DNA of 64,000 bases from Ophryocystis elektroscirrha (Eukaryota; Apicomplexa; Conoidasida; Neogregarinorida; Ophryocystidae). A program made the translations under genes and the position numbers. Shown here piece after piece: positions 1 to 64,000 of the stretch (positions are counted from its first letter, which is position 1; every line of letters starts with the position of its first letter). The DNA is taken from contig JAQIFP010000047.1 of assembly GCA_030141585.1 (NCBI GenBank), forward strand, positions 103,358-167,357, given 5' to 3'. The notes beneath the pieces are model-generated. The model ran no database searches, was not told the origin of the DNA, and was given only the letters and a program-made list of their open reading frames with translations.

Positions 1-392
1 ATACTCGTAAAAAGTATACATCAAATAGACACTGCATGTAGTTTTTTGTTTGCTAGCCGTTACTTTATCGGCGACGATTGTTTTTCTAAAAATTTAACAA
101 TAATTTTTACGTGAAAATATTTATTTAACTAAGTTGTTCCCTTATATTGAAATATCGTATTTTACAATATATGATCACACAATAACAATTTCCATTAATA
201 CTTTGCATGCAATATAGTTTGTGTTTATTTTCATGATATAACTTCTAAGTATTATATTTTATATTATATATTCCATATACTTCTTAATTATACATATAGA
301 CATATATAATGATGTTATCGACAATACAATTGTATAGCATATAATCTTTACAAATTCCAAAAGTAAATTACTATCTATATAAACCTATAATA

Positions 393-444
<52 letters not shown>

Positions 445-549
445 ATATACTATTATTATATATATTATTATATATAATTATTATATTATTATAGTTATTA
501 TATAACTATTATTATATATACTATATATTATTATATATATTATATCATA
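1..549. other. AT-rich left edge with a possible partial exon
   Basis: Mostly A/T sequence with a (TA)n run near 400-440 and degenerate TTATATA repeats to about 545. On the minus strand a splice-acceptor-like TTTTTAG is followed by a frame that stays open from about 105 down to base 1 (about 30 codons). It could be an exon of a gene lying left of the window, or a last exon of UPF2. It is too short to assign. Confidence 0.3.
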
Positions 550-3500
550 CTATATGTATCCAATGTATAATAATTGTGTAATATTTATAATATTTACTTG
601 ATGGAGTCCTTTTAATAATGTCTTATTAGGCCGAGATATAAACTCAATATTTTTTACTTCAGTTGAAGTGCTTTCACTTGTATTTGTACTGGACTGACGC
701 CAATGTACTGCGGGTATAGCATGTTGACGTCTCAACGAATATTTTCCCGTCTAAAGAGGTATTACTTATGATATTATTTTACTTGTGGCTCCAAATATTC
801 TTGTTTCCGAATACGAATAACGCTATCCAAAACAAAGCGTTTTAAATGTGCATGTTCTTCCTATGCATGTGTGAAACTTAATTGAATTTACTGTATCAAC
901 TGGTGCTTTCTTAAACATAGTTTGGTAAATAGAATTTTCTTTAGGGATTTGTAACACTTTTGCTTGAATTTTATTGTCTTTTCCGGGTCTCTTCGTGACT
1001 AACTGAATTTGTATTTGATCACTAAGGACATTATCCTACAAAAATTAAATTAACTATGTCGAAATATAAAAGTATAAATAATTCATATAATACCTATAGT
1101 AATATAGATTAAATTAATTATGTGTCTATATATAGTAAATAGACACATAATTAATTAGTCTTTTATATTAAAATTATAATTGTAATAATTATTTATAATA
1201 ATTATTATAATTATTAATTCTTATAATTATTAACTATCATTATTATTTATCATTACAATTATTAGTTATTATAGTATTATTATAATAATTGATAATTATA
1301 TTTATCAATTAAATTTTTTTTTATTTGTAATTAATTTACTGTTGCAGTAAGATTAGATTTTCCAAGATTACGAAATTTGGCATCATCCGCTAAAGTTATA
1401 CGATATTTCGGAACACTGTTGATCATTTTAGCTTCGCGAATACCATCTCCAATTAATGCAGTGATTTCGTGGTCCAAAAACGCTTTCTAATAAATATTTA
1501 AGTAAAAATTGATTACTTCAAGTTCCTCAGCATCAACATTTTCGGAATACTCTATATCGGAATTTTTTGCGTTATCTTCCTCCACAATTAAGTCTTCATC
1601 TAAATCAGTTTCGACTGATGTTGTATATGTTTCTTCTTCAGAGGATGGTTCTGTGAAATTCTCATCTGATTCTGCCTCTGACAATATTTTATTGTCCTCA
1701 TCAAGTTCTCGCACCTAGTAATATTTTTTTACTATAAAAAAAGGTGTACTTCAGTGACTTCATAATTGTCGACTTCTTCATCCTCAGCTACTATTGCTAT
1801 TATTTCATTATCTATTGTTCGTAGATCATTCAGTCTGATGAGCTTGAGAGTAAATTTAATTATACAGAACATTTTTTTTATTATATATAAAAAAATACTT
1901 TATTAAAATTATTATTAGTATTATCATTTATATAATTATATTAATTATGTTATATATAATTAATATAATTAATTATATTATAAGTACTTTTTTCACACAA
2001 ATTCAAGAAATATGCAATGTATGTACATCTAAATAAATATAAGTACGTATGAATAAATATATGTACGTATAAATAAATATATGTACGTCTAAATAGTAGT
2101 ATATATAAATGTAATATTTTTTTGACAAAAAATGTCATATAATTATTTAAATTACAATACAGCTTGAGGATTAATGATGGAGATGGCATCAATAATATTT
2201 AAGTAAACGGACACTGGTAAAGGTTGCTTAAAATACAAGTAACGTTGGAAAAATGCCAAAAATCGATTAATTCTTGTTCGGAAAACTCCTTTAACGAAGT
2301 ATTGTCCGCTTGTTTGTAAAATTACACAAACAAACTTCGCTCTTAAGAAGTCTCCATTCACATCTTCGGGGGCAGTTGGATCAAATAACCTATTAGCTTC
2401 TTGAACTTCACATTCAGGTACTTGATCTGGTATAATATCTTTTGAAAGATTACCATCTGACTCTCCTAAAGCAAAACAAGATAAATAAAGCAGGAAAATC
2501 AATCTACACACTGTATATAGCAAATTCCTCATGAATTCATAACTAAACAATTCTTTTTTTTTTGTACACATTGTATATACTTTATACTACTCCAATGTAC
2601 AAGATACTTTAATCTGGCAAATAAATAAGACCAATAAAAATAATTTAGATTATATAAAGTTTAAAGGAAACTCTTTGCATGTGACGTATATAATGCACAT
2701 TAATTATATTAATTATATGCGAAATAATTGTTTATTATTATTTTTGATTATTTAATAAAATATTACCTAATAAATGTTGGTTATTTGTTTTGATGGCAAG
2801 CTGACGGAAAACTTTAGACGAACTACACCCATGAGATGTGGGTCCGCCAAATCCAATGAACTGATACAGTAAATCAAGGAGTTCATCAGTGGATAATATA
2901 CGGTAATTGAATAATTCCCCTATTAGCTTGACTATACGTATATTAGTGGGTAAAGCATACGTGCATACAGTTTCTAAACTGATTTGTATATATTCCATCA
3001 AATAATCGATAAAAAGAATAACAAAAGTAGGTTTAATAGGGGCAAGTGAAGTCAATAAAAGGGCTAATGTATTATAAGAGTTATAATTAATATTTGAATT
3101 GGAAATACTTTTAAATAAAATTTTATATAACCAAGAATGGACTTTGTCATCACCCCAGTTTAAACGACGTATAGCCCGTACAATAGCTTTAATATTGTTT
3201 TTATTAAGGGAATAAAATATTAAATATTTTATATATAACTTTTCTATAGAGCGCGGTTTTTGCTTAGAGTTTGACTTCTTATTAAAGTATTCTTTAGGGA
3301 ATATATAGTAATAAGCATCTTCAATCATAACTTCACAATATACAGGTAAATTACGTATATTTTTTAAGTGAAGCATTTTCTGTAAGACATTGTCATTAAA
3401 ATCTTTAGAGAGACCTTCATAATTAAGCAAAAATCTTCCACAATTTTGAATAATTGAAGTAAGAATTTCGACATTTATATGGTTAAAATCGTTTATTAGG

Positions 3501-5326
3501 TCTATACATATATTATATACAGTGCCCACGGGAATTAATTTGAATTTTACTAATTCACTTAAATATTTCACAATTTTGATTTTTATTTCTGGGTTTTTAT
3601 GACTAGTATTGTGATACATAGTCTGTAATTTATTAGAAATAACGCTTGCAATATCATTTCCGAAATATGGGTTTATGGTAGCAATAAACCTTGATATGTA
3701 TGGGAGTATATATACATCACTACGGGTAAGGCAAGTTAAGTTCTTTATTATTTTTTTTCTATTCATTTTAGATACGTTAAGTCTATCATAGAAAAAAGTT
3801 ATAGCCAATTGATCCACATCATGAGCTGATGTACAAAGATTTAATTTGTTAAAAAAATGATTTAATAATAAAACTTTTTTGGAATCATCTTTGACTTCAT
3901 TTTCGACTGAATCCTCATTATCTGATGCCAACTGTTCTTGTTTTGTCGATAATTGCCCGAAAGATACTTGTTTCGAGAGATTGCCTGTTTCTTCAACAAC
4001 AGGAGTTTCTCTATCTTTATTAGCTTCTGCGATATCATTTATATTATCATTCAATTTTTTATTATTTTCTTCGTTATTAACTGAAAGTTTAGAAATACTT
4101 TGCTTTGAATTACTGGGTTGTATTACTGTAGGATTTAAAAGAATACTTGGAACAGCATCCGTCAAATTTAATAAATTACAGTAAAAATCTTTTTCAGTCT
4201 CATTGTCCCAAATCGAGTCAATTACATCATTTTCGGCATTTCCGTTATCTCTATTATCAGATTGAGACGGGGAGACCAAAACAGCGTCTTTGGTGGATTT
4301 TTCATTAAAAGGTATTTCATTATTATTATTTAAACCAGAATCGTCAGTAGACTCAGATATACGCAAAACAGTCTTCAGTACATCAAATTGCTCATTTAAT
4401 TTATTATAAGTTATTAAAGCCTGTTGATATTTATTTTCGGACTCTGCATCTATTTTTCCACGGTATATTTTTTTTTGTTGATTAGCATTATTTTGTTGAT
4501 TTACTGTATTTTTGGTTTTTTTTAACAGAGTATTTGAGTATGTTATATAAAACTCTGTAAACTTATTCCGTATGTACTTTTTTAATGTATCATTAAGACA
4601 GCATTTTCTTATAATTTCTTTACCTGATACTTCTGTACTTATATTCGTTTGCGTTGGTTTTGAAGGTACATCTATTATAGCGGTATCAAATCTTTTACAT
4701 AAAGATTCTATTACCCCTACATTTTGGATAATTAGGGATTCAACTGTATGAGTATTTCGAGTGGTCTCACAAAGACATGAAATCATTCGAGTTAACGGCT
4801 CAACCAAGTCTTCATTATTAATAATACCAATCAATATAAGCTCTATTGTAAGACGTGGTATTATACGCCTTCGAGTAATCGCATTTTTATCGTTTGGATT
4901 ATTAACTAAAGCAGCATTTGTTTCAATAAAATTTTTCCACGAAGAAGTTTTATATGCTTCCGTAAAATCTGTGGCATAATGTTGGTATAGTAAAGAACAT
5001 ATTTCCATAAGAGTAGGAATATCTTTTACTCTTAAAGGCCCTTTACATATACTATCACATATTTCACTTAAATGCATAGTCACATCCAGTTTTTCCAGTT
5101 CACTTATAACTCCATCTTTATCTAATTCTGCATTAAATCTCCGTAATCTGTTCACTAATTTCTGAACCTTTAGTACGCTTTTTTCACGCAGATTTTTACT
5201 CTTACTGATACCTACCACACTATTTTGAAGTAATAATAAATATCGAAATTGATCAACCTCCTCTAAAATAAGAGCTTTATCTTCTGCGTCTTTACGTGAT
5301 TGTGTCAGTTCAGTATCAACAACCAT
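550..5326 (-). CDS. UPF2: UPF2 (NMD2), nonsense-mediated mRNA decay factor
   Basis: UPF2 bridges UPF3 and the helicase UPF1 in nonsense-mediated decay. I read eight exons: 5326-2767, 2465-2161, 1842-1750, 1714-1517, 1486-1340, 1035-892, 860-783 and 750-550. All junctions are GT-AG; introns are about 301, 318, 35, 30, 304, 31 and 32 nt. The joined length is a multiple of three and gives about 1241 residues, close to the human protein (about 1270). The first exon holds helical MIF4G-type repeats; its end (ELFNYR, LLYQFIGFGG) and the start of exon 2 (QTSGQYF, FLAFFQRYL) match the third MIF4G domain. An acidic stretch of E/D/S follows. The C-terminus (IQLVTKRPGKDNKIQ, then EEHAHLKRFVLD) matches the UPF1-binding tail. 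The exact last codons are less certain, because donor-like GTAAAA and GTAAAT occur inside the final exon. Confidence 0.9.
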
Positions 5327-5518
5327 TACTCAATTTACGTAAAAAAAACTCATTTGATGAAATAAAAGGACAACGTTGGAAAAATCGAAAAAAAGTTTAT
5401 TGTACTAGATTTGCTGGACAATTCATATCAAATTACTTTAAAACACATTTATTTGGAAATAAATAAGGTTCATTTTTAATATTACTGATTTAAAATAAAA
5501 AACAACCCCTATTTGATC

Positions 5519-6490
5519 CTAATTTTCTAAATTTTCTTCTTCCGTTTCAGCGGTTAGATCAAGAGGTTTTTTCATAATACGCTCCCACCTATTTAATACT
5601 TAATATTTTATAAGTTTTACATGTCTAAAACATCAGCATCTGCACTTTCAAAATGAGAGGAAGCATCGTATGATTTTGACACATATACATTATCTTTAGT
5701 TCCATCATCTGTGGCGTCATAAATATCCACAATATTAACGAATTTGTATTCAATAGGTTTCAGCAACTCAATTGCTACTTCAATTTCTAAAATAATTAAT
5801 TATTAAATTATTTTTCAAAGAAGCACCTTGAAAAATTGTTTTGGTATCAAATACGCAGAACTATATTAATTTAAAACTATTAGTAAAGTGATTAATGCAC
5901 TATATATTTAAAATGTGCCAATTAATTAGGTTTATAGCTGTAAGTATATAATCTATGTGATAATTCATGCAAATATATACTCTACCCTGTTCAGGATTTT
6001 CCGTTTCTATAGTAGTCGATACAAGTGCAATGTGTTTTCCAGCAGGTACTACACCGTGTTTGGACGATATAAATGCAATGTATATATCTAATGTTAATAT
6101 AATATACAAAATATATATAAACCATGTGTTCGATTGACTTGTTTTTGTGGAATTATTATTTGAGCAGATGTGACAGAACCAAGTTCTGTAGGAACATGGC
6201 TAAGGATACATATACAGCGAATGACTTTTCCAATTTTTATTATTTTATCTGTACCCATAACATACGACGGGTCACAGATCACGGTGTCGCAATTGGCTAT
6301 CTATATAAAAATTTATTACCAATTATATAGAAAATTAATAATTGATATATTAAAACAATTTATTGTAAAATTTCAGATAATAATTCTTAGATATTTATTG
6401 TAAATATTCAACCTTCAGTAAATACATGGCTTCATAAACTATAAAATATTTATTTATTTCAATAACCTATTTCTCTGTATGTATACTTTG

Positions 6491-6532
<42 letters not shown>

Positions 6533-8479
6533 CAAATAATAATTAATATAAACATATGTTACCTCGCCATCAGCAAGTTTTACTCCGCAAACTTTGCCAT
6601 TACTGTCATATAAAAAACTATCTACAGGTTTGTTTAACATAAAGGTTCCTCCATATACAGCACATAAGCGTGAAAATCCTTCAGGAAGAGTTCCCAAGCC
6701 GTAAAGTGGATATATAAATGGTGAATGTCCATATTGTGCTAACGAGTACAAATATAATTTGATCCGTTCCATTGTTTGCCCCATTGGCTTATCAACATAA
6801 CTAAAGCATTAAATAAAATACATAAAATTTAAGATAGTAGCTTCATTATGAACAAAAATAGTTCAAACCACTTTTAATCTGATATTAAATATCATTTAGA
6901 CATGAAACCTCTGGATATATTTAGCTTATGACAGGTATTGAATGTTTTAAGGTATTTTATAACTAAGGTATATAAATATGAATACTTTGTTAAAAGAAGT
7001 TTACTGTATCTACTTACAAATCATTAGGGTACAATGCCATTCCATGCCCAATAAAGTCGATTGTGTTAGGCTGCAAATTGAAATAGTTATAAACTTCTCT
7101 CATAGTTGTTTTATTGCTATCAAAGCCTAATGTAAATAAGTTTAATAAGGAAAACAACATTAAATTTAATTATACACAAATTGATATATATATATATTGG
7201 ATATAAAGAAACACTTGTAATATGATATCCTTATTACTAACCTTGGTGTGTTTGAGGTTTATCTGCTTCCCAAAGTACGCAAAATTGTAAAAATGACCGA
7301 CATCTGTTTTTTTCAAACAATGGCATTAAAGGAGATTTTAATGCCTCCACGTCGGTTGCAGGAACTTTATGAATGTGTTTTTCTCCACTAAAAAAACCCG
7401 CTTTTTGATATTGGTATACAAATGTTCCCTCTACCACCTAATATAGTACATAACAGTAAATATATAAATATATATATATATAATTGTTTGATTATTAAAG
7501 AAAATAGTGTATTATCAATAATCACTATAACACGGTATATAAAAATATAATACACTAAAGAATTTACTCATTTATGCTTCTCAAATGATATAATAAATGT
7601 TAAATATGTCAATGTATAGTTTGAGCAGTATAGATGTGCATATAATCAGAGCATTAGTTTATCATAATAAAGTAAATATATTTTATATTTACAATACAAA
7701 AATTTTGATATAAAATCGAAAAATTTGACAAATTTACACATAATTACCTGCCATTCAAGGTATCTTGTAACTTTAGTATGCAACAAAATTTTAACGAGTT
7801 TTCCACAACTCATAACAAATTTGGGTATCAAATCAACGTTCCAATCTCTGTTAGACCCATAAGAAGGAGGAGGCTTATGATCTGACTAGAATATTGATTT
7901 TAATTTCAATTAATAGAACCTGGAAGAAATTTTTCGAATAGTAAACTTAAATTTAAAGAAGCTGAATCTCCTCCATAATATGAGTTCTTGTCAACTTGCA
8001 GAACTTTTTTTCCTATAATAAAAAATACATTGAGAATCATAAAAAACTAATGTTTAAATATAATAATAAATAACTTTTATGTTTATAAACAACTTAATTC
8101 GTACAGAGAAAGTGTTTGTATATACGAATATGTGTATTTAGTTGCTGCAAATGTATATATTAACTTGAGAAGTAAAATGGCGTATCTATACGCGCTTTTG
8201 ATCTAAACTATAAACTCAAGCTGATATGAAATGGATATGTTACAAAATACTTATTTATGTGTTTAGTAATATTAATACTCTATGCGTAAATTATTCGCTT
8301 ATATATACATATCGATAAAGTTTATTAAAAATATTAATATAAGCGTTGTAACATTGTTTTACCGTTCACAGATAAAAGTCCGCCTAAGATACACTCCTTC
8401 AAACCAGTACCACAAATAACGACCTAAATAGATTGATCAAAATTGGTATATTTTAAATTACATCATATTTGTCCTCCAT
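5519..8479 (-). CDS. GDI: Rab GDP dissociation inhibitor
   Basis: Rab GDI extracts prenylated, GDP-bound Rab GTPases from membranes and recycles them. The first exon is six codons (MEDKYD), spliced to [20 protein letters not shown], the family's N-terminal dinucleotide-fold motif. Then come [15 protein letters not shown], the [16 protein letters not shown] signature, the [22 protein letters not shown] segment and [20 protein letters not shown]. The C-terminal part has [17 protein letters not shown] and [13 protein letters not shown] last exon after a roughly 30-nt intron splits the Met codon and ends [16 protein letters not shown], matching the family's C-terminal helix. About ten short exons; the internal boundaries were not all fixed. 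The start codon lies only 73 bases from the start of PWP1. Confidence 0.92.
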
Positions 8480-8552
8480 GATTTAATACCTGGTACTATA
8501 GCTGTATGTCAAATAGTGTGCTTAATTTGACATTTGCGTGATTTTTTTTATT
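8480..8552. promoter_or_regulatory. Very short bidirectional promoter region, GDI/PWP1
   Basis: The 73 bases between the GDI and PWP1 start codons must hold both 5' leaders unless transcription begins inside the opposite gene. The sequence is A/T-rich with no motif I recognise. Confidence 0.45.
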
Positions 8553-9471
8553 ATGAAGTCTAAAATTACCACATGCAAGTGGATTCCACGCAACATAATC
8601 AATCAGGAAGCAGTTGGAAATTTAGATGAAGAAATGGATTTTCATGAAAATCTAGACGCTAACCAACCAAATGATGCTTTAAGTAGTGATGAAAATGATC
8701 AAGCCCATTTATTTTCCGTTTCTAAAGAAGATATTGAACTAATTGAAAACGATCCTTATTTAGACGCTAATATTGATGAGGTGTGGCCTACTAGATAATA
8801 GTTAAAATAATATAAAGTAGAAGTTTACAAACAAAAAAAACTTGAACAATCAATTTAATCAATAAAAAATTAGTTTATTCAAATAACTGACACAACTGCA
8901 ATCAATATGCATGATTTTGTGTAATTACTCTAATTTAAAACACAATGTTTTTTAAGTTACCAAAAATTAACTCGAATTTAATGATATAAAAAAAATAAGT
9001 AGATTAGTTGAGAAATAAAAATAACTCTGAAAATATAAAGAATTTAGCGTATTGAGTAATTGTTTTATCATAACACTTGCTTAAATTTAATTATAATCAC
9101 CAAGTTTGGAAAAAACGAAATTTATAGGATTCCGATGACGCTAATGCAAGGGAAGCTGAATTAATAAAAGCTAGTGATTGCTTATTGATTACAGCAACAA
9201 CAGACTTACAACAATGCACAGTTGAACTATGGATCAACGATTACGTAACAAATGCGTTTTATGTTCACCACGAAATATTAGTAAGCTTTCAACTCATTAC
9301 TTTAAATAACTGTAGACAAAATATCCCACTTTAAGTTTAGACTGGATACCCCCCACTGACAAATATCCTCATGTATCTTGTGTAATGGGGTTTTACGGCT
9401 CAAATGATATTGAGTTTTGGTAAAAGTATATTAACCTGTAGACAGTTTATATTATAAAATAACTTGTTTGT

Positions 9472-9512
<41 letters not shown>

Positions 9513-11005
9513 CTAATAATTGTAAATTGCTAAAATATATGGCATTTATTAAATTATATAATAATATTTTCATTAAAATTAGTTTTTATAATTGTTCGAA
9601 TATATTGATACTAATGAAAAATTTGTACTCATAGGAACATAGAGGATTTGAATAGCTTAGAACCTACCTTGATACTTAAAAATAAAAAAAATAAAGATAA
9701 AAAAAAAAGATCTGTTTTGACGCTTCATCACAATAAAAACTCATTGTAAAATAAGTTTATTATTTATACGTTTATATAGAAACTTTTTAGCTTCTGGTTC
9801 TGCGGACAAAAAAATTCGTTTATGGGATTTATTAGAAGAAAAAATTGTTGCTCAATATAAGCATCATGAAGCAGAGGTAATAAACCTATGTTTGAAATTT
9901 AACTTAACTTTTAACAATAATCTTTAAAATTAATATTATAAAATTTTAGAGTAATATATAAAATTCATTAATTACACTTCAGCTTATATGATTACCTACA
10001 TATATATACATTCTTAAATTGATTAGCAATCTTTATCTTGATAATCTTTTATTTTATATAAATTGATTAAACTGTCATTTATGTTTTAATTTTATATACA
10101 CTAATATAACAATTATTGATAACATTACTTTTATAGCGTTAAATGTATACATAGTTTAGGTAACTCATGTGAAATGGCATCCAGTTGAAGAGACTGTACT
10201 ATTGTCATCTGGAGAAGATAAAGTGGCTTCAGTTATTGACGTCAGGTCTCCAACCGATGGGGTAATATTTTGTTATATAATAAAACATATAGATTATATA
10301 CATATACTAAATTATATTAAAATTATATATATACATTATATATATAATCATATGTGTATACATTATATATAAAATAAACATTATATATTAAAATATAATA
10401 TTGTAATGGTTGCAATGAAATTTATTGAATTTTACGCAAACGTTGAGATAATGAACGAAAGTCTATTATAATAAATACATTTTATAATTGATGTTTTCTT
10501 ACAGTTACAAAAAGAAATGCGTAAGCAAATTAATGCTTGTATATGGCTCCAAAGTGATCCAACAAAATTTCTAATTAGTTACGGAAAAGGTTCCGTAGCA
10601 TGTTATGATATTCGTGGATGGTCAAAAGGAAGCACAAAACCATTTTGGAAAAAAACTCTACACGAATCAGTATGTACTGGAATGGCAGATTACTCAGGTA
10701 TATTATTAAATTTATTTGATGCAATTTAGGTGTTCCTATATTTATGACCACGGCAACTGATGGACAAGCCCACGTTTGGGCAATTCAAAAGAATCAGGAA
10801 ATCGTCAATTTGACTAACCGACATCTCAACGCGGTACACTTCTTCTACTAAAAAGACTCAATGATATTAGGGTACCTTATACGACGTTGATAAACATCCT
10901 GATATACAATCTTTATTTGCATGTGTCGGAAATGTCCCTGTTCTCTGGGACATTAACGAATCTAGTGCTGTTTCTAATTTCGTCAATGAATACAAAAAAA
11001 ATTAA
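8553..11005 (+). CDS. PWP1: PWP1-like WD40 protein (periodic tryptophan protein 1)
   Basis: PWP1 is a nuclear/nucleolar WD40 protein linked to ribosome biogenesis and chromatin at rDNA. The ATG at 8553 opens MKSKITTCKWIPRN, like the family start with Cys-x-x-Trp-Val. The second exon (from about 9107) carries SDCLLITATTDLQQCTVEL and NAFYVHHEIL, the family's YVHHDILL motif, followed by LDWIPPTDKYP and GSNDIEFWNIEDLNSLEP. WD repeats follow: LASGSADKKIRLWDL, VTHVKWHPVEETVLLSSGED with VIDVRSP, GKGSVACYDIRG, TATDGQAHVWAIQ and GNVPVLWDI. Several introns are 30-40 nt; those near 8800-9106, 9430-9633 and 9877-10159 are longer and contain (TA)n. The protein is shorter than the human one, with a short acidic linker. 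Confidence 0.88.
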
Positions 11006-11208
11006 GCAATAACTGTTTTTCTTTACTGTGTAAAAAAACTGAATAATTTATTTTTATATTGTTCTTTCTACTTTTTTTTAGATATTGTAAACTTGCTAAA
11101 TTATGAAAATTATTAATTATTCGGGATTGCAAACAAATTAAAAAATATAAAAATATATGATAAGTGTTCATTTAATTATCAAAATCATCAAATGATTCGC
11201 TTTTAGCT

Positions 11209-14200
11209 ATGTTTTTAAAAAAAACTTTTTCTTCGTTGCTTTATCTCCTTTCAAATATACAAGACAAATATACGAGGTGAAAACTTCTTCAAAATAATAA
11301 TTTATAGTGATCTATCGATTATAGATTCTTCAGGTACTTTAAGAATATTTTCAGATACAAGTAGATGGAGAATATGAATGGGTATCTTATGAAAACTTAG
11401 AAATTAACAGTAAATTCTCAATTCTTTATGTTATTGTATAAAGACAATATCAATGGTTCTGATTTTGCAAAATATTATTTGCCACCAGTCGAACCAGTCG
11501 ATATTTTAGGGGATCGATCTTCAATAGACACTGGTAGAATCAACAGTGCTAAATACCATATCAGATGAACTTAATTTAGGTCTGGATCAAGAACTGTCTC
11601 TTCGTACGTTACATTTTATATATAATTATGATTTATTATTTGATAACTAAAAAGAAATAATTCTTCTTTGGTAGACTTATCTATTACATGTCAACTGACA
11701 TATATAATAGCTACAGTAATAGACAATTATATAGCTTTTAGACAGTACATAGTATTATGGGATACAGAGGCATTCATAATGAATCAGCGATATTATCAAA
11801 TATATGGTCATATAATAGAGGCTTTTATTAGTTTACAATACTACGTTGATATGTAGTAAATAAGAATAATGATAGCAAGAAATGCAATCGAAATACTGTT
11901 GCTAATATATATTTGAAATTAATTAGTTCCTGCGTGTAATAACATAGTATTGATATTTAAGTAAACATAAAACTATGCTATAAGTTCATCAACTCGCTCA
12001 AAGATAATTATTTTACAAATTCTGCGAATTAAATATATATATATATATATATATATTTTGAGAAATATAAATTAATTAAATCTACACATTCTTTATGCAA
12101 CACAATAAACAAATCTTAACTCGACTAAAAGTTAAAATAATATTTATTTAACGTTAATTATTTATGAAATATTTTTCTTTATAAGTAATTGACTTTTTAT
12201 ACTTATGAATTTATAAATTATTGGCGCACCGTAAATACATCAAACATTGATTATATAGATCATTAGAAATAAATTTATATGGTAATTTTTATTGTAGAAT
12301 ACAAATACAAGCATTTTGGTAGTTACACAATAAACAGCTGCGCTTAAATTTAGTCAACATTTATAACATAATCATGTATATTTATTAAACTAATAGATAT
12401 ATTGTTTTATGTCAATTATTACGACGAATTTTTAGAAGAAGACTCCCAAATTGATACAACAATAAAATCAGATTATCAAACGGGTAATTTCTAGTGTGAA
12501 AAAATAATAACAACAATAATTAATATTTTATATATATATATATATGTATATATTTTAATATTAATATCTCAAGTGTAATACATAACCATAAATTATTGAC
12601 TACTTAAACTTAATGCATCTGCAATGTCATTATGAATTGTCAGAAATTTCGTTATTGTTACAATTTTCTACTAGAATGAGGATGCTATATATATAAAGCT
12701 TTTCAGTATTTGATAGATTTATTAAGGCTTGTAATAAGTACAACTATACTCAGCAGCTTACCAAATAATCATATAACATGCATTACATAAGTCATCAGTT
12801 TATAAGCTTACTTTCATTATATAAAAGTTGACAGCATTTGTGATTTTACTTCATATTATTTTCACTTTCAGATGAAGTTTCCAGCTTTCAATCAAAAAAA
12901 GGTAAAAAAACTTATAAAATCAAGATTTATTCTGATGTTAAGTCAATCATTTGTTAGTATAATCTTTTCTATATGATTATATATGAGGTGCAACTGACAT
13001 TTACGTAATATTCTTGTCAAACTAAATCTATTAATTTCAAACTATTAGTAATTTAACAATAACTAAAATACTTCAACTATCATATACGTTTACCGTGTAT
13101 ATTACATTACATTTGTAGTATAATGGAAAATCTATATATTCTAGAAATAATAAATTGTACTTTTCCTCAATAGATCAAGTTCCTCTCTATGAATCTCAAG
13201 GTGTGATCATATGCATATGCTCAAAATATCAATATATGACACATAAGACGTCGTATTAGTAACCTATAACAAAATAGACTAATATCTTTCAAAATAAAAA
13301 CCCCCACTATTTGTATATTTTAGAAGAAATACCAGAATATCAATCTCACCAAGGTATATATAAATAATCTTTATATGTTCAGTTAGTAATGATAATATAA
13401 TGACATTTGCGTGGGTAGAACATACAGGGTCTTTGTATAATAACAAACTATCCTTTATATCGAAATAAATTGAAAATATATTATATATAATTTATTTATT
13501 ATCTATAAATTTTAATATCAATTAAACTTATTTATTTATATATACATATATATATATATATATAGTATGTCTTAAATAATCTAATTCAAATCTAACGTGT
13601 TCCAACATTTTGAAAAATTACTAAGGAATAACTGTAATTTCTTAAATCATTAATATATTATTTTCAGTTTCAGACGAACGCCTTCCAAGCTACTCGAGAG
13701 AAGGTACAATATATATATATATATATATATATATTCCGTCAAAATATCAACATATGACACACAAGACGTCATATTAGTAACCTATAACAAAATAAATTAA
13801 AACCTTTCAAAATAAAAACCCCCACTATTTGTATATTTTAGAAGAAATACCAGAATATCAATCTCACCAAGGTATATATAAATAATCTTTATATGTTCAG
13901 TTAGTAATGATAATATAATGACATTTGCGTNNNNNNNNNNNNNNNNNNNNNNNNNNNNNNNNNNNNNNNNNNNNNNNNNNNNNNNNNNNNNNNNNNNNNN
14001 NNNNNNNNNNNNNNNNNNNNNNNNNNNNNNTTAAAACCTTTCAAAATAAAAACCCCCACTATTTGTATATTTTAGAAGAAATACCAGAATATCAATCCCA
14101 CCAAGGTATATATAAATAAACTTTATATGTTCAGTTAGTAATAATAATATAATGAAATTTGCGTGGGTAGAACATACAGAGTATTTGTATAATAACAAAC

Positions 14201-14288
14201 TATCCTTTATATCGAAATAAATTGAAAATAGATTATATATAATTTATTTATTATCTATAAATTTTAATATCAATTAAACTTATTTATT

Positions 14289-14320
<32 letters not shown>

Positions 14321-16211
14321 GTATGCCTTAAATAATCTAATTCAAATCTAACGTGTTCCAACATTTTGAAAAATTACTAAGGAATAACTGTAATTTCTTA
14401 AATCATTAATATATTATTTTTAGTTTCAGACAAACGCCTTCCAAGCTACTCGAGAGAAGGTACAATATATATACATATATATATATGTTGTATATAAATC
14501 AGAAAAAATTCCATTATATAAATCTCAAAAAGGTATAAATCACTTGAACGATGATACAGTTGATATATATTAAAAATATATTGCATTAATACATTTAAAA
14601 CTTTTACATAATGAGGTTTAAATGAAATAAATAGGTTAATTTTATTTTTTTTAATTAAATTATAATGTATTAGAGTTTGTCTTATGTTGTAATTCTATCA
14701 ATAACAATATACTCTAGATATATAGTTAGATCTTTTATTTATACATTTATGTTTATAATAACTACATTAATCAATATATAGATTGCAACCTATGCGACAA
14801 TTAATTAACCTAAATTAAATATTCTTTAAAAAAGTTCACACTCTATGATTAATCATACGTATCTTCCTTTAAAAAATCATATCTTCTAAAAGAATAATAA
14901 ATAACGTACTGCATTTAAATTAGATTTGCTCATGAATTTATATAAAATTGCTTAGCCAATAATTTATAAATTTTTATAATGTATTCATAATACTGTAAAA
15001 TATATAATCAAATTATGAGAGAATAATTGTTATATCATTAATTTATTAATTATTATTATTATTATTGTTATTATTATAATTATTATTAGACAGCACAAAT
15101 GTCTTCATTGAAAACAATAAACGAGCAAATTCAGTTTATATGTCTGATTAATAAAAAGTTCAAACTTTATTACATGAGCATAGATGACTGATGAATTGCG
15201 CATTTTTTTTTAGATACAGATGTCAATATGGACTCAAAAAGAACCTCTACTACAAATAAAAATAAAAGTATGAGAATTAATCGAATATAGCTGTGTGTAA
15301 TAATTAAATAGAGAAGTCAAGAAATTTACCGAAAAAAGATAAATCAGATATAAACAATCAAATGACAAGTAAATTTATACTTTAAGTTTTTTATTCTGAC
15401 CAGTTAAAGACTTACCACATTTACTAGCTTCAAATAATGATAAATTAGTTAATACACTAGTGTCAAGTTATCTAGACAAGATCAATGAAAAAAAGAAGTT
15501 TTTGGAATACATAGATGCTGAAGAAGCAGAAAGAGCCTTAATAAATCATAACTTATATGAGACTTTCACTAAAACTAAACCACTTAGCGCTCCCGATCAT
15601 GAACATAATGGTACGGAACATATGAATTTAAGAATGAATGCAATTATTTATCTTAACATATTTATGTATGGCTATTATAAAATTATTTGATATAATACAA
15701 TTTGATTGTTTATATCGAAATAAATTAGAAGGTGATGTTAAATTTAATTAAAATGATTTATGCTACATTAACAGAGATGTCTGAGCAAAGTCCAAAAGAC
15801 TTGACACAACTTTTGACAAAATATCCACAACTTGCTATATTACTCGTTGACACATGCGCTATTAGAAACGCTGTGTACAATTATATAAATAACAGAAACA
15901 TCAATAATGCGTCAAATGTGAATGTTTCGAATCAGTTAAAAAACCTGACTGGCACCAATTCACCCTCAAACATGAATGATAGAAATTTAATGTCTAATAT
16001 AGAAATGCTATTATCAAAGTTGTATAATTCTATAAAAAATGATGACCATGAAGCAATAAACACTATTATTCCTATAGGTAAGAACTTTTCCACTATTGTC
16101 TAATTTCTAGATACGGAAAATGCTAATGTTCAGTGTTTGAAACTAAGCGACTTCTTGTGCAAACACAACACTGGATATGTCCAAGTTTTTAATTTCTGCA
16201 ATGGAATATAA
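11209..16211 (+). CDS. Micro-exon gene encoding decapeptide repeats, unrecognised
   Basis: I do not recognise the product. From 11444 onward every exon I can define lies between phase-1 GT-AG introns: 11444-11533 (90 nt), 11565-11603 (39), 12436-12483 (48), 12872-12901 (30), 13174-13200 (27), 13324-13353, 13674-13703, 13842-13871, 14076-14105, 14430-14459 and 14503-14532 (30 each), 15214-15267 (54), 15312-15368 (57), 15404-15610 (207), 15775-16077 (303), and a last exon from 16111 to the TAA ending at 16211. The micro-exons encode related peptides: DEVSSFQSKK, DQVPLYESQ, EEIPEYQSHQ, DERLPSYSRE, EKIPLYKSQK. The C-terminal 200 or so residues are helical and Asn-rich. The suggested start (MFLKKTFSSLLYLLSNIQ) looks like a signal peptide or anchor, but splicing between 11270 and 11444 is unresolved and exons between 11604 and 12435 may be missing. 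An assembly gap lies inside the gene. Confidence 0.6.
13221..14460 (+). repeat. Tandem duplication, unit about 518 bp, holding two micro-exons
   Basis: A unit beginning TCAAAATATC at 13221 restarts at 13739 with few differences, and a third, slightly diverged copy is seen from 14031 to 14460. Each full unit carries one EEIPEYQSHQ exon, a long near-identical intron with a (TA)n run, and one D(E/K)RLPSYSRE exon. Exon differences include T to C at a silent site and E to K. Because the exons are 30 nt and flanked by phase-1 introns, each extra unit adds 20 residues in frame. Confidence 0.9.
13931..14030. other. Assembly gap (100 N) inside the tandem duplication
   Basis: Exactly 100 N, the usual placeholder for a gap of unknown size. 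If only one more repeat boundary is hidden, the 518-bp period predicts about 384 missing bases; more copies would make it larger. The micro-exon DERLPSYSRE of the second unit must lie within it. Confidence 0.95.
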
Positions 16212-16362
16212 TAAAAAAAAAAGAACTGTGCAAAGATAGTGACAACTTTTTTTTTAAACTTGATTAATCTTATAAATCTGGCAAATTAAAGTATGCTTCG
16301 TTAAACTTCTAATAGTTCCACACTTAATAAAAAAAAAAAACCACCAATTTTATCTGTAAAAT

Positions 16363-17793
16363 ATGGATTACTTACGTGACCTATCAGAAGATTATCCGTT
16401 AGACACTCAATTTTACCCCATAAATTTTATAAGACCAAAAAAAGCGGAAAGAAATGTATTTGACAGATTGACAGATCATCAATTTTATACTGTATGTACT
16501 AACCTAACAATTAAATAATTTAATTTATTTCACAGTAATATAAATAAGTTAAGTAGTTTATGAGTATACAGCGTATGCAAACTCTGTACTAATGATACTA
16601 CAGCTTTATTAATTGTACTAACTCGTGTTTATGTAACAATTATTGACAATATATAAACAAAATTTCATGTTCAATAAAAAAACGCAAAATAAATGTATAT
16701 CTAACAGTTTATATTACGATTTAATATATTTAAATATTGTTTGGAATAAAGCTATAAATTAAGTTAATTTATTCAAGCAATTTTCTTTAAAATTAGTTTT
16801 TTTTTATTTTTAAAACGCAATTATGGTATAATATAAATACTTATGAAAGTTATGAAATAGTTAACGATTAAAAAAGAAAAAATTCGCTTGAATTTTTTTT
16901 TTTTTTTCAGGATTTTAATTGCAGAATGTAAATCAATCTAATGTATGTTTGATAATCATTATGTGTATAGACAAAGTAATAAATAAATACTGTATTTAAT
17001 ATTTGATTCACTTTAATTATAGGGTATTCATAAAGAGCGATTTGATGAGTTTGGAATTGGTCGAGGATTGGCAGGGCGTGAATATTTATATCTAGATGAC
17101 GGTATGACCGAAAGTGCTTCAAGATGTCATGAAGTTTATTCAACCACAATTAAATTGCGTAAGATATATAGCATTTAGATAGCTTTTGTTCAAGCTAGAA
17201 AGCCAGTTGTTGAAGAGGGAACTTTAGGAGTGCAGAAGTTTGGTGTTCAAACAGTAACACCAAAACTTATATGGCTTTATAGGTAAGTGTAGGATATTGT
17301 ATAATTTATAATTGTATTTAATTATAATAAAAGCATATATTTATATATATATATATTAGAAATGGAGACAAATATCACAATGGAGTTGATTTTTTTGTAA
17401 AAAAACATATAAAAACACTCAATACTTTGTATCAGGAAGCAACTAAAGTAATCTTTGTTATTATGAATATTATTTAGCTTGTTAAACCTGTAGCTGGTCC
17501 TATACGTTGCTTGTATGATCAGAATCTAAAACTTGTCACAGATCTATGTGAAATTGTTGATGGTGGTAAATACTTATGCACTTCAGGTACAAAACTGATT
17601 CATTTTTCAAGCTTATACAAGCTTGTATATTCCTATTTTATATATGCACATATAAAATAGTAATTTAGCAATAATATTAAGCTTGAAATATTCTCATATT
17701 TATCATATACTCATTTGATGCTCAGGGGAACCTCCTACTCATATAGACCGTCTAGAAAAATTTTTGAACTCCTGGGTTTATCAGGATGCATAA
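16363..17793 (+). CDS. Apicortin (partial p25-alpha plus doublecortin domain)
   Basis: Apicortin is a tubulin-binding protein of the apicomplexan cytoskeleton, associated with the conoid or apical microtubules in studied species. Six exons give about 209 residues. Exon 2 (from about 17023) has GIHKERFDEFGIGRGLAGRE, the short p25-alpha motif with the Gly-rich core. From about residue 115 the doublecortin fold follows: KLIWLYRNGDKYHNG, then VDFFVKKHIKTLNTLYQE, LVKPVAGPIRCLYDQ and IVDGGKYLCTSGE. Length matches the family. The last codons overlap the stop end of the opposite SulP gene by 13 bases. The junction near 17160 is best read with the acceptor TTTAGATAG, since the earlier AG gives a stop. 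Confidence 0.93.
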
Positions 17794-18572
17794 TTTTGTC
17801 GATTTTCTTCTATTTTATATTGGGCCCAACAAACAGCATCATGCACACATAAAAAACAATGCTCCGTTGAGATATAATTGTGGAAATCTGTGCTTCTTAA
17901 TAAATCTCTCATTAAACCTTTCCAATTAGCAAATAAAAGCATACATCCATTATCTTTCAAATAATTATTTAAATCAATTAAAGATTTGACCGCAGATAAA
18001 TCAAGAAAATTAACACCACTTACGTCTAATATAATTGCTTTTACACAGCCATTCGATGGTTTTTCATAGTCCAATATAATGTTTTCCGATGATATGCATT
18101 TGGGTGTCATATTTTCTCTATTACCTATTATGCTTTCGTCATGGCTCTTTTTAGTCTTTGTATCAGATGATGTACCTTGACTAATCTCTATACAAGTTGA
18201 CGGCATTCCAATTACTGAAAATGGTTTTTCCATACATATACTATTAGATTCTTTGGGTTCCACTAATTCCTTTACTTTTTCTTCTAATAAATGTTTGTTT
18301 GTAAAATTCAACGAAGAGTCAAAACGAATTATTTTACATTTATTTTCTTCTTTAGCCATTGGAAACCTACTTATATCACGGTAGATTGTTGTATTTGGTA
18401 ATCTTCCTAATATAACTATGTTTGGATAAGCGTATTTGTGTAATAACCAAAATAATGAAGTTAATACTCCTATTGTGATTCCTAAATATTCAGTAATCAA
18501 AATATTGCTTAAACTAAATATATACAATCAATTTACTTATAATATTTTACTTTAAATACATTCAATTCCGTA

Positions 18573-18603
<31 letters not shown>

Positions 18604-21365
18604 TGTGTGTAATAAAAAATATAATAGTTTGATTTTTCCATATAAGTAACAAATGTTGTTATATTATTTATTTAAAGGCGCTATATATTAAGTAAAAAAT
18701 TAATTTCTATGAAGATACAGCTAATAAAGTTACCTTCAACAGGTCCGTAAATTATAGTTGAAATGCAGCAAACTAACCATAATACCACATCGAAAGTTCT
18801 ATGTATTAATAGCTCATAAAAATCTTCAAAACAAATCATTCCTCGAACCGCAAAAAGAACCACTGCAGCTAAAGAAGCTAACGGTAATCTTTTTAAGTAT
18901 GGAGTTATAAGTGTGAGTGTAATTAATACGACAAAAGCGTTCCTAACAGTAATCATTTATATTGCATATATTACGGTATATGATAAAATACGGTTTTTGC
19001 TTGCACCATATCTGCTATCAAACTACGTGATACAGAAGTAGCTATGGCAAAACACTGAAAAAAACTTCCAACTAAACTGCAAACACTACAAGCTAAGAAT
19101 TCTTGTGATGCATCAACCTTGAAAAATATCAAAATAATTATAATTATTATAAGTCAATCTATCTACTTAAACTTTTATACATGGGAATCTTTACGGAGTA
19201 TTCTATATATATATTATATTCTATATATATAGATTATATATCATATTATATATATATATATATAAATATATAAGAAATAAGCTATATAATTATAATGAAG
19301 CATAAATTCTTGAACACGTACTTTTTGTTTGTGTTTTTTGGCCATCATTTTGGCTATACTTATGTGAATTACAACGTAAACAACTGCATATTTGAATGAT
19401 TCTATAATTAATCTCGGTACATACTTCAACTCCACCAATAATATTCGAGGTTTTAAAAAAGAAGATGATATTGCTTTAATTACTGGTACATTATGGGGAG
19501 GTAAATCCCAGCGAAATATATTATTTAATCCCAAAAAGAATAAAATCATAATAATGGCTCCTGGGAAAGGAAATTTATATACTTTAGTCAAATATTGAAA
19601 TAGAGCAAGTATAATTATACCACCAATAGCTAAATAAATAATAAATGGTCTTAATTAAAGTTACTGATAAGCAAACAGATGTAATTAGTTTTTTTAATAT
19701 TTTGTATGGCATAATACCACGTAGATAGCGTAGGTTGTCTGGTTAATTTGATTCCTAGCATATGAGGTATTTGTGAGGTCCCTATGGCTATAGCAGCTCC
19801 TGTGGAAAATCCACTAATTATTGGGTCCGCTAGAAAATTAGCTAACTGTAATTTCTATTAATTGGTGTTTCATTACTGAAGCAATGTTTAAAAAACGGAA
19901 AACAACAAGAGTGATACCTACAAAAGTAGAAAACGCAACACTCATATCAATCCATAAATCTGCGGGACCACTGGAACTAATAAAAATAATATATCGAGCT
20001 ATCAATCACCCTAAAATAGCTTTGACAGCTGAAGCGCTCATAAGAGATTCTATAGCTGACGTCCCCAAACAAAGGTTTGTTGTTCCAAATAGTGTATAAA
20101 TTAATGGATAATAAAAATTATTATAAAGACCGTATTGAGGAGGCATTTGTGCCAGTAAAGCATAAGAAACACCTGAATAAGTGCAATCACATATTCAAGC
20201 CCTTTTAATATTGTACATTTGTGTCTACATTGCAATATCTCTATATTAATAAATAATTGTACAAAAGGGCTTGAAATTTATTGAAATTGGTGTGCTAAAT
20301 AAATATATTAAATTCTGATAAACAATTATATGCTATAATACTTAAGTAACATGAAACTTGATGCTCTTATATTACACCTATATTCATACAAGTATATATG
20401 TATATATATATATAGATATATAAATTTATATATATATATGTATATAAAAAAAATTATTGTTTATTATTATTATTATATACATATAAAAACTAACTATAGA
20501 TACATATATAGGGTATATTTAAATATAAATATGTTTATTTAATGTTATATACACCTACATACATTTCTGTATATACTGAAATACATAAAATATGTAATTA
20601 AACATTAAATAAACATATGTTGACATATATATCTGTATAATTATGTTTATATAAATATAAATATTTGTAGATTGACTTATCAATAGGAATAATTGATAAA
20701 AATTGAGTCATTGATTAAAGGTTATTTTATAAAGCTTTAAAAAAGTTTTGATGGAAATTCGTAGAATTTTGATTATTATGTCATAATTATTGTAGAGCGT
20801 GAGCTAGCCTTTGTATATACGTATTTTATTATTTATGTGAAATTTATCAAATTTAATAAAGTTATAGTTATTCATTAATATTATAACGCATAATTATTTG
20901 GTGTAGTGAATACTACTATTAATGTAACAGTTATTATATAAATAAAATTATTTGGTATTAGGAATATCAATTAGCACATATTATACATATAGGAATACTA
21001 CTCATATTCAATGAGAACCCAATACGTCGGTTTTAATTAATTTACAATGTATGATATATACCCATGGGTACAGCTGCGACACCAACAGATAGACCAGCGA
21101 TGACATCATGAAGTGTATTAGACCATTTAAAAGAACGTATAACCTTAATTATAGAGCAATACCGGGATATTTTGTGGGGTCTGCTTATTTTATATTTAAG
21201 TTTATTGATGTATTTTTTGGCTATATCTTTGACAGTTGTTTCTTTAAAGTCCAAACTTGCGTAATCACTTAAAATAGTTTTTTCACTTATCCATGCTTTC
21301 AAAGGGTTGATGTTTTCATTATTAGTTTTCTCATTTATTATAAAGCTACTTTTCTTCCTTCGCAT
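17781..21365 (-). CDS. SulP family anion transporter with STAS domain
   Basis: SulP/SLC26 proteins carry sulfate or other anions across membranes. The first exon (21365 to about 21058) is a cytosolic N-terminus ending in KWSNTLHDVIAGLSVG, typical of the first transmembrane entry. After an intron of nearly 900 nt come GVSYALLAQMPPQYGLYNN, LFGTTNLCLGTSAIESL, FSTGAAIAIGTSQIPHMLGI, FPFPGAIIMILFFLGL, QEFLACSVCSLVGSFFQ with SVSRSLI, and LPLASLAAVVLF: the conserved membrane segments in order. The last exon has NIVILGRLPNTTIYRDI, then an insert of about 100 polar residues, then the STAS domain with ILDVSGVNFLDLSAVKSL. The stop overlaps the apicortin coding end. The substrate cannot be told from sequence. 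Confidence 0.92.
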
Positions 21366-21817
21366 TCTTTCTATATTTATTTAATTATAGTATGCATGTT
21401 TCACAACTTTACTATGACAAATCCTATTGGAGACTTCATATGCTTATTTCCAGCGTTTATAACAATGATAATAAACAAAAATGACATCGACATATATGTA
21501 AATTATAATTAAGTTTATATATATATATATATATTTATCAATATATAATTTTTTACTCGTATAGAGTCCATTAATTAAGCCTAGTGTTGCAGCAATGTTA
21601 CCATTATTTAATGTTATTTAATTTCGCAACTAAAAAAAACCTAATTATAAATATTTAAAAATATAAAAGAGTCAAAAATACAGTTTATCCTAAGTATAAA
21701 TTAATCAATAATATATAGTTCTTAAAAACTGTACCAAACAGGTACACAATCTGCTATCTGTAAAATAATTATTTATGCTTTATAATTAAAATTTTCGTTT
21801 GATGTATATATAAAACA
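21366..21817. promoter_or_regulatory. Divergent intergenic region SulP/GCN5
   Basis: About 450 A/T-rich bases between two divergent start codons, with a (TA)n run near 21515-21535. No other feature seen. Confidence 0.4.
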
Positions 21818-25427
<3,610 letters not shown>

Positions 25428-25489
25428 TTTATTAATAATTTTTTTTATGGGACAGACATTTTTAGTTAATATAATAGAAATAAATTGTA

Positions 25490-25798
25490 ATGATAATACC
25501 AATAAGATGTTTCACGTGTGGTAAAGTAGTTGGACACATGTGGAAACCATATGTAGAGTATTTGTCAAACAATATATCTGAAGGGTAACTAAAAACTATT
25601 ATATGCACATATATTTACAGACAAGCATTAGACTTACTAGGTCTGAAAAGATATTGTTGTCGTCGTATGCTACTAACCCATGCCGATTTAATTGATAAAT
25701 TATTAGCTTATAATGGTAATATAATCTTATTTTTATATCTTTAACTTTTTTTGATGGTTTTTTATGTAGTTTTTGAAAAGCGCATTGAAGAAAAGTAA
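25490..25798 (+). CDS. RPB10: RPB10 (RPABC5), subunit shared by RNA polymerases I, II, III
   Basis: A small zinc-binding subunit common to the three nuclear RNA polymerases. Three exons with short introns (GG/GTAACT to ACAG, and G/GTAATA to TGTAG) give 72 residues beginning [18 protein letters not shown]. The zinc ligands Cys7, Cys10, Cys44 and Cys45 (CFTC and YCCRRM) are all present, with the conserved [19 protein letters not shown] core. Length equals the family's. It lies 62 bases after GCN5 and 113 before the SUMO ligase, all on the same strand, too close for much of a promoter. Confidence 0.95.
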
Positions 25799-25911
25799 TT
25801 ATTTACAGGAGAAGAAACTGTTTTTATATTTTTTGTTAAATGAGCTGCTTTTACGGAAAAAGAGTGCCGTAGAAAGCAGTTAACAGCTATCATAATAATG
25901 AATTTTGTATT

Positions 25912-27149
25912 ATGTTACCTACTACTATATGTGTTGATGGTGAATCTATATTATTAGAAAGAGATTCGTAAGTTGAAAAAGTTGAGTATGTTTTGATCAG
26001 GTTAACAAATGTGCGTGTACGAACTTTAAAACTAATAGCACGTCATTTGAAACTAAAAATAAGCGGTAATAAGTCAGAGTTAATTGACCGTATTATAACT
26101 CATGTAAATACAGCAGTGGTTCCGCAATCAATACACCCGTCTTCCCCTTTTGATACTTTAGAGTCAAATATAGATTTTTTTCCATTTAGTGAAAAACATA
26201 TACGTCTTACTCCATTAAAAAGCTGTGTATGTGGAGGAGCATCCCCTTATTACCCTGGTCCTCTAATACAGTGTACTATATGTAATATAAACTTACATAT
26301 AGGATGTATGGGAATTACGTGTAATAATACAGTCTTCATATGCCCAGCTTGCCGCTTAAAGCAAATGGACCCTTTTTATACAACTGAACAATTATTATAT
26401 GCCACTTATATACATCAAACCCATACAAATATTCGTATAGTCAAAGTTAATAATGCTTTGGGAGATTCCAAAAATGTAGACTGCTATTTTCAGTCTAATA
26501 TTGGTAATTTCTCAGCTGAATCTCTTCAAGAATGGAGGCGTTCAAATTACGAAATTATTATTCGCTGCATATGCTTAGATTTAAAAAAATGCTATACTAA
26601 TATTTGGCCAAGAACAATGGATTTTCGTATCAATAATGTTGTAAAGTCTGTCATTCAACCTAAACCTGATTCTCAACGTCGAGATATCCCCATACTAATT
26701 ACTCCTAATGTTAAGAGTGGACTTAATAGTTTTGAAATTGTTTCTTCCGATATATTGTTTTTGAACACAGCTCAACCCCCTAATATTTATACTTTAGCTG
26801 TTTTATTATGCAAACCCGTCAAAATTAAAGAAATTATTGTAAGTCTTTATATATAACTGTATGGTTGTTCTTGTATGCTTATGTCTTTTAGCCAAGCCAC
26901 ATCATATATTATATTTAATAATATATATATATATATATATACATATATATGCCAATATATATGTCAATATATATGTCAATATATATATATATATGTATAT
27001 ATATATGTCAGTATATATATATATATATGTATATATATATGTCAATATATATATATATGTATATATATATGTCAATATATATGTATATAAATATGTCAAT
27101 ATATACATATATATATGTCAGTATATATGTATATATGTATATGTCAATA

Positions 27150-27194
<45 letters not shown>

Positions 27195-28573
27195 CAAAGA
27201 AACTGAAATTTGCTTAATAATATATCAACCAAATGTGACTTGTATTACATATGTTGTATCATGTTTTACGTATGTATATATGCATAATAATTTTTTTAGA
27301 ATAAGTTATATGTTCGATACTGCGATTCTTATGAGGAACACAAAAAGCAAGCAATTAAAGCTTTAAGGTCATCAGATTCTACAGCAGATGACGAAGTATC
27401 GTGTATTGATACAAGTTGTAAAATGAAGTTAAGATGCCCTTTAACTCTTATGCCCATGGAAATCCCTTGCCGAGGAAAAGACTGTAAACATTTACAGTGC
27501 TATGATATGGAAAGTTATTTAAAAATAACTTATAATTCTAAAGCTTTTAATAATCGTTGGAAATGTCCTGAATGCGAGTTAATTGTGAGACCCGAAAATT
27601 TAATCATGGATGCTTTTTTCCTTAGAATTTTAATTGAGGTCTGATTACGATTTAATTTCTAGTTTGATCAATATATATGGAATTGCACAATATATATTTT
27701 TTCTACCTAATTTAAATATATAAATATATATTTAAATATACAAATATATATATATATATATATATATTACTATATATATTAATAAACATGTATTACTACA
27801 TATATATGTATATATATATAAAAATATGATAAGTATAGTGTGATGTATATCTGTGAACTTGCTTACGTCTAGTTTTTAATTATTTTTTTTTTAGACTGCT
27901 TCCACACAACCTAATGCAGAAATCGTTGAATTAAACAAAGAAGGTGAACTTAAAGTTATTTCAATAAAAGAAGACTCGGAAAACAACGATTATGATTCCA
28001 ATGTAAGATTTTATCATAGATAGTATTGAATGTGTCTTTATAAAGAACACCTTCTATTTTTTCTGCCACATATATTTATATATTATATTTACATACATTT
28101 ATATATATATATATATATATATTGATAAATATAGCTTTTAGAATTATATTGTATTATTATAATTTATTTTTTTGTTTTTATTGATTTTTTAAATAATAAA
28201 AAGGGTTGTTCTAGGAAGACGATGAAAGCAAAATGGACACAATTGACATTGCGTCAGTTCCTTCACCTATGGCTAACGGTTCCGATGAAAATCCAGTTAT
28301 TATCGATCTTGATTCTGATGATTCTTTTGATAAGCCACAAGATTCTCGAAAAAGTACTTTTTCAAAAAGTAGAACAATAAATAGTATTTAGTAAAAAAAA
28401 AAAAAAAAGTTCTTATTTGGTTTTTATTAGGAAATGCGGATAATTCATTAAATGATGTTTTTAAAAAAACACCAATAACCAACCACCCAGACATATTAGC
28501 ATGTGACATGCTTGAGCCTTATTCTGATTTCAATTTCTTAGATTTGATTGATGAGTCAGATTTTTCTAATTAA
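25912..28573 (+). CDS. Siz/PIAS-type SUMO E3 ligase (SAP, PHD, PINIT, SP-RING)
   Basis: Siz/PIAS proteins help transfer SUMO from Ubc9 to nuclear targets. A short first exon ([19 protein letters not shown]) is joined by a 33-nt intron to a SAP domain ([19 protein letters not shown]), then a PHD-like zinc finger ([34 protein letters not shown]), as in plant Siz1. A PINIT-like region follows (about residues 170-300). The SP-RING is in the exon from about 27300: [27 protein letters not shown] and WKCPECE, with the Cys/His ligands in place. The C-terminus has an acidic SUMO-interaction motif [10 protein letters not shown] near 28290. The introns around 26850-27298 and 27650-27895 are mostly TA repeats. 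The stop TAA is at 28571-28573. Confidence 0.93.
26925..27195. repeat. ATATATGTCA-type minisatellite in a SUMO ligase intron
   Basis: Repeats of TATATATATGTCAATA and variants separate the PINIT and SP-RING exons. Reading frames through it are open only because the repeat lacks stop codons. Confidence 0.85.
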
Positions 28574-28717
28574 CATATGAATCGTCAAGTTAATCTTTTT
28601 TTTTTTTTTTCTTGTTTGCAAAAACTTATAAAAAAAAATTAATGGTGGGCATTTATACAAGTAAAACTACAAGTTTGTCTGGACCTTTTATCATTCAAAT
28701 ATTTCTTAGTATTCTTG

Positions 28718-29488
28718 ATGTCCATGAAACCGGAAGAAGTAGTTATTGTGATAGTAGATGTACAAGAAAAACTATGCTCCACAATGTACCAATGGGAATT
28801 TACAAAGCATGTTATGGGGCAGATTATGGAAGCAGCTGAACTGCTGAGAATACCTGTCATTGTTACTGAACAATATCCCCAAGGTGTTGGTACAACTTGT
28901 AAGTCAAAAAAAAAAAAAAAAAGTATTTGTACCTTTTTAGGTATCAATCTCCCTTCAACTGCAAAGGTAATCTCAAAAACGACATTTTCGTGCTGGGATG
29001 AACCTGAGTTTGAAAAATATTTGAAGCAATTAAACAAAAAATATGTTTTATTATGCGGCTTTGAAACACATGTTTGCGTTTTCGTAAGAAACTTAAGTAT
29101 TCATTAAAGCGTAGCTTACCGCACAAGATTTGACAAATGCAGGTTATAAAGTCCACGTTTTAGCAGACGCAGTGTCCTCTCAAGTAATTTTTTTTTTTTT
29201 TTTATAAGTCAGAGACCGTTGAGTGGTCAAGTAGCTTTACATGTAATTTAAATTTCAAATTAATTGTATACGCCAGAACTTGATGAGAAAAAATATCGAA
29301 GTATCTACATTTGATTCAATCGTATATCAACTTTTGCGAAAGAAAGAGCATCCAGCCTTTAAGGTATGTTTATTTCTTTTTTTAATATAAAATGACGAAA
29401 AATTTTCAATTTTTTTTTTCAGGATGTTCTCAAAATAATCAAAAATAGATTTCCTAACGACACAGACTTGTCTTTCTTAAAACTATAG
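28718..29488 (+). CDS. Isochorismatase-family cysteine hydrolase
   Basis: The family hydrolyses small amides or related substrates with an Asp-Lys-Cys triad. Exons joined by short introns give about 187 residues. The triad candidates are Asp14 (VIVDVQEKL), Lys73 (ISKTTFSCWD) and Cys106 (CGFETHVCV), all conserved in context. TEQYPQGVG and YKVHVLADAVSSQ are also family motifs. The ISOC1/ISOC2-like arrangement is the closest I can say; the substrate is unknown. The ATG at 28718 gives MSMKPEEVVIVIVDVQ, with no evident targeting signal. The stop TAG ends at 29488, one base before the stop codon of the opposite RNA polymerase III gene. Confidence 0.9.
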
Positions 29489-32400
29489 TTATCTTTCTTT
29501 GAGAGTTAGACGAGGACAGACATTCATTGTAATCATTTCTTGGAATAGTAATTTACATGCATATGGTAGCTGAATTTTTACTACAAATTCTTCTGATTTA
29601 CAATACGGGCAATAATTGTTGTAGCCTAATAAACCACATTCTAAACAACAATAGATGTATAAATCAAATCAATATACCTCGACAAACAGATGCTGTAAAT
29701 ACATCCGAGCTAAGCATAAGGCGTTCAAGTAATAAATTAGCAGTTCTAAATAAAAAATAACATTGTTTATATTTAATATAATTCTTAATATTAATATAAT
29801 ATATTAAGTGCCATATTAAATGTATATTTTGTGTATATAACAATTCATTTGTATAAATAAAGATATTTGGAATTTTATGTATATATATTATGAACGCAAT
29901 ATATTACCCATATGCTACTAAGCAATCTCTTTCCATTTCACCAAGTCTCAAACCCCCTTCTTTGGCACGACCTTCGGTAGGTTGCCTAGTTAAAAGCATG
30001 CGAGGTCCACGCCCTCTGGCATGTATTTTATCTTGCACCATATGTTTGAGTTTTTGGTAGTAAATAGGGCCACAGAATATATATGTCTCTAAAGCTTCTC
30101 CTGTGGTACCTGACGTAAGATAATCTTTTCCTGAAGAATAAACCATTTATTTATTTTAATGCTTATACCCGAATAATGAAATCCATTTGTTATTAGTATT
30201 TTGCCTATGTCTTCAATACTTGTTCCGCCAAATGCGGTGCCATATTTGTAAACCCCATCAAGCACAGCAGACTGAAATATAATAAAATATAGTTTTCTCA
30301 CATTTATGATGCATAATTAATTTAACGTTAAATTGTTAAATTCAAAATGTATTAACAAATGATTATTGTATATACATAAGTATGAGTGTAATTAATGCTT
30401 ATAAAGTATAATGAGCATACAAACAATTGATATCTAGAGTTTTAGCAAATATAATCATTATTTGACCAATAATTTTTTATTAAAGTATTTCAATTTTTTA
30501 ATAAAGAGTTTTATTAATTATTACTTTGCTGGCTATCAGTTCAATTAACTTTCCAACTGTCATACGTGAAGGAAATCCATGCGGGTTCATAATTAAATCA
30601 GGACACCATCCGTCTTCAGTGAAAGGCATGTCTTCTTGAGAAATGATGCTTCCGACAACACCCTTTTGTCCATGTCTAGAAGAAAATTTGTCACCATATT
30701 CAGGACGGCGAGTTTGGCGAAAAACAACCTAATCAATTGTATTTCAGTAACTTATAAAATGATAAATGCTTAATAAGCGTTGTTATATATATATATATAT
30801 ATATAAAATGTAACTAATCATACTGTAAATTACCTTATATACTCTTGAATTATCGAAATTTTCTGCTATTAAAACTCGGTCTACATAGGAAGGAACAGCT
30901 GTTTTATATTTTTCTGGAGTAGGCCGGTATTGAGTAACGTCTAATTTGCTGGGATCTAGGACGGGATACTTTGTATTTGTAGGTACATGTTTGTTAATAA
31001 ATATTTGACCTTCAGAAATCTAAAAGATTAGATAATGCATATCAAGTACTATTTGATTTGTTTTTCAGCCTTCTTGATATATAAACCATACCTGTTGACC
31101 AACTTTTGCTATCCCATCTTTATCTAAACAACCGTAACGTTCAATATTAATTTTTCTTTGTGATCGAGAAACATCAATCTAAAGTATTAATATATATAAA
31201 AATTATCATATAAATCTGGTTTAATAACTGTAGGATTTATTCATTTCAAAAAGAACTTATAGTATTTATATTATAAATAAATTTATAATATATACTATAA
31301 ATTCATAATAGACACCATAAATTATACTATAAATACATTTTATAGTATTTATATTATATATATAAATAAATGAGCAAATAGATTACGTTTTCTACAACTG
31401 GAAAGATTCTATCGGAAGTTCCATTAAAATATCTTTTTTTTAATTCAACAGTAACTCTTTTCATAACATAGCAGCGACCAAAGCCTCTATCAATCGAATT
31501 TCGATTCATTACAATAGCATCTTCAATATCGTCTCCAGTAAATGACATAACTGCAACAGAGGCGTTTTGTCCTGCTGGAAGATTTTCAAAGCCAAGTAAG
31601 TCTGAAATTTAATATATTAGCACGAAAACTTATAAAAGCCATTTGATTAATTCATTGTTTTTATAGCTCACCAATAGTTCGAGTTTTACATAGCGGTTTT
31701 TGAGGATAGCATAATAAATAAAGTACATTGTCGACGCGTGTAAACATGTTTGAAGCAACTGCACCCATAGCTTGTTTCCCCATAGCGCATTGGTATGTAT
31801 TTCTTGGACTCTATAAAAAAATACCATATGCTTTGTAATATAGCGAAAAAGGAATACAAGAAACTTTTCTTTTTTTTATAAATTATAAAGCTTTATTATT
31901 TATTATTAGTATACATTCAGTATAATATTGATTTAAAGTATCACTATTATAATTCTTCATCTATGTAAATACATATAATGTCAATAAAATTACTAAGCTA
32001 TTATAACTAGTGAAAAATAAACATACCTGATTGTGGTGAGGGTAAGGGATAAGTCCAGCAACAACGCCAAGAATGGTTAAAGGATCAATCTCCAAATGAG
32101 TTGTATTTCTGAAACAGAGTTATTTGGTTTTATGAGTACTCTGTAATGTTATGATCTCTAACTGCTATCATAAGATCGTTTTCTTCATTAACGTCTATCC
32201 ATTCTAATAAGCCCTATATTCATTTATTTGGAGTATGAAAGCTAACTAATCGAAGTAGATCTTGAAAATTTAATTGTCCATTCTCAAGAGCATCCATGTG
32301 CTCCTGCTTCAATCGAGGTATACAATTTTCCACAATTATTAATGGACGACACAATCTTCCTCCATCGGAAGCTATATATATTGCTCGATGAGAGCGATTA

Positions 32401-33436
32401 ACAAAAATAGAAACGAATTCCGGAATCTGATTAACATATTATGACTGTAAACTTTACTTTTCCACATCTACGCAAATGTCTAAATGTTAAAAGCAGTTGT
32501 TTAGACCGTTGAGTGATTCCAAGTAGAGACCCGTTTAAAAATACAAGAAAACTTTTTGAATCGTGTATTTCTTCTCCAGTAATACAATTTATATTCTCTA
32601 CACCTGTAAGAAACGTATAGCATAAGTTTTAAATTTTAGAAAGAAAATTTTTATATTATGTAATTATAGAGCGGGAGCTTATACAAATACTAACATTTAT
32701 ATGATATATATATTCTTAAAATGTGTTAAATTAACACTAAATTAATGTGTACGGCTGACTACACATTAAATTGAACACATATAACTTTTTTTTTTTATAA
32801 AATTAACAACATTTTATCTAATATAATAATTTATTATTATAAATAATTTTGGTATTGAATACAATGTAGGCGTTGGATAAAACAAGAAATATATTGAATA
32901 CCTAGAGAATAAGCAAGTTGTTCAATAGGTGCTGGTTCTTCATCAGTGGTTACGTGCGCCATTAGTGCTAAATTTTTGACAAGTCCGCAAGACTCGCCTT
33001 CAGGTGTATCACAAGGACAAAGCATTCCCCATTGACTTGGTTGTAAAGCTCTTGGACCAGAAACCTATAATTTTATTTATTGTAAAACAACTGAATAATT
33101 ACTTTGCGTCCTTTTTCGAAGTTTGAGCTGATTCTTGTCATCATTCCTAAAGTGGCTATGTATGAGAATCTGCTTAAGACTTGAGAAACACCAGAACGCT
33201 CCATACGGAAACGTTTTATAGTCCAGTTTCCTGTTGAAAGTGCTGACTGCATCCCCCGAGTAATAATATCAGTATTGAAGTTTGAAAAACAGTCGGGATA
33301 CTCTATGTTTAAGTTCGACTTTTTAATTACTGAGGAAGACTGTGTCGTTTTTGCTTGAAAATAACGTGTTAATAGTTGCTCAGCTTGTTTTGATATCTAA
33401 GGATTACATCAATGTATGACCACAATTATAGAAAGC

Positions 33437-33482
<46 letters not shown>

Positions 33483-35191
33483 TATATACATATATATACA
33501 TATATATATGTATACGTGCGTATAAATAAATTATTTTTATAAGCAATTATAAAGAGAGGTTTTTTTACATACCTGAGAAGCAAATCTTTTAAATAAATCT
33601 TCAAACATTAGAGACATCAAATGACCTGCTAGCTCAAGACGCTTATTTCCATAATAATCTTTATCATCTATCAAAGATGAATCGTTTGCTGCATCCAAAA
33701 GTCTTGAAATCATCAAACATAAGTAACGAGCTTTTGCTCGAAAATCATTTCCTTCCGAAGGAACATGAGCAAATAAAACCCTATAAACTCAAAATTAACG
33801 TTTAAGTAAACATTAATAAACTTTAACCAAGATTATTTATAGAAATTACAGAACAATTAAAATTTTTACTATGAGTGATTAGTATTTCAAGCATTATTTA
33901 TTTATTCAACTCCCGCATTAATAAATTTAGAGAAATTTTTGTATTATATATTTCTATAATACAAGCGACAAAATTTTTATTTTAACTATTTAAATAGTTT
34001 ATGCACAAAAATCAATTCTATACCTGTGGAGCGTGTCTACTGTTTCGTCGTAAAGAGCTTTGTCAGATTTTTGAGATTTAGAGTCAAAGAGTGTTCTATT
34101 TTTAACTCTCAGCCTTTTGGCGATATAAGAAATAGCTTTCTCTTGAGTGTAAATAGACGCAGAATACGCATCTTGTAAGGATAGTATAAGGATGTCTGTT
34201 TGATGTTTTGCACATCCAACCTGACCTTAAATTGCACAAAATAGGTAGTTTTACAGTTTGAAAAATTTCTTGGTCACTTTGCATGCCAAAAGCAATTAAA
34301 CCTATACAAACCGGTATATCTTCATTAAAGCTATTATGACGTAAATATATTTTGCTTGATTTCAATACAACACAGGTTCTAGATTTGGCTTCAGCTGTTG
34401 AAGAAGTTACTAATGCACTTAAACAGTGCTTGTGGTCATACTGTATAACTGTATTATATTTAAATTTTAATTACTTCTATGATAATACGATTGCGCGATA
34501 ACTGCTCTTGCATTAACAATACTCTTTCTGTTCCTTTCACGACAAAGTAACCTCCTGGATCTTGAGGACATTCTTTCAACTGTTGCATCTCTTTGACAGA
34601 TTTATTATCTAGTATGCATATACAACTTTTAAGCATAACAGGAAGTCTGATTATCAAATAAAATAAATTCCCATATATCTTATAGCGTTTATATAATTTA
34701 CCATAGCTGATAAATAAATATGCATATGCATATATATATATGGGTATAGGTATTAGATTAAACAAATATCAATTGATTTATTTTAATTGTTATTTTACTA
34801 ATAAGTATTACTTCCCTATTTCCACATTTTTACGACGAATTATATTATTTCCTTTAAGCATATCCACATCCACAGTTATTGGAGCAGCGTAAGTTAAATC
34901 AGACATTCTGCAGACCATAGGAGTCATTTGAGATTGGCCTTGAATTTTCTGGTTTAAATTCTCAACTCGTATATCCAAAAATCTATAAATTATATTTGTA
35001 TTAGTATATTCAAATTTATAACCACAAGAATATATTTATATATATATATACATACAAATATATGCACATAAATATAAATACACATTCATATATATTTTTA
35101 CAAGTATATATTTTTATGCTTATATATATATATATGTATATTTATACATGCAAGTATATTTTTATTCACATAGATGCACATCAATATATAT

Positions 35192-35233
<42 letters not shown>

Positions 35234-35293
35234 ATATACATGCAAATATACGCACATACATATAGATGCACATACATATATATTTTTATAAGT

Positions 35294-35324
<31 letters not shown>

Positions 35325-35886
35325 TATGTAAACAAATTATTGAATATCAAAATAATTAAATAATAATAGGTATAAGTATATTATAAAATAGTATATGAAT
35401 TATATCAATATTTTTATCTTTCAATAAAGACTGACTCAATAAAAAAAGCAGGATCAATCTCAGATTTTATGTATCTGTTTGTATTTGCTCGGATTATATG
35501 CTTCATCTCAGTTTGAACAAAATAGTTATAACTGCCGATATGCTGCTTGACAAGACCTTTGGCTTTAAGAAATTCTGGTAACAGCTTCCATTTGTCCTGA
35601 GCAAAATGATCGATACTAATGTTACATAACAGTTAATATACATAAAATATCTGTTAATATATTATTGCTTTATATAATTAATTAGATTATTTTTTGAATA
35701 TGCATAATATGCTAACAAGTTTCATGTATAATACATGTGTAGATAATTTACCTTTACTGTTTTAATTTGAGAAAAATCATTTTGCTCTGTGGAATCAAGT
35801 TTCGTTTCTGAACTAAAATGAACATGTTTTGAAGAGTTCATAAGATTTTCAATATCCATAACGTTTGAAGCCTCAGCGGAACCCAT
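29489..35886 (-). CDS. POLR3B: RNA polymerase III second largest subunit (RPC2)
   Basis: This subunit forms half the active centre of RNA polymerase III, which makes tRNA and 5S RNA. Motifs from N to [21 protein letters not shown] and [13 protein letters not shown], characteristic of the Pol III paralogue; [19 protein letters not shown] with [31 protein letters not shown]; the conserved [15 protein letters not shown] block near 30660 with [19 protein letters not shown]; and a C-terminal zinc finger ([20 protein letters not shown]) followed by [11 protein letters not shown]. The ATG at 35884-35886 gives [11 protein letters not shown]; an open frame continues upstream to an acceptor-like TTATTAG, so an earlier exon is possible. 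There are many introns, several with TA repeats (33430-33520, 35030-35330). Confidence 0.94.
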
Positions 35887-36367
35887 TTTATGGGCTAGCC
35901 GCTTCTTATCTAATAAATAAGTAAGAACTAGTTTTTTGAAAATTACATCAATTGAAACTATACAAATAAAAGTATTTAAAACACTTTTTTCTATATTTTC
36001 TTTTATTTATGGCTTGATATGACGCAAGTAGCCAAATTATATAAAATGTGACAAAAACCTGAATAAATTGCTAAGAAACAGTTAATTCAAGTTTATTTGT
36101 AGTCAACCAATTAATTCTATATTCAGTATGGCCAATACAAGAGCTTATCGCCACCGTAAGGCGGAGGGTTTTTTTGTTCAAAATTATATTTATTTTATGC
36201 ACATTATATAAAAGAGGGAGTTAAAAGAAAATACTGCATTGCATAATTAAAATCTCATATATTTATATTAATTGCTGACTGTTTTGAATATGCATTTTTA
36301 TAATGTTTTTTATCTAAATAGTCCATATAAAAACTACGTGAGATTATTATTGACACGTTATCAGACT
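35887..36367. promoter_or_regulatory. Divergent intergenic region Pol III subunit/EIPR1
   Basis: About 480 A/T-rich bases between two divergent start codons. It contains one short G/C-rich patch with a hairpin (described separately). Nothing else is clear. Confidence 0.4.
36149..36175 (+). other. G/C-rich hairpin followed by seven T
   Basis: CGCC (36149-36152) pairs with GGCG (36160-36163) around a seven-base loop, and a run of seven T follows at 36169-36175. In this A/T genome such a patch outside coding sequence stands out. It could be the 3' end of a small Pol III RNA, but no tRNA or known snRNA fold was recognised upstream. A 27-codon frame (MANTRAYRHRKAEGFF...) also crosses it. Confidence 0.25.
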
Positions 36368-37890
36368 ATGATAACAAACATTTGCAGGATTGAACCAACA
36401 GGCAGGATCATATGCATAAAAAGTAGTTTAGGCTTTGAGTATAGCGTATATACCAAGTAATCATACAGAATATAGTGAATTTCTTATTGGATCAAACTAT
36501 GATGAGAATACGTCTACTGCAGTAATTATATATACATATGTTGAAGATTTTAGCTACATGTTGGCGTTCTTTTAGAAGACTCTAATATATTTAAAGTAAC
36601 TCCTGTTGAGTGTAGCGCTAAATTGACAGCAAAATATTTGTCAGTAATTAGTACAGAAAGCCAATATTTAGTTTTATTAGGAACTAATGGTATGTCTTTA
36701 CATTATTTTATATTCCTTGCAGAAAATCAAATTCAATTATATAAGTTGATTCCATCGCAGCCAAACTACACTACTGAAAAATTTACTTGTAAAGATTCTC
36801 CACAGTTTAATGAGTTAAAATGGTATAAAAATATCCGTTGTAATATAATATGAACTACTGAGTTATCTTTGATAAACGTTTTTAGTTTTCTTCTAATATA
36901 TTTGACTTCAATTTGATTCAAATAATGTTTATTTGGGTTTTTATTTGGTAAAATGAATATTCGGAATTTAATTTAGTCCATTAATGTGAAATATATTAAT
37001 TTAATTAATTTTCGTAGTATTGTGCCATTTGAAGAATCTCCAGAAACTCGAGTTTTAGTCTTGGATGATTTGAACCCCCAAGTTTTCACTATTAAGAATA
37101 ATGATGAATTAATTGAAGTAATAATTATTTTCATACATCAGAATAAGTTTTAGACTTGGAAAGCAAAGAATACAGATGATGTAAAGTTTCAACACGCTGC
37201 TATAAACCCTCATGGAGTTTTTGAAGTAAATTATTAGTAAAACTCGAAATTGAATTAGTTTGGTACCGTTTCAAATTCTCAAATAGATCTTTGGGATATA
37301 CGGGAATGTAAGAATATTAATAAAAAGACACAATCATTTGATTTATATAATAAGTAATTGACTACTCAAATTATTATTAAGTCCGTTAGACAACTTTTCA
37401 TTGATTATAATCCTAATAGAGACTACGAAATAGTTACAGCTGGATGTGACGGGCATATTAAGTTTTGGGATACTCGTCAAATCACTCGGCCAATTAATGT
37501 ATTGATTATTCTGTTATTTATGTAGCATCAGGATTTGCTTGTTCATTATCAGCAATGCACACAAGTACAGTACAATAAATTTCACGATCAGTTATTTATA
37601 ACTGCAGGTAACAATACTTTTTTTTTGCGTATATAATTATTTGATGTAATAGCATTTTTTCAGGCTGTGATTATTACGTGAAGTTGTGGGATTTAGATGA
37701 AAAGAAAGCAGACTTTTATTCAAGCAAAATGGCAAAACTTGTTACTCAAAATAATTTTCACGAAGAAAATATAGCATGTTTGACTTGGCATAATGATGAT
37801 CCTTGGGTTTACGCTAGTAGCGGATTTGATAATAATTTTATAATACATAAAGTTCCTAACAACATCCGAACCAATATTCTAATACTATAG
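36368..37890 (+). CDS. EIPR1: EIPR1/TSSC1-like WD40 protein
   Basis: EIPR1 (TSSC1) is a WD40 partner of the GARP and EARP tethering complexes in endosome-to-Golgi traffic. The start MITNICRIEPTGRIICIKSS leads to LGFEYSVYTNEFLIGSNYDE, joined across a 19-nt intron, matching the family's GLEFQARAL...RFLVGT opening. WD motifs follow: NPHGVFEFGTVSNSQIDLWD, FIDYNPNRDYEIVTAGCDGH with IKFWDTRQITRPIN, QYNKFHDQLFITAGCDYYVK and CLTWHNDDPWVYASSGFDNN. The C-terminus FIIHKVPNNIRTNILIL matches the family's diagnostic ending (VINRVPRALKYHILL). Exons are short and introns mostly 19-40 nt. The stop TAG is at 37888-37890. Confidence 0.85.
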
Positions 37891-38406
37891 AGTGACAGAT
37901 TCTGTGGCTTTATTCATGTTGAACAATTTCTTCTTTTTTTAAGTTTTTTTTGCATCTAAAATTTTACCCAGGGTTTTTTTTATATATATATACTCTAATT
38001 CAAAAAAATTATTCACCAATCATATTTACCTTATTCACAAGTTTTTTCATTAGTTGATAGGTGAACCCATGACATATAAAATAATAATACAAATAGCATT
38101 CTTTTTTGTCATGTATATATACAAAGAAGTTTATACATGCATATATACATATACATATATATATAGTATAGTTGCTAATGTTCAATTATTTGAACAGTAT
38201 GTCATCATGTACATATATAAGGAGTATTATAATAAAGATATTTACATAAATCCATATATGTAATAATTTTATTATACATGCCAATTTGTGATACAAATAA
38301 TAACTTAGGTAACGCGAACCATTAAATTACTATCTTGAAATGAAAATTGATTTAGATATTGTTTCATATAAGGAAACCTAAAAAATCAGCAACCAGACAA
38401 TTAATT
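37891..38406. other. Convergent intergenic region, A/T-rich
   Basis: About 500 bases between the stops of EIPR1 and the methyltransferase, with T-runs near 37940 and 37975 and a TATATACATA patch near 38150. No supported gene; the open frames here are low-complexity. Confidence 0.5.
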
Positions 38407-39451
38407 TTACCATACTGGAGTCCTTAAGCAATATAATTTGTAGCGGCAGGGAAAGAATTTTCGAAGAAGTTTTTCTTCGTAAGCTATTCGTTCTTTAAAA
38501 AATTGATGTCCATAGATAATTTGAATGGTTGTTGTTAATGGATTTAGCAGAAAAAGTTCATAACCTACAATTTTAGTAAGATGCACTAAAAAATACATGT
38601 TTAACCGTGTAATAATATAACAATCTTGCATGCTTAATAAACCATGAATTTGCACATAATATCAATTAAATCTAATAGCAGTATTAAAGTAAATTGTAAT
38701 TGTGTATGTCTAAAAAATGCTTATACAATATATATATGGTAAAATTTAAATATTAAATAAATTTACCAATTGACCATAGATACCATCCTAAATAACCTGG
38801 ATGTCTAATGTAACGATAAATTCCATTTTGAACAAGAATAGTACTAGGCAATTTTTGAGATATTATACAATGAGTAAACTGCCTTTTTGCTGTATAAAAT
38901 CCAAGAGATCTAATTAATAATCCAAATAATGCTAAAATTAATCCCAATTTTTGTAAAAAATATTGAGTTTTTAAGAATGCTGGAATCGCAGTAAATTGAT
39001 TAAAGTTAAATACATAAGGATTTAAAATTTTATATTCAAAAAAACCAATTAGCACTGCCGTAGTGTATTTCGTCCCATTATTAAATAAAAATGAATACCA
39101 AGAACATGAAGTAGGGTGTACAATACATACAAAGAAAAATTCATTCAAATGAAAAATGCACATAAGTAATATTTCCATAGATTTTAGTGACCCCATACTA
39201 ACTATTTTCAAGATACTGTATATGCTATAAAAAAGTAATACATACAAAGTCGTTTTAGTTGTAATATTATGGTTATGAGGACTTTTGTATTTCATAGCAG
39301 CGTATTCATCAGTGATTTTTTGAGGAATTAAACTTAGTAAGACCAGTAAACTGTAAAATATATTACAAGCAATTGTATAATCAATTTTTGGTACATATAG
39401 CAAAGTTAAACTTGTAATAATTAGACATAAAGATAAATCTTTAAAAATCAT
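38407..39451 (-). CDS. ICMT: Isoprenylcysteine carboxyl methyltransferase
   Basis: ICMT methylates the C-terminal cysteine of prenylated proteins in the ER membrane, so it acts on the same class of proteins (Rab, Ras, Rho) that GDI handles. Two exons: 39451 to about 38775, and about 38600 to 38407, joined as WSIG/YELFLLNP. The first exon has several hydrophobic segments and NGIYRYIRHPGYLGWYLWSI, the conserved substrate and SAM-binding block (RHPGYxGW). The second has NPLTTTIQIIYGHQFFKERI and AYEEKLLRKFFP, the family's EE..L..FFP ending. The length (about 290 residues) is typical. The start codon is only 23 bases from that of the opposite gene. Confidence 0.92.
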
Positions 39452-39474
39452 CAGGCTCTTTATCTGATAATCAA

Positions 39475-40855
39475 ATGGATATTACGGAGAAAGCGACCAT
39501 AGATTTTCTAATTTCAAAAATAAAATCTTTAGATGAGTTTCTGTATTCTATTAGTATTAAATCTAAAGATGTAATACAAGCGTGTGACTGTTTTCTACTG
39601 TATATATATAAGGAAGCTGAACGCAACTCAGAAGGTAATGTTTGTTTTGCACTCACGGCTGTATTTATATTCAGATATTGTATCAAAATATCTAACAAAA
39701 CCTAATTTAAAAAATTTTATCAAAATAATCTATAAAAAATTATGATGTACTATATATGGGTTATTTTTAGATATTTTATTATATTATAAATAACTTTACC
39801 ATAAAAATTTGTATATACATGCAAAAAAACCTAAATCACTCATTTTTCTTTGTCGGAAAAAGCAGACTTCTAATTAATATTATGAACAGATACTTAAATA
39901 TTAAAATAATTTAATAAATTTATGCAAAAAATATCTTCAAAAGATACTCCTTATTTATGTTATAATTGTTAAGTAGCGCATCCAAACCTTAAACCACTAT
40001 AAACATTAATTAATCTTGCTAGCATTTAAACACACACATATTTAGCTATTTGAAAATATTAATTACATACTATATATATATGTACATACGTTTTGCCACA
40101 TATGAGTAATTTTTTTATCGATATATGTGTAAATCTGCCAAGAATAAAATGGATTTAATAGCAAAAGAATTTACACAAAGTTTATATGTTGATAGCCTTT
40201 TTGAATCTGTATATATTTTCCGTAAATAATTTATTGTGCAGACTCAACTGTTTCAACTCAAGTAGATTCGGAATATGTAAGTGATGAAAACTTGGATAGT
40301 AGTGACGAAGATAATGAAAAATCCATGGTTGTAGCTGAAGTATCAAAAATTCCTTTAGCAAGAAATCAGTTACTCTCATCAATATATCAAAACATGATGG
40401 ATTCAAGTGAAAAGTTTCACGAGACAATTGAATGTATAATTAATCCAACATATTCTCCATGGCCGTTTATACAGAAAATTTATTTTCATTGGTTAAAGCT
40501 GTATAACCGACATAACCATTTGATTAATGTTAAAAGCTCCTATAAAAAAAACAAAAAAGTTACCTACCATTCCTTAAATGATATACCAGTTACACAAATA
40601 TGTAATTATTTGCCAAACGTCCTTTACGAAATGTTGAATTCTTGTATGCTTGATATAGGAAAGCACATCAATATGATAGAATCGTATTTATTCAATTTAT
40701 TTTCTTATCATTATACTTTACTGCCTTTGGAAAACAGACTTAGTGATAAAGTGAAAAACATACAAAATATACACAAAACCCATATCATGCATTATACAGC
40801 ATCTTTGCAAACTTCATTGAAATCATTAATTACAATATTAAAAGGTATAGATTGA
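39475..40855 (+). CDS. Unrecognised two-exon gene
   Basis: Not recognised. Exon 1 runs from the ATG at 39475 (MDITEKATIDFLISKIKSLD) to a donor G/GTAATG near 39634. Exon 2 starts after GTGCAG near 40241 with DSTVSTQVDSEYVSDENLD, an acidic stretch, and reads to TGA at 40853-40855. The phase-1 junction is consistent. The protein is about 255 residues: N-terminal helix, acidic linker, then a helical domain with PTYSPWPFIQKIYFHWLKLY and ITQICNYL-like segments. No signal peptide or membrane segment. The long intron (about 600 nt) might hide a further exon. It ends 10 bases from the stop of 6PGD. Confidence 0.75.
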
Positions 40856-40865
40856 CTAGGTCTGA

Positions 40866-43752
40866 TTAGTCTCTCCATATTGTATGGCGTGCTGTTGAAA
40901 CTCCTTGTGCATCGTCATCTATACGCTTGTATGTATGAGCCCCAAAAAAGTCACGTTGAGCTTGAATTAGATTTACAGGCAACTAAAAAACATCATCAAT
41001 TTTTAAAATTGCAAAACATTTTATTTTATCAAAAAACAATAAAAAATTATTTATATTCTGATAATGCAATGATGTATAGTCAGAGTTACTCTATAAATTT
41101 CTAATACATATGTGTATTATATATGAAAGGAAAATGTGAATTTTTTCAAGATATAATTGTCATTTTTAGGTAAATACAGTGTTTACTAATTAATAAGCAA
41201 ATCTAAAAGTTTTAATTGAAAAGTAATGGAATTAAATTCTGAATCTTGTGCACAAAAAATTCTTTATATACTTTATTATTTGCTTCAAAATAAATAGTTT
41301 TATAGTTAGTTTTGTGTCGATACTTTAGAACAAACACCATTTCAAACTTTATATGAAAGTACTTTAACTATTAAACTAACTTGATACAATGTTTAAATAC
41401 GTCAATATTAATTTAGCAGGACATTTTAAATATTCAGATTCTAAATAGTATTATTATTATTGATTATCTTATAAATTATACTTTAAAATGAAAATAAAAT
41501 ATATATTTTTTTTTTATTTATGGTAATATCAAATTAATGAAAATTAGATGATATTTAAACTGGCTGCTATTATATCCTGCTAAATAAAAAAGTATGATAT
41601 ACTCATAAACATAATACGTAAACTCATATTCTTTTCAAATTTATATAAAATCAATAACAATTTATTTTATATAATGTATACGAATAATTAAAGATTGTAC
41701 AATTATTAATTACCTTATCAGAACATAAAGCGTCAAAAAATGTTAAACTGGCAGCCAAACCCGGTACAGGTAGTCCAGCTTGAATTGCTAACACAACAGT
41801 TTTTCTCCAGTTGGGGATTTTTTGTTTTATTTTATCGACAAAATATGGATCAAATAAAAGACACTTCAACTTAGGTGAATTTAGGTACGCTTTCCGTATG
41901 TGGAATAGCAAATCAGCGCGAATAATACAGCCTCCGCACCAGCCTCTTGTAATTTCTGCAATGTTTATATCCCAGTCTTCTTCATCAGAAACATGTTTGA
42001 GCAACATAAGACCCTGATAATTTAATTTAATGCTGCAACTAAACTTTCATTTATCTGTATTATCAAAATATATTATATTCTCTTATATATAATAAATAAA
42101 GTATATTTTCATTCAAAAAATAAATATGAAGATAACAAGTTAAATAATGAAATTATATACAATAAGAGGATTTATTACAATTTTAAGAAGTTTTTATATT
42201 TAAATTATATTAAAGAAAAATATGTAGTTAAAGTGTAAAGTTGAATTAGTGAGTAAAACTAATTACATACTTGGGCATAAGAGCTGATTTTCGAGCAAAT
42301 GAGAGCATCTCGCAATTCATCTAATAATAAGTATCAAAGAATATTATTTGTACCAATAGATAAATCTTGTAAACAATTATTTTGCTTCTGGTTTGCTGGA
42401 TAAGCTTCCAAAGTTTTGTTTCTGACTTCTCTAAGAGTAGATAAATATCTCATATTCAAAGCTGCTTCTATGGTGGGACACGGAATTCCCCGACGTGTAG
42501 ATTCTTCAATCGTCCACATTCCAGTTCCCTTTGATCCAGCAACAGCAAGAATTTGATCAATAAGATAGCCGTCTGTTTGATCATCTTTTTTTCTTAAAAT
42601 GTCAATAGTTATTTCAATCAAAAATGATTTTAGCTCCCCTTTGTTCCACTCACTATTAAAAACACATATTACTTTAAACTAGTATTTTCGGTCTAAATTG
42701 ATATTAGTATTGAAAAGTATAAAATTTACGTTTATTTGTTATTAGAATTAAATGGTATAGTTACTTGAAAGATATATTTTTTATCTTTTTTTATTAATCT
42801 TTACTTGAAAACGTTTGCGATCTCTTCCAGTGATAAGCCTTTACCCATCCGTAATATATTATAGGTTTCAGCTATAAGTTCCATGTCTCCATACTCAATT
42901 CCATTATGGATCATTTTAACATAGTTTCCCGACCCAGATTTTCCCATATAAGAAACGCATGGCTCACCATCAACCTAACAAAGCTAAAAATTTGACAATC
43001 TGCATACAATAACTGCAACTTTTTTAAGAATTGGCTCTACAATATTGTATGCTTCTCTTGGACCACCAGGCATCAAAGATGGACCTATTCGGGCTCCTTC
43101 TTCCCCTCCACTAATTCCCATACCAATGTATCTAAGTTTAAATAAAGTATTAAGGCAATTACTGAATTTTATATTTTAGTAATTTCTCCATTCTGGCTTC
43201 AGTGATTTTGTACCATTCATTTCCACCATCAATGATAATATCACCTGCGCTCTGATAACAATATAAAATATAAACATACGAAATACTCAATTATGGAATC
43301 TAATAAATAAAGTATCTCATAATTTAATATTTAGGTTTATTTGCTGTGATATTTAAATATTTCTTTATATAATTATAATTCTAACAAAATAAATCTTTTT
43401 GTTTAAACTGTAAACTTAAGTTTGAAACATACTAAAAGTGGAATAAGCTTTTCGATGATGAGGTCAACGGGTTTCCCTGACTGTACCAAAAGAATAATTT
43501 TGCGGGGTATGCTTAGTGCATCAACCTAATATATATTGTAACAAAGAAAAGATTTACAAATTCTTCTATTGTATGGTATCCAAAAAGTTTGTAAGGCTTT
43601 TCTTTTGTCGATTCCCTTTGAGCTATTTCAACTGTATCTTTGACTTTCGACGTTGTTCTATTAAAGACAGCTATAGAAAATCCTTTTTCAGCAATATTAA
43701 GAGCAAAGTTTTGCCCCATAACGGCCAATCCAATAAGTCCGACGTCACACAT
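40866..43752 (-). CDS. 6PGD: 6-phosphogluconate dehydrogenase (decarboxylating)
   Basis: Third step of the oxidative pentose phosphate pathway: 6-phosphogluconate plus NADP+ to ribulose 5-phosphate, CO2 and NADPH. The N-terminus [20 protein letters not shown] is the NADP Rossmann motif. The catalytic-Lys block is near 42900-42960 ([20 protein letters not shown] with [17 protein letters not shown]). Then [20 protein letters not shown] and [16 protein letters not shown]. The last exon (40982-40866) reads [20 protein letters not shown], the conserved C-terminal block, separated from the previous exon by a 731-nt intron. The tail after TYKR differs from the usual HTxW ending but is in frame to TAA. 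Cytosolic by absence of a targeting signal. Confidence 0.95.
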
Positions 43753-44064
43753 ATTTTTTTTATTAAAGAATAATGATTGTACTGCTTAATACAACTCCCG
43801 GTATTATTTAATAACGAAAATCTAAAATTGATAAATAACTAGATTCTTACAAAAAATTGTAATAATTATGTAGGACAAATATATTAAGCTGTCGAAAATA
43901 TTTGCTTTTATATGAAAAAAACCTTTTTTAATATATCTGTTTAACTACGAAGTTTATTGCATATAAAATATTATTATTTGGTGCTAAATACATATTTCTT
44001 TTTTAAAGTTTTCAATCTTGCAAAATTATGCAAAATTTTTAGAATTATTGCATGAGGTTTGCTC
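43753..44064. promoter_or_regulatory. Shared promoter region of 6PGD and GluPho
   Basis: 312 A/T-rich bases between the start codons of the two divergent genes that encode the entire oxidative pentose phosphate pathway. No specific factor site recognised. Confidence 0.55.
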
Positions 44065-47000
44065 ATGGAAGAAGAAAAGCCATCTATTGAAGACATTAGC
44101 ATAAGCTCAAAAAAATCTTCTGTAATTGATGAGATTGAGAAAAAATCTCGAAAATCAAATAAAGGTAGAAATTATGCTTATCTCGTAAAAGTTCCATACA
44201 GGTGGAAATAATATAATGAAACAATTAAGACATTGGGGTAAAAAAGTGACTACGGCTGCTTACTCTGCTAAATCTCCCAATTCTACGGAAGGCCAAATGA
44301 ATGCATCTTCAGAAGAATTCGCAAATTCTCAAATAGATCATTCGGTTACATATATTGGGTGTCAAAAACCAGAGCTAGCTATATCGGATGCTGTAGATTA
44401 TCTATGGAAAACAATTAGAGGCGCTCAAATAGCCTCTCCCTTTGTGGACACAATTATTGGGTTATCAGGTATTTATATGTTTGTTCGTATTACTCTTAGC
44501 AAAATAAAGTGTGTTTATTATATCAACATTATAAATACTAATTGATAAAATAAAGTCACAATAAAATTTTTCCTAGTAAATAATTAACATATAATTCAGC
44601 AAAAATCATTCTTTTTATTAAATCTAACCTTTATTTTAGAGTTATTCACACAATAATACTTAAATATATTCAGTATTATGTTTGTGATACGATTAAACCA
44701 TATCTAAAGGACGTTTGTTATGGTTAACATATACTTATTAGTTACATAATATGTATAGCCAAAGTTAATTGTTCAATCTAGACATCAATAACTCCTAAAT
44801 TAATACTGATAATTACTTTAATTATGAGTCAATGTGTGCTCTCTATATACTGCCATGCTTTATTATTTTGTAATAATAATTATTATACTACGTCTTAATG
44901 ATAAACTATCTTATATCGCATACAGTCATATTTGATTATTACTAGTGCATATAAATTATATAAAATATATTAATAAATCATTTTATTGCTTTATAGATTA
45001 GATTACATATGTATGGTAATATAAATAAATATAAAAAAATGTTTTATTTATATATATATTCCTTTTTTTTTGTCAATTTTTAACATTAATGTGAGATATA
45101 TATATATATATATATGGATATAAATTTTTTGTTTGTTAATGAACGATAAATTTAATTGGCTACCATGTTTTCAAATGATGTTAATTAATGATCGATTCCA
45201 CTTGAATTTAAGAGTACTATTTTTTAGGAGGAAATACACCAAGAAAAATTTTTGAAACGTTTTCAAATTTAGTACCGACTTTAGCAGCTGAGTGCCAATC
45301 AGATGACAGTCAAGAAAACAAATCTATAGATTGGAGTAAAGTGAAAATATTTTTAGTTGATGAGCGTTATCTGCCTCCGAATGACTCAAATTTAAATCAA
45401 ACTATGATTCGTGAAACCCTTTTATCAAATGGTACAAGTAATTGATGTATTTACACTTTTAGATGGGGTTAGTATTCCAGAAGAAAACCTAATTTTTCCT
45501 GATACAAGTTTACCATTAAACGACTGTGTCGAAAAATATAATGATGATTTAAGAAAACTCCTTCAGCACTGTGACCGTCCGGCTTTGGTAACTTTAGGCC
45601 TTGGAGACGATGGTCATATTGGTAGCTGGTTTCCACCACTTTCGAACCAAGATTACGACCTTGCTCACTCTGTTGTTAAACTAGCAGTAGCAACACAACA
45701 AGACAGAGGGTAAATTTATAATAATTTTATTATTTAATAAACCTGTGTTTTTTTTGCACACAATTTATATAATAAATTAATTTCTTATTTGTAATATTAA
45801 AAAGTATAACAATTATTAATAATTATCAATAATATCAATATATATATATATATATATTATATAATAGTAATAATAATAAACATATATANNNNNNNNNNNN
45901 NNNNNAATAATAACAATAATAATAATAATTTTGATAACAACAAAAATAATAATAATAATAATAATAATTTTGATAACAACAATAATAATAATAATAATAT
46001 TAGTAATAATTATAAATTTATATGTTTTGCTGGTGGTGGAGAGAAGTATAATACTAATTGTTATTATTGAAAGATTTTAAGGGACTTTTTATTAATTAAA
46101 TTTGACATGAAATTCTATTATTACAAATGATGGAAATTATACTTCTATGCTGATAAAATTTCAGACTTCCCGGAGAAAATAGAATCAGTGTTAGTATGAT
46201 TTTAGTTGAAATGGCTAAAAAAAAACTATTTCTATTGGAAGGAAAAAATAAAGTGAAAACATGGAATAGAATAACTTCGCTAAATACATTAGAGCACTTG
46301 AAACAGCACCCCTTATTACAAGTAAGTTATCATAACTATAAGTGCATGACTTAGGTGCTTAGAACAGAAAACATAACTGTTATTTCGCACCCTCCAATTG
46401 CAAGCACATCTGCTGGAATCATTACATCTGAGTTGCCTTTGTTTATCGTTCTCTTTGGTGCATCAGGAGATCTTGCAAGAAAAAAAATATTGTAAACATT
46501 CTTAAGAGATAATATATAGTATAAACGAAATAGTTGCATTGCAACTTTAGTTCTCTAACATGCGTATATATACATTCAAGATAATTATCAAATATATATA
46601 TATATATATATATATTAATATGTAATTTAATTTTATATAAATGTCTATGGAAATAATTATTACAAATATAACGTTAATTTTATTATTATTCCATACAATA
46701 TCCATTTAATTATATTGACTTTATCTCAAATAAAAATTCCATTAATCTTTATATAATGTGTTTAAATGTTCACGTAATTGAAAAAGTATGTAAAAATGAT
46801 TGAATATCATTGAAATGAGTTTTCTTTGACTATTTAATAATTTAAGCTATGTAAAGTTATGCTAAAAATCGGTGTATTTCTCTATGGTTCAATTATTAAA
46901 TTAAATATACTTGTAGACCAGCTTTATTTGTATTATTTTGTGATGGAATGTTACCAAAGGAATTCCATATAATTGTAATTTATAACTGAAATATATCATT

Positions 47001-49339
47001 CAAAGGGGTTTTCACGAACAAAATACACCAACGATGAATACTGGAATCTCGTTAAAGAGGGTTTTTGGTAATAGTGTCGAAATATTTTAACGTATAATTA
47101 AGTTATATGGAATCAAGCGATGAACAAACTGAGCAACAGCATAAAATATTTTCAAGTGTATCAGCCGGTTTACTTGAAGATTTCCGCAAACGTTTGAGTT
47201 ACATGTAAGGTACTATCATTTATTGAAATGGCGTAATGTCATATAATAATATAGTTTTAATAATTTATTATTATTACTATATTATATATTTATATTACAA
47301 TTATATATTTTATAATTTTTATTACTGGTTCTTTTTTATTTAATGTATTGAAGGTCAGGAGAATATGATCAGGATGCATCATATATGCAACTAGCGACAT
47401 ACCTCGATAACATACCTTTAGATGAAAAAACCAATCCTCTCAAGCATATCAATCATTTATTCTACTTGGCTCTACCTAATAATCTGTTTGCTGAAGCTGC
47501 TAGACTATGCAGGTCTTATTGCTGGAGTACATCCGGTTGGAACCGATTTGTAACTGAAAAACCTTTCGGACATAATTTGGAATCAGCTGTGGAATTGAAT
47601 AAAAAGCTCAATACGTATTTAAATGAATCGGAGGTATTGAAACACTTTATAACTGTTGTTGAATATCTTATGAATAGTGCATAACTTATAATACTATGAA
47701 TTTAGCCATAATATCGAAAACTAAATAAACCACAAGTTATAATAATTATAATAAACTAAATGCAGATTTATCGCATTGATCATTATTTGGGAAAAGAAAT
47801 GGTGTTAAATATGTTTCCATTAAGATTTGCAAATGTGCTATTCTCACATGTAAATTAATATGGGAAAAATTTTAATGAGTAGCTAATGTCTTGGCACTTT
47901 ATATCAGCGGTCCGTATTACATGTAAAGAGACAGCAGGAGTCAATGGTAGAGGGGGCTATTTTGATCAATTTGGTATAATACGGGATATGCTTCAAAATC
48001 ATTTGATTCAGGTGACTATAATATTAGTTCATTACTTAAACGATTTATGGTTTGTAAATTTATCTAAACTTTAATATTGCAAAATCAGATACTATATAAT
48101 ATTTTCTTATGTTAAAATAAATTAATTTATGCATAATTTAATATTATGCATAAATGTTATATATATATAATCTTATTATATAAATTTATATATATAATAA
48201 GATTATATATATATAGAATTACTATAGATACGTATATTGGTAATTGTTATTATAAGCGATTGCTGCTCATTTATCAATAAAGTATTATATTAAATTAATT
48301 AGTTATTTACTGTATATTTTCTGTCATTATATTATTTATAATAATTAGATATTAGCTCTCATAGCTATGGAATGGCCGGCATCTCTTGATGGAGAAGATG
48401 TTAGAGATGCGAAGGTGAATATTTTGAAGCAAGTTAAGCCGTTCGGTTAATTAAAAGAATGTAGATAATTTTTTTTAGATATAGCAAATACTGTACTGGG
48501 TCAATATACAAGGTCTAAAGACGGCAGCATTCCTGGCTATTTAGAAGATAAAAGCGTCAGCTCTAATTCGACAGCACCTACATTTTGTACTACAGTCTTA
48601 TATCTGGACTCTGATAGGTGGCAAAATGTCCCATTTATATTGAAAACTGGCAAGGTAAATTATGCATTCTTTTGTAGTAAATTGTAACTAATTACTTATA
48701 TTTTATTTTGCTATTAATACTAAATATTTAAATTAATAATAATAATAATAACTAATACATGTAGTATATAAATACTCAGTAAAAAATTAAATTTAAAGAT
48801 TCTTATTTCTATGATCCCATAAACATAGCTGTACATATTTCATATTAATATATACACCAGTGAACAGTTTTCTAGAAAGCTGCAATTTTAGAAGGTGTAA
48901 ATTTATATTTTTTAGGCGTTAGAGACAAAAGTAACTGAAGTCAGATTACAGTTACGAGCTATGGGGAAAAATTTATTCGACCAAGAACTTCCACAAAATG
49001 AAATCGTTATACAAATTCAGCCCACTGAAGCTATATACATAAAAATCCTCACGAAAACTCCTGGATACTCATTCCAACTAAAACAGGGAGAACTAGATTA
49101 CACCGTCGCTTCAAGATATAAAATTAAGCGCATTCCAGAAGCTTACGAACGATTACTAAACGATATAATAGTTGGAAACTCTCGAAAGTAATCTAATATA
49201 CTTTATTGACATTTTACTATAGTAATATAGTTGAAAGGGTGTGTATATATTAAGCATCAATTAATAAATAATTAATAATATACTTATTCTATAAAAAAAA
49301 CAAGCTTTATACTTGTTACATATACTTCAATTCATTTCA

Positions 49340-49374
<35 letters not shown>

Positions 49375-49794
49375 ATTTGATAAATTTGCATAACAAATAT
49401 TATTTTAAGTAAAATATGATTATTGCTATTATTATTACTTATGCCAAATTATAGTAATTTAATAGTTTGTGAATTTAATTATAATGTTCTGATAATTTTT
49501 TGTTTGTAAAAATAAGTTGCTTAAAGCTAGTACTTTATCAATTTTCCTAGTATTTTACTAAATTGTTAAAATAGCATATATGTGTAAATATATTTAAATT
49601 TTTTTAGTTTTGTGAGGTTTGACGAACTTTTTGAATCATGGAGAATATTTACACCCGGGCTAAAACAAATTGAATCACAAAAAATAAAACCTATACTTTA
49701 CCCAGCTAAATCTCGAGGACCACCGGAAGCGTATAACTTAATCGCAAAACATGGTTATAGATTTTATGAAGGTTATGAATGGTCAAAAGTTTAA
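44065..49794 (+). CDS. GluPho: 6-phosphogluconolactonase–glucose-6-phosphate dehydrogenase fusion
   Basis: A bifunctional enzyme catalysing the first two steps of the oxidative pentose phosphate pathway and making NADPH. The lactonase half comes first, as in Plasmodium: an N-terminal polar tail ([12 protein letters not shown]), [27 protein letters not shown] and the active-site [15 protein letters not shown]. The dehydrogenase half starts near 46440: [16 protein letters not shown] (NADP site), [48 protein letters not shown] with the catalytic His, [20 protein letters not shown], and a C-terminus [17 protein letters not shown]. About fifteen exons; several introns (44560-45225, 45720-46160, 46495-46915) are long, one with a 17-N gap. 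The second ATG reading frame at 44052 closes quickly and was not chosen. Confidence 0.95.
45889..45905. other. Short run of N (17) in a GluPho intron
   Basis: Unresolved bases within a microsatellite of (TA)n and (AAT)n. It does not interrupt coding sequence. Confidence 0.9.
45905..46005. repeat. (AAT)n microsatellite with a duplicated block
   Basis: AATAATAAT runs with the phrase TTTTGATAACAACAA occurring twice, inside the intron between the two lactonase C-terminal exons of GluPho. Confidence 0.8.
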
Positions 49795-50121
49795 AATTTT
49801 TAATTTTTTTTTTATTTATTACTTCTTAGCTTACTTAAATATGAGTCAATTGAATTTTTGATATCAATTATATTTATTAAATTATTCGAAAAAAAAATAC
49901 TTTAAATTAAAAGTAATAATTATTCATGTTCTAAATATGAAAATATAAATTTGTAACATGTAAAATTAAATAAATTTCTTACAAAAGTCTTCATAAATTT
50001 TGTATATTCTAAATCTAAATGAAAATGTATATATGAAAAAATGTTATAAAGTATCTACAAGGGGGTGATCAAAGATAATAATAGTATCTTCGAGCTTTAA
50101 AGTTGCATAAATGAAAACTTA
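49795..50121. other. Intergenic A/T-rich spacer
   Basis: About 330 bases between two genes on the same strand (GluPho and the next). A slightly G-rich patch (CAAGGGGGTGATC) lies near 50060. No gene seen. Confidence 0.5.
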
Positions 50122-51780
50122 ATGGACTCTGATTCTTCTGAGAGTGATTTACTTGGAGTTCCTTTTCACGATAGCCTACTCCGTGATGATTCTGAAATAG
50201 ATCCTAAATTAAAACACACATCTTCTCGGATTACAAAACCGACAATAATAAATAAATTTTTAAGACCTTTTCAAACATGTTGTATATCGTATAAATCGTA
50301 TTCTAAAAAAAACCCAGACAATATAGATATACTTGCAGTCGATCATATAAGTATATCTGACTCTGATACATCCACGGAAGACGTAAAAACTCCCGCCTTT
50401 AATATATTTGATACTTATAAAAATGAATTGCCTATAGAAAAGCAGAATAGAAAGCTTTTGGAGTCACATGGATTTGTATACTCCGAACTGTTTTCTAGTA
50501 AAGACATAGATTGTGGAACATTCTGGAATGTTACTGTTTCGCTGCAAGAATTATTTGCTAGAACAGATTATGAATCGTTGAAATATTGTGATTATCCATT
50601 TATATGTTTCAATTGGTGCCATGCAGTTGAAATAGGTCAAAGAACCGATATGGAGATTATAATCGATGCTATAGCAAGCACTAAACCAATAGAGTCCCCC
50701 AAAGGATATATTAAACATATGCAACAGTTACTTAGAAAAGCGCAATCTAATAAAACTATTGTAAGTGTTGTATAAATGTTCTATTACTGATTATCTTCAA
50801 TTTTAAAATCAATTATTTATAAATCTACTGATCAAACCTTTTTCTTGAAAGCTGTATAACAATTAATTATATATATATACATATAATGAAGTCTAAATAA
50901 TATACATATGAAGATTATATACGTATATACAAATAGATTGTATGATTAATTTACATATACAATTTAGAGAGATCTTGAGGAAACTGAGAGTAGATTAATA
51001 CAAGAAATTGCTGGACAGATTTACAAACTTGTAGATTTTGCCAAAAAAAATCCAATATACTGTGTTTATATGATAGTTTCACATGCAAGATCAGTAGCTG
51101 TATCTTGTTTTTCTCAAAGTATTCCATAATATCATGAAAAATAAAAAATCAGATGACTTTTTGAGCCTGCGCATTTTCGACACTGGCGTTACAAAAGAAA
51201 GAGGCCCTGCTTTATTAGGTTTTCACACGTAATGTGAATAACGGTGATAAATGTCTATTTAGGCCAAAAGATTTAGAGAATTATCTTATCGAAATCTATG
51301 ATAGAGATATCAATGTTGCTGAAATGAATAAGTATTTTCATACATGGTAACAATTATATAAAAACTAATAGTAATTAAATTAAATAATACTTTGTAATAT
51401 TTTTTTAAACAGTTATTTATTTATAAATTACTGAATATTTCCATGCTAAATGATTACTTAACAAGTATTCTCCTGTCTTTACCTGAGTTATTAGGACATT
51501 TTTAACGGAATCCGGGACTCGTAGTCCACCAATAGAACAGGTAACTTTAATAGAGAAAAGGTTTACATGTTTATAGTACAATTACGGAGCAGTTTCCCAA
51601 AAATCCAGTTCTTTGTTTGACGAAGATCCTGTCATGGGTGGTTTACAAATTATAACTAATGCTACGAATACAAATGTACTGTTATAACTATTAATTTCAT
51701 GTATTTAGACTAAAAACGAATTACTATTTACTCAATCAGCTGCTGGGAATCTCAAAGTGTCAAAAAACCCTAAAAAATAA
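50122..51780 (+). CDS. Unrecognised multi-exon gene
   Basis: Not recognised. The ATG at 50122 starts a Ser/Asp-rich segment (MDSDSSESDLLGVPFHDSLL). Exon 1 (to about 50760) continues with NRKLLESHGFVYSELF and YPFICFNWCHAVEIG. Later short exons, joined by introns of 33-35 nt, read DFLSLRIFDTGVTKERGP, ALLGFHTPKDLENYLIEIYD, LTESGTRSPPIEQYNYGA, LFDEDPVMGGLQIITNA and FTQSAAGNLKVSKNPKK before TAA at 51778-51780. About 370 residues, no signal peptide or membrane segment. The phases of the chosen junctions agree. The compact conserved-looking motifs suggest a housekeeping protein rather than a surface antigen. Confidence 0.75.
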
Positions 51781-51811
51781 CTTTTAAGCAGCTTTGATCG
51801 CGATTTAAGAA

Positions 51812-53335
51812 TTAAACCTCTACAATAACTTTCGGTGAATTATTATGCTTCATAATAATCTGCAAAACAACATAGTTTAATAATTATTGTACCTGTCTCA
51901 ATACTTCGCAAATCAATGACCATAACAAGAAGAAACCCGCCACGTATAAAAATATACGTCGACTCAAAGGGTCATTTATAAAGTCAGAAAATCCAGCTAA
52001 AAAAAATCTCTATTGAATTGATACATTACATCTATTTTTTTTCAGCATTAAAGTAGACAAAATAGAAACAACTGCTTTTTCTTCTACTTCCCCTACTTCC
52101 GATTGTAACGTATCAGCAGCTTTTTTAGAGTTCTTATATTTCACTGATAAATCTGATCCGATGTTTTCGACTAAATTTTGTAACAAGGGATCTAAAACAA
52201 ATAATACTGATAATTAACTGATTTTTATTATTAAACTCGTGTTCTTGATCATCAAGTAAATATTTAGAAAATATACTCTAAAATCTACTACAGTATAAGA
52301 GCTTTATGTTTCTTTGTAATATTTAGTCTATCAAAATTACTTTGCTGTTTGAATAAATCTTCGAAAAAAAATATGATTTTGTCGACAATATTTCTCTCAA
52401 AACTTTCACCAGTTGCTATTAAGGAAATTAATAAATTAGAAGATATACGGGTTTCTTTTATTATTTGAATGAGCTTAGAATGTGTTTCTGCATAATTTGA
52501 TTCTGTAAGTAATGTCTGACAAATTTATTAGCAGTATGTATTTATACTTGAATAGCTTGTTCGCTCTGCGCAAATACTTGAATATCTTCAGCATAATGAT
52601 TTGGTATGACTACAAATACTAGCAAATGATTTCCACAAGCGGATATAGAAGATTTCTGTAAGTTTTGTGCATTTGCCAGTTCATCCACAGATCTAAAAAA
52701 TGAAGAAACACAAATAATTACATATATATAGACAAAGTAACATAGCTATTTATTAACTTTTGTGTAGCCTTACTAATTAATATAATTACTACCCATATTG
52801 AATACTAAGCATATATATAATAAATATATATAATAAAATAAAATAATATATATAATGAAATAATAAAATATATTTATAATATATTCATATTTAAAAAATC
52901 ATCTCATACAAGAATTATAATATTATAGCATTATTTGTTTTTACTTTGCGAGAACTGGTTCAATCAAATCTTGCATATTTTCTTTATTTATATGTTGGAG
53001 TAAATTTTGGGAAGCAATAATTATCTAAATCCCTGGTTTCAATTTTTATAGTACCCCCAAGCTAATAGGAATATAAGCTTCAGTTTGGTAGCAATGGATA
53101 AATTTTGTTAAGGAAAAATTGTGAAGTCTATTTAATATATAATCATGGTCTTCGGCAGACAATTTTTTTTCAGGGTCGCAGAGCTACAAAATAAATATAA
53201 TTGAGTTGTACTACAAATGCTGTTGGAGGTTTTGTAAGGCCGCACAAAAATGCTGCACAAAGCTATTTTTTTTTTCTTAATTACGCTGTTTATATGGATT
53301 AATCTCTTTTGACAATAATGAATACCATGGTGCAT
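51812..53335 (-). CDS. Cys-containing single-pass membrane protein, KAR5/GEX1-like at most
   Basis: Seven or eight small exons from the ATG at 53333-53335 (MHHGIHYCQKRLIHINS) to TAA at 51812-51814. The N-terminal part has spaced cysteines (YCQ, LCAAFLCGLTKPPTAFLCD, FIHCYQTEAYIPISLG); the middle is helical (SVDELANAQNLQKSS, LVFVVIPNHYAEDIQVFAQ, HSKLIQIIKETRISSNLL); then KKAADTLQSEVGEVEEKAVV; then one strong membrane segment (RRIFLYVAGFFLLWSLIC) and a short basic tail. This order (Cys-rich, coiled helices, membrane anchor) recalls KAR5/GEX1 nuclear-fusion proteins, but I see no decisive motif, and no clear signal peptide in the first exon. An upstream exon may exist. Confidence 0.6.
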
Positions 53336-53810
53336 CACAATACGACAACTTTATTATATAACTTAATAATATTACTTTTAGCATTTTTTGATATAATTTT
53401 TAAATTTTACTTAGACGGAAGCTGATTATACAATCAAAAATATTATAAAGACTATTAAACTATGAAATAAAGTTATTTCATAGTATATTAGAATAATTAT
53501 TTAATTAGCTAGGTTTTGTAGTTTTTTTTAGATAAATTAGCAAAATAAACGATATAACTATTTAAATTTTAGCTTTAAATATGAGAAGTTAGTCTGATAA
53601 ATCACTTGTGCGTGCTAAAATATTGTAGTAATACGAAATTAATTATCATAGTTCAAAACAATATGTATATAATAGAATCATATATACACAAAATACACAT
53701 TTAAAGAGCCCTTTTTGTATGAAAAAAGGTTAGAAATAAGAATGGCTTATGATATGAAGGTCATAGATTACTTTAAATAATTAGATAAAAAGCAGATACG
53801 GTTCAGGTTC
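53336..53810. promoter_or_regulatory. Divergent intergenic region
   Basis: About 475 A/T-rich bases between two divergent start codons. It contains a palindrome-like pair AAACTATGAAATAA / TTATTTCATAGTA around 53458-53484. No gene supported. Confidence 0.4.
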
Positions 53811-55576
53811 ATGACCTCGGCCGCCCCTTTATGGTCGAAACAAACTTTTGAAAGTTTATACAGAAATGCGGTATCACCTTTAATAAGATGGGCGGAATTT
53901 CAGCGTGCTAAACACCAGAGTAAAAATGCAACAACAATTTTATCGCCAAGAAGTGAAAACTCACCAAAAGGAATTTACGATAACGATGATATATGTACCA
54001 TCAGTGATGAATCCAATGATTTAGATAAAACTTTTCAATTAGAGCAAATAAAGCACTTATGGGAAAATTTATGTGATGAATCGTATTTATTTATATATCC
54101 CTTGGGACATAAAAGTTCATCATCTAATAATATTTACGGATCATTACAAAACAATAAAGAGGAAATTGATGATGGCATCAAATATTCAAAATTACAAAAA
54201 TATATAATCGCCTCTGGCAGCCGAAATCCAGACTTTGGCACTTACCAATTACTGCAGCTTATTGAGACTGATGCACCAAAGTTATTCCACGTAGTTAAAG
54301 ATGAAAAAGAAAGCCAAAATAAAGAATTCTTTGACAACATGTGCAGAATACAGTTGAGACAGTATTCAATTTGTTGTTTAGTTGATAAGTTGAGTAACCG
54401 CTTGAATTTGCATCAAGCTGAATGTTTATTTCTTATTATTGATGCAATAGAGAAATCCTGTATTGGTTTGCCTTTGGCTTTGGGCTTAGAGTCCTGTGTT
54501 GAAACTGTCAATGGCTGTATGAATGTTACTCAAATGGGTTACACTATTTTGGACCAATGTTCTTTTGCTTACCGTAGAGAACAATTATATATGCTTCTTT
54601 GTCTACAAGATTTAGCTCTAGTAAGTTTTCAAACTTTCATAAATATTATAAACAATTATACAATATATTATATATATATAATATTCTGTATAATTGTTTA
54701 TAATATTTATATAATTTAAATAAAAATATTGATATTAATCAAATATATATGTAAATTATATAAATATATATGTGCATTTTAGATATTTTTATTTTATTAT
54801 ATACATTTATTAATTAAACGTAATAATAATAATGTAATGTATATAACTAGCTTATTCGCAAATGAATAATTCATTTACCAGGATCTTTATCCTCTTGATG
54901 AAGTTGGAGTTTCTATGACTGAAGCAGTAGGGTTGATGTCGTTCAGTTTTTTCCATGCTCTTATACAAAATGGCTTTTTATCTAACGCAATAGCTGCATT
55001 AAAAGTAAGCATCAAAAAAGATGGAGTGCAGTTTGTGATTACAATTAAATAACATCACTCTATTTGTTGTAGTTTCTGCTGTTTGAATCAACTCGACAAA
55101 ATGCACATTTAATTACTGGAAATGTAAATTTGAATGATGCTTCATCTCGTGGATTGTGTGAACTAGTAGATCGTCTTTGGTCTCGCAGACTAGCTCATAT
55201 GTTAGTCCGAGTTTTACTGATTATTGTAGCTCGATTCCATCCTCCTCCTGAGTTTGTCATAGAAATCGCTAGATTACTCTCTGGAAGTGTATTTTTAGAA
55301 CAAGCTATTGCTGTACGTGTTTAATAATTAGAGTTTTGTCTTTTACTCGATAATTTAATGTTACATACATACATTTATATACATATATATACATACATAT
55401 ATAAATATACGTATTTATACATATATAATATATGTATATGCATATGTATATATATACATACATATATATATATATGCATGTATATATATGTATACCTACA
55501 TATATGTTAATCATTATTTACATATATATATATATATATATGTGTGTTTGATAAATGATATACTAATAATAATAGA

Positions 55577-55625
<49 letters not shown>

Positions 55626-56415
55626 AATATAGTTAATTTAAAATGAATTTGTATAAAATTGTATTTAGAAAATACAAGACCAAATATTTAAAAAAAAGGA
55701 TAGCACTTCTTCTATGTTGCCACAATCAATTGTAACTTCAAAAGATTTTGACAGTCATACCGCACAAGATGTTACAGAAAGTCTAACGAGTTCCGTCGAT
55801 GAAACATTTTCTCTAGTATTAGAAGACCTTACCCAAACGTTACCAACAATTGATGTAAGTATTATTTAATTTTTTCATAATAATAAAATATATTCAAATA
55901 TATAATATATATGTTATAATAAATTTGATTATATAAAGATTTATTATTCATAATAACTTTTTTCCCCCCCCCCTCTTAATATAGCTGTTAAAACTTGTAA
56001 TAATTAGCAGTAAATGGTGTTAGAAAGTTATTTTATTTTAATTTTTATCAGATGACAGCTTCCCTGACTTTACTATTTCTGAATATAATTGATAGTAAAA
56101 TCATAAAATGGTCTACACAGGAAAAATTATCTGAGCATGTTAGACCATCTCCTATTGAAGACATTGAGCTTCCAACAGCCACAGTGTCCTCTTGGTTTCA
56201 AGAACCCAACGAAGATGTTAAAACTTCTTGGTTGTATAAAAAAGCCTTCGAACATTATTCCGAACCTGTAAGTGTATTTCCTCCTACATATTTTTGTCTC
56301 TTAGTTCTTCTGTAGTGAAGGGTCTTATAAAGATATAGTACAGTTTGCAATATGTGTAGCTTATAGTCAGCAATCAGGTAAATATATCAATTAGCAAGTT
56401 AATAGCGCAATATTA

Positions 56416-56461
<46 letters not shown>

Positions 56462-57430
56462 GATATAAATGTGTTTTACTGTACTAAAAGATGTGCTTAT
56501 GTACCAACTTGTTCAAATTATGTAATAATTGTAACTTTTTGAATATATCATTTTTGCGATTCGGGGTTTTAAATAGTATTTTTTTTATAGATGTTAGACA
56601 ACTTCATAAAATAATTGTTTTGGATGAATCCCAAAATGTATTTCGAAGGCTTTATGTAGATTATTTAGGTAATTAAATAATTATAAATTATTTATAATAA
56701 TTAGATAAGTTGAGCGGAACAACTCCCATATCCCGATTAATTTTACAAACTATCCATTCTTTAGTTCAACAAACATTACTACCAATAAATATTCAATGGA
56801 ATCAAATTTTACGTTTGGAGAAGATGACAAGAACAGCAAAGCCAAAATCTTCAACATTGGATTCAACTATTCTAAAGGAAGAGCTATCATTCTTTTTATA
56901 TGATATACAGGAACATTCCAGTCTAGAGTATATCATTGTTGTTCTTGATCGAATAAGCTCCTTAAAGCCTTCAGCTTCTTCTGTATATGTACCAATATTT
57001 TTTTCTCTAGTTAATTCCTTTTCATGGCTGGATCTTTCATTTAAAGAGCGAAGAGTTATTCGTAATGGCAACTATACTGCAGAAACTCCTTTTCCCCGAA
57101 CTCCCTTGATGACAGAAAAAGCTGGTTCGTATATACTCTGAACAATAATTTATTACAGTTTACGCTTTATTACCTTAAACATTTTTATCTTATTACAAAT
57201 AATTCATTTAAATATTTTAGTATATATATTCTTTCATTATTATCTGTTAATATATTTCTCACACAATATATATATATATATATATACTTTTAAGCAATAG
57301 CATTACGCTTGCATATAACCATATATATTCATATGTACGTAGGGTTTCATATAAATACTATATATATATAGCTTAATATATATTAAATAATATATTACTT
57401 TCATGTGAATATATTGTTTATATGTATACT

Positions 57431-57462
<32 letters not shown>

Positions 57463-57500
57463 AATAATTAGTTAATAAGTTACACTATCGATATACTGTT

Positions 57501-57537
<37 letters not shown>

Positions 57538-59252
57538 TATATACATTTATTTATTTATATGTATATATTATGTAGAATTTGATGACAATGATGTTCCAAC
57601 AACAACTGGTGTCGGAATACCGACGGAATATGCTTTAGGAAATAATCCAGAATGGTTGGAATCTTATGCTGTGGCTGAAGATGAGCAATTACCATTAGAA
57701 AGAAATCAATCAGAATCCATTAAATTATTCGCAGATGATGTTCAATTTCTGCTACCTTTGTATATAAAACTTATAAAATTTGCAACAACTTTGTGTGGAG
57801 TTGGGTCAATTTTTGTAGCTACTCAAGTAGCGACAAAGCTTACCATACAACCAAGTTTATTAGGGTTTTATTTACCGAATACATTGAATAGACTTGAACA
57901 TTTATTTCATTATATATATGAAACAGATTTACTGCATAGGCAAATCCTGTATTCGGTGCAGCAATTGAGAGGACAGAAAGTAATTAATGATTCAAATAAA
58001 GAAGACGTATTTGACGAAGAAGAAATACATCAATTACTTAATACAAAATATGAAAATTTACGTAATTATACGCTAATATCAATAACTAATATTTTTTCCT
58101 TCTTTGTATCCGTATTATCTCCCCGTCTTTATTTGACTACACCAGTGCAATCAAATCATAGTTTTTTTGATAAAAAACGCATATCTTCCTTTGCATCTCA
58201 TTTGTTCACTCAAAAGTTATCCATAGATAATCTAAAATCTACTATAAATTTATTATTCGCCGAATGTGTCATATTTGACGGTTTGGCAAGTCTTTATTCA
58301 CAGCATGATGACGCAGCTGTAATTTTCTATGAGGAATTTTACCATTTGTCCGAAAGTTTAAAAGAGCGATTTGATATATTGAATAATTTATTGTCTAGAA
58401 TCGATGAAGCCAATAAAAATGATCCACCTATTGGAACCAAGGTTAATGATTCCAACAAAAATATAGAAGACTTTAAAACTCGATTTTTAGGCTCAAGTAT
58501 GCCAGGATCTTTAAGATCGGACAATTCAGGTTTATTAATAAATGAGAAAACTGATAATAAATTATCGGATAATCAAAAATTAGATGACTGTTCTATATAT
58601 AGGCAATTACTGGGTAGATGGAGTATATCATATATGACATATATGGTTTCTGTACTGAGCCTTTCTGGATATCGTGCTCGATATATAAAAAGTTCTAAAT
58701 ATCTTGTATATGTACAATTAACAATAAATTTTATAATCTCATTATTGCATAATACAGCTTTAGATAATACAAAATTAACTACTACCGACTACTGGCATTT
58801 GGTTACTTTAACATTTCGATTATTCCACATACTATTGAAAGGCCCTCTTCCCGAAATACAGAACGAAGAATTGTTGAATAAAGTCACAAAAAGTAGCTTT
58901 TATGATGAAAACTCAGAATCCCTTGTTACGTCGTGGCTCATGCAGGCTATTTTAACTATAGACTCTTTTATACTTACTGCTATATTGCATCTTACTAGAA
59001 CTGCTTGGCAAAAAGTACTTTCACCTTGGGATGCTACGGAATGCCCTGAAAAAACATCTCAAATACAGACTGTTGAAATAGGTCTCGAAATATTGAAATT
59101 ATTGTTTCAACGAGACATTGTTTTTCTCACTTGGTGGCACTCTCTTCAGAAAAATAAAATAAGTAAGATAATTAACCTTGTAATCTTTATACATAAAAAC
59201 GTATTCATATTCTTATTATAGTCTTATGTTTAATTTACATATAAATTATATC

Positions 59253-59291
<39 letters not shown>

Positions 59292-62200
59292 TACATACAA
59301 TTTTTATATATACATTTATATAAAATATATGTATAATTGTATATATGTATACTATATATATATACATATTATTTTTATACATATATATATATATATATTA
59401 TTTTTATTAATTATATGTTTCATTGTATATATGTATACTATATATATATTTATTAATATTAAATATATATTTATATTAAATATATGTTCTATTGTATATA
59501 AGTATACTATAAATATAAATATATATTTATTTATATCAAATATATATTTATATCAAATATATGTCTCATTGTATATATGTATACTATATATATAGTATTA
59601 TATCAAATGTATATTATAATGCTTGTAAATATACATTTAAATATTATTATATAAATATTAGTTAAAATTAATATTAATTGTATATATATATATATTATAT
59701 ATAAATATTTTGTATACATTTGTAATACGCCATGAAAAAATTTCTTAAATCAAATTTTGATATAATAAATATATTTAATATTTTTAGATTCAAATAATTT
59801 ATTTGAAAGTAAAACTTCATCTGGTTTGATGCCAATACATGAACACTTGTTTACATATGTTATACCAAGTAAAGCGAAAAACCCTACAAGTGCGAATGAT
59901 GAAGTTCAACAGTGTGTATTTATATTTGAATTTGTACTGAGTGAGAAACACCGCACAGTACGGCACTTGGGTCTTTATTTGCTTCTTCAAATGGCAAGCA
60001 GAGAGCCCTACAAGTTGTCTATTCTTTTACATGAAGTAAGCGTTCCTTCACGTATAATAAAGCGTAGTCTCCTTATCATCTTGCTACTCTTCAAATGGCC
60101 GTCGCTGCAGTATTACGTGATATGGAGCTTGATAACTTTGAAAGATGGGAAATGTTCAATAACTTAGGCCTTACCCCTAGCATAGGTATTTTCATGATTA
60201 ATTATGAGTATATATGGAAAATTCCATTATATTAGTCTAGATAGTTATTATAATATTCAATATTTTATTATATCTAATATTTTATAATATTTAATATTTT
60301 ATAATATGTATTATAATATTCATTATTTTTATTAATTTTAATTATAATTATAAGAAAAGTCGGCATTTTCGAATATATACTAGCGCGTCAATAATGCAGT
60401 AATTATGCATTGTATTGTTCTAAATATAAGTATTCTATTAAAAGCTTATATAATCGTACACAAGTAAATGTATTATACATAAGTACTATTATTTAATATT
60501 TACTTGTATATATTTAAATATATAGTTGTGTCAAGAAATGATACTCAAATAGTAACCAAATATATTATTGATTAAATGTAATATTTTTTAAAAACTATGA
60601 ATCTTAATTATGGGACATATAAAAAGAAGGATTCATATTTGCATTGTCAGATTTTTATGTTGAAGGAATGCCGAATGTTTACTTGAACCCTTGCTCTGTG
60701 GAGGCATTATGTACTAATACTCAAGATGTGTCAAACATCGACTATGACTCAAGTAAAATAAACGGGTTTTTATAGTAACAAATAGATAATCCAAATTTCT
60801 TATTGAAACTCAATAGCTTGGAAGTTATTGTTTTCCAAGACGAAATCACCCAAACTGATATACAAACTTCAAAAATTGCTTTCCAAGATTTCCCCATAAG
60901 CAGATGCCCGGTATTTTCAAGATTTAATGGTCTCCCTATAAATAAGAAACTTTACGTAAGCAGTTATATGTATTTAATAGTTTGTTATGTAGACACGAAT
61001 AGCAACAGCTGAATCAATCATGTATATGATAAACGATAAAATGGCATGGTCTATAGCTTGTCAAAACTTTCAAGTATCTAAAAAGTTCAAAAGCTGGTTT
61101 GACGCAGCTTATATGACGGTAATACGCAAACGCTTACTTATTTTAATAAAATTAATTGTATAGTAATCTTATGGTTTGCAGAATTTAACTTGCTTGTTTT
61201 TGCCGAATTACATACCAGTCATTGGTTCAATTAGTTTGAATATAACTGAATATGAAGAAGCTTTATTACTATTAAAAACGCCCGGTTCTATTATTGGCAA
61301 ACAAAAGTTCCTCAATTTACTTAGTGCAACTGGTTATGTAGATGCAGTAACTTCAAGAATGTTATGTTTACAACTATTAAAAACTGTAAGTCTAAATATT
61401 AAACTACTGAATTTATAACTTAACTGTCATAATTATTATTATTATTATTATTATTATACACGTATCTTTATAAAATTTTTTTGTATACGTGCCCCAGGGT
61501 TTCATAAATAACAAGTTGCCTACTGATATACCTTCTGTATCGTTTCAATTGATGGGGTTAAAATTAACAGTTGCTGAAAGCTCAAACAAACCCGTATATA
61601 CAACGCAAGTTCCACTCTTATACATAACATCAACCTTTATGAATGAAGAAGACAAAATTGATGGAAAAAAAGAGAAAAATAACATCTGGCAAGAAAAATC
61701 ATTGTTAATAATAGATTCCTTGTGTTTAATGGTAGAATCCGTTGATGCGTGGATTTTGGGAGAACCTCAGAAACCTCTTCCTCCTAATATATCTTATATA
61801 GAAGACATGATAACCAATCCTATTAACTATCATTCAGAAGTTTACCGTCTCTATTTTGAAGCCATTATGGTGTTAAATATTTTAAATTTGTTGAAGCAGT
61901 TATTATTGAACCCCTTAACTCTAGATGTTACAATGTATTTACTATTTGCTCGATTACCCCATAGGCATACAATAATGTATCAGGTAATAAACAGCACTAA
62001 TTTTACATGGACACAGATATTGGCTGCACCATTCCACACAAATCCTCCCATACTAAAAAACATTAATAAATTGATTGCAGCTGAATGGGCAAGTATTTTA
62101 GCTCATGAAACATTCTACTGCTTAGCGTAATATTGTTTATATTTTCGTATATATATACTTATAGGCATTCAGCTAGATCTCCTTCTTTAAATGATTCATT

Positions 62201-64000
62201 ATGGCCTTTCATAGAACACCCTCCCATGCTCAAGAAAACTAGACAGCTTATATTACAAAATCAGTGTAGACAAAGCATTGACGAAGCTAGGGCATTGTTC
62301 CAAAGTGCATCTAAAGCGGTACTTTGAGAGATTATGCAAAAATTAATTTTTAGAAATTTGTAGAGAACATATCAGATGATATTTCGTCATCACTAAAATC
62401 TCCAATTATCATAAAAGTTTTATTAAATTATTTGACTGCTTTCGAACAAATGAAGTCGCAGAGTGGAGAAACTGTGTACCAATCTTTACTTCTTAATTTC
62501 GAAGAAGTAGAAACTTTTTCCAAGTAATTTGTTCATAAAATCTCAGATATTCACTGCTAAAATTTGTGATAACAAGTTTTAACAAATTTCTTTGTAGTAA
62601 TAAATTCAAATATTATATATAATCAATATATAATATTAATTATATATATTATATATAATTAATATTATATAGGTACTTTAGCGTTTTTGTATACTTGAGA
62701 ATTACTTATGTATTAGAGTATAAATAGATACGTTTATATTGTTACCATATAAACGTTATATGGTATCATAAGTTTAATGTCTCTATAATGTTAATATTGT
62801 TATGTATGTACTTTATCTGCATACATAATAACTACAGTTAAAGATATTCATTTATGTGGGGACATTGTTATTTACAACTATATCGCTAATATATGAAATA
62901 AACATGTTCTTACTTAATATCCTCTATATATAATCTTGTTTTAGATATTGCTCCGTGCCAGTTGATTTTTACCTATTAAATAAATCCAATGAAAAAATAA
63001 TAAATCCAGCTTTTGCTTTGCTATACTCTCATTTAAATAACCAAGACTGTAAACCAAGTTTAGAGAATTTCTTTGAGCATATTTTGTCTTTTTGTTACGA
63101 AGAAAATATCCACTCATTCATAAACCTGTCTTCCAAAATAGTAATAAAAGGAATTATAGAGTTGATAGCCGTTTGTATTCACGCACTTATGATAGATACG
63201 CTATCTAGAAGTTCTGGACCTGTAACAGTTGTCACTGATATCAACTTGACTGCGCTTTCTGTTCCGGAAACTGCTACAATAGCAGAAATTGCCTTCAATG
63301 AGTGTCTACAGGGATTAGAGCACACTGAGCTGTACAGTTATGAGTGCAGATATGCTTTAGTCACCGTTTTAGGACTTATATCTCAGTTACTCTTGTCCTG
63401 TAGTATCATTCAAGATGACATGTCTAATGAGATTATATACACTATGAATCAAACTCGCATAGAGGCATATGTAAAACGTTTACTGAAAGTCACTATTTCA
63501 ACTGAAGGGGTTGACCAAATCGTTCGAAACAAAATATATATTATTATATTAGAATTACTACAACTTGTTGAAGTCACGAACAGTGTTAAAATTATACAAA
63601 ACACTGCCAATGAAAACCCCGCTCTTTTTATCAATGTATTTCGTCTAATTTTGAAAGAGGCTACCTCTTCAGTTAATCCTCCTAACGATAAATTTTTTAT
63701 TAATGAAGTAAGATAAACTTTTTCGTCATATATTAATTAAAAAATAATTAGTATAACTACAGATATGCAATCATTTATTTTATACCTAAGCTATATTAAA
63801 AATATATACTTATATACCTCATATAAGTAAAAATAAATTAGTTGATTGGATGCTTCACTGTGATTATATATAAATACATATATATATACATATATATACA
63901 TATATATACATATATATACATATATATACATATATATACATATATATACATATATATACATATATATACATATATATACATATATATACATATATATACA
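53811..64000 (+). CDS. Giant helical-repeat protein, candidate Nup205/Nup192 nucleoporin (partial)
   Basis: About nineteen exons in the window give roughly 2000 residues, and the last exon ends at a donor (GAA/GTAAGA near 63708), so the gene continues to the right. The start is [20 protein letters not shown]. The whole protein is predicted helical: for example [38 protein letters not shown], [19 protein letters not shown] and [20 protein letters not shown]. The largest exon is about 57575-59162. Size, helical solenoid character and the early 'one partner in, large HEAT-like scaffold' layout fit the inner-ring nucleoporin family Nup192/Nup205/Nup188, but no single diagnostic motif was seen; another large alpha-solenoid is possible. 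Some exons between 60040 and 60800 are uncertain. Many introns contain TA repeats. Confidence 0.6.
55575..55624. repeat. (ATT)n microsatellite in an intron
   Basis: About sixteen ATT units, next to TA-rich sequence of the same intron of the giant gene. Confidence 0.9.
59250..59700. repeat. Degenerate TA minisatellite in an intron
   Basis: The phrase TTGTATATATGTATACTATA recurs near 59336, 59424, 59491 (variant) and 59569, with TA filler between, inside an intron of the giant gene. The spacing is roughly 65-90 bases. Confidence 0.75.
63875..64000. repeat. Ten-base tandem repeat TATATATACA at the right edge
   Basis: A regular array of about twelve near-perfect copies of a ten-base unit runs to the window end and continues outside it. 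It sits in the intron that starts near 63709. Confidence 0.9.

Follow-up and report, generated by a model that had tools for sequence, protein, structure and literature searches.

A predicted apicomplexan gene of symmetric phase-1 micro-exons with tandemly duplicated decapeptide cassettes

Between a WD40 gene and an apicortin gene of the window (the whole stretch of DNA analysed, 64,000 nucleotides) lies a chain of about 16 exons, modelled as 383 codons and 1152 coding nt, in which all introns are in phase 1 and all internal exons run from phase 1 to phase 1 with lengths that are multiples of three (Table 1). We favour, with moderate confidence, the reading of this chain as a real, single-copy and lineage-specific apicomplexan gene, which carries a micro-exon array duplicated as cassettes and encodes an intracellular protein with docking motifs. 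A preliminary description had noticed a gene of symmetric phase-1 micro-exons at this place, and the observation is confirmed in part: AG/GT-bounded, stop-free phase 1-to-1 exons of 27, 30, 39, 48, 54, 57, 90, 207 and 303 nt are found, and skipping or repeating of micro-exons would be frame-neutral, as it had stated, since every internal exon is symmetric and divisible by three. The 90-nt exon is present as 11444-11533, but the gene finder makes it part of a 106-nt first exon.

Table 1. Exons and other features of the micro-exon locus (positions in the window)
Feature	Position	Strand	Basis or remark
First coding exon from ATG 11428, 106 nt, 3' boundary in phase 1	11428..11533	+	gene finder; 2.1 bits ahead of next start
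Alternative first exon, ATG 11209, begins MFLKKTFSSLLYLLS, weak signal-like start	11209..11276	+	frame continuity; runner-up path
Alternative second exon, 26 nt, then splice to 11444 or 11411	11308-11333	+	follows 11209..11276
39-nt phase 1-1 exon DELNLGLDQELSL	11565..11603	+	outside gene finder's optimal path
48-nt phase 1-1 exon EEDSQIDTTIKSDYQT; first residue set by preceding exon	12436..12483	+	gene finder
X1, DEVSSFQSKK, divergent decapeptide exon	12872..12901	+	gene finder
X2, DQVPLYESQ, 27-nt decapeptide-type exon	13174..13200	+	removal costs gene finder nothing
A1, EEIPEYQSHQ, decapeptide exon	13324..13353	+	gene finder
B1, DERLPSYSRE, decapeptide exon	13674..13703	+	gene finder begins it at 13668 (acceptor 6 nt earlier; 36 nt, in frame)
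A2, EEIPEYQSHQ, decapeptide exon; may duplicate 14076-14105	13842..13871	+	gene finder
100-N gap within cassette array	13931..14030	.	assembly
A3, EEIPEYQSHQ, decapeptide exon	14076..14105	+	gene finder
B3, DKRLPSYSRE, decapeptide exon	14430..14459	+	gene finder uses 36-nt form from 14424
C, EKIPLYKSQK, decapeptide exon	14503..14532	+	removal costs gene finder nothing
Tandem A-B cassettes, each of exons A and B with the intron that follows each	13221..14486	+	copies 96-97% identical
54-nt phase 1-1 exon DTDVNMDSKRTSTTNKNK	15214..15267	+	gene finder
57-nt phase 1-1 exon KKSRNLPKKDKSDINNQMT, lysine-rich, NLS-like by eye	15312..15368	+	gene finder
207-nt phase 1-1 exon, C-terminal part	15404..15610	+	gene finder
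303-nt phase 1-1 exon of the C-terminal part; CSTF2 hinge similarity below threshold	15775..16077	+	gene finder
Terminal exon of model, stop TAA	16111..16211	+	frame; gene finder prefers 16148-16239

The gene finder, which was self-trained and blind to the motif, predicts 12 phase-1 introns in succession when run on 11016-16330, three of the exons being recent duplicates; the 39-nt exon, X2, C and the terminal exon of the model are missing from its optimal path. In a 264-kb run that fused the gene to its neighbours, 13 same-phase introns follow one another here versus 7 in the next-longest run; the 13 include the rejected intron 11409-11444 and a false join to apicortin, and the clean count is the 12 of the region-only run. 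Furthermore, six consecutive exons of at most 36 nt occur at this locus, the next being a single run of two, and 6 of the 8 phase 1-1 exons of this size in the 264 kb are located here. These 264 kb, which include the micro-exon locus, are also the training set (two contigs, 3.3% of 8.0 Mb); strands were predicted separately with overlapping antisense predictions counted, and the costs were reset once, those of splicing being raised and the others changed slightly, the initial setting having been degenerate (5 genes and 4402 introns in the last round).

Eight exons encode decapeptides or a close variant, seven of 30 nt (six in the preliminary description) and, as had been claimed, one of 27 nt. 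Variants of one decapeptide are indeed encoded, and most follow the proposed consensus (D/E)-x-(I/V/L)-P-x-Y-x-S-x-x; the exceptions are the two B peptides, with Ser right after Tyr, and X1, with Ser for Pro and Phe for Tyr. We read the core motif as [IVL]PxY(x)S. The leading acidic residue is partly a by-product of the splice consensus, the split codon G|AN restoring Asp or Glu every time within the array, and Asp or Glu also begins 39% of 107 background micro-ORFs. When splice scores of at least 8 bits are required, eight phase-1 micro-ORFs of 27-36 nt without mutual overlap are left at the locus, and the decapeptide exons account for 8 of 8. The six exons of at most 36 nt predicted by the gene finder (three distinct sequences, recent duplicates being counted) compare with none in 188 and one in 12 of 200 dinucleotide shuffles of 12496-15200. 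As peptides, the five distinct decapeptides have a mean pairwise BLOSUM62 score of 21.3, versus 10.4 (SD 1.0, maximum 14.5) for the best five of ten random background micro-ORFs, none of 2000 such sets reaching 21.3. Unselected random fives do not reach it either (0 of 20,000), although there the five decapeptides were hand-picked, a choice of which the best-of-ten test is free. A genome search with the joined decapeptides gave no match and missed the known exons too, so it is silent on further copies.

The array appears to have grown by tandem duplication of DNA cassettes, each holding whole micro-exons with their introns. A1 and A2 are 518 nt apart, and among the matches listed for the cassette elsewhere in the genome there are only AT-rich pieces. 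Because all introns are in phase 1, gain or loss of a cassette would add or remove decapeptides with the frame kept. The copy number near the assembly gap calls for caution: the last 127 nt before the gap, containing exon A2, equal the first copy exactly, and the 134 nt before the gap differ at four positions from the first 134 nt after it, so that A2 may be the same exon as A3 and one decapeptide exon may have been counted twice.

The core copies bear on selection. Exon identity (alignment score per base) is 0.61 for X2-A1, 0.68 for X2-C and 0.77 for A1-C, values reached by none of 500 shuffled exons, whereas the flanks of these pairs, compared with shuffled nulls of their own, are near the shuffled level (26 to 263 of 500 reach it) and the introns are essentially unalignable. 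The encoded peptide therefore looks selected and, because no homologue was found, this is argued wholly from copies within the gene. Five of the six changed codons between A and C are non-synonymous (by eye), so constraint seems confined to core residues. For the B exons, the likeness to the other copies lies in the peptide and is not clear in the DNA (exon identity of A1-B1 0.40, a value that 140 of 500 shuffles attain; for X2-B1 33 and for B1-C 13 of 500 do so). Some flanks are alike beyond shuffling, namely the upstream 30 nt of X1-B1 (0.68; 0 of 500) and the downstream 60 nt of A1-B1 (1 of 500), and the divergence of introns is thus incomplete for some pairs. A decaying gene, or a non-coding tandem repeat bounded by AG and GT by chance, might be suspected from the two decapeptide exons that add nothing to the gene finder score, from the lack of a homologue and from both gene ends being unsettled; we nonetheless hold it very improbable, given core exon copies that are alike between essentially unalignable introns, and an open frame in both the 207- and the 303-nt exon, whose coding scores are 19.9 and 19.5 bits.

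Neither end of the gene is firm. ATG 11428 leads ATG 11209 by only 2.1 bits, and at the 3' end, without the gene finder's first choice, the 303-nt exon is read through to 16103 at 0.5 bit lower. An exon at 11355-11409 (IQVDGEYEWVSYENLEIN) was rejected, since the gene finder used it only by splicing out of the WD40 gene, which lies upstream, ahead of the stop codon of that gene; it was dropped in the region-only run, and by eye no ATG with a GT-AG path in 11000-11354 leads to it in phase 0. An ORF near 15094 (DSTNVFIENNKRANS) was likewise rejected: by eye, the GT closest to it would end it in phase 0, out of keeping with a chain of phase-1 introns.

The favoured start gives an N-terminus that is not hydrophobic and shows no evident signal peptide. 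From the alternative start the N-terminus is weakly hydrophobic, its best 8-residue window averaging 1.9 on the Kyte-Doolittle scale; no window of 19 residues goes above 1.2, as a membrane anchor might. The variable secreted or surface product that had been suggested thus finds no backing here, and on this sequence evidence secretion appears unsupported rather than excluded, so that the earlier interpretation of the gene is only partly supported.

In one schistosome study, tandemly repeated exons reportedly encode repeats of 81 bases. As described in parts of the literature on schistosome micro-exon genes (MEGs), which include the 10-3 antigen/MEG-4, short symmetric exons lie between longer introns in duplicated patterns, and their in-frame skipping yields variable proteins (PMC5825161, PMC4015677, PMC10526429). 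The analogy of plan that had been drawn with these genes is fair: tiny symmetric exons set apart by longer introns, an internally duplicated exon pattern and the possibility of frame-neutral skipping are common to both, and the present gene might work like a schistosome MEG without kinship to one. That it is of this type outright, encoding a secreted or surface protein for host interaction with isoforms made by micro-exon skipping, would suit the tandem tiny exons without frame cost, the orphan product and an ATG 11209 that splices in frame to a slightly hydrophobic N-terminus and trails the favoured start by only 2.1 bits; but we consider it unlikely, in view of the favoured start and the weakness of that hydrophobic stretch. 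Moreover, micro-exons are a minority here, those of at most 36 nt supplying 237 of the 1152 coding nt (21%) and those of at most 51 nt 324 of 1152 (28%), versus about 75-80% of the coding region in very short symmetric exons of 6-36 bp, as given in sections of PMC5825161 and PMC4015677 (~80% in the former). Further differences are the two long C-terminal exons, the absence of a convincing signal peptide, a single gene with no family seen, and a different phylum; indeed, no paralogue was found in the genome. Aphid bicycle genes, whose proteins carry CYC motifs, likewise share with this gene many small internal exons of one phase and a lineage-specific protein, and differ in their phase 2 and their gene family, against phase 1 and a single gene here. 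In excerpts of PMC9168663, bicycle (and megacycle) genes have many small internal exons that are nearly all in phase 2, and form a family of putative effectors with highly divergent, lineage-specific proteins.

To return to the intracellular protein that we favour, the product would be soluble and perhaps nuclear. Its N-terminal array, which repeats the short linear motif [IVL]PxY(x)S, would be disordered, its C-terminal part would be folded, and a linker rich in lysine would lie between them. By charge and hydropathy, residues 1-180 fall on the disordered side and 181-383 on the ordered side. Neither the C-terminal 203 aa nor the 383-aa model has a homologue at E<=10 among 5.8 billion proteins, schistosome MEGs showing no sequence kinship, in a word-based search from which very distant kin could escape. 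PDB relatives of the C-terminal part were rejected (best E 0.042, a Cas10 chain; next 1.1), and NCBIfam gave one match, far below cut-off, for the 207- and 303-nt exons. A CSTF2_hinge (PF14327) match of 14.9 bits, around DLTQLLTKYPQLAILL, covers residues 70-102 of the C-terminal query and 33 of 81 profile positions. One alternative is an ordinary gene in which constitutive splicing always includes the micro-exons, their number having no regulatory meaning; this match and the NLS-like lysines would then suggest an RNA-processing protein. The genome is indeed dense in introns and exons this short are no rarity in it, 46 of the 643 internal exons predicted in the 264 kb being of at most 36 nt. 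This explanation seems to us improbable: the match is far under the cut-off (27 bits), unrelated families stand beside it with similar E-values, no RRM is found in the scanned pieces, and a genome-wide hinge search came back empty, micro-exon locus included, with signal from two bacterial controls only and none above cut-off. The CSTF2 hinge was thus rejected as the identity of the C-terminal part.

In the favoured protein, the array could serve for multivalent docking, with a valency that would follow cassette number and possibly exon skipping. PxYxS is similar to extended PY motifs, and the decapeptides resemble degenerate PY (LPxY) ligands of WW domains in their repeated [IVL]PxY core and disordered acidic context; a WW domain may thus be the partner, which is the most speculative step. 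LPxY ligands of WW domains are published (PMC1557994), and only LPSY of exons B1 and B3 has this form, the other exons carrying IPEY, IPLY or VPLY and X1 none. IPxY and VPxY are absent from the searched part of that paper, while 'VPxY' occurs in other literature. The genome has four WW matches (C1, C46, C31, C37), two of them above cut-off, and six HECT matches (C29, C53). A NEDD4-type WW-HECT partner was rejected, no contig carrying both.

Repeats in apicomplexan proteins usually sit inside a single exon, unlike here, where each repeat has its own symmetric exon; the repeat number can consequently shift by unequal crossing-over in introns and could do so by splicing. More tentatively, and with considerable doubt, we propose that an array of micro-exon cassettes evolved independently in an apicomplexan, each exon being an intact short linear motif and valency being tuned through DNA copy number and splicing. 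If so, the micro-exon gene principle would extend outside animals, and strains would perhaps differ in their arrays, a polymorphism that could lie behind the ambiguous copy number at the gap. If transcripts confirm the model, flatworms, aphids and an apicomplexan came to one gene plan independently of each other, and ordinary annotation would easily overlook such genes, the gene finder here having recovered six of the eight decapeptide exons and missed two.

As a side observation, the neighbouring apicortin gene and the TTTAGGG arrays at several contig ends fit an apicomplexan or a close relative.

The exon array of the micro-exon gene, which lies between a WD40 gene and the apicortin gene, is real and unusual for its genomic surroundings. 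The preliminary description had proposed a chain of phase-1 exons, and scans together with frame checks bear this out: all the exon lengths claimed belong to open phase-1 exons bounded by AG and GT. With a start at 11428, the gene model comprises 16 exons and 1152 nt including the stop (383 codons), and its 15 introns, of 31-832 nt, are all in phase 1. Eight non-overlapping phase-1 micro-ORFs of 27-36 nt in the locus reach splice scores of at least 8 bits, and every one of them is a decapeptide exon listed below. A strict scan for the decapeptide motif on both strands of the window found five matching places, all inside 13174-14532. Tandem acceptors 6 nt apart (13668/13674 and 14424/14430) allow the B exons in-frame forms of 30 or 36 nt.

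Decapeptide exons of the micro-exon gene (window positions, forward strand)
Exon	Position	Peptide
X1	12872	DEVSSFQSKK
X2	13174	DQVPLYESQ
A1, A2, A3	13324, 13842, 14076	EEIPEYQSHQ (same peptide)
B1	13674	DERLPSYSRE
B3	14430	DKRLPSYSRE
C	14503	EKIPLYKSQK

A simple gene finder, blind to the decapeptide motif and trained on 264 kb (two contigs) of the same genome, predicted 97 genes on the two strands of these 264 kb, with 727 introns, of which 340, 225 and 162 are in phases 0, 1 and 2. When given 11016-16330 alone, it returned one gene whose 12 introns are all in phase 1 and which includes six of the eight decapeptide exons, the B exons being taken in their longer form. Tiny exons are not rare in this genome, since 46 of the 643 predicted internal exons in the 264 kb measure 36 nt or less. 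Eight of these 46 are of phase 1-1, six of which belong to the micro-exon gene. This gene also holds the longest run of same-phase introns (13 in a fused prediction, 12 in a clean one; next longest, 7) and six consecutive exons of at most 36 nt, the next longest such run being two. Of 200 shuffles of 12496-15200, 188 contained no tiny exon and the other 12 contained one. The six predicted tiny exons represent three distinct sequences, because A1, A2 and A3 are recent duplicates of each other, as are B1 and B3.

Both ends of the gene are unsettled. ATG 11428 is favoured by the gene finder, with ATG 11209, reached via a 26-nt exon, as runner-up 2.1 bits behind, and the terminal exon of the model (16111-16211) was passed over. 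An exon-like ORF at 11355-11409 (+), IQVDGEYEWVSYENLEIN, running from phase 0 to 1, was taken solely in fusion with the WD40 gene; it is perhaps an alternative exon of either neighbouring gene, or a relic.

The five distinct decapeptides are related, with a mean pairwise BLOSUM62 score of 21.3. For sets of the best five out of ten background micro-ORFs the mean is 10.4 (SD 1.0, maximum 14.5; 0/2000 reach 21.3), and for unselected random fives it is 7.9 (0/20,000). At the DNA level, exon scores for pairs among X2, A1 and C (0.61, 0.68 and 0.77) are each matched by 0/500 shuffles, and their flanks lie near shuffled levels, the closest to a signal being the 60 nt downstream of A1 and C (26/500). 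Pairs with X1 behave likewise, their exon scores being reached by 0 to 3 of 500 shuffles. The B1 exon is not clearly like A1, X2 or C (140, 33 and 13 of 500 shuffles reach its scores), and flanks are alike beyond shuffling upstream of X1 and B1 (30 nt, 0/500) and downstream of A1 and B1 (60 nt, 1/500). The X1, X2, A and C copies thus demonstrate exon retention with intron decay, which the B copies do not. Inspection by eye shows most copies keeping an aliphatic residue, Pro, Ser and Tyr (or Phe) while the rest varies, a pattern such as a short linear motif would show.

The A and B exons are repeated together with their introns, A1 and A2 being 518 nt apart and the copies 96-97% identical. Among those listed of 197 matches, a genome search gave strong matches only at the micro-exon locus and AT-rich pieces elsewhere. 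Directly before a 100-N gap, 13804-13930 is identical to copy 1 over exactly 127 nt, and the last 134 nt before the gap overlap the first 134 nt after it with four differences. Short-read assemblers often use a k-mer size of 127, so this tail may reflect an overlap in a k=127 assembly graph where a contig ends. Should the exons at 13842 and 14076 be one and the same, the B spacing would be 522 nt, in keeping with the 518 nt between A exons; with two separate exons, one B exon is concealed in the gap. The array may thus hold two A-B units, or at least three.

The suggestion of a variable secreted product is unsupported, if conceivable. The protein from the runner-up start 11209 begins MFLKKTFSSLLYLLS, where hydropathy over 8 residues peaks at 1.9, and the highest 19-residue window of the 383-aa model reaches 1.205. 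In a charge-hydropathy analysis, residues 1-180 lie on the disordered and residues 181-383 on the ordered side of the boundary; a lysine-rich stretch at about 159-172 resembles, by eye, a nuclear localisation signal. Protein searches of 5.8 billion proteins found no homologue at E<=10 for the 383-aa model (2171 candidates) or, with 105 candidates, for its C-terminal 203 aa; when searched against the genome, the C-terminal part matched the micro-exon locus alone. Pfam gave only sub-threshold matches for this part; CSTF2_hinge was rejected, since it scored 14.9 bits against a cut-off of 27 and unrelated families had similar E-values.

The array is frame-neutral, built of tandem cassettes and conserved in its motif. 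We propose that the gene encodes a scaffold bearing a linear motif in an array that can expand, which would allow multivalent binding. Most speculatively, [IVL]PxY plus Ser, resembling degenerate PY ligands, could recruit a WW-domain partner. LPxY is a described class of WW ligand, while IPxY and VPxY are absent from the searched passages of the same paper (PMC1557994); the string VPxY occurs in two other papers. The genome has four WW matches (contigs C1, C37, C46 and C31), two above the cut-off. One of these, L039 (G000:C1:90790-93867), encodes an RRM-RRM-WW-RRM protein within a single frame of 614 aa that looks CELF-like by eye; the C37 match, below the cut-off, lies in a protein resembling a splicing factor, also by eye. 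A NEDD4-type ligase is unsupported as partner, since HECT matches sit on different contigs from the WW matches.

The gene plan is known from other organisms and appears, from sequence comparison, to have been reached independently here. It is shared with schistosome micro-exon genes, whose short symmetric exons, in the parts of the literature consulted, make up ~80% of the coding region (PMC5825161) and whose products are almost without exception secreted or anchored (PMC5825161, PMC10526429, PMC4015677), whereas exons of at most 36 nt account for only 21% of coding length here. Aphid bicycle genes likewise have small exons of one phase, but phase 2 according to passages of PMC9168663. Titles and abstract openings on micro-exons in Apicomplexa, Toxoplasma or Plasmodium and on apicomplexan exon duplication, from few subscription journals, report no comparable apicomplexan gene; in excerpts of three of these papers the word refers to an aligner option.

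The assembly comprises 8.0 Mb in 118 contigs, the window being the end of one (C60). Five contigs start with TTTAGGG arrays, and a sixth also carries such an array. The downstream apicortin (p25-alpha plus doublecortin) has 58 database matches, the named ones being apicomplexan or chromerid except for one Hylaeus bee record. In the apicortin tree the window sequence is tentatively placed (support 80/95) near this record, one of its nearest sequences, and near further records. The matches and the tree placement thus uphold the apicomplexan assignment made at the outset, and the TTTAGGG arrays agree with it. The bee record (P0003, Hylaeus volcanicus) is itself a likely apicomplexan contaminant; bilaterian apicortin matches are regarded as contamination in the consulted part of PMC12189498. 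A STAS-domain ORF lies at 17781-18527 (-), near the apicortin end and on the opposite strand. The WD40 protein upstream is presumably PWP1-like, and a single-exon ORF of 862 aa with MIF4G domains at 2738-5326 (-) is one that we take to be UPF2-like. By their motifs, predicted peptides at 45.2-49.8 kb (+) presumably resemble a fused 6-phosphogluconolactonase/glucose-6-phosphate dehydrogenase; a 17-N run lies within this region, at 45889-45905.
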